From positions 1-64,000 of the forward strand of contig CALWCA010000012.1 of NCBI GenBank assembly GCA_944376235.1: 64,000 nt of DNA, given 5' to 3'. This DNA is from an uncultured Clostridia bacterium. Lineage in GTDB: Bacteria; Bacillota; Clostridia; Oscillospirales; Feifaniaceae. Positions within the stretch are counted from its first letter, which is position 1. The number at the start of each line of letters is the position of its first letter. The notes below the pieces were generated by a model. The model was not told the DNA's origin and did no database searches. It worked only from the letters and a program-made list of their open reading frames with translations. Position numbers and translations under genes: made by a program. Shown in pieces: positions 1 through 64,000 of this stretch.

Positions 1-10
1 AAGGTAGATC

Positions 11-1906
11 ATGTTCGATCTCATCGTCATCGGCGCGGGGCACGCGGGATGCGAGGCGGCGCTGGCCGCCGCGCGCATGGGCGTGGAAACCCTGCTGCTC
101 ACTCTGGACCTGGGAAGCGTGGCCCTGATGCCCTGCAACCCCGCCATCGGCGGCACGGGCAAGGGCCACCTTGTGCGTGAGGTGGACGCGCTGGGCGGGC
201 AGATGGGGCTTTGCATCGACCGCACCTTTCTGCAAAGCCGCATGCTCAACCGCGCCAAGGGTCCGGCCGTGCACAGCCTGCGCGCCCAGGCCGACAAGCG
301 CCGCTACCACGAGGACATGCTGGGCGTTGTGTTTTCCACCCCGCGTCTGACCGTGCGCCAGGCCGAGGTCATGGACATCCTCACCAAGGGGGGACGGGTA
401 AGCGGCGTTCGCACCATGACGGGCGAGGTCATCGCCTGCCGGGCGTGCGTGGTATGCGGCGGCGTGTACCTCAAAAGCCGCATCATCATCGGCCAGTATT
501 CCAAAAACAGCGGGCCGCAAGGGCTTCTGCGGTCCGAGGGGCTGTCCGGCTCGCTGGAAAACCTGGGCTTCGCGCTCCGGCGCTTCAAGACCGGCACGCC
601 CGCGCGCGTGGACGTGCGCTCCATCGACTTTGACCGGATGGAGCCCCAGCCCGGCGACGACCCCATCGTGCCCTTCTCCTTCCTGACCGCCGCGGGCGAT
701 CCGGACACGGGCGTGTCCTTCCCGCTGCGCAACCGCGCCCTGTGCTACCTGACCTACACCAACGAGGAAACACACCGCATCATCCGGGAAAACCTGCACC
801 TCTCCCCCATGGTGCGCGGCGATATCAAGGGCACCGGCGCGCGCTACTGCCCCAGCATCGAAGACAAGGTACGCCGCTTTGCCGACAAAGACCGCCATCA
901 GCTCTTTCTGGAGCCGGAGGGGCTGTCCAGTCCGGAATGGTATGTGCAGGGCATGAGCTCCAGCCTGCCCGAAAGCGTGCAATGGGCCATGTACCGCACG
1001 GTGCGCGGGCTGGAGCGCTGCGTGCTCACGCGCCTGGCCTACGCCATCGAATATGACTGCATCGACCCCACGGAGCTGCGCCTGACGCTGGAGAGCCGGC
1101 GCGTGCCGGGGCTGTACTTCGCCGGGCAGGTCAACGGCACCTCCGGCTACGAGGAGGCCGCCGCGCAGGGGATTCTCGCGGGCATCAACGCCGCGTGCGC
1201 GCTGCTTGGGCGCGAGCCGCTCATCCTCACGCGCGACATGGGCTACATCGGCGTGATGGTGGATGATCTGGTGGTCAAGGGCACGGACGAGCCCTACCGC
1301 ATGATGACCAGCCGCAGCGAATACCGCCTGCTGCTGCGTCAGGACAATGCCGACGAGCGGCTGACGCCGCTCGGGTATGAGCTGGGGCTGATTTCGCCGC
1401 AGCGCTACCAGGCCTTTTTGCAAAAGCGCGAGGCCATCTCCAACGAGCTGCGGCGTCTGCGCAAGACCTCCATCCCGGCCTCGCCCGGCCTCAACGAGAG
1501 GCTCGAGGCCATCGGCTCCTCCCCCGTGAGTACCGGCACGCGGCTGGCCGAGCTGCTGCGCCGTCCGCACCTGTCCTACGAGGATTTGGCGCCCTTTGAC
1601 GTCACCCGTCCCCCTCTGCCGCGCGACGTGTGCGAAGAGGTGGAAATCCAAATCAAATACGAGGGATATCTGGCCCGGCAGCGCCGTCAGGCGCAGGAGG
1701 CCAAAAAGCTCGAGGACCGGGTGCTGCCGGCCGACGCTGACTACCTCTCCATTCGCGGGCTGCGCATCGAGGCGCAGCAGAAGCTGCAGCGCATCCGTCC
1801 GCGCACGGTGGGGCAAGCGGCCCGCATTTCGGGCGTGAGCCCCGCCGACATTTCGGTGCTGCTCATCTGGCTTGAGCAGCAGGGAAGGAGACAAAGCCAT
1901 GAGTGA
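11..1906 (+). CDS. mnmG: tRNA uridine-5-carboxymethylaminomethyl modification enzyme MnmG
   Basis: MnmG (GidA) is an FAD enzyme that works with MnmE to modify the wobble uridine of certain tRNAs in the cytoplasm. The 631-residue protein has the usual family length. It opens with an FAD-binding dinucleotide fold (GAGHAG, residues 8-13), has a [13 protein letters not shown] segment typical of the family, and ends with the helical MnmE-binding region. The ATG at 11 follows a short purine-rich AAGG. Its stop overlaps the rsmG start by 8 bases, so the two are co-transcribed. The mnmE gene is expected just left of the window. Confidence 0.97.
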
Positions 1907-2696
1907 CGCTGCAAGGGTCCCCCAGGCGGGGGCAGGGGCCGTCCGCGCCCCGCTCGCCCTCCCGGCCGACGCCGCGCAGCAGGAGGCGGCGCTGCGCAGG
2001 CTGCTCGACGAGGGCCTTTCGGGGCAGCCCTTTTCGCTTGGCGACGCGCAGCGCGAGACGCTGTGCCGCTATCTGGTGCTGCTGCGCGAGGCAGACCGCC
2101 ACATCAATCTCACCGCCGTCACCGACGACGCCGGCATGGTGTGCCGCCACCTGCTCGACAGTCTGGCGCTGCTGCCGCTCTGCCCGGCGGACGCAAGCAT
2201 TGTCGACGTCGGCACCGGGGCCGGCCTGCCCGGCCTGCCGCTTGCCGTGGCGCTGCCCGGCGCCCGCGTGACGCTGCTTGACAGCACCAAAAAGCGGCTG
2301 GACTTTCTCGACGAGGTGCTGGCGCTGCTGCCGGTGCCGGGCGCCAAAACCCTGTGGGGCAGGGCGGAGGAGCTGGCGCAGGACGCCGCGCTGCGCGAGA
2401 GCTTTGACATTGCCACGGCGCGCGCCGTGGCCAACCTGCGCCAGCTTGCCGAATACTGCCTGCCCTTTGTCAAGGTGGGCGGGCTCTTCCTGCCCATGAA
2501 GGCGGGCGACATAGAGGCCGAGCTCGGCGAGGCCAAAAACGCCGTCGGCACGCTGGGCGGACGGCTGGAGCGGGTGTATTCCTACACCCTGCCGGGGGAG
2601 GGCGCCATCATGTCGGTCCCCGTCATCCGCAAGGTGCGCAAGACCGATGCCAAATACCCCCGCCGGCAGGCGCAGATTGTCAAAAAACCCCTCTGA
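1899..2696 (+). CDS. rsmG: 16S rRNA (guanine-N7) methyltransferase RsmG
   Basis: RsmG (GidB) methylates G527 of 16S rRNA using S-adenosylmethionine. The 265-residue product carries the Rossmann-fold SAM motif [15 protein letters not shown] and the family segment INLTA upstream of it. The frame is open further upstream, but the ATG at 1899 is chosen because GGAAGGAG lies 8 bases before it and it overlaps the mnmG stop, as is common for this pair. The N-terminus is somewhat longer than in typical RsmG, with an Ala/Pro-rich stretch of about 25 residues that may be unstructured. Confidence 0.95.
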
Positions 2697-2751
2697 CGCC
2701 CGGCGCGCGGCAGGGCCTCCCCCTGCCCGCCCCACGAAAGGAGCTGTTTTC

Positions 2752-3267
2752 TTGCTTTCCTCCCTCAAACGCTTTGTCGGACGCCTCATCCTGCCCGACC
2801 TTACGGCGCTGCACTGGCGCTGCTACCGCCGCGCGCTGCAGGCAAAGGGCCTGCGCGGCTCGCTGCTGCGCGCCCGCGTGCGCCGCCTGCAGCGAAAGCA
2901 GTGCGCCGACATCCCCATCAAACAGGACATCACCCCCTTCACCACGCCGCACGGCCTCTCGGGCATCTTTATCTCGAAGGGCGCCGTCATCGGGGAGGGC
3001 TGCACCCTCTTCCAGCAGGTGACGGTGGGCTCCAACACGCTGCAGGGCAGCGCCCGCTACGGGGCGCCCGTGATTGGCAAAAACGTCTATATCGGTGCGG
3101 GCGCCAAAATCATCGGCCGCGTCACGGTGGGCGACAACGCCCGCATTGGCGCCGGCTGCGTGGTGGTGGACGACGTGCCGGCAAACGCCACCGTGGTCAT
3201 GCCAAAGCCGCGCGTGCTGCTGCGCGACACCCCGCCCGACAACGCCTTTCACCCCTGGCCCGACTGA
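2752..3267 (+). CDS. Serine acetyltransferase-like left-handed beta-helix protein
   Basis: The 171-residue protein has the hexapeptide-repeat acyltransferase fold from about residue 70 (GAVIGEGCTLFQQVTVGSN, then IGKNVYIGAGAKIIG and VGDNARIGAGCVVV). This pattern resembles serine O-acetyltransferase (CysE), which makes O-acetylserine for cysteine synthesis, but the N-terminal helical domain is much shorter than in standard CysE. A role in polysaccharide acetylation is possible. The start is a TTG, chosen because AAAGGAG precedes it by 8 bases; no ATG fits. It sits 55 bases after rsmG on the same strand. Confidence 0.72.
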   Translation: MLSSLKRFVGRLILPDLTALHWRCYRRALQAKGLRGSLLRARVRRLQRKQCADIPIKQDITPFTTPHGLSGIFISKGAVIGEGCTLFQQVTVGSNTLQGSARYGAPVIGKNVYIGAGAKIIGRVTVGDNARIGAGCVVVDDVPANATVVMPKPRVLLRDTPPDNAFHPWPD

Positions 3268-3730
3268 CAAAAAATTCCCCCCGCGCCTTTGCCACGCAAA
3301 GCTCCGCAAGGCGGCAGGGGCAGACCCTCCGGGGGCGTCCCGGGGCACAAGGCCCTTGCCGGACGCCTCCCCCGAAAGCTCAAGGCCCTGCGGGGCGGTC
3401 GGCAAAAAAGGCTCTTTGCCTGTCGGGGCCGCACCCGCACACAGGCGCGCAAAGCGGGAGCACGACCTGTCAAAACAGGGGGCGGCGTCAAATTGCGCAT
3501 CGGGAGCGCAGAGCGTTGCCAAAGCGCCCGCCATGCCGCGCAGGATAGCACCGGGCGTTCTTGAAGCAGCCCGCTTGGCCGAAAGCCTTAAAGCACAAGA
3601 GAGGGGCGGCAGGGAAATTTCCCTGCCGCCCCTCTCTTGCATGAGTTCTTTTTTATAAAGGGCAGGGGGGACGGTTTGTCCCGGTGCGTTCGCTTTGGCC
3701 CCTGCCCCACAAAGGCGCTGCGCCCTGTCT
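3268..3730. other. Intergenic region between convergent genes
   Basis: This 463-base gap separates the acetyltransferase-like gene from the minus-strand lipoprotein gene. It contains GC-rich sequence with no convincing reading frame with a ribosome binding site, and one long inverted repeat listed separately. Nothing else recognisable was seen. Confidence 0.6.
3597..3638. terminator. Bidirectional terminator-like hairpin
   Basis: The sequence is a perfect inverted repeat with 21-base arms and essentially no spacer, so the tip of the stem must open into the loop. It lies between two convergent genes, which suits termination of both. A T run follows on the plus strand only after about 10 bases, at 3648-3653. 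Confidence 0.65.
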
Positions 3731-4276
3731 TCAGGAAAGGCCCTCTTCAAGGTCCTGCTGCCCGTCCTCGCTTTGCGCCTTGAACGTCACGTTCTCCCCG
3801 TCAACCTGAATGGAAAGGGTCCACTCGCAGGGCTGCCCGTCTTCCCCTTCCAGGAAAAAGGATATGCTGCCCTCTCCCAGGTAGGTCAGTCCGAGCTCGT
3901 CTTCCGGCTTTGCGCCGATGGAGCATCTCTGAAAAGAGCCGTCGGCTTCAAGAAAGGCCGCGCCGCACTTCTCCTGATCCCGGAACAGGGCCGCCCCCGC
4001 ATAGCCCTCGGCGTTGTCGGGGAAGGAGGCACAGTCGAGCAGCTCCCAGTCCTGCTCCCGAATGCCGGAAAAAAGCTGCTCGAGCTCCTGCTTTGACAAG
4101 ACGCGCTCCCCGGACGTCCCGTCCTCCTGCGCAGGCTGCCCGTCCTGCACATCCTGGAGGAGCTCCGTGTCTTCAGAGGGCACTTCTCCCTCCCTGCTAT
4201 CACAGCCGGGCATCCCGGGGATGAGGGCAAGCAGAAGAAGAAGGATGACAGCCCCCTTGGCCAGACGTTTTTTCAT
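3731..4276 (-). CDS. Putative lipoprotein of unknown function
   Basis: The predicted 181-residue protein begins with a lysine-rich n-region, a hydrophobic core (AVILLLLLALIPG) and a cysteine at MPGC that could be the lipidated residue, although the lipobox is not ideal. The mature part is acidic and hydrophilic, with no family recognised. Two adjacent ATG codons at 4279 and 4276 are possible starts; the second has the better distance (6 bases) from GGAGG. It lies downstream of the TVP38-like gene on the same strand with an 87-base gap, so it may belong to that unit. Confidence 0.75.
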   Translation of the reverse strand: MKKRLAKGAVILLLLLALIPGMPGCDSREGEVPSEDTELLQDVQDGQPAQEDGTSGERVLSKQELEQLFSGIREQDWELLDCASFPDNAEGYAGAALFRDQEKCGAAFLEADGSFQRCSIGAKPEDELGLTYLGEGSISFFLEGEDGQPCEWTLSIQVDGENVTFKAQSEDGQQDLEEGLS

Positions 4277-4363
4277 CATGAGCCTCCTTGTTTTTTCTTG
4301 GTTTTCCTGTCCTGCGCAGATTTTGCTCGCCATGCATTCTTTGCGAAGGGGAGCCCTGCACGC

Positions 4364-5137
4364 TCAATTGCCCCCGTCTTGCGGCTGGTTTTTCCTGTCG
4401 AGCAGCCGCTTGTTCCACCACATGCCCGCAAGGCCCAGCGCCCCGATGACGGCGTAGATCAAAACCGACAGCACAAAATTCCCCTGTGCCAGATTGCTGC
4501 CCACCAGCGTGGAGGACAGCACCGACGGGATGCGCGCCACACTTGACAGCACCAAAAAGGTACCCATGTTCATCCTCGTGAAGGGGACAAAATAGGTCAG
4601 GGCGTCCTTAGGGGTGCCGGGAATGAAAAAGAGAAAAAAGACGACGGCCTCCAGCCGGCCCTCCTTTTGCAGAAACTGCAGACGGCTGAGCCGCTTTCGG
4701 GAGAGCAGGTTTTCCACCACCTCATAGCCCAGCGCGCGCGACAGCAAAAAGATGATGACGCTGCCGGCCAAAACACCCGCCATGCACAGGAAAAAGCCGC
4801 CGACGGTGCCATACAGCGCGCCGCCCATTATCTCGAAAAACTCTCCCGGAATGAGAAAGCTCACCACCTGCATCACCTGGAGCAGCAGGAAAAAGAGCAC
4901 GCCCCACGCCCCCTTGCCCCGCACCCAGGCGATAAACTGGGCGCGGCCCTGCTCGGTGGCAAGCTGCGCCATGCGAGGCAGAAAAAGCACCCCGATCACC
5001 AGCATGATTGCAAAAAACAGCACCAAAAACACAAATTTCACCCGACCGGCCCGCGAAGACTTCTCCCCCGGGGCAGGCGAGTGCTCCGGGGGATGCTCTT
5101 TTTCCCAATTGTCGCGACGCGGTGCCTCAGGGTTCAT
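4364..5137 (-). CDS. TVP38/TMEM64 family (SNARE-associated/DedA-like) membrane protein
   Basis: The 257-residue integral membrane protein has a charged N-terminal tail of about 30 residues, then about six hydrophobic segments. The central region (PGEFFEIMGGALYG, then FFLFFIPGTPKDALTYF) carries the family's re-entrant-loop motifs. Relatives in the DedA superfamily are linked to lipid transport and membrane homeostasis, but the substrate of TVP38 proteins is not well defined. The ATG at 5137 has GGAGAAGGCC before it. It lies 130 bases downstream of the CPBP protease gene on the same strand. Confidence 0.88.
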   Translation of the reverse strand: MNPEAPRRDNWEKEHPPEHSPAPGEKSSRAGRVKFVFLVLFFAIMLVIGVLFLPRMAQLATEQGRAQFIAWVRGKGAWGVLFFLLLQVMQVVSFLIPGEFFEIMGGALYGTVGGFFLCMAGVLAGSVIIFLLSRALGYEVVENLLSRKRLSRLQFLQKEGRLEAVVFFLFFIPGTPKDALTYFVPFTRMNMGTFLVLSSVARIPSVLSSTLVGSNLAQGNFVLSVLIYAVIGALGLAGMWWNKRLLDRKNQPQDGGN

Positions 5138-5267
5138 GGCCTTCTCCTTTTCCGGCGGCCGCAGGGCCGCCTGTTTCCCGTTTCAAAGCTTGCAGCGTCT
5201 GCCCGGGTGCGCGGGCCGGGCCGGGGCCTGTCCGAAAACGCCGCCCAACCTGCCCGAAAGGGCCGCG

Positions 5268-6176
5268 TTAGACCATTCCGAACATCAAAAATCCCACTGT
5301 GTTGATGGAAAAGTTGGCAAACATGTGGATGAGCCAGGAGTTGTAGATGTTGTCGCTGCGGGAGTCGACCCAGTTGAAAAACAGCCCCGCCACAAACAGG
5401 CTGACCAGCAGCAGCACAAAAATCCACAGCTTAAACCAGCTAGCCATGATAACAAAGTGGTACAGCGAAAAGGCCAGCGCGCTCACACAGGCGGCAATGC
5501 CCTGCGGCACCTCCCGGCGCAGCGACAAAAAGGCAAAGCCGCGAAAGAAAATCTCCTCGAGCAGCGAATTGAAAAAGCTGATGTAAAGCGAGACAAACAA
5601 AAAGTTGTGCTCGCTGATGCTGCTGTCCTGCGTCAGCGAGAGGGCGATTTGAGAGAGGTCGATGTGGGAGCGAAAGCAAAAGAAGCTGCCGAGAATCAGG
5701 GCATAGACCCCCACGCCGGCCAGCAGCGCCAGCAGCAGCTGCTTTGGCTTTGGCCTTTGAAACATGTCCAGCATGCGCGCCTTGGGGTTGCAGAGCTGAA
5801 ACATGGTGATGCAGGCCACAAAAAGCGTGATCTTGCATATCGACTTGATCAGATAGGGCGGGCGGTAGCCCACCTCGATAAAGCAGATGAACAGGCAGCC
5901 CAATATCATGAAGGTGATGGACTGCAGCCCGCTGCCGTAGGGCGCATGGGCCAGCGCTCTGCGGCTGGCGTAAAAGAGCAGGCCCACAAGACACAGCAGC
6001 ACCACCAGCAGCGCATTGACGGCCAGCACCTGGACCTCGGGCTGCTCCATGAGCTGCTCCGCGGCGTCCACCGCCGAGTCCACCAGGGCCGCTGCCTTTC
6101 CCGGCAGGTCTGCGGCGGCCTGCCCGGCCCGCTCAAGCATCCGGGGCAGGCCCGCCTGCAACAGCTCCGCTATCAT
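5268..6176 (-). CDS. CPBP family intramembrane glutamic endopeptidase (Abi/CAAX-like)
   Basis: The 302-residue membrane protein has several hydrophobic segments and the family motif EEIFFRGF (residues 207-214), whose paired glutamates and arginine form the catalytic site of Rce1-like proteases. Two further histidine motifs follow (SLYHF and WLIHMFAN). Bacterial members are annotated as self-immunity or prenyl-protein proteases, but their substrates are mostly unknown. The ATG at 6176 overlaps the stop of the SPFH gene as ATGA, which argues for translational coupling; a GTG 12 bases earlier is less likely. Confidence 0.9.
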   Translation of the reverse strand: MIAELLQAGLPRMLERAGQAAADLPGKAAALVDSAVDAAEQLMEQPEVQVLAVNALLVVLLCLVGLLFYASRRALAHAPYGSGLQSITFMILGCLFICFIEVGYRPPYLIKSICKITLFVACITMFQLCNPKARMLDMFQRPKPKQLLLALLAGVGVYALILGSFFCFRSHIDLSQIALSLTQDSSISEHNFLFVSLYISFFNSLLEEIFFRGFAFLSLRREVPQGIAACVSALAFSLYHFVIMASWFKLWIFVLLLVSLFVAGLFFNWVDSRSDNIYNSWLIHMFANFSINTVGFLMFGMV

Positions 6177-7063
6177 TGCTTGGCACACTCGGTCGCGGAG
6201 GCCACCAGACCTGCCAGCGCCTGAATCTCGCTGGGAATGATGAGCTTGGTCGCCTGCCCGTCGGCCGCTTGCGCAAAGGCCTCCAGCGCCTTGAGCTTGA
6301 TGACGGCCTCGCTGGGCGCGGCGGCGTTGAGCATGGCGATGGAGTCGGCCAGCGCCTTCTGCACCGTCAAAATAGCCTCAGCCTCACCCTCAGCCTCGCG
6401 AATCTTGGTGATCTTGCTGGCGTCGGCCCGCAAAATGGCAGACTGCTTTTCGCCCTCGGCCACCAGAATCTGCGACTGCTTTTCGCCTTCGGCCTGCAAA
6501 ATAGCCTGCCGGCGCTCGCGCTCCGCCTTCATCTGCTTCTCCATCGCGTCCTGAATCTCGCGCGGCGGCAGGATGTTCTTGAGTTCCACGCGGTTGACCC
6601 GGATGCCCCAGGCGTCGGTGGCCTCGTCCAGGATAATCCTCATGCGGCCGTTGATGTGGTCGCGGCTGGTCAGCGTCTCGTCGAGCTCTAAGTCGCCGAT
6701 GATGTTTCGAAGCGTGGTGGCGGTCAGATTCTCAATGGCCGCCATGGGTACCTCCACCCCGTAGGTGTAAAGCTTGGGGTCGATAATCTGAAAATAGACG
6801 ATGGTGTCGATCTGCATCGTGACGTTGTCTTTGGTGATCACAGGCTGGGGCGGGAAGTCCACCACCTGCTCCTTGAGCGACACCTTCTTGGCCACGCGGT
6901 CGATCACCGGAATCTTAAAATGGATGCCAACGCTCCAGGTGGCCCTGTAGGCCCCCAGACGCTCCACAACATAGGCCTTTGCCTGCGGTACAATCTGTAC
7001 CGTGGCAAACAGCACCAAGACGGCAAACGCAATCCACAATACAGTCGAAACAATGGGCGGCAT
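6173..7063 (-). CDS. SPFH/band 7 (stomatin-like, QmcA-type) membrane protein
   Basis: The 296-residue protein has one N-terminal membrane helix (STVLWIAFAVLVLFATVQIV), an SPFH domain (VVERLGAYRATW onward), and a C-terminal coiled coil rich in alternating Glu, Lys, Arg and Ala with two copies of the phrase ILxAEGEKQS. Such proteins oligomerise into membrane microdomains and often work with membrane proteases, which fits the CPBP protease coupled to it by a 4-base overlap. The start at 7063 has AGAAAGGAG upstream; an earlier in-frame ATG lacks one. Confidence 0.93.
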   Translation of the reverse strand: MPPIVSTVLWIAFAVLVLFATVQIVPQAKAYVVERLGAYRATWSVGIHFKIPVIDRVAKKVSLKEQVVDFPPQPVITKDNVTMQIDTIVYFQIIDPKLYTYGVEVPMAAIENLTATTLRNIIGDLELDETLTSRDHINGRMRIILDEATDAWGIRVNRVELKNILPPREIQDAMEKQMKAERERRQAILQAEGEKQSQILVAEGEKQSAILRADASKITKIREAEGEAEAILTVQKALADSIAMLNAAAPSEAVIKLKALEAFAQAADGQATKLIIPSEIQALAGLVASATECAKQ

Positions 7064-7171
7064 GGCGTATTCTCCTTTCTCCCATACGGAACCAAAGCGC
7101 GCCGGAAGCCGATGTCCTCCGCGCACTCACCGGCTGCCCCATCCTCAAACGGGGCACGTTCTGTTTGAAGT

Positions 7172-7200
7172 ATTGTATCACACAGCGTAAAAAAATTCAA
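7172..7200 (-). promoter_or_regulatory. Sigma-A-type promoter for the SPFH/CPBP unit
   Basis: On the minus strand TTGAAT (7200-7195) and TACAAT (7177-7172) are separated by 17 bases, about 110 bases upstream of the SPFH start. A TGCCCC/GGGGCA inverted repeat lies shortly after the expected transcription start. Confidence 0.6.
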
Positions 7201-7362
7201 TGAGCGCCGCCCTTCTCTTTCGGCCTGCCCCTTCCTTTGGGGCCGGCCGCCCTGGCCTCTCTGCGTCACTGTGCGAATTTTTCTTTTTTAATGTTTCCGC
7301 TTTTATTTTTTCGCTTTTTTTATATGGTTTTAAAAATATTTTGCTTCTTTCCCGCCTAGTCC

Positions 7363-7392
7363 TTGTTTTCCTTCCCTGTGATGTGATACACT
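7363..7392 (+). promoter_or_regulatory. Promoter of the first MFS carrier
   Basis: TTGTTT and TACACT lie 18 bases apart, with TGA directly before the -10 box. The same layout, TTGTTT then TGATATACT, occurs before the MFS genes at 23543 and 25155. Confidence 0.5.
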
Positions 7393-7487
7393 AATTTTAT
7401 TATTTTTTATCGCCGTGCGGCTCTTCTTTTTTGCCGCCGTCGCACTACGCGCCCACCGGGCGTCTTCTGAAAGGCTGGTGCTCTTCC

Positions 7488-8786
7488 ATGGAACTCTCCC
7501 CACGAAAAAGCCATCGCTTTTTCTATGGTTGGGTAGTCGTTGCCGGCTGCATGTTCATCCAGGCCGCCGCCGTCGGCATCCTATCCAACACGCTTTCTGC
7601 CTTTATCGTGCCCTGCTCTGAGGATCTGCAGGTGGGGCGGGCCACCTTTACCATGTATACCTCCTTTGGTATGGTGTCGGGACTTTTGATGGCGCCGCTC
7701 TGGGGCGAGTTTTTTAAAAACCGCCGCTTTAAGCCCTTCATGCTGCTGGGCTGCCTGCTCATGACCTGCTGCATGTGGTGCTACTCGCTGGCCACCAACG
7801 TCTATCATTTTTACATCATTTCCTCCGTCAACGGAATCTTCCAGGGCCTGCTCACCGGCGTGCCCATCCCCCGCATCCTCTCCAACTGGTTCATTGAAAA
7901 GAGAGGCCTTGCCATGGGCGTGGCGCTGGCCGGCTCCGGCCTTGCCGGCTCTATCATGACCCCTCTTGTCACCGCCACCATCCAAAGCTCGGGCTGGCGC
8001 GCCGGCTTCCGGCAGCTCACCATTGTCTTCTTCCTGATCACCATCCCCGTGATTTTGCTCCTGATCAAGGAGCACCCCTCGGACGTGGGCCAAAAGCCGC
8101 TCGGCTGGGATCACGTCCAGGCAGTCCCCGCCGAGATGGGAGGCACCATCTCCGGCATGACGCGCGCCCAGGCATTTCGCTCCAAGACTTACTGGTGCTA
8201 CATTGCGGCCCTCTTTCTCACCCAGGTCTGCGGCATGGGCCTGCAAAACAACATCATCGGCTACCTCACCGACGTGGGCTTTGACTCCATGTATGCCGCC
8301 AGCATCTTTTCGCTCATGATGTTCATTCTGGTGCCGGGCAAAATCGCGCTGGGCAGCATCTATGACCGCTTTGGCATCCGGATTGGCTCCATCGTGATTA
8401 CGGTGACGCTCTCGCTGTCAGCCGTGCTGCTGATCCTGTCGGTGCGCTCGCCCATCCCGGTCATCTTCGCCATTGTCTTCGGTTTCGGCGACACCATCCA
8501 GACCATGCAGCTCCCCTATATGACCGGAAAACTCCTGGGGGAGAGGGAATACACCCGCATTTACGGCGTCTGTCAGCCCTTTGTCAGCCTGGGCGGCGCC
8601 GTCGGCGTGCCCCTGACCGCAGCCGTGCGCGACATCACGGGCTCCTATGTCCCCGCCTTTATCGCCATTGCCGCGCTGGCCTTTGTGATCATGGCGCTGG
8701 AGCTTTTCGCCATCCGCTTCTCCAAAAAGGAAATTGCCGCCTTTGACAAAATCAACGACGAGCTGGAGCAGCAGTTTATGGTCTGA
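7488..8786 (+). CDS. OFA-type MFS transporter (paralogue 1)
   Basis: The 432-residue protein is a twelve-helix major facilitator. It starts with the signature FFYGWVVVAGC seen in oxalate/formate antiporter (OFA) relatives and has the helix 4-5 motif NWFIEKRGLAMGVALAGSGLAG. OFA proteins exchange organic anions, but the substrate here cannot be read from sequence. It is closest in this window to the copies at 9136 and 40064, sharing the phrase IQAAAVGI near the N-terminus. The ATG at 7488 has GAAAGG about 13 bases upstream. Confidence 0.88.
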   Translation: MELSPRKSHRFFYGWVVVAGCMFIQAAAVGILSNTLSAFIVPCSEDLQVGRATFTMYTSFGMVSGLLMAPLWGEFFKNRRFKPFMLLGCLLMTCCMWCYSLATNVYHFYIISSVNGIFQGLLTGVPIPRILSNWFIEKRGLAMGVALAGSGLAGSIMTPLVTATIQSSGWRAGFRQLTIVFFLITIPVILLLIKEHPSDVGQKPLGWDHVQAVPAEMGGTISGMTRAQAFRSKTYWCYIAALFLTQVCGMGLQNNIIGYLTDVGFDSMYAASIFSLMMFILVPGKIALGSIYDRFGIRIGSIVITVTLSLSAVLLILSVRSPIPVIFAIVFGFGDTIQTMQLPYMTGKLLGEREYTRIYGVCQPFVSLGGAVGVPLTAAVRDITGSYVPAFIAIAALAFVIMALELFAIRFSKKEIAAFDKINDELEQQFMV

Positions 8787-9135
8787 GCCAGACGTCCTGC
8801 CCCAAAGGGCCGGCCAACGCCGTGGCGCGAAGCGACGCGCCACGGGCCGCCGCCCTTGCCCCGCCGCAGGGGCCCGCAGGAGGCGGCATCGGCCTGCCGG
8901 ATTTTTGTCCCCGGCCCAAACCGGCGCTCCGCCCTTTCCCCTGTGGCAAAAACAGGTTGTTAACAAAAATGCGTTTTTATGCCTTGCTATTCTCAAGTAT
9001 AAATATTACATTAAGGAGTGTGCCCTTTGTCGGCACGCTCCTTTTGTTTCCCAGGGTATTTTTCCCCTCTTTCGTCCGCCTCGGAGGGCCAAAGGGGAAA
9101 AATCCCAATTTTAACTTCAGAAAGGTGTGATCCCC
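8787..9135. other. Intergenic region upstream of MFS paralogue 2
   Basis: The 349-base gap contains a GC-rich stretch after the first MFS gene, an AT-rich stretch around 8957-9012 with a possible -10 box (TATAAA at 8998-9003), and a terminator-like hairpin just after it. No small gene with a ribosome binding site was seen. Confidence 0.55.
9013..9049 (+). terminator. Terminator-like hairpin in the leader of MFS paralogue 2
   Basis: Arms of 12 bases (9013-9024 and 9032-9043) pair with one G-U wobble around a 7-base loop, and the stem runs into TTTTGTTT. It lies 90 bases before the MFS start and directly after a possible promoter, so it may act as an attenuator rather than as the end of the preceding gene. 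Confidence 0.6.
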
Positions 9136-10431
9136 TTGCAGCAGCAACGGCATGCGCCCCGGTTTTTCTACGGCTGGGTCGTGGTGTTTGGCTGCCTGTG
9201 CATTCAGGCTGCCGCCGTCGGCATCATCCAAAACACCCTCTCCGCCTTCATCGTCCCCTGCTCGACGGAGTTTGGCGTCACCCGCTCCGTTTTTACGCTC
9301 TACTCCTCCTTTTCCACCTTCGCGGGCCTGCTCATGGCCCCCGTTTGGGGAGAATTTTTCAAGGACCGCCGCTTTAAAAACGTCATGCTGGTGGGCTGCC
9401 TCATCATCGGCGCCTGCATGTTCGGCTATTCTATTGCCAAAAACGTCTATTGGTTTTATGTGATCGGCTCGATCAAGGGTATTTTCCAGGGAATGCTCAT
9501 CGGCGTGCCCATCCCCAAAATCCTCTCCAACTGGTTTGTAGAAAAGCGCGGCCTTGCCATGGGCCTGGCGCTGGCCGGCTCCGGTCTGGCAGGCTCGGTC
9601 ATGACCCCCATCGTCACGGCCACCATCGAGGGCACCGGCTGGCGCGCCGGCTTTGTGCAGCTCGCCGTCGTCTATCTGATCATCACCGTCCCCATCATTC
9701 TCTTTATCATCAGGGAAACCCCTGAGGAAATGGGCCAAAAAGCCCTGGGTGCCGATTCTTTTCCGAAGGCCCCGGCAGGGGAGGGCCGCGCCCTCTCGGG
9801 CATGACGCGCACCCAGGCCTTCAAATCCAAAACCTTCTGGTACTACGGCGGCGCCCTCTTTCTCACCGAGGTCTGCAGCATGGGCCTGCAAAACAACCTG
9901 ATCGCCTACCTCACCGACATCGGCTACTCCTCCATGTACGCCGCACGGATCTTCTCCACCATGATGGCCGTGCTGGTGCTGGGCAAGGTCGTGCTGGGCC
10001 GCGTGTATGACCGCTTTGGCATGAAAACCGGCACCGTGATGCTGTTTACCCTCATGACCCTGTCGGGAGCCCTGCTGTGCATCGCCTCGCGCTCGCCCAT
10101 CCCCATGATCTTTGCCGTCGTCTTCGGCTTTGCCAACGCCGCCCCCACCATGCAGCCTCCCTACATGACCGGACGTCTGCTGGGCGAGCGGGAATACTCC
10201 CGCATCTACGGCGTCTGTCAGGTCTTCGACAGGCTGGGCGTTTCGCTGGGTATGCCCGTCACCGCCGCCATCCGCGACGTCACCGGCTCCTATGTGCCGG
10301 CCTTCGTGGCGGTCTCGGTCTGCTCACTTGCGGTGCTGGCCCTCATGCTGGCCGCCATCCGAACCTCCCCCATCGAAATTGCAAAGTTTGACGCTCTCAA
10401 CGACGCGGCAGCCCCTGCTGCGGCAGAGTGA
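9136..10431 (+). CDS. OFA-type MFS transporter (paralogue 2)
   Basis: The 431-residue twelve-helix carrier has the same N-terminal signature (RFFYGWVVVFGCLCIQAAAVG) and helix 4-5 motif (NWFVEKRGLAMGLALAGSG) as paralogue 1, and the two sit in tandem. The start is taken as the TTG at 9136, 10 bases after AAAGG. A GTG at 9127 in the same frame is too close to that site. The substrate is unknown; family members move small carboxylates. Confidence 0.87.
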   Translation: MQQQRHAPRFFYGWVVVFGCLCIQAAAVGIIQNTLSAFIVPCSTEFGVTRSVFTLYSSFSTFAGLLMAPVWGEFFKDRRFKNVMLVGCLIIGACMFGYSIAKNVYWFYVIGSIKGIFQGMLIGVPIPKILSNWFVEKRGLAMGLALAGSGLAGSVMTPIVTATIEGTGWRAGFVQLAVVYLIITVPIILFIIRETPEEMGQKALGADSFPKAPAGEGRALSGMTRTQAFKSKTFWYYGGALFLTEVCSMGLQNNLIAYLTDIGYSSMYAARIFSTMMAVLVLGKVVLGRVYDRFGMKTGTVMLFTLMTLSGALLCIASRSPIPMIFAVVFGFANAAPTMQPPYMTGRLLGEREYSRIYGVCQVFDRLGVSLGMPVTAAIRDVTGSYVPAFVAVSVCSLAVLALMLAAIRTSPIEIAKFDALNDAAAPAAAE

Positions 10432-10639
10432 CGCCGCCTCCCCAAAACCCCCGCCCCCTGGTGGGCAAAAAGCATGCGCAGGCCCCGCCCCGGCTTGTCG
10501 GAAACGCCCGCTCGGGCCTGCTTGCCGATATGCACCAGCCAAAAGCCGCAGCCCCAGCCAAATGGCTGGGGCTGCGGCTTGGTTTTCCCTGGTTTTGGGA
10601 CACAAAAATTTTCCACAGAACATTCCACAGAGTATTATT
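10432..10639. terminator. Convergent gap with a strong bidirectional terminator (stem 10543-10580)
   Basis: Between the MFS gene (plus) and the SNF transporter gene (minus) lies a perfect 18-base inverted repeat, 10543-10560 and 10563-10580. On the minus strand it is followed by TTTT, and on the plus strand by a looser T-rich stretch. Its position suits termination of both genes. Confidence 0.75.
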
Positions 10640-11785
10640 TTAATCAAATATTCCAAAACGTGGCCTCTGCCGTTTGCCCCGCTTTGCCAAAATCCCGCCT
10701 GTTTTGACCCTTTTTTTCTCCGTTTTGTGATATTTCCTTTCGAAAATACGGAGGGTTTTTGCCGAAAGCAGGGCGATCAGCGCAAGCTCCGAAGCCGGCA
10801 GCAAAACCCGGTCGATGGTTTTGGGGAGCCAGTCGGCAAGGGGAGAGGCCTGCATGGCGTAGGGGGCTGCCAGCAGCAGAACAAGAGGCAGCATTGGCCA
10901 AAAGGCGCGGGGCATGGCGTCGGCAATGCAGTCGGCCATGCCCATGGAGGAAGTCAGGGCCGCCAGCAGCACGGCGACCAGTCCGGCGGCCGCCAGCAGC
11001 CAGCCCATGGGCATGGGGGCGAGCAGCTGCTCCATCCCCAGGAAAAAGGAGGCGTCCCCCGCCCCTTCTACCCCTGTCGGCACAACCACGGCGGCTGCCA
11101 GCAGGGCGCACAGGGTGTCGATCAGGCAGATGGCGGCGGCCTCGCCCGACACCGACTTGCCCGGCGGGAGGTAGGAGCCATAGGTCAGCATCACGCCCAT
11201 CCCCAGCGACAGCGAGAAAAAGGCCTGCCCCAGCGCCGGCAAAAGCTGCTGCGTCAGGGCGCCTCGCTCCACCCGCAGCGCGGCCCCCAGCGCCTCTGCC
11301 GCTCCCGGCAGTCGGACGGCCCACAGCGCCAGCGCCGCCAGCAGGAAAATGAGAGCCGGCATCGCCATGCGGCTGCAGCGCTCGATGGCCGGCGCTCCCC
11401 GTCTTCTCGCGGCCAGCGTCAAAAGGCAAAAAAGCATGGCGCCCGGCAGGGGGGAAAGCCTCAGGCCGACGCATCGGGCCAGCAGGCTCACCGTCCAGCC
11501 CCCCAGACGCAGATAATAGGAAAGGGAAAAAATACAGGCCAGCAGGGGGAAGACGGCCAGCCTGCCCATCACGGCCGGCGGGCCGCCCCGTGCGCGGCGT
11601 CCTGCCGAAAGCTCCAGGCACAAAAGAGGCAACCCCACCAGGCCCACAATGAGCAGATAGAGCAGCAAAAAAGCCCCGCCGCCCCTCTCAAGCGCTGCCG
11701 GGAACTTGAGCAGATTACCAAAGCCCACGGCACAGCCTGCCGCAGCCCACACCAGACCCCCGCGCGAAGACCATCCCTCCCGCAT
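10640..11785 (-). CDS. Sodium-dependent transporter of the SNF/NSS family
   Basis: The 381-residue membrane protein begins with the neurotransmitter:sodium symporter signature RGGLVWAAAGCAVGFGN followed by KFP, which lines the sodium and substrate sites of LeuT-like carriers. These carriers take up amino acids or related amines with sodium. The protein is short for the family (about 440-500 residues), apparently lacking one or two helices, and the last 35 residues are basic and hydrophilic. The ATG at 11785 follows TGGAGGG. It stands alone between unrelated genes. Confidence 0.87.
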   Translation of the reverse strand: MREGWSSRGGLVWAAAGCAVGFGNLLKFPAALERGGGAFLLLYLLIVGLVGLPLLCLELSAGRRARGGPPAVMGRLAVFPLLACIFSLSYYLRLGGWTVSLLARCVGLRLSPLPGAMLFCLLTLAARRRGAPAIERCSRMAMPALIFLLAALALWAVRLPGAAEALGAALRVERGALTQQLLPALGQAFFSLSLGMGVMLTYGSYLPPGKSVSGEAAAICLIDTLCALLAAAVVVPTGVEGAGDASFFLGMEQLLAPMPMGWLLAAAGLVAVLLAALTSSMGMADCIADAMPRAFWPMLPLVLLLAAPYAMQASPLADWLPKTIDRVLLPASELALIALLSAKTLRIFERKYHKTEKKRVKTGGILAKRGKRQRPRFGIFD

Positions 11786-12236
11786 ACAATCCCTCCATTT
11801 TCTATGCTGCTTTTATGCTGCGCTCCCCCGCCTTTGCTTTTGCGCCCCCCTTGAGCGCCTTGAGGCCGGCTGCCCTTCAAAAATCCCGGCCCCTTGCCGG
11901 CCCCACAGCCGCCCCTTTGTTCCGCGCCCGCCCTGCCGGCAGCTTTTGCGCGAGGCCGGGGAGCGCGAGCCTGACCCCTCTTTTCAAATTCGCCCCTCCT
12001 GCGGAGAACGCCTCTTCTGAAAGCCTATGGCCCTCCCCGCGCGCTTAGTACCCTTTGCCTGCATTGACTTCCCACATTTTCCGGGTATAATAGAAAAAGA
12101 AGCGGGGCGGCACCGCGTGCCGCCCCGTGTCCTGCCGCCCTTGCCTTCCTGAGTCTTGGCCTTCTTTCCGGGACAAGCTTTCAAAAAGAGGGGCGGGCAG
12201 GGGTGTTTACTAAAAATTTTCAGGAGGTTTCCCGCC
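11786..12236. other. Divergent intergenic region
   Basis: This 451-base gap lies between the SNF transporter (minus) and the Fe-S scaffold operon (plus). Apart from the promoter and 5' hairpin listed separately near 12064-12126, it is C-rich and shows no gene. Confidence 0.55.
12064..12126 (+). promoter_or_regulatory. Promoter and 5'-end hairpin of the Fe-S scaffold/GGGtGRT operon
   Basis: TTGACT (12064-12069) and TATAAT (12086-12091) are separated by 16 bases. A perfect 10-base inverted repeat (12104-12113 and 12117-12126) begins a few bases after the expected transcription start, so the mRNA would begin with a very stable hairpin. No T run follows it, which favours a stabilising or regulatory role over termination. 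Confidence 0.6.
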
Positions 12237-12929
12237 ATGGCGTTTACCCATGAGGTGCAAAACATGTGCCGTGTGGCACAGGGCTGTAACCACGGGCCGG
12301 CTCCCATCCCGGAGGAGGGGGCGTGGGTCCCCGTCAAACAGATTGAGGACATTTCCGGGCTCTCGCACGGCATCGGCTGGTGCGCCCCCCAGCAGGGCGG
12401 CTGCAAGCTGACCCTAAACGTGAAAAAAGGAATCATTGAAGAAGCTCTTGTGGAGGTCATCGGATGCTCCGGCATGACGCACTCCGCCGCCATGGCCGCA
12501 GAGATTCTCCAGGGCAAGACGCTGCTCGAGGCGCTCAATACCGACCTGGTGTGCGACGCCATCAATGTGGCCATGCGCGAAATCTTCAAGCAGCTGGTCT
12601 ATGGACGCTCGCAAACCGCCTTCTCCGAGGGAGGCCTGCCCATCGGCGCCTCTCTGGAGGATCTGGGCAAGGGCCTGCGCTCCCAGGTGGGCACCATGTT
12701 CGGCTCGAGAGAAAAGGGCGTGCGCTACCTGGAGATGGCCGAGGGCTATGTCCTCTCGGTGGGGCTTGACCAAAACGACGAGGTCATCGGCTACCGCTTT
12801 GTCCACCTGGGCAAGATGATGGCCGCCATCCGCGACGGCGTTGACCCCAGGGAGGCCTACGAAAAAAATATTGGTACTTACGGCCGCTTTGACGAGGCCG
12901 TTCGGGTCATCGACCCTCGAAAGGAGTGA
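12237..12929 (+). CDS. Fe-S cluster scaffold-like protein (NifU/IscU N-domain type) paired with GGGtGRT protein
   Basis: The 230-residue protein resembles the IscU/NifU scaffold fold: the segment VIGCSGMTHSAAMAAEIL matches the scaffold cysteine helix, and further cysteines occur at MCRVAQGC and GWCAPQQGGC. The C-terminal third (from about residue 150) is an extension that standard IscU lacks. The ATG at 12237 follows CAGGAGG. It is directly followed by the GGGtGRT gene, a pairing known from many anaerobes but without an established function. A role in building or holding a metal centre for the partner is an inference. Confidence 0.82.
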   Translation: MAFTHEVQNMCRVAQGCNHGPAPIPEEGAWVPVKQIEDISGLSHGIGWCAPQQGGCKLTLNVKKGIIEEALVEVIGCSGMTHSAAMAAEILQGKTLLEALNTDLVCDAINVAMREIFKQLVYGRSQTAFSEGGLPIGASLEDLGKGLRSQVGTMFGSREKGVRYLEMAEGYVLSVGLDQNDEVIGYRFVHLGKMMAAIRDGVDPREAYEKNIGTYGRFDEAVRVIDPRKE

Positions 12930-12934
12930 TTGCC

Positions 12935-13924
12935 ATGGTCACATTTGAAGGATTCGACCGCCGCGAAGCCTCTCTGGCAGAGGCTCTGGCGCACTACGGG
13001 TTTTCTTCCCTGGAGGAATGCCAATCGCTTTGCCTTGCAAACGGGGTCGACTGCGCACAGCTCGTGCGCGGCGTGCAGCCCATCGCCTTTGACAACGCCG
13101 TGTGGGCCTACACGCTGGGCTGCGCCATCGCCCTCAAGGCAGGCTGCTCCACGGCGGCCCAGGCGGCCGAAAAAATCGGCCTCGGCCTGCAGGCCTTTTG
13201 TATCCCCGGCTCGGTGGCCTACGAGCGCAGGGTGGGCGTCGGCCATGGCAACCTGGCCGCCATGCTGCTGCGCGACGAGACCGAGTGCTTTTGCTTTTTG
13301 GCCGGCCATGAGTCCTTTGCCGCCGCCGAGGGCGCCATCGGCATCGCCCGCACCGCCAACAAGGTGCGCTCCAAGCCCCTGCGCGTGATCCTCAACGGCC
13401 TGGGCAAGGACGCCGCCTACATCATCGCCCGCATCAACGGCTTTACCTATGTGGAGACCAAATTCGACTATCACACCGGGGAGCTTGCCGTCGTGCGCGA
13501 GGTGGTTTTCTCCAAGGGCGACCGCGCCGCCGTGCGCTGCTACGGCGCAAACGACGTGCGCGAGGGCGTGGCCATCATGCAAAAGGAGGCCGTAGACGTC
13601 TCGATCACCGGAAACTCCACCAACCCCACCCGCTTCCAGCATCTCGTGGCCGGCACCTACAAAAAGTGGGCCATTGAAAACGGCCGCCCCTATTTCTCGG
13701 TGGCTTCGGGCGGCGGCACCGGCCGTACCCTGCACCCCGACAATGTGGCCGCAGGCCCCGCTTCCTACGGCCTGACCGACTCCATGGGCCGCATGCATGG
13801 CGACGCCCAGTTCGCCGGCTCCTCCTCGGTGCCGGCCCATGTGGACATGATGGGCTTCATCGGCATGGGCAACAACCCCATGGTGGGAGCCACGGTCGCC
13901 TGCGCCGTGGCCTGTGTGAAATAA
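12935..13924 (+). CDS. GGGtGRT family protein
   Basis: The 329-residue protein contains the diagnostic GGGTGRT motif (in VASGGGTGRTLHP), which names its protein family. The family's biochemical role is not established. Other notable parts are a glycine-rich N-terminal half, three well-spaced cysteines around FCIPG and ECFCF, and a C-terminus rich in Gly and Met (MMGFIGMGNNPMVG). No signal peptide is visible, so it is probably cytoplasmic. It starts five bases after the scaffold gene stop, with AAAGGAG at 12920-12926, and is followed by a clear terminator, so the two genes form a closed operon. Confidence 0.88.
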   Translation: MVTFEGFDRREASLAEALAHYGFSSLEECQSLCLANGVDCAQLVRGVQPIAFDNAVWAYTLGCAIALKAGCSTAAQAAEKIGLGLQAFCIPGSVAYERRVGVGHGNLAAMLLRDETECFCFLAGHESFAAAEGAIGIARTANKVRSKPLRVILNGLGKDAAYIIARINGFTYVETKFDYHTGELAVVREVVFSKGDRAAVRCYGANDVREGVAIMQKEAVDVSITGNSTNPTRFQHLVAGTYKKWAIENGRPYFSVASGGGTGRTLHPDNVAAGPASYGLTDSMGRMHGDAQFAGSSSVPAHVDMMGFIGMGNNPMVGATVACAVACVK

Positions 13925-13955
13925 CCCTGTCAAAAGACCGCCTCTTTGCGTCAAA

Positions 13956-13993
13956 CGCCCTTTGCACGAAGCCTTGTGCAAAGGGCGTTTTTT
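13956..13993 (+). terminator. Intrinsic terminator of the GGGtGRT operon
   Basis: A perfect 12-base stem (13956-13967 with 13976-13987) around an 8-base loop is followed at once by six T residues, the classical rho-independent layout. Confidence 0.92.
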
Positions 13994-14224
13994 CAACAAA
14001 AGGTGTCCGACCAGTGCGCTTTTCCCTCTTTTCCCCCCTCGTTGCGGGAGAGGGGCCTTCCCCTCTCCCAAAAGCCAAACGGGCAGGCCCACGCAAAAGC
14101 ATCCTTTCCCTTTGGCCCCTTCGTCCGCCCCTTTAAGGGCCCTTTTTCCCAAAAATCCCCCGGCCCTCCTGCCGCTTTCTTTCGCACCCGCCCGCTTTTT
14201 GACAGAAATTGCGATGGAAAACAT

Positions 14225-14253
14225 TTGCACAATATACCAATATATGGTATTCT
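14225..14253 (+). promoter_or_regulatory. Promoter of noc with an overlapping palindrome
   Basis: TTGCAC (14225-14230) and TATTCT (14248-14253) lie 17 bases apart. Within the spacer and touching the -10 box is the inverted repeat ATACCA-N5-TGGTAT (14234-14250), a candidate operator that would block RNA polymerase. Confidence 0.55.
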
Positions 14254-14291
14254 TTCCTTGGAAATACCTGATTGCAGAAGGAGGAAGCGCC

Positions 14292-15077
14292 ATGCTGCAA
14301 AAAATGACAAAGTCCGGCAAGCTGGTCACGCTTGGCATCACGCAGGTGTCGCCCAACCGCTACCAGCCCCGCCGTGTTTTTGACGAAGACGCTCTCATGG
14401 AGCTGTCGGAATCCATCCGGCGCCACGGCCTGCTGCAGCCGGTCACGGTTCGTGCGGTGGGCAGGGGAGAGTATGAGCTGGTGGCCGGGGAGCGGCGTCT
14501 GCGCGCGGCCGTCATGGCCGGGCTGACCAAAATCCCGGCCCTTCTGGTGGACATGCCCGACCAGGAGGCCGCCGTCATGGCGCTGGTGGAGAATTTGCAG
14601 CGCCGGGATCTCGACTTCTTTGAGGAGGCCGAGGGGCTGGCCCGCCTTTTGGCCGAGCAAAACCTCACACAGGAGCAGGCTGCCGCCACGCTGGGGAAGA
14701 CTCAGTCGACCATCGCCAACAAGCTGCGCCTGCTCAAGCTGGATCCCGGGCTGCGCACCAAAATCCGCAAGGCGGGCCTGACCGAGCGCCATGCACGCGC
14801 CCTGCTGCGCCTGCCCGAGGAGCTGCGCGAGGCGGCGCTCTCGCGCATTGTCTCCCAAAAGCTGACGGTGGCTGCCACCGACAGGCTGGTCGGCCGTCTG
14901 CTGGAGCCGGCGCCCCCCGTACAGCCCAAGAAAAAGGCCATTGTCAAGGATGTCCGCCTCTTTCTCAACACGGTGGATCGCGCCCTCTCGATCATGAAAA
15001 CCTCCGGCATCCCGGCCAAGGCAGAGATGCAGGAGCGCGACAGCTGCTACGAATACCGCATCCTCATTCCAAAATAG
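14292..15077 (+). CDS. noc: Noc-like ParB-family nucleoid protein
   Basis: The 261-residue protein has the ParB N-domain (PNRYQPRRVFDE, then VAGERRLRAAV and ALVENLQRRDLD) and a helix-turn-helix region. GKTQSTIANKLRLLKL and TERHARAL match Noc more closely than ParB. Noc binds its own DNA sites and protects the nucleoid from division. The position directly before parA-parB supports this. The short basic N-terminus lacks an obvious membrane-targeting amphipathic helix like that of Bacillus subtilis Noc, and the C-terminus carries about 55 extra residues. GGAGGAAG precedes the ATG. Confidence 0.85.
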   Translation: MLQKMTKSGKLVTLGITQVSPNRYQPRRVFDEDALMELSESIRRHGLLQPVTVRAVGRGEYELVAGERRLRAAVMAGLTKIPALLVDMPDQEAAVMALVENLQRRDLDFFEEAEGLARLLAEQNLTQEQAAATLGKTQSTIANKLRLLKLDPGLRTKIRKAGLTERHARALLRLPEELREAALSRIVSQKLTVAATDRLVGRLLEPAPPVQPKKKAIVKDVRLFLNTVDRALSIMKTSGIPAKAEMQERDSCYEYRILIPK

Positions 15078-15445
15078 GCCGACCGCCCCACCCGCAAGCG
15101 TCCGCCCTTTTCGCAGCCTCCTCTTTTGGGGCTGCTTTCTCAGGCTTTCCCTTTCTTTGCGGGCCCCACGGCCGCGCAGCGGCCCTGCGCCCCGCCCCCC
15201 GCATGCTAAAGGCATGCGGGATGTGAGGCCTTTGGGCTCTTCCTTTCTCTTTGCCTCCTTTTATTTTTCACGCCAACTGCCTAAACGCCCCCGGCTCAAC
15301 CTTTTTTGCCAAAGGCCTCACCCGCACGGCCGCTGCGCGGCCGTGCCCGGCGGGGCGGGGCTGCCGCACACCAGCATAGCTTCCTCTCTGTTTGAAGGCC
15401 CGCCTTTCCCAGGACGCAAGGGGTTTGCCCCAGGGCGAGGGAGAA

Positions 15446-15461
15446 TGTTTCATGTGAAACA
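15446..15461. promoter_or_regulatory. parS: parS centromere site 1
   Basis: TGTTTCATGTGAAACA differs by one base from the consensus TGTTTCACGTGAAACA bound by ParB. It is embedded in a larger inverted repeat: ten further bases on each side are also complementary (15436-15445 with 15462-15471). It sits 13 bases upstream of the parA -35 box, so ParB bound here could also control parAB. Confidence 0.92.
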
Positions 15462-15474
15462 TTCTCCCTCGCTG

Positions 15475-15503
15475 TTGTATTTTGGGGGCGGCGGCGTTAT
15501 AAT
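15475..15503 (+). promoter_or_regulatory. parA promoter
   Basis: TTGTAT (15475-15480) and TATAAT (15498-15503) are 17 bases apart, 70 bases before the parA start and immediately downstream of parS. Confidence 0.7.
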
Positions 15504-15573
15504 AGGAAGCATACCGGGCCCGTTTGGGGCCATATCCGTCTGCAGGCTTCAAGGAAGGGGGCGTCCGCGCCGC

Positions 15574-16338
15574 ATGGGCCGCATTATCGCAATCGCCAAT
15601 CAAAAGGGCGGCGTGGGCAAGACCACCACCGCCGTCAATCTCGCCGCAGAGCTGGCCGCGCAGGGCAGGGAAGTGCTGCTGTGCGACTTTGACCCGCAGG
15701 GCAACGCCACGTCTGGCCTTGGCATCAACAAGAAAAAGCTCACCCGCACCATCTATACCGTGCTGTGCGGCGGGGATACGGCGGCGTCGGCGCTGGTGCG
15801 CACCCCGGTTGAGCACCTGGCGCTGCTGCCCACCGACAACAACCTTGCCGGTGCGGCCATCGAGCTGGTGGCGCAGCCCGACCGCGTCACCCGCCTCAAG
15901 GACAAGCTGCTGCCCCTGCGCCACCGCTTTGACTTCCTTTTCATCGACTGTCCGCCCTCGCTTGAGCTGCTCACGCTCAACGCCCTCAACGCGGCCGACA
16001 GCGTGCTGGTGCCCATCCAATGCGAGTTTTTTGCGCTGGAGGGGCTGTCCCAGCTCACCAACTCCATCCGGCAGATTAAAAAGCTCTACAATCCCGAGCT
16101 CTCCATCGAAGGGGTGCTGCTCACCATGTACGACGGGCGCCTCAACCTGACGGTGGAGGTGGCGCAGGAAATCAAGCGCTTTTTTGCAGACAAGGTGTAT
16201 GCCACCGTGATCCCGCGCAACGTCAGGCTGAGCGAGGCGCCCAGCCACGGGCTGCCCATCGGGCTTTACGACAAGTATTCGCGCGGGGCGGAGGCCTACC
16301 GGGCCTTTGCCGAGGAATTTTTGAGCAAACAAAAATAA
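15574..16338 (+). CDS. parA: Chromosome partitioning ATPase ParA (Soj)
   Basis: The 254-residue protein is a deviant Walker ATPase: KGGVGKTTT at residues 11-19 with both signature lysines, FDPQGNATSG, and DCPPSLELLTLNA. ParA dimerises on DNA with ATP and is released by ParB, driving origin segregation and, in Firmicutes, modulating DnaA. The ATG at 15574 starts the canonical MGRIIAIANQKGG N-terminus. It is followed after about 110 bases by parB on the same strand. Confidence 0.97.
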   Translation: MGRIIAIANQKGGVGKTTTAVNLAAELAAQGREVLLCDFDPQGNATSGLGINKKKLTRTIYTVLCGGDTAASALVRTPVEHLALLPTDNNLAGAAIELVAQPDRVTRLKDKLLPLRHRFDFLFIDCPPSLELLTLNALNAADSVLVPIQCEFFALEGLSQLTNSIRQIKKLYNPELSIEGVLLTMYDGRLNLTVEVAQEIKRFFADKVYATVIPRNVRLSEAPSHGLPIGLYDKYSRGAEAYRAFAEEFLSKQK

Positions 16339-16446
16339 CCGCCGCATCGGCTGCGGGGGCGGCCCCCGGGAAGAGGGGAGCCCACGCGCCGGCTGCGGGC
16401 TTTTCTGACAACGCATTTGCTTTGAGATATAAAGGAGGTGATTGGC

Positions 16447-17316
16447 ATGACAAAACCACGGCGCGGACTTGGCATGGGCCTCGACGCTCTTTTTGACGCA
16501 AGCTCCATAGAGGTCGAAGGCGGCAGGCTGCGCATGGTGCCGTTGTCAGCCATTGAGCCCAACAAGGATCAGCCCCGCCGGGAGTTCGACGAGGAAAAGC
16601 TGCGGCAGCTTGCCGACTCCATCTCGCGCTACGGGGTGCTTCAGCCCCTGCTGGTGCGCGACCTGGGCAACGGGCGCTACCAGCTTCTGGCCGGAGAGCG
16701 GCGCTGGCGCGCGGCCCGTCTGGCCGGGCTGACCGAGCTGCCGGTTCAGCTCAAGGAGCTGGAGGACCAGGGCGTGCTCGAGGTGGCGCTCATCGAAAAC
16801 CTGCAAAGGGAAGACCTCAACCCCATGGAGCAGGCGGGGGGCTACCGCCGGCTGATGGACGAATTTTCCCTCACGCAGGAGGAGGTGGCCGCCCGGGTGG
16901 GCCGCTCGCGCTCGGCCGTCGCCAACACGCTTCGGCTGCTCTCGCTGCCGCAGACCATCCAGGACATGGTGCAGGAGGGCGCGCTGAGCGAGGGCCACGG
17001 GCGCGCGCTGGTAGGCCTTCCCGAAAGCGTCTCGCTGCCTCTGGCGCTTCAGGCCTGTGAACAGGGCCTTTCGGTGCGTCAGCTCGAACGGCTGGCCTCT
17101 GCCGCCGCCAAGGCGGGCAGGGAAGGGGAGAGCCCCGCGCCCGAGCCGGCAAAAGACCTCTATGCCCGGCAGCTGGGGGAGGCACTTTCGGGCCGTCTGG
17201 GCCGCAGGGTGCAGCTTCGTCCCGGCGCCAAAAAGGGGCGCATCGAAATCGAATACTATGACAACGAGGATCTTTGCTCCCTGCTCGAACAGCTTGGCCT
17301 GCCTGTGGAGCTCTGA
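16447..17316 (+). CDS. parB: Chromosome partitioning protein ParB (Spo0J)
   Basis: The 289-residue CTPase/DNA-binding protein has the typical N-terminus KPRRGLGMGLDALF, which binds ParA, the CTP-binding motifs QPRREFDEEKL, LLAGERRWRAA and ALIENLQREDLNPMEQA, a helix-turn-helix (TQEEVAARVGRSRSAVANTLRLL) and a C-terminal dimer domain. It loads onto parS; two perfect copies flank the parAB-serS block. AAAGGAGGTG precedes the ATG at 16447, so a GTG inside that site is not the start. Confidence 0.97.
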   Translation: MTKPRRGLGMGLDALFDASSIEVEGGRLRMVPLSAIEPNKDQPRREFDEEKLRQLADSISRYGVLQPLLVRDLGNGRYQLLAGERRWRAARLAGLTELPVQLKELEDQGVLEVALIENLQREDLNPMEQAGGYRRLMDEFSLTQEEVAARVGRSRSAVANTLRLLSLPQTIQDMVQEGALSEGHGRALVGLPESVSLPLALQACEQGLSVRQLERLASAAAKAGREGESPAPEPAKDLYARQLGEALSGRLGRRVQLRPGAKKGRIEIEYYDNEDLCSLLEQLGLPVEL

Positions 17317-17376
17317 CCCTTCCGGGATGCCCTTGCGTTTTTACAACCGTATTTTACAAAAGGAGGAAATCTCCCC

Positions 17377-18648
17377 ATGCTCGATATCAGACTGATTCGA
17401 AATCAAACCGATTACGTCAAAACCCGTCTTGCCGACCGGGGCACCAGCTACGACGCCGACATCGACGCCGTTTTGCAGCGCGACGATGCGCGCCGCGCCC
17501 TCATTTTCGACACCGAGCAGCTCAAGGCGCGTCAAAACGAGGCCAGCCGCCAGATTCCGGCTATGAAAAAGGCCGGCCAGCCGGTCGACGCGCTCATGGC
17601 GCAGATGGCCGAGCTCTCGGCCAAGATCAAGGAGGACGACGCCAAGCTGGCCGTGCTGGACGCCGAAATCACCGACCTGCTGGCCCGCATTCCCAACCTG
17701 CCCGACGCCTCGGTGCCGGTGGGCGCGAACTCGGACGACAACGTCGAGGTGCGCCGTTGGGGGCAGCCGCGCAGCTTTTCCTTCGAGCCCAAGCCCCACT
17801 GGGACATCGGCCGCGACCTGGGCATTCTCGACCCCGAGAGTGCCGCCAAGGTGACGGGCGCGCGCTTCCACTTTTACCGGGGCCTTGGCGCGCGTCTGGA
17901 GCGCGCCGTCATCAACTTCTATCTCGACACCCACACCTCGCGCGGCTACACCGAGGTCTTCCCGCCCTTCATGGTCAACAAGGACTCCATGTTCGGCACG
18001 GGCCAGCTGCCCAAGTTTGCCGAGGACATGTTCAAGCTCGAGGGGCTTGACTACTATCTGATCCCCACGGCCGAGGTGCCCGTGACCAACTATCACCGCG
18101 AATCCATTGTGGACGGCTCGGCGCTGCCCTTCAAATACTGCGCCTACTCGGCCTGCTTCCGCGCCGAGGCCGGTTCGGCCGGGCGCGACACGCGCGGCCT
18201 CATCCGGCAGCACCAGTTCAACAAGGTGGAGCTGGTGAAATTTGCGCATCCCGACGACTCCTTCCAGCAGCTCGAGAGCCTGACGGCAGACGCCGAATAT
18301 GTGCTGCAGCAGCTCGGCCTGCCCCACCGCACGGTGGTGCTGTGCACGGGGGACATGGGCTTTGGCTCGGCCAAGACCTACGACATCGAGGTCTGGCTGC
18401 CCTCCTACAACCGCTATGCCGAGATCTCCTCCTGCTCCAACATGACCGACTTCCAGGCGCGCCGCGCCAACATCCGCTTCAAGAACACCCCCAAGGACAA
18501 GGCGCAGTTTGTGCACACGCTCAACGGCTCGGGCGTGGCCGTCGGCCGCACGGTGGCCGCCATTTTGGAAAACTACCAAAACGAGGACGGCAGCGTCACC
18601 GTGCCCGAGGCACTGCGCCCCTATATGGGCTGCGACGTCATCCGCTAG
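17377..18648 (+). CDS. serS: Serine--tRNA ligase
   Basis: The 423-residue class II synthetase has the N-terminal antiparallel coiled coil that holds tRNA-Ser (residues about 30-105), then the catalytic motifs ([36 protein letters not shown], and the C-terminal [18 protein letters not shown]). Length is normal. AAAGGAGG lies 7 bases before the ATG. It follows parB by 60 bases and may be read from the same transcript; no T-box leader was seen. Confidence 0.97.
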
Positions 18649-18706
18649 GCCCGGCCCGGCTTTGCGCTGCGCCTTCTCCCGGCAGGAGAGAGTGCACGGC
18701 ACACAA

Positions 18707-18722
18707 TGTTTCATGTGAAACA
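18707..18722. promoter_or_regulatory. parS: parS centromere site 2
   Basis: The site TGTTTCATGTGAAACA is identical to site 1, including its one departure from the consensus. It lies 59 bases after serS. Unlike site 1, its flanks are complementary for only two more bases. Confidence 0.92.
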
Positions 18723-18785
18723 TTGACGGAATGGCGGTGAGATCGCTGCCCATGCTCCGCCTTCCGCAGAAAAAAGGCTATCGGA

Positions 18786-18828
18786 GGCGCTTCGCACAAG
18801 GGGGTTCCCTTGTGCGGGGCGCCTTCTT
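18786..18828 (+). terminator. Terminator downstream of serS
   Basis: A two-part stem (18786-18790 with 18819-18823, and a perfect 10-base segment 18793-18802 with 18807-18816) closes on GGTT and is followed by TTCTTT. Confidence 0.7.
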
Positions 18829-19008
18829 TGATTGGCAGAGGGGACGGCTGCTCGGACGGGCGCAGTCTCGGGCTGAGCGCTGCCCTTTTGGTTTCTCTGC
18901 CACAAAATTGCGGTTTTTCCCTTCCCTTTGGCACATCCCCGTGCTACAATAAATTTATCCGTCGGCTTTGCCGGCAAACGCATCTTCAGGCAGGGGGGCT
19001 CTCGCTTC

Positions 19009-20265
19009 ATGCAAACAACAAAGGCAAAAAAGCCGCTCTATTACGGCTGGGTGGTGGTTCTGGGCTGCTCCATCGTCATTGGGGCCTCGACCGGTTTGAT
19101 TACCAACTGCGCCGGAATTTTCATCAAGCCCGTCACCGAAAGCCTCAACGTCACGCGCGGCGCCTTTACGCTGTACAACACCATGAGCAGCATCGCCTCC
19201 ATCTGCACCGTCATGCTGTGGGGCGAGCTTTTCCGGCGCTTTCCCGCCCGCAGGCTCATGCTGCTGGGCTCGCTGGTGCTCAGCGCCTGCATCTTTGGAT
19301 ATTCCTTTGCCACAAAGCTGTGGCACTTTTATGTGATCGGCGCGCTTTACGGCTGCTTTTCCACCACCACGGCGGGGCTTGGCATTGCCACTGTCATCAA
19401 CAACTGGTTTTTGGCGCGCAAGGGCCTTGCCACGGGGCTGGCCTGGGCAGGCTGCGGCGTCTCGGCCGCCATCATGACCCCCATCGCCACCCGCGTGGTC
19501 GAGCTCTACGGCTGGCGCATGGGCTACCGCCTCATGGCGGGCACGGGGCTCTTCCTCTACCTGACAGCCATCCTCTTTTTTATCCGGGAGAGCCCGGCGC
19601 AGCGCGGCCTTCTGCCGCTCGGGGCAGAGCAGTCCGCCGAAGGGCTCAAGACCTGGCAGCCCACGGGGCTGACCCGGGCCCAGACCGTCAAGACCCCGGC
19701 CTACTGGGCCTTTACGCTGGGGCTGACGCTGGTCAGCTTTATCGGCATGGGCATGACGCCTCACATCATCGCCTATCTCACCGACATCGGCTACTCCTCC
19801 GCCACCGCCTCCTCGGTGCAGGCTGCGGTGATGTGGGCCCTGGTGCTGGCCGAGGTGGTGCTGGGCGCCGTGTTCGACCGCGTGGGGCCGGTCTACACCA
19901 GCCTTTTGACGGGGCTGTCACTGCTCTTTTCGGTCCTGCTGCTGCTCTTTGCCGGCAGCTCGCCCATCATGCCGTGGCTGTTTGCCTTTGTCTACGGCTT
20001 CGGGTATGCCACGCTGTCGGTTCCCATCGCCTACCTGGTGGGGGAAAACTTCGGCACCCGCGAATTCTCGGCCGTCTACAGCCTGTGCACCATGCCCTCC
20101 GGCATCGGAGGCGCGCTGGGCTCCCCCTTTTCGGGCACGGTGTTCGACACGACCGGCGGCTATACCGTGGTATGGCTCATTTACCTTGCTCTGTCTGTGG
20201 TCTGCACGCTGGCGCTGACCTTCTCGGCTGCACGCTGCGCGCGCGAGGGCTACAAGTACAGATAG
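19009..20265 (+). CDS. OFA-type MFS transporter (paralogue 3)
   Basis: The 418-residue twelve-helix carrier begins LYYGWVVVLGCSIVIGAS and has NNWFLARKGLATGLAWAGCG at helices 4-5. It belongs to the subgroup around kynureninase (copies at 22090, 23543, 25155), which share IFxKPV and FTLY phrases near the N-terminus. Ten conserved positions differ from the others, so it is the most divergent of the subgroup. It is 120 bases upstream of kynU on the same strand, which makes uptake or efflux of a tryptophan-related acid a reasonable guess only. Confidence 0.87.
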   Translation: MQTTKAKKPLYYGWVVVLGCSIVIGASTGLITNCAGIFIKPVTESLNVTRGAFTLYNTMSSIASICTVMLWGELFRRFPARRLMLLGSLVLSACIFGYSFATKLWHFYVIGALYGCFSTTTAGLGIATVINNWFLARKGLATGLAWAGCGVSAAIMTPIATRVVELYGWRMGYRLMAGTGLFLYLTAILFFIRESPAQRGLLPLGAEQSAEGLKTWQPTGLTRAQTVKTPAYWAFTLGLTLVSFIGMGMTPHIIAYLTDIGYSSATASSVQAAVMWALVLAEVVLGAVFDRVGPVYTSLLTGLSLLFSVLLLLFAGSSPIMPWLFAFVYGFGYATLSVPIAYLVGENFGTREFSAVYSLCTMPSGIGGALGSPFSGTVFDTTGGYTVVWLIYLALSVVCTLALTFSAARCAREGYKYR

Positions 20266-20385
20266 ATTTCCTTTGCGGCAAACGCACCTGCTCCGGCAAA
20301 AAGGGGAGCCGCCCGCCGGAAGCGGCCGCGTCCTGTCCGCTCCGGCATCACGCCTGTTCCAAGTCATACGAAAGGAGATTTTGCC

Positions 20386-21675
20386 ATGAGACACTTTGAA
20401 CCCACCCGCGACTTTGCCCGCTCCCTCGACAGCGCCGACCCCATGCGACACTTCAAAGACAGATTCTATGTAAAAGAGGGCCTCATTTACATGGACGGCA
20501 ACTCCCTGGGCCTGTGCAGCAAGGACGCCGAAAAATACGTCCTCGAAGCGCTGGAGACCTGGAAAAACGAGGGCATCGGCCTGTGGTCGGCCCCCTGTGC
20601 CGACGGCACGGCCTACTTTGACTATCAGGACACGCTGGGCGCCGGCCTGGCAAAGCTCATCGGGGCCGACCCCGATGAGGTCACGGTCTCCACCAACACC
20701 ACCATGAACATCCATCAGGCGGTGGCCACCTTCTATCATCCCACGCCCGAGCGCAACAAAATCGTCATGGACGACCTCAACTTCCCCACCGACCACTATG
20801 CCGTCAAAAGCCAGATCCGCCTGCACGGCTACGACCCCGAGCAGTGCCTCAAGTTTGTCAAGAGCCGCGACGGAAAGCTCATCAACGAGGACGATGTCAT
20901 CGCCGCCTTCACCGACGACGTCTGCCTGGCCCTGCTGCCAAGCGTGCTCTACCGCAGCGCGCAGCTGGTCGATATGGAAAAAATTGCCAAAGCTGCGCGT
21001 GAGCGCGGCATTGTGATCGGCTTTGATCTGTGCCACTCCATCGGCTCGGTGCCGCACGACTTCAAGAAAATCGACCCCGACTTTGCCGTGTGGTGCAACT
21101 ACAAGTACATGAACGGCGGCCCCGGCACGGTGGCGGGCCTCTACATCAACCGCAGGCACTTCACCCGCGAGCCCGGCCTCTCGGGCTGGCACGGCAACCG
21201 TGCCGACACCAAGTTTGAGCTGCGGCTGGAGTTTGAGCACGAGCTGCGGGCCTCGGGCTGGCAGACCGGAACGCAGCCCATCCTGTCGATGGCGCCCATT
21301 TTCGGCAGCCTGAAGCTCTATGAGGAGACCGACATCCAGACCGTGCGCGAGAAGTCGCTCAACCTGACGGCCTATCTGATGTATCTGATTGACGAGAAGC
21401 TGACCAAATACGGCTTTTCGGTGGGAAATCCCCGTGACGACGCGGTGCGCGGCGGCCATGTTGCGCTCGAGCATGACGACGCCATCCGCATCAACGAGGC
21501 CATCAAGCACAACGGCATCGTGCCCGACTTCCGCTTCCCCAACGTCATCCGACTGGCGCCCATCGCCTTTTACACCTCGTATGAGGACATCTACGAGATG
21601 GTGGAGCGCATCATCCGCATCATGGAGACGCGTGAATACGAGAAGTACGAAAACAAAATTGGCAGCATTGCCTGA
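20386..21675 (+). CDS. kynU: Kynureninase
   Basis: Kynureninase cleaves L-kynurenine to anthranilate and alanine with pyridoxal phosphate. The 429-residue protein has the family hallmarks: YMDGNSLG near the N-terminus, FDLCHSIGSVPHDF (Asp214 and His217 hold the cofactor), and NYKYMNGGPG with the cofactor lysine at residue 240. Length is normal. The ATG at 20386 follows GAAAGGAG. No other kynurenine-pathway gene is nearby, so the cell probably imports kynurenine or salvages anthranilate or alanine; the adjacent MFS carriers are candidate transporters. Confidence 0.95.
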   Translation: MRHFEPTRDFARSLDSADPMRHFKDRFYVKEGLIYMDGNSLGLCSKDAEKYVLEALETWKNEGIGLWSAPCADGTAYFDYQDTLGAGLAKLIGADPDEVTVSTNTTMNIHQAVATFYHPTPERNKIVMDDLNFPTDHYAVKSQIRLHGYDPEQCLKFVKSRDGKLINEDDVIAAFTDDVCLALLPSVLYRSAQLVDMEKIAKAARERGIVIGFDLCHSIGSVPHDFKKIDPDFAVWCNYKYMNGGPGTVAGLYINRRHFTREPGLSGWHGNRADTKFELRLEFEHELRASGWQTGTQPILSMAPIFGSLKLYEETDIQTVREKSLNLTAYLMYLIDEKLTKYGFSVGNPRDDAVRGGHVALEHDDAIRINEAIKHNGIVPDFRFPNVIRLAPIAFYTSYEDIYEMVERIIRIMETREYEKYENKIGSIA

Positions 21676-22089
21676 CAACACCCTTTGCAAAGGCCGGGGG
21701 CTTTTTAGGGCCCCCGGCCTTTGCGGCGGCGGCTTCGATCGGCCCCCGCGCGGCAAGGCCCCTGCCGTCCGGGCGCCGGCAGAGGCCCTTTCCCCGTGCA
21801 GGCCCCAAAAGGAACGCTCCGCCGGCAGAGGCCCTTGCAGCCCTGCATAAAGCCGCGCTTGGCAGGCTTCCAAAGCGCAAAAAAGGGCCTCGAGGGCAAC
21901 GGTCTGCCCGGTGTCAAATCCGGGGGGAGGAAGGCCCCCGCTTTTCGGCAATTTCCCTAAAAATAAAAATTTAAGGCAGTTTCCATTTATTTTTAAGACG
22001 CTTTCTGCTAAAATGGCATTGTTCTTTATCTTTTCGGAGGGAGACTCTCGGCGTTTTCTCCCTTCGCAATTAAAAAAGGGAGGATTCTC
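21676..22089. other. Intergenic region after kynU with terminator hairpin (21687-21724)
   Basis: A 15-base perfect stem (21687-21701 with 21710-21724) around TTTTTAGG directly follows kynU. Downstream, a 16-base phrase GCCGGCAGAGGCCCTT occurs twice (near 21775 and 21823). An AT-rich stretch with a -10-like TAAAAT (22009-22014) precedes the next MFS gene. No gene was seen in this 414-base gap. Confidence 0.6.
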
Positions 22090-23376
22090 ATGCAGCAAAC
22101 CGCAACCCCCAAAAAGGCGCCCAAAAAATTTTTCTACGGCTGGATTATCGTGCTGTGTTGCACGCTGCTCATGGCCGTGGGCACCGGTATCTTTGTCAAC
22201 TGCGTCGGCATCTTTGTCAAGCCGGTCTGCGAAGACCTGGGCTTTGAAAGAGGGACCTTCACGCTCTACACTACCATCACCAGCGTCCTGAGCATGCTGG
22301 CCATGCTGGTGTTCGGCGAGCTCTACCGCAAAAACCCACGGCGCATCCGACTGTATATCGCGATCGGCGGGCTGACCGGCTGCCTGGTCTTTTTCGGCTA
22401 TTCCCTGTCGAGCAAGCTGTGGCACTTTTACACGCTGTCAGCCATTTACGGCTGCGTGGCCACCACGCTGGCCGGCATCTCGGTGACCACCCTTGTCAAC
22501 AACTGGTTTGTCGACAAGCGCGGGCTGGCCACAGGCCTGGCCTTTGCCGGCTCGGGCGTTTCGGCCGCCATCATGACGCCGGTGCTCACCACCGTTGTCA
22601 CCGACTACGGCTGGCGCATGGGCTACCGCACCATGAGCCTGGTCAGCTTTATCATTTTGATCCCGGCCATGCTGCTCATCCGTCTTGAACCGTCTGACAA
22701 GGGCCTTTTGCCCTATGGCGTAACGCCCCATCCCTCGGAGGAGGACAAGCAGTCGATCCCCGTGATTGAGCAGACCGGCCTCACCCGCGCGCAGGCCGTC
22801 AAGACCAGCTCGTTTTATTTCCAGTCCATCGGCATCTTCTGTCTGAGCCTGGCCGGCATGGGCATCTCCAACCACGCCATCTCCTATTTTACCGACATCG
22901 GCTATTCTCCGCTCACGGCCTCGACCGCCATGAGCCTTGTCATGACCATCATGATCGGCGCAAAGATCCTGCTGGGCGCCGTGTTCGACAAAATCGGCAG
23001 TGTGCGCTCTGCCATTCTGACCGGCCTTTGCATGATTGCCTCCACGCTGTCCATCCGCTTTGCCGGCGCAGGCGCCTTTATGCCCTATGTCTTCTCCGTG
23101 TGCTTTGGCTTTGGCTACTCCACGCTGACCGTGCCCTATTCCTATCTGATCGGCCAAAACTTCGGCACCCGCGAATTCTCCTCCATCTATTCGCTGATCT
23201 GCACCCTGGGAAGCCTGGGCGGCGGAATTGCGGCCACTCTCACCGGTATGCTGTATGACAGGCTTGGCTCCTACTACCCGGTTTGGACGATTTATTTCGT
23301 GCTGGCCTGCCTGGCGCTTACCTTTTTGTTCCTGGCCTCCAAGACGGCGCAGGACAGGGGCTACCAGTATCGCTGA
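22090..23376 (+). CDS. OFA-type MFS transporter (paralogue 4)
   Basis: The 428-residue carrier has the FFYGWIIVLCCTLLMA N-terminus and the helix 4-5 motif NNWFVDKRGLATGLAFAGSG. It is the closest relative of the next gene: a 98-base block (22496-22593) is identical to 23937-24034, and long nearly identical blocks recur near the C-terminal half. The ATG at 22090 follows AAAAGGGAGGA. The substrate is unknown. Confidence 0.88.
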   Translation: MQQTATPKKAPKKFFYGWIIVLCCTLLMAVGTGIFVNCVGIFVKPVCEDLGFERGTFTLYTTITSVLSMLAMLVFGELYRKNPRRIRLYIAIGGLTGCLVFFGYSLSSKLWHFYTLSAIYGCVATTLAGISVTTLVNNWFVDKRGLATGLAFAGSGVSAAIMTPVLTTVVTDYGWRMGYRTMSLVSFIILIPAMLLIRLEPSDKGLLPYGVTPHPSEEDKQSIPVIEQTGLTRAQAVKTSSFYFQSIGIFCLSLAGMGISNHAISYFTDIGYSPLTASTAMSLVMTIMIGAKILLGAVFDKIGSVRSAILTGLCMIASTLSIRFAGAGAFMPYVFSVCFGFGYSTLTVPYSYLIGQNFGTREFSSIYSLICTLGSLGGGIAATLTGMLYDRLGSYYPVWTIYFVLACLALTFLFLASKTAQDRGYQYR

Positions 23377-23470
23377 TTCTTTTTCCCTTTCGGGCGGGGT
23401 CCGTGCGCCTTGCGGCGCCGGGCTCCGCCTTCTTTTTCTTTCTTCACAAAAAAGTCAAAAAAACAAGAGC

Positions 23471-23500
23471 TTGTTTGAAGCCCGCCCTTTATGATATACT
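23471..23500 (+). promoter_or_regulatory. Promoter of MFS paralogue 5
   Basis: TTGTTT and TATACT are 18 bases apart with ATGA directly before the -10 box, the same layout as before the genes at 7488 and 25155. Confidence 0.6.
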
Positions 23501-23542
23501 ATTTTTTGCGGCTCATTTTAAAAAGGAAAGGCAGAAACAACC

Positions 23543-24820
23543 ATGCAACAAACGAAAACCAAAAAGAAATTCTTTTACGGCTGGGTCATTGTGTTTTGCT
23601 GTACCCTGCTAGTGGCGGCCGGCACCGGCATTTTCGTCAACTGTCTTGGCATTTTCGTCAAGCCGGTGTGCGAGGATCTGGGCTTTGACAGAGGGCCCTT
23701 TACCCTGTATTCCTCCATCGGCGGATTTGTGGGAATGTTTGCCGTTCTGATCTACGGAGAGCTCTACCGCAAATATCCCCACCACATCCGCAAATTCATT
23801 GCGCTTGGCATGGTCATTTGCTGCGGTGCGTTTTACGGCTATTCGCTCTCCACCAAGCTGTGGCACTTCTATGTGCTGGCTGCCATTTACGGTACCGCCT
23901 CCATGACGCTGGCCGGCATCTCGCTGACCACGCTCATCAACAACTGGTTTGTCGACAAGCGCGGGCTGGCCACAGGCCTGGCCTTTGCCGGCTCGGGCGT
24001 TTCGGCCGCCATCATGACGCCGGTGCTCACCACCATCGTGGCCGACTTCGGCTGGCGCTGGGGCTACCGCACTATGAGCATCGTGTCTTTTTGCCTGCTG
24101 CTGCCCGCCGTGCTGCTCATCCGGGTTTCCCCTGCAGACAAGGGCCTTTTGCCCTACGGCGTCAAGCCCGGGGAGGGAGAGGCTTCCCATTCCGACAACG
24201 TTCCCGTGCTGCAGCAGACCGGCATCACCCGCGCGCAGGCTGTCAAGACCCCCGCCTTTTACCTTCAGATTCTGGGCATGCTCTGCCTGGGCACTGCGGG
24301 CATGGGCATGTCGGGCCATGTGATCGCCTATCTGACCGACATCGGCTATTCCGAGCTCACGGCCTCGACCGCCATGAGCCTTGTCATGACGGTCATGATC
24401 TTTGCCAAAATCTTTTTGGGCGCCGTGTTCGACAAAATCGGCCCCGTCCCCTCGGCCGTCCTCACCGGAGTCTGCATGCTGGTGTCGGTCGTGGCCCTGC
24501 GCTTTGCCGGCGTGGCCTCCTTTATGCCCTATGTCTTCTCCCTGTGCTTTGGCTTTGGCTACTCCACGCTGACCGTGCCCTATTCCTATCTGATCGGCCA
24601 AAACTTCGGCACCCGCGAGTTTGCCGCCATTTACAGCCTTGCCACCATGATCTCAAGCCTTGGAAACTCCTACGCCCCCTCGCTTTCCGGCACGCTGTAT
24701 GACTTCTTTGGCAGCTACATCAATGTTTGGAACATCTATATCGTCGTGTCGGTGCTCGCCATCGTGACCTTAACGCTTGCGGCCAAGATCAGCAAGCAAA
24801 AGGGCTACGGCCAGATGTGA
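23543..24820 (+). CDS. OFA-type MFS transporter (paralogue 5)
   Basis: The 425-residue carrier is a tandem relative of paralogue 4, with FFYGWVIVFCCTLLVA at the N-terminus and the same NNWFVDKRGLATGLAFAGSG stretch encoded by identical DNA. It starts 12 bases after GGAAAGG and has its own promoter and terminator. Divergence is concentrated in the first loop and in the central cytoplasmic loop, which suggests that the identical parts are kept alike by recombination. Confidence 0.88.
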   Translation: MQQTKTKKKFFYGWVIVFCCTLLVAAGTGIFVNCLGIFVKPVCEDLGFDRGPFTLYSSIGGFVGMFAVLIYGELYRKYPHHIRKFIALGMVICCGAFYGYSLSTKLWHFYVLAAIYGTASMTLAGISLTTLINNWFVDKRGLATGLAFAGSGVSAAIMTPVLTTIVADFGWRWGYRTMSIVSFCLLLPAVLLIRVSPADKGLLPYGVKPGEGEASHSDNVPVLQQTGITRAQAVKTPAFYLQILGMLCLGTAGMGMSGHVIAYLTDIGYSELTASTAMSLVMTVMIFAKIFLGAVFDKIGPVPSAVLTGVCMLVSVVALRFAGVASFMPYVFSLCFGFGYSTLTVPYSYLIGQNFGTREFAAIYSLATMISSLGNSYAPSLSGTLYDFFGSYINVWNIYIVVSVLAIVTLTLAAKISKQKGYGQM

Positions 24821-25154
24821 CGCTTCAAAAAGTCAATTGCAGGCTCTCCCTTGTGCTGCTCCCCTGCGTTGAGTCGGCGGCCCTTTTTGAAAAAGACCAA
24901 GCCCTATCCAAAGGGAAGGGCAGCGTGAAAAGCCTATATCTTTTTTCTTCCGACAGGGTCGGTAAATGATATCGTCTGTATCCACACGCCGCAGGGCAAA
25001 ACCCTGCGGCGTGTTTTTTCAAAATCCCGGCCCTTTTCCGAAATTCCTGTTTTATCTTTGCGTATACTTCTCAAACTCCCTTGTTTGCGGGGGCTTTTTC
25101 ATGATATACTTTCTCTCGTATTCCAAAATTCGTATCAAGAAAGGCTGACTCGCC
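24821..25154. terminator. Gap between MFS paralogues 5 and 6 with terminator (24984-25019)
   Basis: A perfect 13-base stem (24984-24996 with 25002-25014) around CAAAA is followed by six T residues, a clear rho-independent terminator about 165 bases after the stop of paralogue 5. The rest of the 334-base gap is unremarkable apart from the promoter at 25081. Confidence 0.88.
25081..25110 (+). promoter_or_regulatory. Promoter of MFS paralogue 6
   Basis: TTGTTT and TATACT are 18 bases apart with ATGA before the -10 box. It is 45 bases upstream of the start codon. Confidence 0.6.
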
Positions 25155-26459
25155 ATGCAAGAAAAGCTCTCTTCCCCAAAAACAGGGCGGCCCAAGCTGT
25201 TTTACGGCTGGATTGTCGTCGTAGGCTGCGCGCTCATGATGGGAACCAGCATCGGCCTGTTTGTCAACTGCAACGGCATTTTCATCAAGCCGGTGTGCGA
25301 AGACCTGGGCTTCACCCGGGGCGCCTTCACGCTGTACGCCTCCATCGCCTCTTTCGTCGGAATGTTCATGCAGGTGGTTTATGGCAACCTCTATCAGAAA
25401 TACCCCATGCTGCCCTTTTCGCGCGTCTCCATTTTCGTGGTGTGCTCTTGCGTTTTGGGCTACTCCTTCGCCACAAAGCTGTGGCACTTTTACGCTTTGG
25501 CCATCCTCTATGGCCTCTCCTCCACCCCCGTTTTGACCGTGACCATCGCCTCTCTTGTCAGCAACTGGTTTGTCGACAAAAAGGGGCTTGCCATGGGGCT
25601 TGCCTATTCGGGCTCGGGGGTGACGGCCGCCATTATGACGCCCATTCTCTCGAGCGTGGTGCAAAACGTCGGCTGGCGCTGGGGCTATCGCCTGCTGGCT
25701 GTCAGCGGCTTCGCTGTGCTCTTTGTCTCGGTATTTGTGCTGCTGCGCGAAAAGCCCTCCGACATGGGGCTGTCCCCCCTAAACAACCACGCTGCCGACA
25801 GCCTTGAAAACGTCAAGCTTCTCGAGCCTGTGGGCCTTTCTAAAAAACAGGCGCTCAAATCCCCCGAGTTTTACATGACCGCCTTTGGCATCGCCATCTT
25901 TGGCGGCACTACCATGGGCACCAATCCGCATGTGATTTCCTACCTCACCGACACGGGCTATTCCGCCGCCACGGCCTCTACCGTGTCCAGCATTATCATG
26001 GTGGTTATGATCTTTGCCAAAATCGCGCTTGGCGCCGTCTTCGACCGCATCGGTGCGGCGCTGTCCGCCATCCTGTCGGGCTGCTGCATGGTGGCCTCCC
26101 TCGTCTCGCTCATGCTGTGCCGGGGCTCCGCCTTCATGCCCTTTGTCTTTGCCGTATGCTTTGGCTTCGGCTATTCCATCGGCACCGTCCCGGCCTCCTT
26201 TTTGGTCATTGAAAACTTCGGCGCAAAGGAGTTTTCCGCCATCTACAGCATTTCCTCCATGCTCTCAGGCATCTTTTCCAGCTTCGGCCCCTCGATCACG
26301 GGAGCCCTCTATGACGTCTCGGGCTCTTATATGATTGTCTGGCCCATTTACCTGGGCCTGATCTGCCTGGCCATGCTCTCCCTGTCTCTGGCCTCCACCT
26401 GGGCCCTGCGCAAAAACTACAACCCCAGAGCCGTCCGTCCCCACTTCGGCAAAAACTGA
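25155..26459 (+). CDS. OFA-type MFS transporter (paralogue 6)
   Basis: The 434-residue carrier begins its first helix with LFYGWIVVVGCALMMGTS and has SNWFVDKKGLAMGLAYSGSG at helices 4-5. It belongs to the kynU-adjacent subgroup but is less like paralogues 4 and 5 than these are to each other. The C-terminal tail is basic. GAAAGG precedes the ATG by about 12 bases. Confidence 0.87.
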   Translation: MQEKLSSPKTGRPKLFYGWIVVVGCALMMGTSIGLFVNCNGIFIKPVCEDLGFTRGAFTLYASIASFVGMFMQVVYGNLYQKYPMLPFSRVSIFVVCSCVLGYSFATKLWHFYALAILYGLSSTPVLTVTIASLVSNWFVDKKGLAMGLAYSGSGVTAAIMTPILSSVVQNVGWRWGYRLLAVSGFAVLFVSVFVLLREKPSDMGLSPLNNHAADSLENVKLLEPVGLSKKQALKSPEFYMTAFGIAIFGGTTMGTNPHVISYLTDTGYSAATASTVSSIIMVVMIFAKIALGAVFDRIGAALSAILSGCCMVASLVSLMLCRGSAFMPFVFAVCFGFGYSIGTVPASFLVIENFGAKEFSAIYSISSMLSGIFSSFGPSITGALYDVSGSYMIVWPIYLGLICLAMLSLSLASTWALRKNYNPRAVRPHFGKN

Positions 26460-26573
26460 TTTTCAAAAACAGCCGCTTTTTGGGGCCGTATGCACTCATT
26501 TTCAAAAATTTGTTCTTTCTTTTTTGCCTGTCCTGTGCTATACTTGAGGAAATCGTCTTTCGGAGGTGGCACA

Positions 26574-27170
26574 GTGGGCAAAGGAGAGCAAACAAGACAG
26601 CGCGTCTACGATTTTGTCTGCGAATATCTGGACTGCCATGGCTATGCGCCGTCGGTGCGCGAAATCTGCCTGGGGGTCAATCTCAAATCCCCTTCCTCGG
26701 CCTTCGGGCATCTGCGCCATCTGGCAGAGGAGGGCCGCATTGAATTCAACCCCGGGCAAAAGCGCTCCATCTCCCTTCCCGGACGCGCAAAGCCCTCCGT
26801 GCGCATCCCGGTCCTGGGCCGGGTGACGGCCGGCCTTCCCATTCTGGCGGTGGAGCAATGCGAGGAAACCCTGCCCGTCGACCCCGGCTTTGTCCGCAGC
26901 AGGGAGCTCTTTGCCCTGCGCGTGCAGGGCGACAGCATGCAGGGCGCGGCCATTTTAAACGGGGACCTTGTAATTGTCGAGCGCACCCCTCAGGCTCAAA
27001 ATGGCGATATCGTGGTGGCGCTTTTGGGGGAGGAAGCCACTGTCAAGCGATTTTTCCGCGAAGCAGACGGATTTCGTCTCCAGCCCGAAAACGATGCCTA
27101 TGAACCCATTTTCACCCGGGAGCTGGTCATTTTGGGCCGCGTAGTGGCGGTCTTTCGAGACCAGATCTGA
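26574..27170 (+). CDS. lexA: SOS repressor LexA
   Basis: The 198-residue repressor has an N-terminal winged helix-turn-helix (TRQRVYDFVCEYLDCHGYAPSVREI is close to the LexA pattern) and a C-terminal S24 self-cleavage domain. The Ala86-Gly87 cleavage site (RVTAGLPI), catalytic Ser121 (GDSMQGAAI) and Lys158 (TVKRF) are all present. RecA-DNA triggers autocleavage and induction of DNA repair genes. The start is a GTG at 26574, placed 6 bases after CGGAGGTG; earlier in-frame codons would add an uncharacteristic hydrophobic tail. No clear SOS box was recognised in front of it. Confidence 0.94.
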   Translation: MGKGEQTRQRVYDFVCEYLDCHGYAPSVREICLGVNLKSPSSAFGHLRHLAEEGRIEFNPGQKRSISLPGRAKPSVRIPVLGRVTAGLPILAVEQCEETLPVDPGFVRSRELFALRVQGDSMQGAAILNGDLVIVERTPQAQNGDIVVALLGEEATVKRFFREADGFRLQPENDAYEPIFTRELVILGRVVAVFRDQI

Positions 27171-27187
27171 TTTCTCCCTGCCTTTTT

Positions 27188-27219
27188 AAAAGCCCCGCCC
27201 AAGCGGCGGGGCTTTTTTT
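27188..27219 (+). terminator. lexA terminator
   Basis: Stem 27188-27199 pairs with 27205-27216 around a CAAGC loop and is followed by a T run to 27219, a textbook intrinsic terminator 18 bases after the lexA stop. Confidence 0.92.
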
Positions 27220-27473
27220 CGGCCCTCCCCCTTGTTTTTCCCCCTTTTTTCAAAGCCCTTTTCCAAACGCGCCCCCTGCGCTTGAAGGCCCCTGGGCCGG
27301 CGCCGGATTTTCCCCCTGCGTTACGTCAGTCTCCCTTTATTTCGGGGGCCTTTTGCGCCAAAAAGCATAGATTTAGAAAACAAAATGTTATTTTTTATTG
27401 ATTCATAACTTATTGTATTTAATTTAACCTGATTTTACCCCCCGCCGCACAGGCCAAAAGGCCGGTCTTCTCG

Positions 27474-27502
27474 TTGCAATCAAAAGGCTTCTATGTTATA
27501 AT
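27474..27502 (+). promoter_or_regulatory. dnaA promoter
   Basis: TTGCAA (27474-27479) and TATAAT (27497-27502) are 17 bases apart, 79 bases before the dnaA start. Confidence 0.75.
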
Positions 27503-27580
27503 CTATATTATACTTATATATAGAGACTTATAGTAGGCTATAAAAGAAAGACAGACCTATTGCTATAGAGGGAGACGACT

Positions 27581-28927
27581 ATGAATTCAGTGCAGGATGT
27601 ATGGGACGCCGTCTATCAGAAAATCAGCGATGCCTACACGCCAACGGCCGCCAACACCTGGTTTGCCGGTGCGCAGCCTCTGGCCATGAACTCCAAATGC
27701 TTTAAGCTACAGGTGCCAAGCGATTTTCAAAAGGAAATCATCATCAACCGCTTTGGGGATAAGCTCACCGCGTTTCTGACCGAACTGGTGGGTTTTTCTT
27801 TGGAAGTGATTATTTACAGTGAAGAGGAGCAAGAGGAGCGAAAGCGCATTGCCGAGCGCATTGTGGACGTTGCCGACATCACCTGCCACGCTCTCAGCCA
27901 GGACGATTACACCTTTGAAAACTTCATTGTGGGCGGCTCCAACAAGCTGGCCGAGGCGGCCTGCCGCGCCGTTGCCAACCACACGGAGGATTCCTTCAAC
28001 CCTCTGTTTATCTACGGCGGCTCGGGCCTTGGAAAAACGCACCTTCTGTGCGCCATCCGCAACAGCGTGAGGGCCAAAAACCCCTCCATGAAGGTTTTGT
28101 ATCTCAAGGGGGATGAATTCACCAACGAAATGGTGGAGGCCATCAGCCAGGGCGTGGCGGCGCGCAAAATCTTCCGCGAGAAATACCGCTATCTCGACAT
28201 GCTGCTCATTGACGACATTCAGTTTATCGGCGGCAAGGAGTCGACGCAAGAGGAATTTTTCCACACCTTCAACACGCTCTACGAGGGAAAAAAGCAGATT
28301 GTTTTGACCTCCGACCGTCCCCCAAAGGAAATCAAAACGCTGGAGGAGCGTCTGCGCACCCGATTTGAGTGGGGCCTGATTGCCGACATCCAGCCGCCCG
28401 ACATCGAGACCCGCATCGCCATTTTGAACCGCAAGGCAAAGGACCTTGGCGTCGACCTCTCTCCCGAGGTGGCCGACTACATTGCTCAACGCCTCAAAAA
28501 GAACATCCGGCAGCTTGAGGGCGCCGTTAAGAAGCTCAAGGCGCTTCTCATTTTAGACCATGTGGAAATCAACATTGCCGCCGCGCAAAACGCCATCCGC
28601 GACGTGCTCAGTGACAATGTGACGGTTCCGGTCCTCATCGACCGTGTGCTAAGCGAGGTCAGCTCCTATTTCGGGCTCACGCCGGAGGATCTGCGCAGCA
28701 AAAAGCGCACGGCCGAAATCGCCACGGCCCGGCAGATCGCCATGTACATCATCCGGGAGATGGCTGCCGTCTCGCTCACCCAGATTGGAGACGTCTTCGG
28801 CGGCAGGGATCACACCACCGTCCTGCACTCGGTCAACAAGGTGGAAGATGAAATACAGGTAAATCCCCATCTCAAGAGCGACGTGGACGAAATCATGGCA
28901 AACATCAAATCGGCAGGGGAATATTGA
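27581..28927 (+). CDS. dnaA: Chromosomal replication initiator DnaA
   Basis: The 448-residue initiator has the N-terminal DnaB/SirA-binding domain, the AAA+ core with Walker A GGSGLGKT (residues 146-153) and Walker B LLIDDIQF, and the C-terminal DNA-binding domain with the signature GGRDHTTVLHSV. It binds DnaA boxes and opens oriC. GAGGGAGACG precedes the ATG. The linker between domains I and III is short. It heads the dnaA-dnaN-yaaA-recF-remB-gyrB-gyrA series. Confidence 0.98.
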   Translation: MNSVQDVWDAVYQKISDAYTPTAANTWFAGAQPLAMNSKCFKLQVPSDFQKEIIINRFGDKLTAFLTELVGFSLEVIIYSEEEQEERKRIAERIVDVADITCHALSQDDYTFENFIVGGSNKLAEAACRAVANHTEDSFNPLFIYGGSGLGKTHLLCAIRNSVRAKNPSMKVLYLKGDEFTNEMVEAISQGVAARKIFREKYRYLDMLLIDDIQFIGGKESTQEEFFHTFNTLYEGKKQIVLTSDRPPKEIKTLEERLRTRFEWGLIADIQPPDIETRIAILNRKAKDLGVDLSPEVADYIAQRLKKNIRQLEGAVKKLKALLILDHVEINIAAAQNAIRDVLSDNVTVPVLIDRVLSEVSSYFGLTPEDLRSKKRTAEIATARQIAMYIIREMAAVSLTQIGDVFGGRDHTTVLHSVNKVEDEIQVNPHLKSDVDEIMANIKSAGEY

Positions 28928-29324
28928 GCCCCTTAGCAGCCAAAAAGCCGTATCCAAAAAAAGGCTCTTTTCACAAAGGGGCGCGGGTTTTTTTCTTCCC
29001 AGCTTGAATTCGGCCCCAGGGTTTTCCACAGGAGTTATTCTTTTCCACAGGGGCTTTTCCACGAAAAAAGAGAAGAAAGCAAAACTCCCCAAAATATTTC
29101 CCCGTCCTGTTCACGGCCCGTCCCCAAACATCCCCTGCGGCATTTTCGCCTGACAAAAGGGGCTTTTTAAGCTTTTCCACAGCTTCCACACCCCCTGCTA
29201 CTGCTACTGTTTTTCTATCCTGGATGATTATAAAAAAACACCCCTTTTCACACATAATCCTGCGGCACAAAGGGCAAGCCGTATTTTTTTTCAAACAACG
29301 CCACGTCAAGGAGGGCATTCCATC
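28928..29324. other. oriC: Candidate oriC in the dnaA-dnaN gap
   Basis: The 397-base gap has DnaA-box-like sequences TTTTCCACA at 29022-29030, 29041-29049 and 29173-29181, TTTTCCACG at 29055-29063 and a weaker GCTTCCACA at 29182-29190. The last two abut a GC cluster (29190-29195), then five trinucleotides alternating CTG and CTA (29195-29209), then an AT-rich stretch (29210-29240). This box-GC-trio-AT order matches the known basal unwinding system of Bacillus subtilis. The plus-strand base skew also changes sign near here. Confidence 0.8.
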
Positions 29325-30431
29325 ATGAAATTCACCTGTGACCGCGCCGTTTTGGCGCAGGGAGTTGCAACCGCCTCCCGCGCCGTTTTGGGACGCTCGT
29401 CTCTCCCCGTTTTGGAAGGGCTGCTGCTCTCCCTGTCGCCGGGATGCCTACAGCTGACGGGGTATGACATGGAGACCGGCATCCGATGCTCCATTCCCGC
29501 AAACACGAAGGACACGGGGGAATTTGTGCTGCCCTGCTCCACCTTCAGCGACATTTTGAAAAAGCTGCCCGAAGGGGAGGTTTTGGTGGAGGTCGAGCAA
29601 GACGAAGTGACCATCACGGCAGGGTATTCGGTGTTCAACATCATCGGTATTGCCGCCGAAAGCTATCCTCCCGTCAATTTCCAAAAGGAGAGCTTTTGCT
29701 TTTCCATGGATCAGAAGACCCTGCGCTCCATGATTTTGCAGACCGTCTTTTCGGTCTCCCAGAGCGACAGCAAGCCGGTGCACACCGGATGCCTCTTTCA
29801 TCTGGAGGGCGACGAGCTCGAGGTTGTGGGTGTGGACGGCTATCGTCTTGCCATCCGCAGGGAGAAGCTGCAAGTCCCGGTGGAGCAGCCCCTGCAGTTT
29901 GTGGTTCCGGGCAGGACGCTGCTCGAGCTCTCGCGCATTTTGACAGACAGCGACACCGAGGTCACCATCTGGCCCTCGAAGCGCAGCGTGGTGTTTGAAA
30001 GCGAAAACATCGTCATTGTCACGCGCACCATCGAAGGGGAGTTTCTCAACTACAAAAACGCCCTTCCCAAGATCCCCATGTTCACCGTGCGCGTCAACGT
30101 CAAGGAGTTTTTGGACTGTCTTGACCGCGCTTCCCTGCTGATCAGCGAAAAGCAGCGCTCCCCGGTCAGGCTCTTTTTCCAAAACGGGGAGATGAAGCTT
30201 ACCTGCGTGACCCCCATCGGCAGCGTGAGCGACAAGCTCATGCTCGACTACAACGAGCAGCCCCTGGAAATCGGATTTAACAACCGGTTTTTGCTCGACG
30301 CCTTCAAAAACACAGGGGAGAGCGAGGTGCGCATGCAGCTTGCCACCAGCCTCTCGCCCATGGTGCTGCGCCCTGTGGAGGACGAGAGATTTTTGTTTTT
30401 GATTTTGCCGGTCCGTTTGAGGGTGGATTAA
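29325..30431 (+). CDS. dnaN: DNA polymerase III beta subunit (sliding clamp)
   Basis: The 368-residue protein is the ring-forming processivity clamp of replication. It begins MKFTCDRAVLAQGV and shows the three-fold repeated clamp domain, with family segments such as YDMETGIRC, GVDGYRLAIR and the C-terminal LILPVRL, which contributes to the partner-binding pocket. CAAGGAGG lies about 12 bases before the ATG. Confidence 0.97.
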   Translation: MKFTCDRAVLAQGVATASRAVLGRSSLPVLEGLLLSLSPGCLQLTGYDMETGIRCSIPANTKDTGEFVLPCSTFSDILKKLPEGEVLVEVEQDEVTITAGYSVFNIIGIAAESYPPVNFQKESFCFSMDQKTLRSMILQTVFSVSQSDSKPVHTGCLFHLEGDELEVVGVDGYRLAIRREKLQVPVEQPLQFVVPGRTLLELSRILTDSDTEVTIWPSKRSVVFESENIVIVTRTIEGEFLNYKNALPKIPMFTVRVNVKEFLDCLDRASLLISEKQRSPVRLFFQNGEMKLTCVTPIGSVSDKLMLDYNEQPLEIGFNNRFLLDAFKNTGESEVRMQLATSLSPMVLRPVEDERFLFLILPVRLRVD

Positions 30432-30572
30432 AAGATACTAAAGGTGGAAAACTTTTTTAAAAACCAAGAGGGATTGCCGGACGCAACAGGGCCGGCATCT
30501 TCTGCCTTTTTTCCGTCTTTTTTCGTTTTTTCAGACCGCCGGCCCTGGTTTCAAAGGAGTATGCAAAAAGCC

Positions 30573-30854
30573 ATGAGAAAAGTCAACGCACGCGTCCGCG
30601 TGACGCAGGTCCCCGTCCATACGGAATACATCAAGCTGGATTCCTTTCTGAAGCTGGCAGGCGCCTGCATGACGGGGGGAGAGGCAAAGGAGCTCATTTG
30701 CTCGGGCGGGGTGCGCGTCAATTCGGAGGTTGTCACCATGAGAGGGAAAAAACTGCGTCCGGGAGACAGGGTGACTGCCGCAGGAAAGCTTTTTGAGCTT
30801 CAGGCGGCGCCCTTTCGGGAAGGGCCCGGGGATTTCGGGAAGAGCGAGCCCTGA
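30573..30854 (+). CDS. yaaA: YaaA-type S4 domain RNA-binding protein
   Basis: The 93-residue protein contains a compact S4-like RNA-binding domain: IKLDSFLKLAGACMTGGEAKELICSGGVRVNSEVVTMRG matches the small YaaA/RlbA proteins encoded between dnaN and recF in Firmicutes. They bind RNA and are thought to act on ribosomes. The ATG at 30573 is preferred; another at 30561 lies right against the AAAGGAG at 30553-30559. Its stop is 24 bases before recF. Confidence 0.88.
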   Translation: MRKVNARVRVTQVPVHTEYIKLDSFLKLAGACMTGGEAKELICSGGVRVNSEVVTMRGKKLRPGDRVTAAGKLFELQAAPFREGPGDFGKSEP

Positions 30855-30878
30855 AAAGGGACGAAGGGGGAGAGCGCC

Positions 30879-32027
30879 ATGTTCGTCAAAGAGGTGACGC
30901 TGCGGCATTTTCGAAATCTTGGCTGTCAGAGCGTGGCCTTTTGTCCGGGGGTCAACCTGATTTACGGGAAAAACGCCCAGGGAAAGACAAATCTGCTGGA
31001 GTCTGTCTTTCTGCTCTCCTGCCCCAAGGGGTTTCGCCAGGGGAGGGAGAGGGACTACATTGCCTTTGGAGAAGCTGCCGCAAAAGTCCTGCTGCGCTAT
31101 CAGGCGTCTGGCAGGGAGCAGACGTTAGAGCTCTCGCTTTTTTCCGACGCCCGCAAGAGCATTCTTTTGAACGGGGTTCCCATCCGCAAAAACGGGGAGC
31201 TCGCCTCGCAGTTTTGTACCGTGCTCTTTGAGCCGGGACATCTGGACTTGGTCAAGGAGGGGCCCGAGCAGAGGCGTCATTTTCTCGATACGGCCATTTC
31301 CCAGCTTCGCCCCAAATACCAAAGCGCGCTGGAAAGCTATTCCCGCGTTGTCGCGCAGAAAAACATGCTGCTCAAAAAAAACGCAGGCTTTTCTTCCGGC
31401 CTGCCGGAGATGCTGGCGGTCTGGAACGAAAAGCTGGCCGACCTTGGCAGCTATATCACGCTGCAGCGCGGCAGCTATGTCAGGAAGCTGTCGGCGGCGG
31501 CAGCCGCCCACCATGCCAGGCTGTCTCACGGGAGGGAGACGCTCTTTGTGGAGTACCGCGCCTTTTGCGGCGCGCCGGATGAGGGGCTTTTCACTTCGCT
31601 TTCCGAGCTGCGCCGCCTGCTGCTGCAGCAGCTTGAGCAGGCCCTTCCCCTTGAGATCGAGCGGGGCATGTGCATGGTCGGCCCGCACAGGGACGATATG
31701 GAGCTTTTGATTGACGGGCGCAGCGCCAGGCTGTTCGGCTCGCAGGGCCAGCAGCGCAGCGTGGTGCTTTCGCTCAAGCTGGGGGAGTGCGAGCTGGTGG
31801 AGCAGACGGTGGGGGAGAGCCCCATTTTGCTACTGGACGACGTCATGAGCGAGCTCGACCGCGCAAGGCAGCAATATGTCAGAAGCAGCTTTGGAAACCG
31901 TCAGGTGCTCATCACAAGCTGTGGGAGAGCGAGGTTTTCCAAAAAGGCAGCAGCCTTCTTGGTGTCGGGCGGGACTGTGACAAGGCTGGAAGCCCCCAAG
32001 GAAGACCGCCCTTGCACCGGAGCCTGA
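30879..32027 (+). CDS. recF: DNA replication and repair protein RecF
   Basis: The 382-residue SMC-like ATPase loads RecA at gapped DNA. It has the N-terminal Walker A GKNAQGKT (residues 30-37) after LRHFRNLG, the signature GSQGQQRSVVLSLKL in the C-terminal half, and the Walker B LLDDVMSELD. Length is normal. It lies in the conserved dnaN-yaaA-recF-remB-gyrB order and starts after a weak GGGGGAGAG. Confidence 0.96.
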   Translation: MFVKEVTLRHFRNLGCQSVAFCPGVNLIYGKNAQGKTNLLESVFLLSCPKGFRQGRERDYIAFGEAAAKVLLRYQASGREQTLELSLFSDARKSILLNGVPIRKNGELASQFCTVLFEPGHLDLVKEGPEQRRHFLDTAISQLRPKYQSALESYSRVVAQKNMLLKKNAGFSSGLPEMLAVWNEKLADLGSYITLQRGSYVRKLSAAAAAHHARLSHGRETLFVEYRAFCGAPDEGLFTSLSELRRLLLQQLEQALPLEIERGMCMVGPHRDDMELLIDGRSARLFGSQGQQRSVVLSLKLGECELVEQTVGESPILLLDDVMSELDRARQQYVRSSFGNRQVLITSCGRARFSKKAAAFLVSGGTVTRLEAPKEDRPCTGA

Positions 32028-32046
32028 AAAAGGAGGAAATACGTCC

Positions 32047-32331
32047 GTGTATCTTCACCTGGGAAAAGACGTTTTGGTTCGCGCCAAGGACGTGATTGGG
32101 ATTTTTGATTTGGAAACCACGACAACAGGAGAGCTCACGCGCGCCTATCTGAAAAACGCCGAGCGGCAAAGCCAGGTCACCAATGTCTCCCCCGAGCTGC
32201 CAAAGAGCTTTATTCTCACGAGGGAAAACGGTGTAGAGCGCATCTATATTTCCGCCATCGCCCCCTCTACGCTGCAAAGGCGTCTGGAAGAAGGGGAATA
32301 TGTCATGGATGAAAAGAAAAGATATTTATAA
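32047..32331 (+). CDS. remB: RemB/YaaB-type small regulator (DUF370 family)
   Basis: The 94-residue protein begins MYLHLGKDVLVRAKDVIGIFDLETT, matching the small protein encoded between recF and gyrB in Bacillus (YaaB, RemB), a relative of the DNA-binding matrix regulator RemA. In Bacillus, RemA and RemB are needed for biofilm gene expression; the role here is not known. The start is a GTG at 32047, 8 bases after AAAGGAGG. A 27-base AT-rich palindrome overlaps its stop codon. Confidence 0.85.
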   Translation: MYLHLGKDVLVRAKDVIGIFDLETTTTGELTRAYLKNAERQSQVTNVSPELPKSFILTRENGVERIYISAIAPSTLQRRLEEGEYVMDEKKRYL

Positions 32332-32348
32332 CTTAAAGTTATAAATAT
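32322..32348. promoter_or_regulatory. 27-base perfect AT-rich palindrome at the remB stop
   Basis: Arms 32322-32334 and 32336-32348 are perfect complements around one central A. All but two of the bases are A or T in a strongly GC-rich setting. It is too AT-rich for a strong terminator and has no useful T run, so a protein-binding site controlling gyrB is the more likely reading. Confidence 0.6.
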
Positions 32349-32467
32349 TTGAAATATTACTAATTATTTAAAAATTCGCAAGTGAAGTCTGACGATTTGG
32401 AAAAAACCCTTTTTTGCGGCGCGTGCCGGTGAGGGCCTGCGGTGCAAAAAACGGAAATGTCTTTTGA

Positions 32468-34528
<2,061 letters not shown>

Positions 34529-34803
34529 CTCGACGTATCATGCGTGCGCTGCACGGAGGCGTCCTTACAGGGAAAGGGGCGCATCTGTATTTGATGCGTG
34601 CAGTAAGTAAAAATAGTCAAGAGGGGGCCTGTGCGCAGCCCGTGAGGCGTGCGGCAGGTAAAAAAATCCCTCCTTCAGTTTTTTAGCAAGGGAGGCGCCG
34701 CCCGCCCCAAGAGCGGCAGCCCTTTGCCCTTGTTTTCGCACAGGCCGCTGCGAAAGCATGAGAGGGGGCAAAAGGCGTAAAGCGGCGGAATGGAGAAGCA
34801 AGT

Positions 34804-37383
34804 ATGAGCAAAAAGCAGCAGCATCAGGAGGGCAAGCCCGCCAACTACGAACACCAGACCATTCTCCCGGTGGACATCAACGCCGAGATGAAGAAAAGCT
34901 ATATTGAATATGCCATGTCGGTCATCACCTCGCGCGCCCTGCCCGACGTGAGGGACGGCCTCAAGCCGGTGCACCGCCGCATCCTGTATACCATGTACCA
35001 GGACGGGCTGGTCTATGAAAAGCCCTTCCGCAAGGCGGCCACCACGGTGGGCGCCGTGCTGGGCCGCTTCCACCCCCACGGGGACGGCTCGGTCTACGAC
35101 GCGCTGGTGCGCATGGCGCAGGACTTTTCGCTGCGCTATCCCCTGATTGACGGGCACGGCAACTTCGGCTCCATCGACGGAGACCCGCCCGCCGCCTACC
35201 GTTACACCGAGGCCCGGATGAGCCGCATTGCCGCCGAGCTGCTTTCGGACATCGAGAAGGACACCGTCGACTTCATGCCCAATTTCGACGAGCGCCTCAA
35301 GGAGCCCACCGTTTTGGCGGCGCGCTTCCCCTGCCTGCTGGTCAACGGCTCGTCGGGCATCGCCGTGGGCATGGCCACCTACATCCCGCCCCACAACCTC
35401 AGCGAGGTCATCGACGCCGTGGTCTACCAGATCGACCACCCCGACTGCACGCTCGACGAGCTCATGAACTTTGTCAAGGGGCCGGATTTCCCCACCGGGG
35501 GCATCATCAAGGGCGTGGCCGGCATCCGCGCCGCCTACGCCACCGGGCGCGGGCGCTGCCGCGTGACGGCGCGCACCGAAATCGAGGAGGTCAAGGACGG
35601 GAGATTCCGCATCATCGTGACCGAAATTCCCTATCAGGTCAACAAGTCGCGCCTGCTCGAGCAGATTGCCGAATGCGTCAAGGACAAGCGCATCGAGGGC
35701 ATCTCCTATCTGGAGGACGAATCGGGCAGAAACGGCATGCGCATCCGCATCGACCTCAAGCGCGACGCCAATCCCCAGGTGGTGCTCAACCAGCTGCTCA
35801 ACTACACCCAGCTTTCCGACACCTGCTCCTTCAATATGATGGCGCTGGTTGACGGGCAGCCCAAAACGCTGGGCCTCAAGGAGATTTTGCACCAGTATAT
35901 CCTCTTCCAGGAGGAGATTGTGGTGCGGCGCACCCGCTTTGACCTCAAAAAGGCGGAGGAGAGGGCCCACCTGCTCGAGGGCCTGCGCATCGCCGTGGAC
36001 AACATCGACGAGATCATCCGCATCATCCGCTCGAGCTACGACGACGCGCGCACCCGCCTGATGGAGCGTTTTTCGCTCTCCGCCGTGCAGGCGCAGGCCA
36101 TTCTTGAAATGCAGCTGCGCAGGCTTCAGGGGCTTGAGCGCGAGAAAATCGAAACCGAATATCAGGAGCTCACCGAGCGCATCGCTTGGTTTCGCCGCGT
36201 GCTGGCCGACGAGACGCTGGTGCAGGACATTGTCAAGCGCGAGTCGCTGGCCATCAAGGAGAAATACGGCGACGAGCGCCGCACCTCCATTGAAATCGAC
36301 TATGACGAGATTGACCTGGAAGACCTCATCGAGCAGGAGGACTGCGTGATTACGCGCAGCCACCTGGGCTATATCAAGCGGCAGCCGGTGTCCGCCTACC
36401 GTGCGCAGAGGCGCGGCGGCAGAGGGGTCAACGCCATGTCCACGCGCGAAGAGGACTTCGTGGAGGACATCTTCATTGCCAGCACCCACAGCCACCTGCT
36501 CTTTTTCACCGATAAGGGCCGCGTTTACCGCATGAAGGGCTACCACATCCCCGAAACCGGACGCGCCGCCAAGGGCACCAACATGGTCAACCTGGTGCCC
36601 CTGGAGCAGGGCGAGAAGATCACCGCCGTGCTGCATCTTGACAATTTCGAAGAGGGCAAGTATCTGACCATGATCACCAGAAAGGGCACCATCAAGCGCA
36701 CGGCGCTGTCGGAATACGACACGGCGCGCAAGGGCGGTCTGATTGCCATTTTGCTCGAGGAGGACGACGAGCTTGCCGACGTGCATCTGACAAACGGAAA
36801 CGACACGCTCATGCTGGCCACCGTGGGCGGCAAGGCCATCCACATCCGGGAGAGCGACGTGCGCGTGATGGGCCGTCCGGCGCACGGTGTGCGTGGCATC
36901 GACCTTGAGCCGGACGACAGCGTCATCGGCCTGCAGGTGGTGCGCGACGGGGCCACGCTGCTCACCGTGACGCAGCAGGGCTATGGGAAACGCACCCAAA
37001 TTAACGAATACAAGCTGCAAAATCGCGGCGGCAAGGGCATTCTCAACTACCATATCACCGACAAGACGGGGCCTGTGGCCGGCGTGCAGATGGTGGACGA
37101 GACCGACGACCTCATGCTGGTGACAGACGACGGCGTGGTCATCCGCATCGACGTGGCCGAGGTGCCGATTTACTCGCGCGTCACGCAGGGTGTGCGCGTC
37201 ATGAGGCTTGACGAAGGGGTCAGTCTTGTCACCATCACAAGGGCAGATAAGGAGCCCGACGTCGTGCCGGAGGAACAGGAGCAGGAAGAGGGGGAAAACG
37301 GCCTGTCCGACCAGACCGAAGCCTCTGAAACCGGCGATGCCGACACAGGAGAATCAGGCACGCCTGACACGCCGGTTTTGTAA
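34804..37383 (+). CDS. gyrA: DNA gyrase subunit A
   Basis: The 859-residue subunit has the breakage-reunion domain with catalytic Tyr134 ([10 protein letters not shown]) and the C-terminal beta-pinwheel with the GyrA box QRRGGRG that identifies gyrase rather than topoisomerase IV. The quinolone-resistance region reads [10 protein letters not shown], so the position of Escherichia coli Ser83 is glycine (residue 95) while the Asp87 position is kept. The C-terminus ends in an acidic tail. It is 275 bases after gyrB, probably in the same unit. Confidence 0.97.
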
Positions 37384-37748
37384 AAAATCAAGCGTCTTAA
37401 GGAAAAACGCTGAAATTTACAGGATGTGCTGAAAACAAGCGGGATGCCAGGGCCCGGCCTTTGGGGACGAAAGTCCCCAAAGGCCGGGCCCTGGCCACAG
37501 GCGCCGGGATGCTCCCCGCGCGCGTTTCATGCGATGTCCCGCATGGACGCCAAGCCAGGCAGGAAAGCCCTGCCCGGCTTGGCGCCGGCCGGGCCCTTTG
37601 GGTCGGCCAAACGCGCGCGGGGGCACCCCGGCGTAAAAAATGCAATAGAAATGGGGGGCCAAAACCGAGAATTTGGCCCCCCAGAAAGGATGAATGAGTG
37701 TGAGTGAGCAGTGTGTGAGTGGAAATAAGTGGGTGAACTGACCGCAGC
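37384..37748. ncRNA. Strongly folded non-coding stretch after gyrA (candidate structured RNA)
   Basis: A perfect 23-base stem with a GAAA tetraloop (37446-37468 with 37473-37495) is followed by a long-range stem (37501-37527 with 37609-37634, including G-U pairs, one bulge and one mismatch). This stem encloses three hairpins: 37528-37545, 37548-37584 and 37587-37608. The result is a four-way cloverleaf. A further perfect 11-base stem (37653-37663 with 37672-37682) follows. No ribosome binding site or coding pattern was seen. Whether it is a transcribed RNA, a cluster of terminators or a DNA element is open. Confidence 0.5.
37653..37682 (-). terminator. Possible terminator of the VWA gene
   Basis: On the minus strand the 11-base stem is followed by a loosely T-rich stretch ending in six T residues, 66 bases after the VWA stop codon. 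It would serve that gene, but could equally be the last helix of the folded element. Confidence 0.45.
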
Positions 37749-39113
37749 TTAGAGGGAATCGGAGCAGGTAAAATCCGTTTCGATCATATTGGCAAGAAAA
37801 CGAGCCTTGAGGGTGCGGTTTTTGCAAAAGCCGCAGCCAGAGACGTTGAGATCCTCGGGCAAAACGAATTTGATGCCTTTGACCAGCACGTCACGGCAGC
37901 CGGAGGAAAAATGTGCGGGAACCGTGAGGATTTTGGTTCCGCGCGGGTGTTCGGTGCCGGATTCGTCCTCCTCGCTGAGAAAGACAGCCAGCCCGACGCG
38001 TTTGCGTGGGCAGACGTCGCGGATGGTGACGTCGAGCGTAAGAATGCGGCCCAGCGACTGCAGCTCAATTTCGCCCGCATCGGCGACAAGGGCGTCGCTG
38101 CAGCCCTCCACCGTCAGCTCGACCGGCTGGGGACAGGGCTCAGGCACGACGATTTCCGTGCAGTTGACGTCAATCGAAGGCTCGGGAAATGTGACGGCGT
38201 TGTCCTGATCATCGCTGTAGTAGACCGACTGGTTGATTTTTTTGGTGCCTCCTGTGGAGTCGACATGCTGCACCGTGAAGGTGAGCGAGGCTCCTTCGGA
38301 GGAGGTCACGCCAAGCTCCGGGATGTTCCAGCTCAGGGTGCGCTCCCCGGTCAGCATGGCCGAGCCCTTGGTGGGCTGCGAAAGGCTCAGGATTTGAAAA
38401 TCCTGCTCCACCGTCTCGTCAATGAGGATGGAGGTTGCCCCCGGCTTGCTGATGTTTGCGGCGAGGTCTTCAAAGAGGGTTTCAAGATCGGCCTCATCGG
38501 GAGTGACGGCAACGTGGGAGGCATCGGGGTCGGTGGCCCAGTCGTTGAGAGCCGAGACGTCGATACCGTTTGAGCCGATCAGACCGATGGCATAGATAAC
38601 GATGCCCCGCGCCCGGGCTGCGGCCGCGACGGGACTTGGGTTGCCGCCGGCGGTGGTGTTTCCGTCGGTGAACATCACCATGACCTTGGCATTGGAGGAG
38701 GGAGCGCTCAAAAGCGACGTGGCCACGGAAAAGGCGTCGGCATGATTGGTCAGCCCGCCTGCGGACAGGGCGTCAACGGCGGCGTTGAGATCTGCCACGG
38801 AGGTGATGAGAGAGGTGTCCTCCGAGGCCGTGCTGGCAAAGCTGACAATGCCGATCCTGCTGCCCGAGCCAATCTGACCGTCCCCACTGCCGTCGGTGGC
38901 CTGGTCGATGATTTCAATGAATTTTTTTGCGCCCAGCTTGAGGTTGGCCAGCGCGCTGCCCTCCATGCTGCCCGAACGGTCGAGCACCAGGACGATATCG
39001 GTAGGATTTGTGGTGATATCGGGGGCGGCGGTCAGAGCCAGCGTTACGTCAAAGGTGCCGTTGCAGTCAATTTGGGTGAGGCTTGCGGTTTTGTTGGCGT
39101 TGGTTACACCCAT
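37749..39113 (-). CDS. VWA-domain protein with a cysteine-rich C-terminal domain
   Basis: The 454-residue protein has a von Willebrand factor A domain (about residues 38-215) with an intact metal-ion site: DRSGS, a Thr in GLTNHAD and Asp in MFTDGN. A beta-rich region follows, then a C-terminal part with several cysteines (DVCPRKRVGL, SGCRDVLVKG, SGCGFCKNR). There is no signal peptide, membrane anchor or sorting motif, although the content resembles a surface or coat protein. The ATG follows AAAGGAGC. Function is unknown; adhesion or assembly of an outer layer is an inference from the domain type. Confidence 0.85.
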   Translation of the reverse strand: MGVTNANKTASLTQIDCNGTFDVTLALTAAPDITTNPTDIVLVLDRSGSMEGSALANLKLGAKKFIEIIDQATDGSGDGQIGSGSRIGIVSFASTASEDTSLITSVADLNAAVDALSAGGLTNHADAFSVATSLLSAPSSNAKVMVMFTDGNTTAGGNPSPVAAAARARGIVIYAIGLIGSNGIDVSALNDWATDPDASHVAVTPDEADLETLFEDLAANISKPGATSILIDETVEQDFQILSLSQPTKGSAMLTGERTLSWNIPELGVTSSEGASLTFTVQHVDSTGGTKKINQSVYYSDDQDNAVTFPEPSIDVNCTEIVVPEPCPQPVELTVEGCSDALVADAGEIELQSLGRILTLDVTIRDVCPRKRVGLAVFLSEEDESGTEHPRGTKILTVPAHFSSGCRDVLVKGIKFVLPEDLNVSGCGFCKNRTLKARFLANMIETDFTCSDSL

Positions 39114-39131
39114 GGGAAAAAGCTCCTTTCC

Positions 39132-39180
39132 GAGCCTAAAGGCTCACCCCAGAATATGCCGGGCTTTGAAGATGTGACAA
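39132..39180 (-). promoter_or_regulatory. Promoter and 5'-end hairpin of the VWA gene
   Basis: On the minus strand TTGTCA (39180-39175) and TATTCT (39156-39151) are 18 bases apart. The expected transcript would begin near 39144, at a GAGCC-N4-GGCTC hairpin (39145-39132) just upstream of the ribosome binding site. Confidence 0.55.
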
Positions 39181-39242
39181 ATTTCGACAGACAAAAATTT
39201 GGGGCAAGGGTGTTTTTGGCAAAATGCTCGCAACTTGGTTAC

Positions 39243-39272
39243 TTGACAAAGGGGCTTGTTTGCCACTATGAT
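39243..39272 (+). promoter_or_regulatory. Promoter of the PAP2-like gene
   Basis: TTGACA (39243-39248) and TATGAT (39267-39272) are 18 bases apart. A GCAGG-N4-CCTGC hairpin (39294-39307) lies shortly after the expected start. Confidence 0.6.
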
Positions 39273-39346
39273 ATTAAAATCACAAGAAAATAGGCAGGGT
39301 TTCCTGCAGGCTGGACCAACTGACCCGTTTTGGAAAGGAGAGATTC

Positions 39347-39988
39347 ATGACTGCAACAACTCCGACCACCCCGATGACGCCGAAATCTCCCACGTTTGCC
39401 GACCGGCTGGCCAAGGTCATCCGGGTTCTCACCATCCCTCCCGTGGGAGCGTTCACTCTGGTTTCGTCACTGTATTTCAAGCGGGGTCTGGAATTTGGCT
39501 CCCGTGTGGCTTATCTGTTTGCGGTGCTGTTTTTGTCGGTGTTCCCCGTGCTGGCCTATCCTTTGCAGCCCGCGATCCCGCGGTACCGGGGCAGAGGGCG
39601 GGAAGGGCAAAGAAGCCTGGCAATTTTGATGTCGGTGCTGGGCTATTTGTTTGGCATTATTTTCGTCTGCTTTACGCACGCGACCGATATGCTGCTGACC
39701 ATCTATGTGGTCTATGTGGTGTCTGGAATCGGCATTGCCGTGTGCAGCAAATTTCTTCATGTTGCGGCAAGCGGCCATGCCTGCGCCGTGGCGGGCCCCG
39801 TGGCGGGCATGACCTATTTCCTGGGAGGGGGCGTTTTGCCCTGGGGGCTGCTGACCTTTTCGGTCGTCTGCTGGTCAAGCCTGCGCTTAAAACGCCACAC
39901 GCTGCCCGAGTTTTTGCTGGGCGGCGCTATTTCGGTGGGCTCCTTGTTTTTGACCATTGCGGTGCTCAGGGTTCCAAGATTTTCGTAA
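39347..39988 (+). CDS. PAP2-superfamily-like integral membrane protein
   Basis: The 213-residue protein has about six hydrophobic segments after a Thr/Pro-rich N-terminus (TATTPTTPMTPKSPT). Two stretches recall the PAP2 phosphatase active site: ASGHACAV (like the SGH motif) and RHTLPEFLLGG (like the RHTxxDxxxG motif, with Glu for Asp). The first motif, KxxxxxxRP, is not clear, so catalytic activity is uncertain. PAP2 proteins dephosphorylate lipid phosphates. GGAAAGGAG precedes the ATG. It is divergent from the VWA gene. Confidence 0.65.
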   Translation: MTATTPTTPMTPKSPTFADRLAKVIRVLTIPPVGAFTLVSSLYFKRGLEFGSRVAYLFAVLFLSVFPVLAYPLQPAIPRYRGRGREGQRSLAILMSVLGYLFGIIFVCFTHATDMLLTIYVVYVVSGIGIAVCSKFLHVAASGHACAVAGPVAGMTYFLGGGVLPWGLLTFSVVCWSSLRLKRHTLPEFLLGGAISVGSLFLTIAVLRVPRFS

Positions 39989-40005
39989 AGACGAAAGGGC
40001 CTTAT

Positions 40006-40047
40006 GAAAAAGGGCCGGCAATCCAAAAGGATTGCCGGCCCTCTTTT
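40006..40047. terminator. Bidirectional terminator between convergent genes
   Basis: A perfect 14-base stem (40011-40024 with 40029-40042) on an AAAA loop has A residues on the left and CTTTT on the right, so it can end both the PAP2-like gene and the MFS gene from the other side. Confidence 0.85.
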
Positions 40048-40063
40048 GAAGGTTCAAGGGGGG

Positions 40064-41374
40064 TTACTGGTTTGCGGGAGTTGCGGTTTTTGCCGCTTCG
40101 ATCTTGTCGTTGATGGCGTCGCACTTTTCAAGCTCTCTGGGCGAGAAGGTGAAGGCGCCCAGCATGAGCATCATGATGAGAACGCCTCCCACCGCGATGG
40201 CCAAAAAGCCGGGCACATAGGAGCCAAACATGTCATACACGGCAGCCGAGAGCGGCACACCGACGGCGCTGCCCATGCTGACGAAGGGCTGACATACGCC
40301 ATATACTCTGGTATATTCCCTGTCGCCGAAGATGCGGCCGGTGATGTAGGGCATCTGCATGGTCTGGATGGCATTGGCAAAGCCGAAGACCACGGCAAAG
40401 ATCATGGGCAGGGGGGATCTGGTGGCAAAGCACAGGAAGACGGCGGAGCCCGACAGGGTCAGGGCCAGCACGGAGGTGGTCAGCTTCATGCCGACGGTGT
40501 CATACATACGGCCCACCAAGATCTTTCCGGGCACCAGCACAAACATGGTAACAGAGAAAACGCTGGCGGCATAGGCGGCGTCAAAGCCGTTGTCGGTCAG
40601 GTGGCCGATGATGTTGTTTTGCAGGCCCATTCCGCAGGCTGAGGAGAGGAAGAGGCCAAACACATAGCACCAGTAGGTTTTGGATTTGAGGGCTTGGGCG
40701 CGCGTCATACCCGAAATGGAGGCGACGGGCTTGGTTTCATGCTTTTCGGAAGCCTGTTTTTCCCAGCCGAGGGGCTTGAGGCCCATTTCCTGGGGGGTTT
40801 CGCGGATCAGGAAGATGAGGACGGGCACCGTGATGATGAGGAAAACGACGGCCAGCTGAACAAAGCCGGAGCGCCAGCCCGAGGCTTCCACCGTGGCCGA
40901 GACAATGGGGGTCATGACAGAGCCGGCAAGGCCGGAGCCGGCCAGGGCAATGCCCATGGCGGTGCCGCGCTTTTCAATGAACCAATTGGAGAGGATGCGG
41001 GCGATGGGCACGCCGGTCAGCATGCCGGAAAAGATGCCCTTGACCGTGGCAATGGCATAGAAGTGGTAAACACTGGTGGCCCTGGAGTAGCCGAACATGC
41101 AGGCGCCGATGATGCAGCAGCCGATAATCATAAAGGGCTTGAAGCGGTGGTTCTTGAAGAACTCACCCCACAGGGGGCTCATGAAGAGGCCGCCCAGCAT
41201 AGCGAAGGAGTTGTAGAGCGTAAAGGTTCCACGGGCGACGCCCAGGTCTTCGCAGCAGGGGACGATGAACACCGAAAGGGTGTTGGAGATGATGCCGACG
41301 GCGGCTGCCTGGATACACAAGCAGCCGAGCACAACGACCCATCCATAAAAAAATTTAGGTTTACTCTGTTGCAT
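40064..41374 (-). CDS. OFA-type MFS transporter (paralogue 7)
   Basis: The 436-residue carrier has the FFYGWVVVLGCLCIQAAAVG start and NWFIEKRGTAMGIALAGSG at helices 4-5. It is closest to the tandem pair at 7488 and 9136, although it lies on the other side of the origin and on the other strand, so it probably arose by duplication and transposition across the origin. GGAGGG precedes the ATG by about 11 bases. Confidence 0.88.
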   Translation of the reverse strand: MQQSKPKFFYGWVVVLGCLCIQAAAVGIISNTLSVFIVPCCEDLGVARGTFTLYNSFAMLGGLFMSPLWGEFFKNHRFKPFMIIGCCIIGACMFGYSRATSVYHFYAIATVKGIFSGMLTGVPIARILSNWFIEKRGTAMGIALAGSGLAGSVMTPIVSATVEASGWRSGFVQLAVVFLIITVPVLIFLIRETPQEMGLKPLGWEKQASEKHETKPVASISGMTRAQALKSKTYWCYVFGLFLSSACGMGLQNNIIGHLTDNGFDAAYAASVFSVTMFVLVPGKILVGRMYDTVGMKLTTSVLALTLSGSAVFLCFATRSPLPMIFAVVFGFANAIQTMQMPYITGRIFGDREYTRVYGVCQPFVSMGSAVGVPLSAAVYDMFGSYVPGFLAIAVGGVLIMMLMLGAFTFSPRELEKCDAINDKIEAAKTATPANQ

Positions 41375-41418
41375 GAGACAGTTTCCCTCCTGATTTAATC
41401 ATTTGTCAGGCTTTGTCC

Positions 41419-41447
41419 AGTGTAGCATTCTTTTTGCGTGAATGCAA
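41419..41447 (-). promoter_or_regulatory. Promoter of MFS paralogue 7
   Basis: On the minus strand TTGCAT (41447-41442) and TACACT (41424-41419) are 17 bases apart, 45 bases upstream of the start codon. Confidence 0.6.
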
Positions 41448-41651
41448 CGGCTTTGCAGAAAGTTTTTATGAAACAGAGAAATTTGCCAAAAAGGAGCGGG
41501 ACGGGGGCTGTCAATAAAGGACAACGGGGTCGGACATCTTCGAGCGGAAGCCTTCTCCAAAAACACAGGCAGCCAGATAAAACGCGTCAGCCATTCGCCT
41601 GCCGGGATGCAAGCATCAAAAGGGTTCCCGCTTGTCCGAAAGAAGAAGAGC

Positions 41652-41695
41652 AAAAAACCAGGGAGGGAAAACGCGCGGCGTTTTCCCTCCCTGGT
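41652..41695 (-). terminator. trpS terminator
   Basis: A perfect 18-base stem (41657... to 41674 with 41678-41695) on a 3-base loop is followed on the minus strand by six T residues, 70 bases after the trpS stop. Confidence 0.88.
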
Positions 41696-41767
41696 GAAAG
41701 CGGCAACGGCACTCAAATACTGGCAGCAGGTCGATGTCAAAAGAATGCGGGAACCTCTGTCTGCCGG

Positions 41768-42775
41768 TCAGCGACGCCGCACAAAGCCCAGCCTGTCGTA
41801 GATATCCATCACCTTGGCATCGGTGATGTCGCGGGCCTTTTGGGCGCCCTTGGCCATGACGTCCTCCAGGTAGGCGCGGTCCTTGAGCAGCTCAAGGCTC
41901 TTTTCACGCAGGGGGCGCAGCAGCTCGATGACGGCCTCGGCCACGGCGGGCTTGAAGACGCCGTAGCCCTTGCCCTCAAATTCGGCCTCCACCTGCTCCA
42001 CGGTTTTCCCGGTGGCCACCGAATAAATATTGATCAGGTTGGAAACGCCCGGCTTGTCTTCCGAGAAGGCCACTCTAGAATCGCTGTCGGTCACGGCGCG
42101 CTTGAACTTGCGCAGGATGTCGTCGGGCGAATCCATGACCAGGATGTAGGCGTTTTCGTTGGAGTCGGACTTGCTCATCTTGCGGGAGGGGTCCTGCAGG
42201 CTCATAATTTTGGCTCCCTCCTTGGGGATGAAGGCCTCGGGCACCACAAAGGAGCCGGGGAAGCGGTTGTTGAAACGGATGGCAATGTCTCTGGCCAGCT
42301 CCACATGCTGCCTCTGATCCTCGCCCACCGGCACGATGTCGGCATCGTAGACCAAAATGTCGGCCGCCATGAGCACGGGGTAGGTGAAGAGCCCGGCGTT
42401 GACGTTGTCGGCATGGCGCTGGCTCTTGTCCTTAAACTGGGTCATGCGCGAGAGCTCGCCGAACATGGTAAAGCAGCTGAGCACCCAGCTCAGCTCGGGA
42501 TGGCCGGGCACATGGCTTTGAATGAAGAGCACGCACTTGTCGGGATCCAGCCCCGCCGCCAGCAGCTGGGCAAAGAGCTGATAGGTCTGTTCCCGCAGGT
42601 CGTCGGGGTTCTGCCGGACGGTGATGGCGTGCAGATCGACGACACAGTAACGGTTGTCAAACTCATCGCTGTCCTGGATGTCAACCCAGTTTTTAATCGA
42701 CCCCAAATAATTTCCGAGTGTGATTTTGCCGCTGGGCTGGATGCCGCTCAGACTGACCTTGCGCTTTTTTTCCAT
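41768..42775 (-). CDS. trpS: Tryptophan--tRNA ligase
   Basis: The 335-residue class I synthetase has the N-terminal nucleotide motif (GIQPSGKITLGNYLG, with the HIGH-like signature) and KMSKS, preceded by PSRK. It charges tRNA-Trp. The ATG at 42775 and a GTG just before it both fit the AGGAG at 42786 or so. A good promoter precedes it, but the about 140-base leader shows no T-box sequence, unlike many Firmicute trpS genes. Confidence 0.96.
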   Translation of the reverse strand: MEKKRKVSLSGIQPSGKITLGNYLGSIKNWVDIQDSDEFDNRYCVVDLHAITVRQNPDDLREQTYQLFAQLLAAGLDPDKCVLFIQSHVPGHPELSWVLSCFTMFGELSRMTQFKDKSQRHADNVNAGLFTYPVLMAADILVYDADIVPVGEDQRQHVELARDIAIRFNNRFPGSFVVPEAFIPKEGAKIMSLQDPSRKMSKSDSNENAYILVMDSPDDILRKFKRAVTDSDSRVAFSEDKPGVSNLINIYSVATGKTVEQVEAEFEGKGYGVFKPAVAEAVIELLRPLREKSLELLKDRAYLEDVMAKGAQKARDITDAKVMDIYDRLGFVRRR

Positions 42776-43138
42776 CACTGTATCGCTCCTTTTCTATAGA
42801 TTTTCGGCCAAAGCGGAGAAATTTGCCCCGCCCCCGCCGCGCAAAGACAAAAGCCCCCTTTGCCCGGCCCGAAGGGAGGGGCGAAGGGCAAGACCCTTTT
42901 TAAAGCCTTTGCGAATACCGCATATTATATCAAAAATTCCCCCTGTGCGCAAGGCGCACAAGGGGAAAATGCAAGAATACATTGACACAGAAGCTGCCGG
43001 ATGACACAGGGCGCGGCGGCAGCTTCCGGCACAGGGGTTTTGCAAAGACAGCCCCCGGAAAAAGCGCCGGGCAAGAGCCGACGGAAGGGCGCAGAACAAA
43101 GGCGTCCGCGCTCCTGGACGTGCGGGGAAGGGGACGCC
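42776..43138. other. Leader region of trpS and gap to the AEC gene
   Basis: The 363-base gap contains the trpS promoter and a leader rich in G and C with short stems. The part nearer the AEC gene has no gene; a TTGACA at 42982 on the plus strand has no matching -10 box. Confidence 0.5.
42924..42952 (-). promoter_or_regulatory. trpS promoter
   Basis: On the minus strand TTGCGC (42952-42947) and TATAAT (42929-42924) are 17 bases apart, with TGA directly before the -10 box. Confidence 0.75.
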
Positions 43139-44053
43139 TCAAAGGGGCGGCAGCAGAAAGCCGAAGACGATCCAGACCAGCACGAAGGTGATCACGTTAG
43201 AGAGGCTGTTGAAGAGAGCTGCCGCCTTAGGGTGAAAGTCGTATTCCGAGCAGTAGGCGATGCAGTTGATGGCGCCGGGAAGCAGGAAAAAGAGCACGAG
43301 AGTGTAGCGCGTCAGAGGGGGATACAGATTCAGGGAACACAGGGCAAAGGCGGCAAGCCCGCCCGCCAGATAGCGCAGGGGCAGCATTTTGAAGACCAGC
43401 CGCCGCTCGTCGGCGCCTAAGTTGAAGTCGAGCGTCATGCCAAGCGCCAGCATGGAAAGCGGGGTGTTGATTTTGGTGATGGTGTCGGTAAAGGTGTAGC
43501 AGAAATCGGGCAGGTGGATGCCGGTGGCGGCCATGAGAAGGGCGGCCGCCAGGGCCAGCAGTACGGGAGAGGTGGCAAGCCGGCGGCCTGCCGCGCGCCA
43601 GTCGGCGCCCTGCTCGGTGTAGAGCTGGGCGTGGATGACGCAAAAGGCATAGAGTGTCACGGCGTTGCCGCCGTGCACGGCCACCATGATGGGCGTGGCC
43701 TCCGCGCCAAACAGCGCCTCGGCGAGAGGGATGCCGATAAAGCCCACGTTGATGCCGGCAAAATTCAAAACGGCCATGCCTTTTTGGGAGCGTGTCTTGC
43801 CGGGGAGAAGGAGGTAGACAAGCCCCGATAAGAACAGGCCGAACAGGCAGGACACCGCGAAGATCGAGAGATACTCGGGCGTGAGCTCCACCGTGCGGAA
43901 GTTGGACAGGATGAGGCAGGGGATGATGAGGGTGGTGATGAGCTTAAAGTAGATTTTATAGTCGTTTTCGCCCACAGCCCCGCTTTTGCGCAGCACAAAT
44001 CCCGCCGCGATGACAGAGCCTAGCAGTAAAAAGACCGAATTGACGGAAGACAT
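43139..44053 (-). CDS. AEC family (auxin efflux carrier type) transporter
   Basis: The 304-residue membrane protein has about ten hydrophobic segments. The AEC pattern is visible in AAGFVLRKSGAVGENDYKIYFKLITTLIIPCLIL and in the second half at GMTLDFNLG. Bacterial members export or import dicarboxylates such as malate or malonate. The ATG at 44053 follows GAGAGGGG. There are no co-transcribed genes to suggest a substrate. Confidence 0.88.
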   Translation of the reverse strand: MSSVNSVFLLLGSVIAAGFVLRKSGAVGENDYKIYFKLITTLIIPCLILSNFRTVELTPEYLSIFAVSCLFGLFLSGLVYLLLPGKTRSQKGMAVLNFAGINVGFIGIPLAEALFGAEATPIMVAVHGGNAVTLYAFCVIHAQLYTEQGADWRAAGRRLATSPVLLALAAALLMAATGIHLPDFCYTFTDTITKINTPLSMLALGMTLDFNLGADERRLVFKMLPLRYLAGGLAAFALCSLNLYPPLTRYTLVLFFLLPGAINCIAYCSEYDFHPKAAALFNSLSNVITFVLVWIVFGFLLPPL

Positions 44054-44601
44054 GAGAAAAACCCCTCTCTTGCGAAAAAACGCGGGTTTTTGCGCGCACC
44101 GGCGGTTTTTCCTTTATTGTAGCGCCTTTGAAGGGGGGATGCAAGGGGCTCTTTGGGGGGAGAGGGGGCCCGGCCGGCAGGGCGGGGCGCGCCTGTGAGG
44201 CTGGCCGCCGCCCGCCGCAGCAGCAGCCGCCCCGCCGGGCAGGGACGCCGCAGCGTCCCTGCGGGGCGCGGCCCTGTGCCGAGGGGCGGGCTAAAAAAAG
44301 GATGCCGGCGGGCACACAGGGGGAGAAAAGGAAGGGGGAAAAGGGGCCGCGCTTTGCGCAGGCTTTGGCCTGCGCCTCGCCGGGGCAAAAGAGCGGGAGC
44401 CTGCGGGAAGGGGAGAGGCAGGCGGCCCTGCCGCACCGCGTCCGGCCCTCCGTGCCCGCTCAGCCCCGCACCGCACCCCCGCACCGCGTCCGGCCCTCCG
44501 GCCCTGCCGCAGCCTTGCGCCGCAGCCTTGCGCCGCACCGCCCTCCACCGCCCTCCGTCCCCGCCGCAGCCTTGCACCCTCCTCCGCCTAGGGGGGGCCG
44601 G

Positions 44602-44617
44602 TGTTTCCCGTGAAACA
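44602..44617. promoter_or_regulatory. parS-like site (hybrid of parS and Noc-site features)
   Basis: TGTTTCCCGTGAAACA differs from the ParB consensus TGTTTCACGTGAAACA at one position. Its left half, TTTCCCG, is the half-site known for Noc binding in Bacillus (ATTTCCCGGGAAAT). It is about 15 kb from the candidate origin on the right arm. Which protein binds it cannot be decided from sequence. Confidence 0.6.
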
Positions 44618-44618
44618 A

Positions 44619-44646
44619 AAAGCGGCGGGGAATCTCCCCGCCGCTT
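44619..44646 (-). terminator. Terminator-like hairpin after the PstS-like gene
   Basis: A perfect stem with arms of about 12 bases (AAGCGGCGGGGA and its complement) and an ATC loop lies 50 bases after the stop of the minus-strand gene. On that strand it is followed by TTTTTG and the parS-like site. Confidence 0.75.
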
Positions 44647-44695
44647 ACGCCCCGGTGTTCCAAAGCGCATTTTTCAGAGCGCATGGTTTGAAGGC

Positions 44696-45652
44696 TCAGG
44701 CGAGCGGAAGGTAGCCCGCCTGCTCAATGATATCCTGCCCCTGCTCCGACAAAAACCAGTCGATGAGCAGGGGGATGTTCGGGTTGTCGTTGGCCGCGTC
44801 GTAAACGGCGTAAAACTCGCTCACGAGGGGGTAGCCGCCCGACGTCACGCCCTCCAGGTCGGGATACACCCCGTCGACCGCCAGCATCCTGACATTCCCG
44901 TTTGCCACCACGTCCTCCACATAAAACCGAAAGGAAAAGCCGATGGCGGCGCCCAGGAAGCCCAGATAATTTTTCTTTGTGGGCTGTCCCTCCATGAAGG
45001 ACAAAAAGGCGCTCTGGCTGCCGCTCCCCTCAGCCCTCTGCAGGGGCAAAATGGGTGTGTGCGGGCCGCCGAGCTGCGACCAGAAGGTGTATTCGCCGGC
45101 ATAGATGCCCCGAATCTGCTGCAGGGTCAGGGAGGTGACGGGATTGCTGCTGCTGGTGAGAAACACAAAGGCCTCGCGGCCGATGGGCACCAGCTTCAGC
45201 TCCACGCCCTGCTGCTCGGCGTATTGCAGCTGCTGCTCCGAGGGGGCGGCGCACACCACGATGTCGGAGTCGCCGTCCACCACGGCCCGGTAGGCGCCCG
45301 CCGTGTTTCGCATCTGGAGGCGGCTGTCTTTGGTAAAGTCGCTGCCGTCAAACTCCACCGCGCTCTCGGGGTAGAGGGCGTGCACAAAGGCGGAGGTGAC
45401 GGGGTAGAGCGCCGAGGCCGAGTCGATCACGGGCAGCTCCCCGCTCAGCGCAAGCTGTCCTGTGACCTTCACAATCTCCGAGTCGTCGTCAAAGGGGAGG
45501 TAGCGGTCGAGCTCAATGGCCTTTGCGCGCAGCCCCCGGTCGGCGCTCGGCAGGCAGCGCCAGGTGCCCAGCGTGAAAAGGGCGGCGTTGAAGAGCAAAA
45601 AGGCAAGCGCCACGGCCGTCAGCATGGCGGCCTGGCGGGTTTTTCGCGTCAT
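44696..45652 (-). CDS. Orphan PstS-like phosphate-binding protein, membrane-anchored
   Basis: The 318-residue protein has an N-terminal membrane helix (AAMLTAVALAFLLFNAALF) without a lipobox, followed by a periplasmic-binding fold of the PstS type: IDSASALYPVTSAF, then EAFVFLTSSSNPVTSLTLQQIRGIYAG and RAEGSGSQSAFL. It looks like a phosphate or small-anion sensor or receptor, but no PstCAB permease is nearby. The ATG at 45652 is 8 bases from GGGAGG; a GTG at 45661 overlaps that site. It is coupled to two tiny membrane-protein genes upstream. Confidence 0.85.
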   Translation of the reverse strand: MTRKTRQAAMLTAVALAFLLFNAALFTLGTWRCLPSADRGLRAKAIELDRYLPFDDDSEIVKVTGQLALSGELPVIDSASALYPVTSAFVHALYPESAVEFDGSDFTKDSRLQMRNTAGAYRAVVDGDSDIVVCAAPSEQQLQYAEQQGVELKLVPIGREAFVFLTSSSNPVTSLTLQQIRGIYAGEYTFWSQLGGPHTPILPLQRAEGSGSQSAFLSFMEGQPTKKNYLGFLGAAIGFSFRFYVEDVVANGNVRMLAVDGVYPDLEGVTSGGYPLVSEFYAVYDAANDNPNIPLLIDWFLSEQGQDIIEQAGYLPLA

Positions 45653-45657
45653 GCGGC

Positions 45658-45795
45658 TCACCTCCCGCGCGCCAGAAAGGAGAGAATGGAGCAGCTGGAA
45701 TAAAGCCAGCCCAAAAGGACCATATGGGCGAGGGTGAGGGCACAGCCTGCAAGGGTCACGGCCAGCAGCCTGCGGGTGTAGGTTTTGTCATCCAT
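45658..45795 (-). CDS. 45-residue membrane protein
   Basis: The product is a single hydrophobic helix with a short basic N-terminus (MDDKTYTRRLLAVTLAGC, then LAHMVLLGWLYSSCS) and a basic end. AAAGGAGG precedes the ATG by 6 bases. The stop codon lies 5 bases before the PstS-like start. Its function is unknown; the tight spacing suggests it acts with the binding protein. Confidence 0.7.
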   Translation of the reverse strand: MDDKTYTRRLLAVTLAGCALTLAHMVLLGWLYSSCSILSFLARGR

Positions 45796-45944
45796 CAAAG
45801 GCCTCCTTTCAAAGGGCTTTGCAGGGGAAAAGGGCGAAGGGTAGCCGGCGCCGCCGGGTTTCCGCGCGGGGAAAGGCCTGTCCTGCGGCGGCAGCAAAGG
45901 GCGTTGACGGAAAAAGGGCGTCTTTGGCGTTGCCCAGCCGCCCC

Positions 45945-46211
45945 TTACATGCCCGCAATGAGCTGGGTAAAAAGCCAGGCCGTGAAGGCGACCACCACGC
46001 AAACACAGGCAAGGGCGATGGAGGGGGCCTTCAAAGCGGCCTTTTTGGCCGCGCGAAGGGCGGTGTCCTCCTTTGGGGTTTTGAGGTAGTCAAACAGCGA
46101 CGAGGCAAACCATACCAGGATAAAGCCGGGCGCAATCACGGCGAGATAGGGCGCGATGCCCACGCTGAGCATGAATAAGAAAGACAGGGCGTCAGACAAA
46201 AAGCCGGGCAA
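45945..46211 (-). CDS. 88-residue membrane protein of unknown function
   Basis: The predicted protein has a hydrophobic N-terminal part (SFLFMLSVGIAPYLAVIAPGF), a basic and polar stretch (DYLKTPKEDTALRAAKKAALK) and a hydrophobic C-terminus. The start is a TTG at 46211, 6 bases after GAAAGGAGGGG. It is the first gene of the unit with the 45-residue protein and the PstS-like protein. No family was recognised. Confidence 0.7.
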   Translation of the reverse strand: MPGFLSDALSFLFMLSVGIAPYLAVIAPGFILVWFASSLFDYLKTPKEDTALRAAKKAALKAPSIALACVCVVVAFTAWLFTQLIAGM

Positions 46212-46743
46212 AAAATCCCCTCCTTTCGCAGGGCTGCAGACAAAAGGCCGCGCGGTGGTCTTGCCCACGCCGCCCGCTTTTGAAAAAGAGGGCGGACGGC
46301 ACAGGCACCCTGCCACCGTGCAGAACATAGCAAAATATAAAAATATTTTAGATATTTTGCCAAAATAATAGCACAAAAACAAAAACAATTCAACAGCTTT
46401 TCGAAAAATTCCTGAAAAGTGCAGAGAAATTGCCCGGTGCATGGGCGGGCGGCAGGGAGCGGCCGGGGGAGAGAAAAAGGGGAGAGGTCGGCCTTTTTGG
46501 GGTGCCTTCAGGGCGGATTTTTGCGGCAGGCCCGCGCAGGGGGCAAAAGGAAGGGGAGGCGGCTTGCTCTTTGCCTATCTTTGCGGTATAATAAAAAAGC
46601 AACCATATTTTGAGGGCGAAAGCCGCGTGCGCTTTCGCCCTTTATGTCTGTCACGAAAGGCTCAAAGGCAGGGCGCCTCTTCGGGGGCCTTTGCCCGGAG
46701 CGGCTGCACAAAAGGACGACAAATTGGAAGGGAGATACCGGTC
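46212..46743. other. Divergent intergenic region
   Basis: The 532-base gap has an AT-rich part at about 46325-46400 upstream of the minus-strand unit, a G-rich stretch, and the promoter with its hairpin for the plus-strand gene. No gene with a plausible ribosome binding site was found. Confidence 0.55.
46564..46640 (+). promoter_or_regulatory. Promoter and leader hairpin of the 174-residue protein gene
   Basis: TTGCTC (46564-46569) and TATAAT (46587-46592) are 17 bases apart. A stem of about 10 bases (GGGCGAAAGC pairing with GCTTTCGCCC, 46615-46640) begins roughly 15 bases after the expected start and is followed by TTTATG, so it could also act as an attenuator. Confidence 0.6.
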
Positions 46744-47268
46744 ATGGCATTTCGGAAAAAGTGGCTGCCGGCTGTTTTGGCAGTGGCTGTCTGCGTTGCG
46801 GTGGCCTGCATATTCGCCTTTTCCTCCGCCCCGGGGGGAGAAACCGTCGAAAGCAGGCAGGAGATGTTAAACGCGGCGATTTCAAAGGGCGGGGACTGGA
46901 CGATTTTGAAGGAGCTGGAGCTTGAGGACTGCGTGGTCAGCGCGGCATACAGCGCCGACCGGAAGTGCGCGCTTGCCGTGTTTGAGCCGCAGGGAAACGG
47001 GACATACAAACTTCGCACGTCGACCACGCGGGACGCCGACCAAATCATCGTCACAAGCACCATGGAAAACGGCGTGTGGTATGACCTTGTCTGGTTTCAG
47101 GGCGCCAAGACGAAATATGCAGAAATCACCTACACCGTCGACGGGCAGGTTCAGGACACGCTGAGATTCGATACGGAGGATATGGAGATTCTCAGCATCG
47201 AAAATCCGCAAAAAGAGTATTCCATGCATGTGGTTTATTACGACGGCGAGGGCAACAAATACGAGTAA
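46744..47268 (+). CDS. Membrane-anchored extracytoplasmic protein of unknown function
   Basis: The 174-residue protein has one N-terminal hydrophobic segment (WLPAVLAVAVCVAVACIFAF) that could be a signal anchor, followed by a beta-rich soluble part with repeated Thr, Val and Tyr-rich strands. No conserved motif was recognised. The ATG at 46744 follows GGAAGGGAG. The DUF3048 gene starts 80 bases later and may be co-transcribed. Confidence 0.7.
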   Translation: MAFRKKWLPAVLAVAVCVAVACIFAFSSAPGGETVESRQEMLNAAISKGGDWTILKELELEDCVVSAAYSADRKCALAVFEPQGNGTYKLRTSTTRDADQIIVTSTMENGVWYDLVWFQGAKTKYAEITYTVDGQVQDTLRFDTEDMEILSIENPQKEYSMHVVYYDGEGNKYE

Positions 47269-47347
47269 CCTCCCCGGCCGGGAAAGACAAGGGCCGCAAG
47301 CGGCCAACGACAATCAAGACAACAAAGGAAAAAGGAGCGGGAATTTC

Positions 47348-48481
47348 ATGAAAAACCCCCATTTGCGCGCACCGGCGCTGCTGCTTGCGCTGTTGCTGCT
47401 GCTGACGCTTGCCGCCTGCGGCGATGACGATACCGAGACCATGGCGCCCGTGGAGCCGGACAAGCTGCCCGGGCAGGAGGAGACGCAGGAGAAGGGTGTC
47501 CTCAACCCGCTTACGGGGCTGCGGGAGGAGACGTCCTACACCCTGGCGCGGCCCATTGCCGTCATGATCAATAATCTCAAGCAAGCCACGCCGCCGCGCG
47601 GGATGTCGGCGTACGACGGCGCCTTTGAGGTGCTGGCCGAAGGGGAGATCAACCGCATCATCGCCCTCTTTTACGACTACGAAAGCATCCCCGAGATCGG
47701 CTCGGTGCGCTCGGCGCGCGACTACTATTTCAAGCTGGCGCGCCCTCTCGACCCCATCGTGCTGCACTACGGCGGCAGCGACGCCGCCTACATCTACATC
47801 AAGCAAAACAAGCTCGACACGCTCAACGGAATGGAGAGCAAGGTCGACAGCCTGATGTACTGGCGGGACCAGCAGCGCATCAAGAGCGCCGGCTATGAGC
47901 ACAGCGTCTTCACGAGCGGGGAGAAGGTCAGGGAGGCCGTCGAGCAGCTCGAGCGCCGCACGGAAACCGAGCAGACGGAACCCTTTTTCCGGTTTCGCGG
48001 GGAGGAGGAAGAGGCCAGGGCGCCGGGCAGCCTGCCCGGCGTCACCATCACGGTGCCCTTCTCGCACTACATTGAGCCCGTGTTTGAATACGACGCGCAA
48101 AAGGGGTGTTACCTGCGCAGCCAGTATGGCGCCCCATACGTCGACGAGACCACGGGGCAGCAAATCGAGGTGGACAACCTGTTTATCGTCTTTGCCGAGC
48201 ACCGTGCGGTGGGCGACGAGGCCGGCCACATCGAGGTTGTCACCACGGGAAGCGGGCAGGGCCTGTATTTTTCAAAGGGTGCGGGCTGTGCCGTCAACTG
48301 GAGCAAGCAGAGCGACACCGACTTTTTCACCTTTACCGACGAGGCCGGGCAGGAGCTTGAGGTCAACAGGGGGCGCATGTGGATTTGCGTGGTTGCGCCA
48401 AACTGCAAGGTGAGCTATACCGACCCTGCGCAGCAGACCGAGGCGCAGGAGCAGGCGGACGGGGAGACGGCCAATGCCTGA
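47348..48481 (+). CDS. DUF3048 (YerB-type) lipoprotein
   Basis: The 377-residue protein has a signal peptide with a lipobox (LTLAAC, cysteine about residue 24) and the DUF3048 N-terminal domain: LNPLTGL, RPIAVMINNLKQATPPRGMSAYD, and IPEIGSVRSARDYYF. Such lipoproteins are common in Firmicutes; the family's role is unknown. The stop overlaps the mutY start by 8 bases. GGAGCGGG precedes the ATG. The C-terminal tail is Glu/Gln-rich and probably flexible. Confidence 0.9.
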   Translation: MKNPHLRAPALLLALLLLLTLAACGDDDTETMAPVEPDKLPGQEETQEKGVLNPLTGLREETSYTLARPIAVMINNLKQATPPRGMSAYDGAFEVLAEGEINRIIALFYDYESIPEIGSVRSARDYYFKLARPLDPIVLHYGGSDAAYIYIKQNKLDTLNGMESKVDSLMYWRDQQRIKSAGYEHSVFTSGEKVREAVEQLERRTETEQTEPFFRFRGEEEEARAPGSLPGVTITVPFSHYIEPVFEYDAQKGCYLRSQYGAPYVDETTGQQIEVDNLFIVFAEHRAVGDEAGHIEVVTTGSGQGLYFSKGAGCAVNWSKQSDTDFFTFTDEAGQELEVNRGRMWICVVAPNCKVSYTDPAQQTEAQEQADGETANA

Positions 48482-49535
48482 GCGGCAGGGGCTTGAGGCG
48501 CTGCCCGGCCTTCTGCTGCCGTGGTACAGGGCGCATGCGCGCCGCCTGCCCTGGCGGGACAGCCCCACGCCCTACGCCGTTTTGGTCAGCGAAATCATGC
48601 TGCAGCAGACGCGGGTGGAGGCGGCGCTGCCCTATTTTAAGCGGTTTATGGCCGAGCTGCCGGATTTTGAGGCGCTTGCCGGGGCGGACGAGGCTCAGCT
48701 TTTGAAGCTGTGGCAGGGGCTTGGCTACTACAGCAGGGCCCGCAACCTGCAAAAGGCGGCGCAGCTTGTGGTGCAGCGCCATGGCGGGCAGCTCCCGGCC
48801 GACCTTCGCGCCCTGCGGGCCCTGCCGGGAGTGGGCGACTACACGGCGGGGGCGGTGGCCTCCATCGCCTTCGGGCTGCCGGCTGCGGCGGTGGACGGAA
48901 ACGTGCTGCGCGTGTTTGCAAGGCTTTTGTGCAGCGGGGAGAGCCTCTCTTCGCCCGCCTTCAAAAAGGAGGTGGCGCGCCGGGTGGAGGGCCTGATGCC
49001 GCAGGGGCAGGCAGGCGACTTCACGCAGGCGCTCATGGAGCTGGGGGCCACCATCTGCCTGCCAAACGGCAGGCCCCTGTGCGAAGCCTGCCCGGTGAGA
49101 GAGCTGTGCGGCGCCGCCTGCGAGGGGCGGCAGCAGGAGCTGCCGGTCAGGCAGGAGAAAAAGGCGCGGCGCAGGGAGCAAAAGGCGGTGCTGCTGCTGT
49201 GCGCAGGGGAGCTGACGGCGCTGCGGCGCCGTCCCGACAGGGGGCTCTTGGCCGGCCTGTGGGAGCCGGTGACGCTGCCCGGCATGCCTGACGAGGCGCA
49301 GGTGCGCCGCGCGGTGGAGGAGCTGGGCGGCGCGGTGAGGCAGCTTGCCCCCCTGCCGGCGGCAAAGCATGTCTTCACCCATGTGGAGTGGCATATGACG
49401 GGCTGGCGCGTCGAGCTCGAGAGCGCGCAGGGGCTGGATCCCGCCCTGGTCTTTACGACGGAGCGGCAGCGCCGCGAGCAGTACGCCGTCCCCAGCGCCT
49501 ACCGGGCCTATCTGAAGCCCTCCCGCCGGCGCTGA
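48474..49535 (+). CDS. mutY: A/G-specific adenine glycosylase MutY
   Basis: MutY removes adenine mispaired with 8-oxoguanine. The 353-residue protein has the helix-hairpin-helix (LRALPGVGDYTAGAV), the catalytic EIMLQQTRV segment with Glu, the Asp in AVDGNVLRV, and a C-terminal 4Fe-4S site with cysteines spaced C-X7-C-X2-C-X5-C (one residue longer in the first gap than usual). The C-terminal Nudix-like domain is present. The ATG at 48474 lies within the end of the DUF3048 gene, so the two are coupled. Confidence 0.95.
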   Translation: MPERQGLEALPGLLLPWYRAHARRLPWRDSPTPYAVLVSEIMLQQTRVEAALPYFKRFMAELPDFEALAGADEAQLLKLWQGLGYYSRARNLQKAAQLVVQRHGGQLPADLRALRALPGVGDYTAGAVASIAFGLPAAAVDGNVLRVFARLLCSGESLSSPAFKKEVARRVEGLMPQGQAGDFTQALMELGATICLPNGRPLCEACPVRELCGAACEGRQQELPVRQEKKARRREQKAVLLLCAGELTALRRRPDRGLLAGLWEPVTLPGMPDEAQVRRAVEELGGAVRQLAPLPAAKHVFTHVEWHMTGWRVELESAQGLDPALVFTTERQRREQYAVPSAYRAYLKPSRRR

Positions 49536-49755
49536 GACGAAAGACGCCCCCTGTGGAGGGAGAGAAAAAAGACTTTTGCGGCGCGGCCGTTGAGATAAGG
49601 CAGGAAAAGACGGCGAGGGCCTTGCGGGAAAACCCCGCAAGGCCCTCGCCGTCTTTGGGCAAAGCAGCCCTGCCGAAAAAGGGCAAGCGTTCAAGCATGC
49701 CCTTTCCGGACGGCCTGCCTTGGCGCGCAGGGACGCGGGGAGGCCCCTCTTTGCC
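49536..49755 (+). terminator. Strong hairpin after mutY (49606-49656)
   Basis: A perfect 23-base stem (49606-49628 with 49634-49656) on an AAAAC loop lies 70 bases after mutY. Only three T residues end the stem, so it may need help to terminate; it may also block 3' decay. Confidence 0.75.
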
Positions 49756-49830
49756 TTAGCTGCGCCTTGCGCACTCCAAAATGACTAAAATGGGAAGCGC
49801 GAGAATGGTTGCAATGATCAAAAGAGGCAT
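49756..49830 (-). CDS. 24-residue predicted membrane peptide
   Basis: The short frame encodes MPLLIIATILALPILVILEC followed by ARRS, a single hydrophobic helix with a basic end. AGGGAGGG lies 8 bases before the ATG, a good ribosome binding site, and no longer gene overlaps it. It could be a regulatory peptide, a subunit of a membrane complex, or a type I toxin; nothing decides between these. Confidence 0.4.
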   Translation of the reverse strand: MPLLIIATILALPILVILECARRS

Positions 49831-49946
49831 TGCCAGATTCCCTCCCTTCCAAAGAGAATGCAGGTCGTCAGAGAATGGGGGTCGTCGCCCCTTCGTCAGG
49901 AACCGGGATTTGCCGGCCGGGGGGCCGTGGTTTCAGGGGCGCTTTG

Positions 49947-51113
49947 TCAGGGCAGCACCTTCGCCCATTTTTGGGAGAGCGTCTCCAGCAAAAGGGCCTG
50001 GCTCTCCCCTTCGTATTCCGAAAAGGTCAGGTAGCTCACGCAGTTTCCCTTGAGGGCAACAAAGTCAAGGCCGCTTTGCCATGCGCCGTCCAGCCCCGCA
50101 ACCGAAAGCGGGGTAAAGGCCTCCTGGCTTTGCCCGAAGGTGGAGGAAACCATGAGGGCGGGCACGATGTCGCGGGCCCTCTGCGGGCTGGAGAAGAGAA
50201 AGACCTCCTGATAGAGCCAGACAAAGTCGTCCCCGCAGGTTAGCGACTGCCGGGTGTCCCACACCCGGGCCGCCAGAGAGGGGATTTGAGAGACGTCGTT
50301 GCCCTTGTCGCCGCTCCAGTAGTGGGGCTCGCCCTCAAACCCGAGCTCCTGCAGCAGCAGGTAGGGGTCGTCGCTCTGCGCGGGCAGCGCCGTGTGCTGC
50401 GTCTGTTTCCACTGCCACAGCATCAGCAGCAGCATGCACAGCATGCCAAGCCAGCACAGCGCCGCAAACAGGCGGTAGGGCAGGTGGCGGCCCGAGGGGG
50501 CGTGGTCGAGCGGATGCCCCTTTTTGAGGCGGCGGCACAGCCGCATGGTGTGGATGGCGCCGTAGAGGTTGGAGACAATGCCCCAGACAACCAGCAGGCA
50601 GAGCAGCAGCATCATGGCCGTGTTTCGGGCCAGCTCCAGCGTCCATTGCGCTTTGAGTGCCGTGAGCGCCTGGGAAAAGCTGTCGTCGCGCATGCCCGCC
50701 GCGAAGAGCAGCCAAAGCAGACAGCTCAGCGTCACGGGCAGCCAGCTCAGCAGGTAGCTGCGCCGCAGCGCCTTCAGGGTGGCCGCCTGGGAAACGGGGT
50801 CGCTGTAAAACTCCGGGGCGTCGCTGCCGGCAGGGGCGCAAAAGACGTTGACCAGCCCGCAGCGCGTGACAAACTGCCAGCCGCTCTCCTCATACAGCGC
50901 GCGCTGCTCCTCGGGCAGTGTGAGGTCGTCGTCAAAGAGGGCGGGGGAGGCCAGCTCGATGCGGTAGCGCAGCTGCTGCGGCTCGCAGCGCTCAAACGAG
51001 CTCAGAAAAGCGCCCCGCCGGCGAAGCTTCCAGCCCTTTGCGGCCATATCGCCATAGCATTTTTCGTTTTCCCCAATGGCGTAGTCGCCCGGGTGGATGA
51101 GATACCGTCTCAT
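49947..51113 (-). CDS. DUF2812 membrane protein, partner of the PadR regulator
   Basis: The 388-residue protein begins with a soluble part of about 140 residues with the DUF2812 pattern (AAKGWKLRRRGAFLSSFERCEPQQLRYRIEL), then four hydrophobic segments, and a C-terminal soluble domain. In many Firmicutes such genes follow a padR gene and are thought to be part of a stress or envelope response. Its ATG overlaps the padR stop as ATGA. The frame stays open far upstream, antisense to another gene, but this ATG follows from the overlap. Confidence 0.85.
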   Translation of the reverse strand: MRRYLIHPGDYAIGENEKCYGDMAAKGWKLRRRGAFLSSFERCEPQQLRYRIELASPALFDDDLTLPEEQRALYEESGWQFVTRCGLVNVFCAPAGSDAPEFYSDPVSQAATLKALRRSYLLSWLPVTLSCLLWLLFAAGMRDDSFSQALTALKAQWTLELARNTAMMLLLCLLVVWGIVSNLYGAIHTMRLCRRLKKGHPLDHAPSGRHLPYRLFAALCWLGMLCMLLLMLWQWKQTQHTALPAQSDDPYLLLQELGFEGEPHYWSGDKGNDVSQIPSLAARVWDTRQSLTCGDDFVWLYQEVFLFSSPQRARDIVPALMVSSTFGQSQEAFTPLSVAGLDGAWQSGLDFVALKGNCVSYLTFSEYEGESQALLLETLSQKWAKVLP

Positions 51114-51418
51114 GTCTGTTCCTCCAGTGCAGCGCCGTCTTGCACCATGTGCTTGAGGCGCCGGTATTCGACCCGCAGGGCGTCGAGCCCCTTTTGGGTG
51201 ATGGCATAGGTCTTGCGCCGCTCCTGCTGCGAGGCCAGCACAATGAGCCCCTCCTCCTTCATGCGGGTCAGCACGCCATACAGCGTGCCCGGTCCCATTT
51301 CCACACGCCCGCCCGAGAGCTCCCGGATGCGGGCAATCATCCCGTAGCCGTGCCCCGGCTGCAAAAGACTCAGCAAAATGTAATACATGGCCTCGGTCAT
51401 GGGCTGTGCCTGCGGCAT
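51110..51418 (-). CDS. PadR family transcriptional regulator
   Basis: The 102-residue protein has the PadR winged-helix: AMYYILLSLLQPGHGYGMIARIRELS and MGPGTLYGVLTRMKEEGLI, ending in the dimer helix. PadR proteins repress their own operon and a nearby target. The ATG at 51418 follows a G-rich stretch. A 32-base palindrome 38 bases upstream is the likely operator and also lies toward the promoter of the divergent flavodiiron gene. Confidence 0.92.
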   Translation of the reverse strand: MPQAQPMTEAMYYILLSLLQPGHGYGMIARIRELSGGRVEMGPGTLYGVLTRMKEEGLIVLASQQERRKTYAITQKGLDALRVEYRRLKHMVQDGAALEEQT

Positions 51419-51455
51419 GAGGGAGCCCCCCTTTCCGAGCGGCGGTGAGGCCGCT

Positions 51456-51487
51456 ATTATGTCTCTCGATATATCGCGTGACATAAT
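51456..51487. promoter_or_regulatory. Candidate PadR operator (32-base palindrome)
   Basis: The arms (51456-51471 and 51472-51487) match in 14 of 16 positions and meet at the centre GATATATC. The outer parts, TATGTC and GACATA, match the ATGT...ACAT pattern bound by known PadR proteins. It lies between padR and the divergent flavodiiron gene. Confidence 0.72.
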
Positions 51488-51551
51488 AATAGCATGCCCG
51501 ACAGGCCCTGTCAAGGGGGGGATGGCAAAGGCGCGCGTTGGGGCGCGGGGC

Positions 51552-51580
51552 TTTACGCGGCGGGACAAACCCGGTATAAT
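51552..51580 (+). promoter_or_regulatory. Promoter of the flavodiiron gene
   Basis: TTTACG (51552-51557) and TATAAT (51575-51580) are 17 bases apart, 92 bases before the start codon. Confidence 0.55.
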
Positions 51581-51671
51581 AAAAAAAGGAAAAAACCGGC
51601 ACCGCACGGCTTGCTGCGCCAAGCGGTTGGCGGGGGCCGTGACCAAAAAAGCAAAAGAGGGGGAAACCTGC

Positions 51672-52838
51672 ATGAAAATCACGGACGATATCCTTTACGT
51701 CGGCGTCAACGACCACGACATTGACCTGTTTGAGGGGCAATACGTCGTGCCAAACGGCATGGCCTACAACTCCTATGTCATTTTGGACGACCAGGTTGCC
51801 GTGATGGACACGGTGGACGCGCGCTTTGCCGGGCAGTGGCTTGACAACGTAAGGCAGGCGCTGGGGCAGCGCAAGCCGGCCTATCTGGTGGTGCAGCACA
51901 TGGAGCCCGACCACTCGGCCAACGTGGCGCGCTTCATGGAGGCCTATCCCGACGCCGTGGTGGTGGCCTCGTCCAAGGCCTTTGCCATGATGAAGCAGTT
52001 TTTCGGCACCGACTTTGCCGACCGCCGCCAGGTGGTGGGCGACGGCGACACGCTGTGCCTGGGCAGCCACACGCTGCGCTTTGTCACGGCGCCCATGGTG
52101 CACTGGCCGGAGGTGATCATGACCTACGACGAGAGCGCAAAGGTGCTTTTTTCGGCCGACGCCTTTGGAAAATTCGGGGCGCTCGACGTGCAGGAGGATT
52201 GGGCCTGCGAGGCGCGGCGCTACTACATCGGCATTGTGGGGAAATACGGCGCGCAGGTGCAGGTTGTGCTGGGCAAGCTGGGGGGAGCGCAGCTTTCGGC
52301 CGTCTGCCCCCTGCACGGGCCGGTGCTGACCGGGGAGCTTGGCCGCTATCTGGAGCTTTACAACATCTGGTCGTCCTATGGCGTCGAGAGCGAGGGGGTT
52401 GTCATCGCCTACACCTCGGTTTACGGGCACACGCGCGAGGCGGTGGAGCTGCTGGCCGACCGGCTGCGCCAGAGGGGCTGCCCGGAGGTGGTTGTGACCG
52501 ACCTTGCGCGCTGCGACATGGCCGAGGCGGTGGAGGACGCCTTCCGCTACGGCACGCTGGTGCTTGCCACCACCACCTACAACGGGGAGATTTTCCCCTT
52601 TATGCACACTTTTTTGCACAATCTCACCGAGAGGAACTTCCAAAACCGCAGGGTGGCCTTTGTGGAAAATGGGAGCTGGGCGCCGCTTGCGGCAAAGACC
52701 ATGAAAAAGCTGCTGGAGGGCAGCAAGCAGCTGACCTATGCCGAAACCACCGTCACGCTGCGCTCGGCGCTGGACGACGCCAGCCGGCAGCAGGTGGAGG
52801 CCCTGGCGCAGGAGCTGTGGCCGGGCGGCGGACGGTAG
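51672..52838 (+). CDS. Flavodiiron protein (A-type flavoprotein, O2/NO reductase)
   Basis: The 388-residue protein has a metallo-beta-lactamase-like di-iron domain with HMEPDH (residues 76-81), a later histidine at MVHWPE, an aspartate in FSADAFG and a histidine in PLHGPV, then a C-terminal flavodoxin domain (YTSVYGHTREAV, TTTYNGE). These enzymes reduce O2 to water or NO to N2O in anaerobes. The start at 51672 is an ATG after GAGGGGGAA. It is probably repressed or at least influenced by the adjacent PadR site. Confidence 0.93.
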   Translation: MKITDDILYVGVNDHDIDLFEGQYVVPNGMAYNSYVILDDQVAVMDTVDARFAGQWLDNVRQALGQRKPAYLVVQHMEPDHSANVARFMEAYPDAVVVASSKAFAMMKQFFGTDFADRRQVVGDGDTLCLGSHTLRFVTAPMVHWPEVIMTYDESAKVLFSADAFGKFGALDVQEDWACEARRYYIGIVGKYGAQVQVVLGKLGGAQLSAVCPLHGPVLTGELGRYLELYNIWSSYGVESEGVVIAYTSVYGHTREAVELLADRLRQRGCPEVVVTDLARCDMAEAVEDAFRYGTLVLATTTYNGEIFPFMHTFLHNLTERNFQNRRVAFVENGSWAPLAAKTMKKLLEGSKQLTYAETTVTLRSALDDASRQQVEALAQELWPGGGR

Positions 52839-53120
52839 GCTGCGCACGCCCTGCCCTTCCCCAAGGGCGCCGGAGGGCTCCCGGGGGAGGGGCCCCGGCT
52901 TTGGGGCGGACAAAGCCCGGCAAGGCGCGCGGCGGACGCCGCGCGCCTTGCCGGAGAGGGGCGGCGGCAGCGCGGGAGCGGGTTCCCGCGCTGCCGCCGC
53001 CCCTTAAAGCAGGGCCGGGGGAGAGGCTTCTCCCCCGGCCCTGCTTTGCTTTGTCCGCCGGGTTGGCTGCGGCGGGGAAAGGGGGCCTTTTTGCCGGGAA
53101 AAGCCTTTTTTGAAAGGGTG
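52839..53120. other. Three tandem long hairpins after the flavodiiron gene
   Basis: Three near-perfect inverted repeats stand end to end: 52917-52954 (18-base arms), 52957-53004 (about 20-base arms) and 53006-53047 (19-base arms). Only 1-2 bases separate them. The last ends in TTTG and a T-rich stretch. Such a stack is unusual; it may be a strong terminator, a 3' decay block or a structured RNA. No gene is present. Confidence 0.65.
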
Positions 53121-53440
53121 TTGACAAAGATATTTTAGGGTGTTACAATGGCTGCTGCGGGAGCGAAGGCTCCCCAAAACGAAAGGACGCCCGTTTGCGG
53201 GGATGTCAGCCAACCTGGGCCGGCCGGGGCCGGAACAAGGGGGCTTTCCTGCAAAGCGTTCTTTTTATGTTCCGAAAAATGCGCCTGTCTGCCTGCGGCT
53301 GCAGGCGGGGCGCAGGGCGGGAAAGCCGGGCCAAGCGTCAAAGGCCCCGCGCGCGGATGCCGTGCGGGGGGAGGCTTTGCGAAGCGCCCCCGGCCCCCTG
53401 CCCGCAAAAGGACATGCGCTTTGAGAGAGGAGAGGTTTTT
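53121..53440 (+). promoter_or_regulatory. Promoter and long leader of the MATE gene
   Basis: TTGACA (53121-53126) and TACAAT (53144-53149) are 17 bases apart, the best promoter in the window. The start of transcription would be near 53156, where a GGGAGC-N4-GCTCCC hairpin (53159-53174) begins. About 285 bases separate this from the start codon, with several GC-rich inverted repeats but no recognised riboswitch class. Confidence 0.65.
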
Positions 53441-54826
53441 TTGAGTCAGACCACAGCGGCGCAGGAGAACAAGATGGGTGTAAAGCCCATTTTCGGCCTG
53501 CTGCTTTCCATGGCGCTGCCCAGCATGGCCTCCATGCTGGTGCAGGCGCTCTACAACATTGTCGACGGCATTTACGTCTCGCGCATCCACCCCGACGCGC
53601 TGACGGCGGTCTCGCTGGCGTCGCCGGTGCAGATTCTCATGATCTCGCTTTCGGTGGGCACCTGCGTGGGGGTCAACTCGCTGATTTCGCGGCGTCTGGG
53701 GCAGAAAAACCAGGCCGACGCCGACGCCGCCGCCACCCACGGGCTGCTGTTGTCGCTGCTCTCCTGGGCGGCCTGCGCCGTCTTTGGTCTGCTCGGCACC
53801 AACCTGTTTTTCCGCCTGTTTTCCCCGTCGGAGAGCATTTTTAACTACGGGGTGGAATATCTGTGGGTGGTCACGGTGTTTTCGGCTGGCATGTTTGTGG
53901 AAATCAGCGTGGAAAAGACCTTTCAGGCCACCGGCAGCATGATGACCTCCATGGTGCTGCAGCTCATCGGCGCCGTCACCAACATCATTTTGGACCCCAT
54001 CCTAATTTTCGGGCTGCTGGGCGCGCCCGCACTGGGGGTGCGGGGGGCGGCCATTGCCACCGTCATCGGGCAGTCTCTGGCGGGGGTCATCGGACTGGTG
54101 CTGCTTATGCGGGGCAAAAACGCCGTCACGGTGACGCTGCGCGGCTTTCGCTGGAACGGCCGCATCGTGCGCGACATCTACACGGTGGGGCTGCCCTCCA
54201 TTTTGATGCAGTCGATTGGCAGCGTGACGGCCATGGGCTTCAACCGCATCCTGATGGGCCTGTCGGACAGCGCCGTGTGGGTCATGGGGACTTACAGCAA
54301 GCTGGAAAACTTTTTGTTCATGCCCCTGTTTGGCCTCACCCACGGCGTGCTGCCGCTCACGGGCTACAATTTCGGCGCCAAGAACCGCGACCGCATGCTG
54401 CAGACCATGCGCTACGGGCTGATTATCGGCATCTCCATGATGGCGGTGGGCATGCTGATTTTCTGGATTTTCCCAAGGCAGCTGCTTGGCATTTTTGCGC
54501 CCACGCCCGAGCTCATGGAGATGGGCGTTCCCGCGCTGCGCACCATCAGCCTGAGCTTTTGCCTGGGTGCGGTGGGCATCATTTTGTCCACTGTGTTCCA
54601 GGCGGTGGGCAAGGGGGTTTACAGCCTGTACATCTCCCTGCTGCGCCAGATCGTGGTCGTGCTGCCCTGCGCCTGGGCGCTCTCCTTTTTGGGGCTGGAA
54701 TACGTCTGGTTTGCCTTCCCTGTCTCCAACGTGGTCTCTATGGCGCTCAGCATCGTCATGGCAAGGCGCCTGTTTCGAAATTATATTGACCCGATTTTGC
54801 TTGACAAGGGGGAGGCAGCGCGTTAA
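53441..54826 (+). CDS. MATE family multidrug exporter
   Basis: The 461-residue protein has twelve hydrophobic segments in two related halves. Motifs typical for bacterial MATE carriers are visible (LPSMASMLVQALYNIVDGIYVS, GALLG-like GLLGAPALGVRGAAIATVIGQ). It probably exports cationic drugs or metabolites using sodium or protons. The start is a TTG at 53441, after GAGAGGAGAGG. It lies directly before the FMN riboswitch, which ends its transcription unit. Confidence 0.92.
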   Translation: MSQTTAAQENKMGVKPIFGLLLSMALPSMASMLVQALYNIVDGIYVSRIHPDALTAVSLASPVQILMISLSVGTCVGVNSLISRRLGQKNQADADAAATHGLLLSLLSWAACAVFGLLGTNLFFRLFSPSESIFNYGVEYLWVVTVFSAGMFVEISVEKTFQATGSMMTSMVLQLIGAVTNIILDPILIFGLLGAPALGVRGAAIATVIGQSLAGVIGLVLLMRGKNAVTVTLRGFRWNGRIVRDIYTVGLPSILMQSIGSVTAMGFNRILMGLSDSAVWVMGTYSKLENFLFMPLFGLTHGVLPLTGYNFGAKNRDRMLQTMRYGLIIGISMMAVGMLIFWIFPRQLLGIFAPTPELMEMGVPALRTISLSFCLGAVGIILSTVFQAVGKGVYSLYISLLRQIVVVLPCAWALSFLGLEYVWFAFPVSNVVSMALSIVMARRLFRNYIDPILLDKGEAAR

Positions 54827-54844
54827 AATAGGGTCGCAGAGAAG

Positions 54845-54972
54845 TGCCTTTGGGGCCGGGTGAAATTCCCGACCGGCGGTAAAAGTCCGCAAACGCCCCC
54901 TTTTTTGAAAAGGAGGGGCGCCGATCCGGTGAAATTCCGGGACCGACAGTAGAGTCTGGATGGGAAAAGGCA
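54845..54972 (+). ncRNA. FMN riboswitch (RFN element)
   Basis: The sequence shows the RFN core: GGGTGAAATTCCCGACCGG, GGTnnnAGTCCGC, GATCCGGTGAAATTCCGG and GACCGACAGT, closed by a P1 stem (54845-54851 with 54966-54972). It binds flavin mononucleotide and turns off riboflavin transport. It sits upstream of ribU with a terminator in between, so control by transcription attenuation is expected. Confidence 0.97.
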
Positions 54973-55039
54973 TGCGCGGAGCGGGGTTTTTTTGCCATGC
55001 GCAGACCCCGGGGCCCCCGCATGATTGCTGTTGTCATCC

Positions 55040-55080
55040 ACACCTGCCAGAGGCTGCCGCCTCTGGCAGGTGTATTTTTT
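55040..55080 (+). terminator. Riboswitch-controlled terminator before ribU
   Basis: A 14-base perfect stem (55040-55053 with 55060-55073) is followed by A and six T residues. It stands between the FMN aptamer and ribU, as expected for the OFF state of the switch. Confidence 0.92.
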
Positions 55081-55101
55081 TGAAGAAAGGGAGTCTTTTC
55101 C

Positions 55102-55767
55102 ATGGTGGAATCTCGGCAAAGAACCAAAAAGCTGGTCTCCATGGCCATGCTGTGTGCGCTGGCCTATCTGGTCATGCTGGTGGGGCGCATCCCCATTGTG
55201 CTTTTTCTCAAATACGACCCCAAGGACATCGTCATCGCCATCGGCGGCTTTTTGTACGGCCCCGTGTCGGCCTTTGTCATTTCGGCGGTGGTGGCGCTGG
55301 TGGAGCTGCCCATCAGCGAGACGGGCATCATCGGCTGCATCATGAACCTGGTCTCGTCGGCCGCCTTTGCCTGCACCGCGGCGTATTTTTACAGCAGGAA
55401 GCGCACGCTAGAGGGCGCCGCCCTGTCGCTTGTGGCAGGCGTCGCCGCCATGGTGGCCGTGATGCTGCTGTGGAATTATTTTCTCACTCCCATTTACATG
55501 GGCTATCCGCGCGAGGCGGTGGCCGACATGCTGCTGCCCGTGTTTTTGCCCTTTAACCTGTTCAAGGGCGGGCTCAACGCCGCCTTCACCATGATGCTCT
55601 ACAAGCCGGTGGTGTCGGCGCTGCGCGCTGCGCGCCTGGTGCCCGAGAGTGATTTGGCCCAGCCCTCCAATCGGCGCGTGACCATCAGCGTTGTGCTGAT
55701 GTCGCTGCTGGTGGTGGCCACCTGCGTCATGCTGGTGCTGGTTTTGAAGGAAGTCCTGTGGGCGTAA
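55102..55767 (+). CDS. ribU: RibU-type riboflavin transporter (ECF S component)
   Basis: The 221-residue membrane protein has about six helices and the S-component signature near its N-terminus (KLVSMAMLCALAYLVMLV). Regulation by FMN and length identify it as riboflavin-specific RibU. It imports riboflavin with a shared ECF energising module, which is encoded elsewhere. GAAAGGGAG precedes the ATG. The last 40 residues carry an extra helix beyond the usual RibU end. Confidence 0.93.
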   Translation: MVESRQRTKKLVSMAMLCALAYLVMLVGRIPIVLFLKYDPKDIVIAIGGFLYGPVSAFVISAVVALVELPISETGIIGCIMNLVSSAAFACTAAYFYSRKRTLEGAALSLVAGVAAMVAVMLLWNYFLTPIYMGYPREAVADMLLPVFLPFNLFKGGLNAAFTMMLYKPVVSALRAARLVPESDLAQPSNRRVTISVVLMSLLVVATCVMLVLVLKEVLWA

Positions 55768-55775
55768 ATCCAAAC

Positions 55776-55820
55776 AAAAAAGGGGCGGGGCGCACGCTTT
55801 GTGCGCCCCGCCCCTTTTTT
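55776..55820. terminator. ribU terminator
   Basis: A 20-base perfect stem (55776-55795 with 55801-55820) on a GCTTT loop has A residues at its foot on the left and six T residues on the right, so it can work from both sides. Confidence 0.9.
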
Positions 55821-55887
55821 GCACAGTTTGGGACGTTTTTTAAGGAAAAGGCGCCCCCTGCGGCAAAGGGGGCTTAAAGAAAGCAGG

Positions 55888-55935
55888 CTGCCCCCGGCAA
55901 GGGGATGCCAAAAGGCATCCTCTTGCCGGGGGCAG
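55888..55935. terminator. Long hairpin between ribU and the aminotransferase
   Basis: A 22-pair stem with one G-U pair and an AAAA loop (55888-55909 with 55914-55935) lies 38 bases after the stop of the minus-strand aminotransferase. It lacks a T run on either strand. Confidence 0.6.
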
Positions 55936-55973
55936 GCGGTGCGCGCCGGTGTCAGGGCGCAGGAAGGCGCCCG

Positions 55974-57140
55974 TCAGCGCGCCTTTCCAAACTCGGGAAT
56001 GGCCTCGATGCGGTCAAAGGCCTCCTTGAGCTGCTCCATGGGCACGGTGCAGGAGATGCGCAGGTAGCCCTCTCCCGCCTCTCCGCCGTAAGCGGGGCCG
56101 GGCACCACCAGCACACCGGCTTTGGCCAGCAGCTCGGTGGCCTGGGCGGAGGTCAGGCCGGCCGGCTTGACGCAGGGGAAGAGGTAGAAGGTGCCCTGCG
56201 GCTCGAGCACGCGCATGCCGGGCAGGGCGTTGATGCGCTGCGCGGCGTAGGTCACGCGGCGGCGGTATTCCTCCACCACGGCCGGCACCACCTCGTCGCG
56301 GTGGCGCAGGGCGGCCAGCGCGGCGCGCTGCGAGGGCGAGGGGGCGGCAAAGACCACGCTGTTGTTGAAGGTGGTCAGGGCAGAAATGATTTCGGGAGTC
56401 GAAATCATGTTGCCGATGCGCCAGCCGGCCATGGTATAGTTTTTGGAGAAGCTGTTGATGGTGATGCTGCGCTCCATCATGCCCGGCAGCGAGCAGATGG
56501 GGGTGAAGGGGATATCGAAGGAGATGTCGGTATAGATGTCGTCGGCCACCACGATGAGGTCGTGGCGCTTTGCAAAGTCGGCAATGACCTCGAGGTCTTT
56601 CACGCCGTAGCACACGCCGGTGGGGTTGCAGGGGGTGTTGAAGATAAGCGCCTTGGTGCGCGGCGTCACGGCGGCCTCCAGGGCGGCCGTGGTCACGCGA
56701 AAGCCCTCCTCCTCGCGGGTGGGCACCGCCACCGCCACCCCGCCCGACAGCTCCACCTGGTCGAAATAGGAGCCAAAGCAGGGGGTGGGGATAAGCACCT
56801 CGTCGCCCTTGTCAAGCAGCACCTGCATGGCAAGGTACATGGCCACGTTGCCCGCCGTGCACACAAACACCTGGCTGTCGTCTAACTGCAGGCCGTAGGC
56901 CTTGCGGTAGAAGTCGCGGATAGCGTCGCGCAGCTCGGGGTCTCCCTGCGGGTGGGTGTAGCCGGTGTGCCCGGCCAGCACGTCGTCAAATGCGTCGCGG
57001 ATGATGCGCTGGTCGGTCACCATGTCGGGGTCGCCGATGGTCAGGTTGATGGTGCCCGCCACAGGGCCCGACACGTTGGCCTTGTCCATGAGGTTTTGCT
57101 CGCTGACCTGGTGGTGCTTGGCCAAAAAGTTTCTGCTCAT
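55974..57140 (-). CDS. Class I/II pyridoxal-phosphate aminotransferase
   Basis: The 388-residue fold-type I enzyme has the aspartate aminotransferase-like motifs: NTPCNPTGVCYG, VVADDIYTDISF (Asp and Tyr around the cofactor), SFSKNYTMAGWRIGN with the cofactor lysine in SFSKN, and EGYLRISC near the end. It resembles aspartate or aromatic aminotransferases; the substrate is not determined. The ATG at 57140 follows AAAGGAGG and overlaps the stop of the upstream membrane-protein gene as ATGA. Confidence 0.92.
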   Translation of the reverse strand: MSRNFLAKHHQVSEQNLMDKANVSGPVAGTINLTIGDPDMVTDQRIIRDAFDDVLAGHTGYTHPQGDPELRDAIRDFYRKAYGLQLDDSQVFVCTAGNVAMYLAMQVLLDKGDEVLIPTPCFGSYFDQVELSGGVAVAVPTREEEGFRVTTAALEAAVTPRTKALIFNTPCNPTGVCYGVKDLEVIADFAKRHDLIVVADDIYTDISFDIPFTPICSLPGMMERSITINSFSKNYTMAGWRIGNMISTPEIISALTTFNNSVVFAAPSPSQRAALAALRHRDEVVPAVVEEYRRRVTYAAQRINALPGMRVLEPQGTFYLFPCVKPAGLTSAQATELLAKAGVLVVPGPAYGGEAGEGYLRISCTVPMEQLKEAFDRIEAIPEFGKAR

Positions 57141-57949
57141 GCCAGTTCCTCCTTTTGAATTGTAGTGCCGTCGGCCTCGGGAGCCGCCGGCGACGCGCCG
57201 CCCGCCAGCACGGCAGCACGGTGCCACAGCATGGGCAGCAGCGCGGTGTTGACAAGGTCGAGCTCGGGGGCCTGCGTCACGGTGACGACGTCCCCCGTCA
57301 GGCGCAGCAGCGCCATGGGCAGGGCTGTGGCCGTGAGCAGCAGAGCGGCGGCCGTCATGAGCTGCCGCGTGCGCAGGGGGGAGGCCAGCCCGGCGCGCAG
57401 GCGCGACTCGCTGTAGACGGCGGCCAGCGCCAGGGCGCAGCCCAGCAGCGTATAGGTGTTTTCGGGGACGTGCAGGATGTTGCGCCCGGCCAGATGGGCC
57501 GTCAGCAGGGCGACCATGGCATAAAAGGTGAGGGGCAGCAGCAGCAGACAGGTGGATTGCCGGCCGCCGCGCAGCGTCTTTCCTGCGGCGCTGGGGATGA
57601 GCAGCAGCAGGCAGACGGCCGACATCACGGCGGCGGCGGCCAGAGGCTGCCACATGCGGTGCCGCAGGGTGAAGGCCATGCCGGCGCCTGCGGCAAGGCC
57701 CAGCGCCGCCACAAGCTGCGCCGCGCCGCCAAAGGGGCTTGAATACAGGGCGTTTGCCCCGGCGGGGCAGGCACCCTTACCGGCGAGCAGGGCAAAGAAC
57801 GCGGTGAAAAGCAGCAGGGCGGCCGTATAAAAGCCGGCGGTGCCGGCGGGAAAAAATCCGGTTTGGGGCTCCGCGAGCGAGAGGGCCGTCACGGCACGGA
57901 CGACGGCAAGCACCGCCGCCGCAGCGAGCGGCACAAAAACCTTTTTCAT
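57137..57949 (-). CDS. Multi-spanning membrane protein of unknown function
   Basis: The 270-residue protein is very rich in Ala and Leu, with about seven hydrophobic segments and no recognised family motif. It begins MKKVFVPLAAAAVLAVVRAV and ends in an acidic tail. The 4-base overlap with the aminotransferase implies linked function, perhaps transport or sensing of its substrate. A weak ribosome binding site precedes the ATG. Confidence 0.7.
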   Translation of the reverse strand: MKKVFVPLAAAAVLAVVRAVTALSLAEPQTGFFPAGTAGFYTAALLLFTAFFALLAGKGACPAGANALYSSPFGGAAQLVAALGLAAGAGMAFTLRHRMWQPLAAAAVMSAVCLLLLIPSAAGKTLRGGRQSTCLLLLPLTFYAMVALLTAHLAGRNILHVPENTYTLLGCALALAAVYSESRLRAGLASPLRTRQLMTAAALLLTATALPMALLRLTGDVVTVTQAPELDLVNTALLPMLWHRAAVLAGGASPAAPEADGTTIQKEELA

Positions 57950-58106
57950 GCTGTCACATCCTTATTTGTGCATTATACCCCGGAAAGGGCAAAAGGTCAA
58001 GAAAGCTTGCCCCGAAAAGAGGGGCGTGCAGGCCACGGCAGGCTTTTTGGCAAAAAGAGGGCGCCGGGGGCAGCCTGACGGGAGCTTCCGGGCGGGGGCC
58101 TGCCGC

Positions 58107-58140
58107 AAAAAAACGCCCCGCCCCTTCAGGGGGCGGGGCG
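58107..58140 (-). terminator. Terminator of the DUF1294 gene
   Basis: A perfect 11-base stem (58114-58124 with 58130-58140) is followed on the minus strand by seven T residues, 35 bases after the stop. Confidence 0.9.
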
Positions 58141-58174
58141 GCGCGCAGGGCTGAAAAACAAGGAAACGGGGGCT

Positions 58175-58453
58175 TCAAAAAGGGAGCAGGCCAAGGCGCC
58201 AAAGCCAAACGCCCAAGGCAAGCTGTAGGGCAAAAATGGCCGGCATTCCCAGCGTAAAGGCCCTGTGGCGCGTCTTGTGGTGAAATACCGCCATACCCAG
58301 CATGGCGCCGGGGCTTGCTCCCAGCAGCGCCACCGCAAACAGCGTGCGCTCAGAGATGCGCCACATATGCCGCACGGCAAACCACTTGTCCAGCCCGAAG
58401 AGGACAAAGGCCGCGACGTTGACGGCCAGCAGCCAGAGGGCGAGAAGCTTCAT
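58175..58453 (-). CDS. DUF1294 small membrane protein
   Basis: The 92-residue protein matches the DUF1294 pattern: FGLDKWFAVRHMWRISERTLFAVALLGASPGAMLGM and FHHKTRH. It has about three hydrophobic segments. Its role is unknown. The ATG at 58453 is next to the ArsR stop at 58455, so the two are co-transcribed. Confidence 0.88.
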   Translation of the reverse strand: MKLLALWLLAVNVAAFVLFGLDKWFAVRHMWRISERTLFAVALLGASPGAMLGMAVFHHKTRHRAFTLGMPAIFALQLALGVWLWRLGLLPF

Positions 58454-58454
58454 G

Positions 58455-58757
58455 TTACGGCAGCCCCCCGCGCAGCTCGCCAAACAGGGAGAGCAGTTCG
58501 TCAAGGCGTGCGGAGTTGAGAGTGTAATACACCTGTGCGCCGACCTTGCGGGTTTTGACAAGGGAGGCCAGGGTCAGCACCTTCATGTGGTGGGAGAGCG
58601 TTGGCTGGGAGATTTCAAGCTGCTGCAGCAGCTCAATGGCACACATCTCCCTTTGGCTGAGCATGGAGACGATGTGCAGACGGTTGGCGTCGGCCAGTGC
58701 CCGGAGGGCTTCCAGTGCCCGCGTTTGCTGCAAACTGAATGCCTGTTTTTTATCCAT
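58455..58757 (-). CDS. ArsR family transcriptional regulator
   Basis: The 100-residue protein is a winged-helix repressor of the ArsR/SmtB type (RALADANRLHIVSMLSQREMCAIELLQQLEISQPTLSHHMKVLTLASLVKTRKVG). CAIELL does not form the arsenic-type CxC pair, so the ligand cannot be predicted. AAGGAGG precedes the ATG. It shares a transcript with the DUF1294 gene. Confidence 0.92.
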   Translation of the reverse strand: MDKKQAFSLQQTRALEALRALADANRLHIVSMLSQREMCAIELLQQLEISQPTLSHHMKVLTLASLVKTRKVGAQVYYTLNSARLDELLSLFGELRGGLP

Positions 58758-58896
58758 TGCGTCGACCTCCTTTTCTCTGCTGAAAGGGCTGCCGCCCCAG
58801 GATTTTTCCTGTTGCTTTTCCGAAACAAGCGCTGCGGGACGCGTATGCCCTGCGCCGTCCCTCCCGAAATTCCGATGGCAGGGCGTCGGGCAGGCG

Positions 58897-59853
58897 TCAG
58901 GACTGCGCCGACGGGTCTGACCCGGTACGTGCGCCCGCCTGGCGGTAGCGTCCGTTTTGCTCCATGGGCGTGCCGGCCTGCTCAAAGAGCTCGGTGACGG
59001 TGACAAAATCATAGCCCTGCTCCGAAAGACGTTCCAGCAAAATGAGGGCGGCGTCTACGCTGGTGGAGTGGATGTCGTGCAGCAGCACGATATCCCCGTC
59101 GCCCACCGAGGACAGGACGGCCTGCACTACGGCGTCGGCATTGCGCAGCTTCCAGTCCTGCGGGTCGACCGACCACAGAACAAGCGGCTCCGACAGGGCC
59201 CTCGTCACGGAGGAGGAGAGGTCTCCGTAAGGCGGACGCACCAGCCAGGGGCGCACGCCGCAGGCCGTTTCAATCATGTCTGCAGTCTGGCGGATCTCCT
59301 CCGAGACGGCGCTTTGGCTCATTTTTTGAAAAAGGGAGTGGGAATAGCTGTGGTTGCCGATCTCATGCCCCTCTTGCGCCATGCGCACCAGCAGCTCTTC
59401 GTTTCCGGGGATTCTGCAGCCTAGGACAAAGAAAGTGGCTCTGGCGTCGTACTGCGCCAGACCGTCGAGAAGGCGGGCGGTGTAGGGCCCCGGCCCGTCG
59501 TCAAAGGTCAGCGCAATGCGAAAAGGCTTTTGCGGGACCTCTTCGGGGGCGGGCTCCTCTTGCTCCGGCTGCGGCTGCGCAGGGCCGGGCTCCTCTTGCT
59601 CCGGCCAGGCCTGCCGCTCGAGGGCAAGGCGCACAAAATCCCCGGGAGAGGGGAGGCGCTTGCAAGAGGGGAGGGGAAAGGAGAGGGGAGCGGGGGAGGG
59701 GGCGGGGCTGCTGCTCGTCTCAAAGAGCATCGAGCCTGCCGCCAGCGAGCCCTGGGAGAGGGAGAGCTGGGCAAGGGCGCACAGCGCCGCCGCCGTCAGC
59801 ACAAGCAGGCAGAATCGCATCACCCGTTTTCTCTGAAGACGACGATAAAGCAC
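58897..59853 (-). CDS. Polysaccharide deacetylase (NodB domain), secreted or membrane-anchored
   Basis: The 318-residue protein has an N-terminal hydrophobic segment (FCLLVLTAAALCALAQL), a Pro/Glu-rich linker with PEQEEP repeats, and a NodB catalytic domain: TFDDGPGPYT (metal and base Asp), HEIGNHSYSH, RPPYGDLS, and LLHDIHS. Such enzymes deacetylate peptidoglycan or other glycans and can confer lysozyme resistance. The start is a GTG at 59853, 9 bases after AAAGGAGG. Confidence 0.92.
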   Translation of the reverse strand: MLYRRLQRKRVMRFCLLVLTAAALCALAQLSLSQGSLAAGSMLFETSSSPAPSPAPLSFPLPSCKRLPSPGDFVRLALERQAWPEQEEPGPAQPQPEQEEPAPEEVPQKPFRIALTFDDGPGPYTARLLDGLAQYDARATFFVLGCRIPGNEELLVRMAQEGHEIGNHSYSHSLFQKMSQSAVSEEIRQTADMIETACGVRPWLVRPPYGDLSSSVTRALSEPLVLWSVDPQDWKLRNADAVVQAVLSSVGDGDIVLLHDIHSTSVDAALILLERLSEQGYDFVTVTELFEQAGTPMEQNGRYRQAGARTGSDPSAQS

Positions 59854-60173
59854 GGACCCGGGCCTCCTTTTTTCAGCGATATCGGGGCACGAAAAAGCAG
59901 CCGGTGCCCTTGCCCCCCAGTATACCAGCCCGAGCGGGTGCATGCAAGGCAAACTGCATAGAAAGAGGAATTTTTGGGATTTTTCGCAAAAAAAGCCGTT
60001 TGAATTTGGCGAAAAAAAGAGAATTTGTCCGGCACGGGGTGGTCGGCAGCCCTGCGGTGTGGTATAATAAAGACAGAAAAAAACGGCGCGCGGCGCTCCG
60101 ACAGGCGGGCGCGGCTCTCTGGCTGCCTTCCGGCGGGGAGGGCGCGCGGCCGGAACGAGGAAAGGGATCCCTC
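59854..60173. other. Divergent intergenic region
   Basis: The 320-base gap between the deacetylase (minus) and the TcdA-like gene (plus) contains a TATAAT at 60063-60068 for the plus-strand gene without a good -35 box. No gene was found. Confidence 0.5.
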
Positions 60174-60881
60174 ATGCAGATGGCAGGCGAGCAAGGACAA
60201 GGGCAATTTTCAAGGAATCTCCCTCTGCTGGGGCAGGAGGGGGAAGACAGGCTGCGGGCCGCCCACGTTGCCGTTTTCGGGCTGGGCGGCGTCGGCTCCT
60301 ATGCGGCCGAGGCGCTGGCGCGCGCCGGTGTTGGAACATTGACGCTTGTCGACGCCGACGTGGTGGAGCTCAGCAACCTGAACCGTCAGCTTGTGGCGCT
60401 GCACAGCACGGTCGGGCAAAAAAAGGCGCTTGTCATGGCGCGCAGGGTGCAAGATATCTGTCCCGACACAAAGGTGGTCCCACGGCCGGTATTTTTTGAC
60501 GGGCAGACGGCAGACACCTTTGATTTTTCGGCCTTTGACTATGTGGTTGACGCCATCGACTCGGTCGAGGCCAAGGTGCAGCTGATTTTGCATGCGCAGG
60601 CAGAGGGCGTGCCGATCGTCAGCTCCATGGGCACGGGGAACAAGCTGGATGCAGGGGCGCTCATGGTGGCCGACATCTATGAGACCTCCGTCTGCCCTCT
60701 TGCGCGCGTCATGCGCCGCCGCCTTCGGGAGCAGGGGGTTACCTCGTTGCGGGTGGTCTATTCCAGGGAGCTGCCCCGCCATTGCGGGTGCGGGGCGCCG
60801 GCCAGCGCGCCGCATGTTCCGCCGGTAGCGGGGATGCTGCTGGCAGGGGAGGTCATTTTGGACTTGGCGCACGCCCGGTAA
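60174..60881 (+). CDS. tcdA: tRNA threonylcarbamoyladenosine dehydratase-like E1 enzyme (TcdA)
   Basis: The 235-residue protein is a ThiF/MoeB-type adenylating enzyme: GLGGVGS (residues 36-42), DADVVELSNLNRQ, DAIDSVEAKVQLI, and CPLARVMRR. In this size class it most resembles TcdA (CsdL), which forms cyclic t6A in tRNA. A role in sulfur carrier activation cannot be excluded. The ATG at 60174 follows AAAGGG. Confidence 0.87.
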   Translation: MQMAGEQGQGQFSRNLPLLGQEGEDRLRAAHVAVFGLGGVGSYAAEALARAGVGTLTLVDADVVELSNLNRQLVALHSTVGQKKALVMARRVQDICPDTKVVPRPVFFDGQTADTFDFSAFDYVVDAIDSVEAKVQLILHAQAEGVPIVSSMGTGNKLDAGALMVADIYETSVCPLARVMRRRLREQGVTSLRVVYSRELPRHCGCGAPASAPHVPPVAGMLLAGEVILDLAHAR

Positions 60882-60932
60882 CAGAGCCCTTATGCAAAGA
60901 AGGGGAATGGCGGATGCGGCGTGAAAAAAGCC

Positions 60933-61016
60933 TTACGCCGGCAGCTTTTTTGTGGTAAAATCAAGATAGAGCAAAAAAAGAGCTCAGGGCCGGCCCGCAC
61001 TTTTTGCAGTGCGGGC
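60933..61016 (+). promoter_or_regulatory. Promoter and leader hairpin of the CarD-like gene
   Basis: TTACGC (60933-60938) and TAAAAT (60956-60961) are 17 bases apart. A perfect 8-base stem (60993-61000 with 61009-61016) on TTTTTGCA follows in the leader, 48 bases before the start codon. Confidence 0.5.
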
Positions 61017-61063
61017 AAAGGCCTTTGCAAAACAAAAACCGTGGAATTCGGGGGTGGGAGACA

Positions 61064-61603
61064 TTGTTTGAGATTGGGGAGAAAATTGTTTACGGAAGCA
61101 CGGGCGTGTGCGAGGTGGAAAACATTGCGCCGATGGACTTTGCAGGCAAGGGAGAAAAAGAGCTCTACTATGTGCTCCATCCCCTGTACCAGGATGGGGT
61201 AATTTACGCGCCGGTGCAGGGAACGGTCTATATGCGGCCCATCCTTTCAGCGCAGGAGGTCGACCGCCTGATCGACGGCATTCCGCAGATAGAGGCCTCC
61301 GTGGTGGAGGAGCGAAGCCTCACCACGCTGGCCGCGCATTATGAGACCATTTTATCGACGCACGACTGCCGCGAGCTGCTGACGCTGTCCATGTCGCTGT
61401 ATGAGAAAAAGCAAAGGGCCCGGCAGCAGAAGAAAAAATTTGGGCAAATTGACACCCGCTTTATGAAGCGCACCGAGGAGCTGCTGTTCGGCGAGATGGC
61501 TGCGGCGCTCGATATTCCGGTTGAGAAGGTCCCCGACTACATCGCCAAAAGAGTGGGATTTCCTCACCCCGTCCCAAGCGAGCGGCAGCAGGAGAGCCTG
61601 TAG
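61064..61603 (+). CDS. CarD/CdnL-type RNA polymerase-binding regulator
   Basis: The 179-residue protein begins FEIGEKIVYGSTGVCEVENI, the N-terminal RNA polymerase interaction domain (CarD_CdnL_TRCF type), followed by a helical domain with the basic stretch KKQRARQQKKKFG that can bind DNA. CarD stabilises open promoter complexes. The start is a TTG at 61064, after GGGTGGGAG. It is followed by its own terminator. Confidence 0.92.
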   Translation: MFEIGEKIVYGSTGVCEVENIAPMDFAGKGEKELYYVLHPLYQDGVIYAPVQGTVYMRPILSAQEVDRLIDGIPQIEASVVEERSLTTLAAHYETILSTHDCRELLTLSMSLYEKKQRARQQKKKFGQIDTRFMKRTEELLFGEMAAALDIPVEKVPDYIAKRVGFPHPVPSERQQESL

Positions 61604-61834
61604 CGGCCGGCGCAGGCCAGGGGCCGCGCCGCCTGCACCGGAAGGTCGGCGCCGCCAAAAGAGCAAAAAGGCTGCTTCCCCCATGGGGAGGCAGCCTTTT
61701 TTCCAAGGTGCAGCCGGCACAAAAAGGGAAACGCCCGGGTCGGAGAAAAAGGATCCGACCTGCGGGCGTCCTGCGCCAAGGCGCGTTTTGCGGCGGGCTT
61801 GGCGCTTTGGGGGAGAGGGTCTTGGAAAGAGAGG
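61604..61834 (+). terminator. Terminator of the CarD-like gene (61668-61704)
   Basis: A stem of about 11 pairs with one G-U pair in the middle (AAGGCTGC with GCAGCCTT outside, TCCCC with GGGGA inside) is followed by TTTTTT. Further inverted repeats lie between 61730 and 61800, without a T run. Confidence 0.82.
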
Positions 61835-62080
61835 TCATTTGAGCAGCTCGTCGGCAGAGACGCGCAGCACCTGGGCAAGGATTTTGAGCTCGATATCGGT
61901 CACAAACCGCTGCCCGCTCTCCATGCGCTGAACCGCATTTTTATCAAGGTCAAGGCCGGCAAGCTGAAGCATATCGGCAAAAGCACGCTGGGAGACTTTT
62001 GGCTGCATCTGCCTGCGCAGCAGCGCAACCTTCCTTCCGCACAGGTTGAGCCGGCCGTCGTCGGCTTTGTTTTTATACAT
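61835..62080 (-). CDS. Small XRE-type transcriptional regulator 1
   Basis: The 81-residue protein has a helix-turn-helix of the XRE/Cro family: KVALLRRQMQPKVSQRAFADMLQLAG, then LDLDKNAVQRMESGQRFVTDIELKILAQVLRVS. It lacks a ligand domain. AAAAAGGAGG precedes the ATG at 62080. A perfect inverted repeat (62147-62161) in its upstream region is a possible operator. Confidence 0.87.
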   Translation of the reverse strand: MYKNKADDGRLNLCGRKVALLRRQMQPKVSQRAFADMLQLAGLDLDKNAVQRMESGQRFVTDIELKILAQVLRVSADELLK

Positions 62081-62146
62081 GTTCGCCCTCCTTTTTGACA
62101 CATTGTGGTTGTCACGCAAGGCGATTGTATGATATGCTGTGAAGCA

Positions 62147-62161
62147 AGGTGACATTCACCT
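62147..62161. promoter_or_regulatory. Candidate XRE operator
   Basis: AGGTGA-CAT-TCACCT is a perfect 15-base inverted repeat located 67 bases upstream of XRE regulator 1. Confidence 0.45.
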
Positions 62162-62282
62162 GATGTCGTATAAAAGGAGACGAAAGCAGTAAACGCCCGG
62201 CGTGAGGGAATCGGCAACAAGGGTGAGGAAAAAGGTTTGACTGGGAATAGGGCAGATGGAGCGGCCGGCAAAGCGCCGGCTG

Positions 62283-62325
62283 TGCAAAAAGAAAACGCAC
62301 TCTCCGCGAGAGGGCGGAAAGTGCG
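62283..62325 (-). terminator. Terminator of XRE regulator 2
   Basis: A stem of 11 pairs with one mismatch (62296-62307 with 62314-62325) is followed on the minus strand by TTTTCTTTTT, about 50 bases after the stop. Confidence 0.8.
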
Positions 62326-62373
62326 CTGGGAGGGCGCAGGAAATGTCAGGGGGCTTGCACGGGTTATGCGGGC

Positions 62374-62616
62374 CTATTGCAGCTCCTGTTCCAGGTTTTC
62401 AAAGAGCTCGCAGGAAAAAAACTCCACAACCGAGATGTCCAGGCCGTCGCAGATTTTTTTGATGGTGGACAAGGTGACGCTGTGGTTTCGTCCACTGACG
62501 ATATTTTGCAGCGTGGACTGCGTGATCCCGCACCGGGTGCTCAGCCCGTTGACGGTGAGATGTTTTTGTGCGCAGTAGTAGAGGATTCTCTCGCGGACGG
62601 CTTGTTTGATGGTCAT
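62374..62616 (-). CDS. Small XRE-type transcriptional regulator 2
   Basis: The 80-residue protein is one helix-turn-helix domain (LTVNGLSTRCGITQSTLQNIVSGRN, then TLSTIKKICDGLDISVVEFFS), similar to the small XRE proteins common in Clostridia. TGCGAGGTG precedes the ATG. It is separated from regulator 1 by its own terminator, so the two are independent. Confidence 0.88.
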   Translation of the reverse strand: MTIKQAVRERILYYCAQKHLTVNGLSTRCGITQSTLQNIVSGRNHSVTLSTIKKICDGLDISVVEFFSCELFENLEQELQ

Positions 62617-62688
62617 AGGGCACCTCGCAGAAAAATGGGACTAAAAATAGGCTACCCCATGACGCCCAAAATGATTACCTCAATTGAG

Positions 62689-62717
62689 TTGACACCTTCC
62701 GGGCGTCGTGTTAAATT
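62689..62717 (+). promoter_or_regulatory. Promoter of the DUF1273 gene
   Basis: TTGACA (62689-62694) and TAAATT (62712-62717) are 17 bases apart, 33 bases before the start codon. Confidence 0.55.
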
Positions 62718-62749
62718 TGATAAAAGATGCGTCAAAGGAGGAGTTTGTT

Positions 62750-63268
62750 GTGCGAGAGCAGACCTGCTGCATCACAGGACAGCATCTGCGCCGGGAGGAA
62801 GACGAAGAGGCGCTCAAGGCGCGTCTTCGCCGGACGATCGAAGGGCTGGCGGCACAAAACGTGACGCATTTTGTCATGGGCGGAGCGCCCGGCTTTGAGC
62901 TGCTGGCGGGGGAGGTGGTGCTTGAAAAGCGGGCGGAGGACCCCCGGATTCGGCTGACCGTAATGCTGCCGCACGAGGATGTGAGCAAGGGCTGGAAGCG
63001 CTGTGATGTGGAGAGGCACGAGAGGCTGCTGGCGCAGGCCGACGAGGTGGTTTACACCTCGTACCGCAAGGAGGCGGGGTGTGTGCAGCAGAGAAACCGA
63101 TGGCTGGTGAGCAGCAGCAGCGTGTGCCTGTGTTATCTCACCAGGAAGGTGGGCGGGGTTTGGTATACGGTGCTGCTGTCCATCCGCAGGGGGCTGAGCA
63201 TCATCAATTTGAGCGCGGGTGAGACCGAAGCCGACACCCAAGGGGGGCAGGCGGGCCCGCAGGGATAA
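62750..63268 (+). CDS. SLOG/DUF1273 (YpsA-like) protein
   Basis: The 172-residue protein has the SLOG fold: CCITGQH near the start, FVMGGAPGFELLAGEVVLE, LTVMLPHEDVSKGW and a region rich in Ser/Cys (RNRWLVSSSSVCLCYL). YpsA-like proteins are thought to bind nucleotide-derived ligands, and relatives occur in defence and division control. The start is a GTG at 62750, 6 bases after AAAGGAGGAG. The C-terminal tail is Gly/Gln-rich. Confidence 0.88.
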   Translation: MREQTCCITGQHLRREEDEEALKARLRRTIEGLAAQNVTHFVMGGAPGFELLAGEVVLEKRAEDPRIRLTVMLPHEDVSKGWKRCDVERHERLLAQADEVVYTSYRKEAGCVQQRNRWLVSSSSVCLCYLTRKVGGVWYTVLLSIRRGLSIINLSAGETEADTQGGQAGPQG

Positions 63269-63360
63269 AAGAAGACAAAAAAACCGCCCTGTCTGGGCTT
63301 TCGGCAGGGGATGAGGCGCTGCCGGCACAAAACAGGGCGGGGAACGGGAGTTGCGGTCAG

Positions 63361-63395
63361 GGAAAAAAGAAAAAAAGAAAAAAAGAAAAAAGAAG
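63361..63395. repeat. A-rich simple repeat
   Basis: Four runs of six or seven A separated by single G residues lie between the DUF1273 gene and the last gene. The minus strand would read as a long T/C tract and may help end the minus-strand gene. Such runs change length easily. Confidence 0.75.
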
Positions 63396-63437
63396 GAAGG
63401 CCCCAAAAGGGTCTTTTTTATTGGGAAGCAGGGCTGC

Positions 63438-64000
63438 TTAGGGCTGGAGCAGCTGCGTTGCCTCCAGCTCAATGGTTTCCAGACGGGAAAAATTCTCGTC
63501 GGCAAGCTCGTAGCGCAGCGCAAAGTAAATTTGCCGGGCGGCTTCAAGGGCGTCTTTGATGCTCTCCCTGTCGGCGGCGGGGTGGGTGAGCAGGAGCTGT
63601 GCGGCATAGTTGCCGGCGCGGTGGCATTCGCTGCCCGAAAAGCGGCCGTTGATGTGCTCGAGCAGAGGCAGCAGGCAGTGCCGCCGGATGTGCACCGTCA
63701 GCGCGGCGGCCTCGAGCAGGCAATCCTGTTCGGCCAGGCGCGCGGCGCGGGCCAGCAGCAGCCAGATGGAATTTTCGGCGCGCTGGAGCAGCGAGGAGAG
63801 AACGGGCGGGTCATGGCGCAGCTCGCGCACCTCGCCGCGCCACTCCCACAGGAGCCGCGCGTCAGGCGTCGAGACGTACTGCCTTGCCGGCAGGGGGCGC
63901 AGCAGCACCATACGGGGCTCCCCCTCATACAGGCACAGCAGCCCCTCCCCCTCATCGGCGCAGGTGACCAGGGCGCCGGCCTGGGCTGCAAGCCTTGGCA
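63438..64000 (-). CDS. Partial gene of unknown function (start lies beyond the window)
   Basis: The frame is open from the right edge to a stop at 63438, giving at least 187 residues. The visible part ends with several amphipathic helices (LLLARAARLAEQDCLLEAAALTVHIRRH, ESIKDALEAARQIYFALRYEL) and no hydrophobic membrane segment. No family was recognised. The upstream residues (PRLAAQAGALVTCADEGEGL) show that the gene continues past the window. Confidence 0.65.
   Translation of the reverse strand, partial: PRLAAQAGALVTCADEGEGLLCLYEGEPRMVLLRPLPARQYVSTPDARLLWEWRGEVRELRHDPPVLSSLLQRAENSIWLLLARAARLAEQDCLLEAAALTVHIRRHCLLPLLEHINGRFSGSECHRAGNYAAQLLLTHPAADRESIKDALEAARQIYFALRYELADENFSRLETIELEATQLLQP

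Follow-up and report, generated by a model that had tools for sequence, protein, structure and literature searches.

The convergent gap between gyrA and a gene encoding a VWA-domain protein is filled by two hairpins and a nested, cloverleaf-like inverted repeat, which are probably transcription-end elements altered by DNA copying errors. The explanation that we consider probable is that they are terminator-like palindromes at gene ends, which arise through DNA template switching and owe their continued perfection to it, and no sign has been found of the cloverleaf being a new RNA gene, as a sequence-only reading had proposed. The whole stretch of 64,000 nucleotides that was analysed is referred to as the window. 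It belongs to the 1.54 Mb draft genome of a gut bacterium (G000), which was compared with its nearest relative, Candidatus Galloscillospira excrementipullorum (G002; gyrA contig DVNV01000021, gyrA 95% identical), a MAG and also a draft assembly. The features of the locus are the following:

34804-37383, + strand: gyrA, left flank, running towards the element (ORF; Pfam PF00521 and PF03989)
37446-37495, unstranded: hairpin 1, 23-bp perfect stem with GAAA loop; orthologous hairpin in the sister species
37502-37633, unstranded: cloverleaf, a nested inverted repeat with closing stem 37502-37527/37609-37633, from folds
37528-37545, unstranded: inner hairpin A (CATGCG/CGCATG), from folds
37548-37584, unstranded: inner hairpin B, 16-bp arms, one mismatch on the + strand being a G-U pair on the - strand
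37587-37608, unstranded: inner hairpin C, from folds
37652-37683, - strand: hairpin 3, 12-bp stem (37652-37663/37672-37683), U-rich tail on the - strand
37749-39113, - strand: gene of the VWA-domain protein, right flank, running towards the element (ORF; Pfam PF00092)

Folding of the gap (37384-37748) has revealed a minimum free energy (MFE) of -214.1 kcal/mol on the + strand (z -14.2 against shuffles) and -217.7 kcal/mol on the - strand (z -13.9), and no shuffle matched the stability of the real fold on either strand. The existence of the structure noticed in the sequence-only reading was thus borne out far beyond chance, with z of about -14 on each strand, and its view that a single plain terminator is an inadequate description of the fold was upheld. 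It is the stems that exceed chance, by their length and perfection. The closed multibranch shape, to which that reading had given particular weight, is not remarkable in itself, since multiloops under a loose definition were present in 96 real and 104 shuffled gaps out of 216 each; in this G+C-rich genome, shuffled gaps often have closed multiloops in their MFE folds, and the loose search was dropped as evidence. An Rfam scan gave no family at gathering score, with weak matches far under each cut-off, in agreement with the earlier statement that the element fits no RNA class that can be named, and no sigma-70-like promoter was found between 37300 and 37800. Elsewhere in the window, an FMN riboswitch is located at 54842-54975 (113.9 bits).

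Most parts of the element were recovered as originally described. Hairpin 1 lies 62 nt past gyrA, with the perfect 23-base stem and GAAA loop at 37446-37468/37473-37495, and lacks a T-tract on both sides. The long-range stem, given before as about 23 pairs, has 25 pairs in the + fold, 14 of them contiguous (37514-37527/37609-37622), and encloses three hairpins, the last of which (C) contains GGCCGGGCCCT (37587-37597), a repeat of positions 37482-37492 of hairpin 1. The cloverleaf alone folds at -108.2 with two G-U pairs on the + strand and at -117.6 with four on the - strand, so that the G-U pairs are not the sign of RNA selection on the gyrA strand that they had been taken for; an equal or better fold on the opposite strand is expected of DNA-level inverted repeats. 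The last stem is present, with 12 bp rather than the 11 first counted. This hairpin 3 lies 65 nt beyond the VWA stop and passes a loose terminator scan on the - strand (TTTCTATT), in which two sites were found against 1.1 expected in shuffles. It is a plausible intrinsic terminator candidate for the VWA gene on the - strand, and the best in the gap. Both hairpins 1 and 3 are G+C-rich and lie just 3' of a gene, as Rho-independent terminators do.

In the sister species the gyrA gene and the ortholog of the VWA gene are found in the same convergent order, and the syntenic gap keeps hairpins 1 and 3 without the entire cloverleaf, which is missing as one clean indel in an affine-gap alignment that charges little for a long gap. 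MAFFT applied to both gaps splits hairpin 1, and the affine-gap alignment keeps it whole, with the same score when forced. The sister hairpin 1 has 22 pairs, with four double compensatory changes and no one-sided change, and its spacer/centre gives 40 identities of 50 in inverted orientation vs 37 of 50 in direct orientation. Hairpin 3 is conserved, with a + strand tail TTTTT that is not present in the source genome. Two further genomes were uninformative at this site: in G003 the VWA gene does not occupy this place and the gap is different, and in G001 the contig ends inside gyrA. From this sequence comparison, hairpins 1 and 3 appear as old elements common to both species and the cloverleaf as an element of one lineage only, gained or lost. 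The cloverleaf may be a bystander, because it is dispensable in the sister species.

The comparison was extended to the gene-end hairpins of both genomes. Among the 62 hairpins of the source genome whose flanks were mapped in the sister species, 47 have a homologous hairpin there, in which 729 pairs are the same, 42 show double changes, 22 one-sided changes and 10 are broken. Over kept stems, two exact loop inversions between the species (AAA/TTT at L103 4593 and AAAA/TTTT at L116 1841) and several near-exact ones (such as AAAAC/GTTTA at window position 49606) were identified. Arm homogenization together with spacer inversion is the reported signature of template switching between inverted repeats (PMC8604942), a process able to create and maintain hairpins (PMC8794818; PMC7202029), and paired changes, inverted spacers and perfect arms were all found here. 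Because of these footprints in orthologous hairpins, the covariation of the gene-end hairpins is read as at least partly mutational. The covariation that exists is located in hairpin 1 and in the genome-wide hairpins, not in the cloverleaf, which has no homologue to show any.

A sample of 456 kb, about 30% of the source genome, with genes called by a codon model in a simple script, contains 87 hairpins with arms of at least 14 bp, against one in a Markov control. Such hairpins are found in 31 of the 38 convergent gaps, in 34 of the 167 tandem ones and in one of the 42 divergent ones, and this strong bias towards gene ends means that selection for some hairpin at these positions is still needed. 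The density of 19-20 per 100 kb is about four times that of the gyrA surroundings of other Clostridia (5.0 per 100 kb over 746 kb, a comparison set of heterogeneous base composition), and some single genomes of the order reach a similar density in small samples. No clustering was observed among the stem arms of non-orthologous hairpins, which have at most short GC-rich stretches in common. Outside the stem, a T-rich tail is missing on both sides in 49 of the 87 hairpins (hairpin 1 among them), which counts against assuming canonical intrinsic termination at these sites. On the sense strand of the upstream gene, tandem hairpins have more G-U than A-C combinations (26:14 in the source genome, p 0.08; 52:31 in the sister species, p 0.03), a weak excess that agrees with some RNA-level selection; as proof of such selection the asymmetry was set aside for its weakness.

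Nested elements with the plan of the cloverleaf and unrelated sequences were located by a strict rule, namely a closing stem of at least 11 uninterrupted pairs, inside which two or more hairpins occupy half of the space. With the low-complexity contig L155 excluded, the rule gave four closed cloverleafs in 456 kb of the source genome and seven in 722 kb of the sister species (11 in 1.18 Mb). The 1.36 Mb used for comparison (G001, G003, further genomes of the order, named gyrA loci) and the controls had none. The cloverleaf at 37502-37633 is itself missed by the rule because its inner hairpins A and C are short. The excluded contig (L155, C35 of the sister species) is a 2.6 kb sequence that consists nearly entirely of self-complementary simple repeat. 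Two other nested elements lie in the window:

52905-53059, unstranded: second cloverleaf, same plan and unrelated sequence, perfect 12-bp closing stem and perfect hairpins of 17, 22 and 19 bp
15167-15345, unstranded: third nested inverted repeat, between parB and parA, with stems of 18 bp (outer) and 13 bp (inner)

The best example is that at 52905-53059, which follows the gene of a flavodiiron-like protein (51639-52838) and leaves hardly a base unpaired between its hairpins. It is also present in the sister species, where the assembly is interrupted within it (contigs C21 and C98) and where its first hairpin has an inverted centre. The element at 15167-15345, flanked by parB-like (14214-15077) and parA-like (15574-16338) genes, has a counterpart in the sister species (L135 71-263) that is also multibranched, and together with L106/L126 and L098/L167 it makes three orthologous pairs that are multibranched in both species despite stem changes. 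The cloverleaf at L167 3026-3179 of the sister species is absent from the orthologous site of the source genome (L098 3948-4165), the difference being a clean indel of some 140 nt with GCCGGC at each border, which would fit deletion by slippage. A convergent gap of the source genome (L105 13654-13890) also contains a closed nested repeat, whose closing stem is perfect over 27 bp. No loop or junction sequence is common to different cloverleafs. The nested variant of the gene-end palindrome looks unreported. A more ambitious interpretation, to which we give limited credence, is that Ca. Galloscillospira possesses a class of sequence-independent four-way gene-end cloverleafs, made by template switching and kept for their RNA or cruciform architecture.

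In the explanation that is preferred here, gyrA and VWA transcripts would run into the palindromes, which would fold in RNA and end or protect both converging messages, and the likeliest role would be the ending or end protection of the two converging transcripts. Judging from its footprints, DNA polymerase template switching would copy one arm onto the other, which would perfect the stems, alter both sides of a pair at once and invert the loops, and it could also enlarge or remove nested repeats. The argument is drawn mostly from two draft genomes, with two species compared, and double changes are also expected from ordinary compensatory evolution. Against this explanation stands the fact that a terminator needs no 25-bp stem around three hairpins, and the three other nested elements that are multibranched in both species could point to selection for the architecture itself. 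According to such an alternative, the multibranch shape would be selected whatever its sequence, as a functional cis element of the VWA or gyrA mRNA, at its 3' end, or as a four-way DNA junction, with mRNA end protection, blocking of convergent polymerases and cruciform formation as proposed roles. The recurrence of closed nested elements of unrelated sequence in these two genomes, the persistence of the three orthologous pairs and the better fold of the - strand of the cloverleaf, with its four G-U pairs, are in its favour, but cloverleafs are absent from most gene ends and two of them are each missing from the other species, and it is considered unlikely.

Presence or absence of the cloverleaf between sister species, the L167 indel of similar size and the palindromic build would also suit a small, non-autonomous REP/BIME/MITE-like mobile element that had entered between hairpins 1 and 3. 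Yet searches for the cloverleaf gave only self matches in its own genome, nothing beyond scraps of 23-33 nt in 394 genomes of the order and no match in phages or plasmids, a clear target duplication was not seen, and the arms of non-orthologous hairpins are alike only in short GC-rich stretches, which makes such an insertion very unlikely; identity with REP, BIME or MITE was rejected for want of multiple copies and of arm clusters. Scattered copies of a mobile repeat, which the sequence-only reading had set against its own proposal, were not found by sequence, and it is the architecture of the cloverleaf, though not its sequence, that is scattered over the gene ends of the genome. That proposal, a new class of structured non-coding RNA, has in its favour a very stable multibranch fold in an intergenic position without an Rfam match, but it is left unsupported by the absence of a homologue at the syntenic site, in the own genome and in the 394 genomes, hence of covariation, by the lack of a promoter-like site in 37300-37800 and of a loop or junction sequence in common, and by a fold at least as good on the other strand; it is judged highly improbable. 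Least credible of all is a chimeric fold-back formed from metagenomic DNA during assembly or amplification. It is suggested by the draft state of both assemblies, one of them a MAG, and by fold-back arms starting 9 of 101 contig ends of the sister species vs 0.25% of random positions, but the two species, assembled independently, share hairpins at orthologous sites with compensatory changes between them, and the cloverleaf at 52905-53059 occurs in both. The enrichment at contig ends suggests that strong palindromes break short-read assemblies, and nested elements may consequently be undercounted.

SbcCD is a nuclease that cuts long palindromes in Escherichia coli. SbcD was not found in the source genome, the sister species or G003, where SbcC gave only weak SMC-like matches, and both proteins are present in G001, the fourth genome of the genus. 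Loss of SbcCD as the cause of the dense hairpins finds no clear support in the small samples compared, as density does not go with it elsewhere: 20 hairpins per 100 kb were counted in G029, which has SbcD, and 9 per 100 kb in G003, which is without it.

Covariation and a dramatic fold can both come from DNA copying at palindromes, so that neither is enough to prove an RNA gene. Should the nested elements be confirmed, this lineage would lend itself to following palindromes as they arise, become perfect, invert and disappear, and to testing how cells tolerate them.

Among known systems, REP and BIME elements (PMC3733652, PMC12306157) are likewise palindromic and extragenic, with proposed roles in termination and mRNA stability, but the Galloscillospira palindromes have no common sequence family or repeated copies. 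The resemblance is closer to the gene-end stem-loops and bidirectional Rho-independent terminators of low-GC Firmicutes (Petrillo et al. 2006, PMC1590033), which are intergenic, concentrated at gene 3' ends and very stable, often with A-rich 5' and T-rich 3' stem sides that can serve both strands. The Galloscillospira palindromes differ in that their stems are longer, more perfect and more densely spaced than those of the other sampled Clostridia; an outside T-tract is lacking in roughly half of them, and some form closed multibranch shapes by nesting. Perfect arms, two-sided pair changes and inverted spacers are shared with quasipalindrome correction and template-switch mutation (PMC7202029, PMC8794818, PMC8604942). 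Unlike the cases described, template switching is deduced here from two draft genomes, seems to act on gene-end hairpins throughout the population, and may have given rise to the nested repeats.
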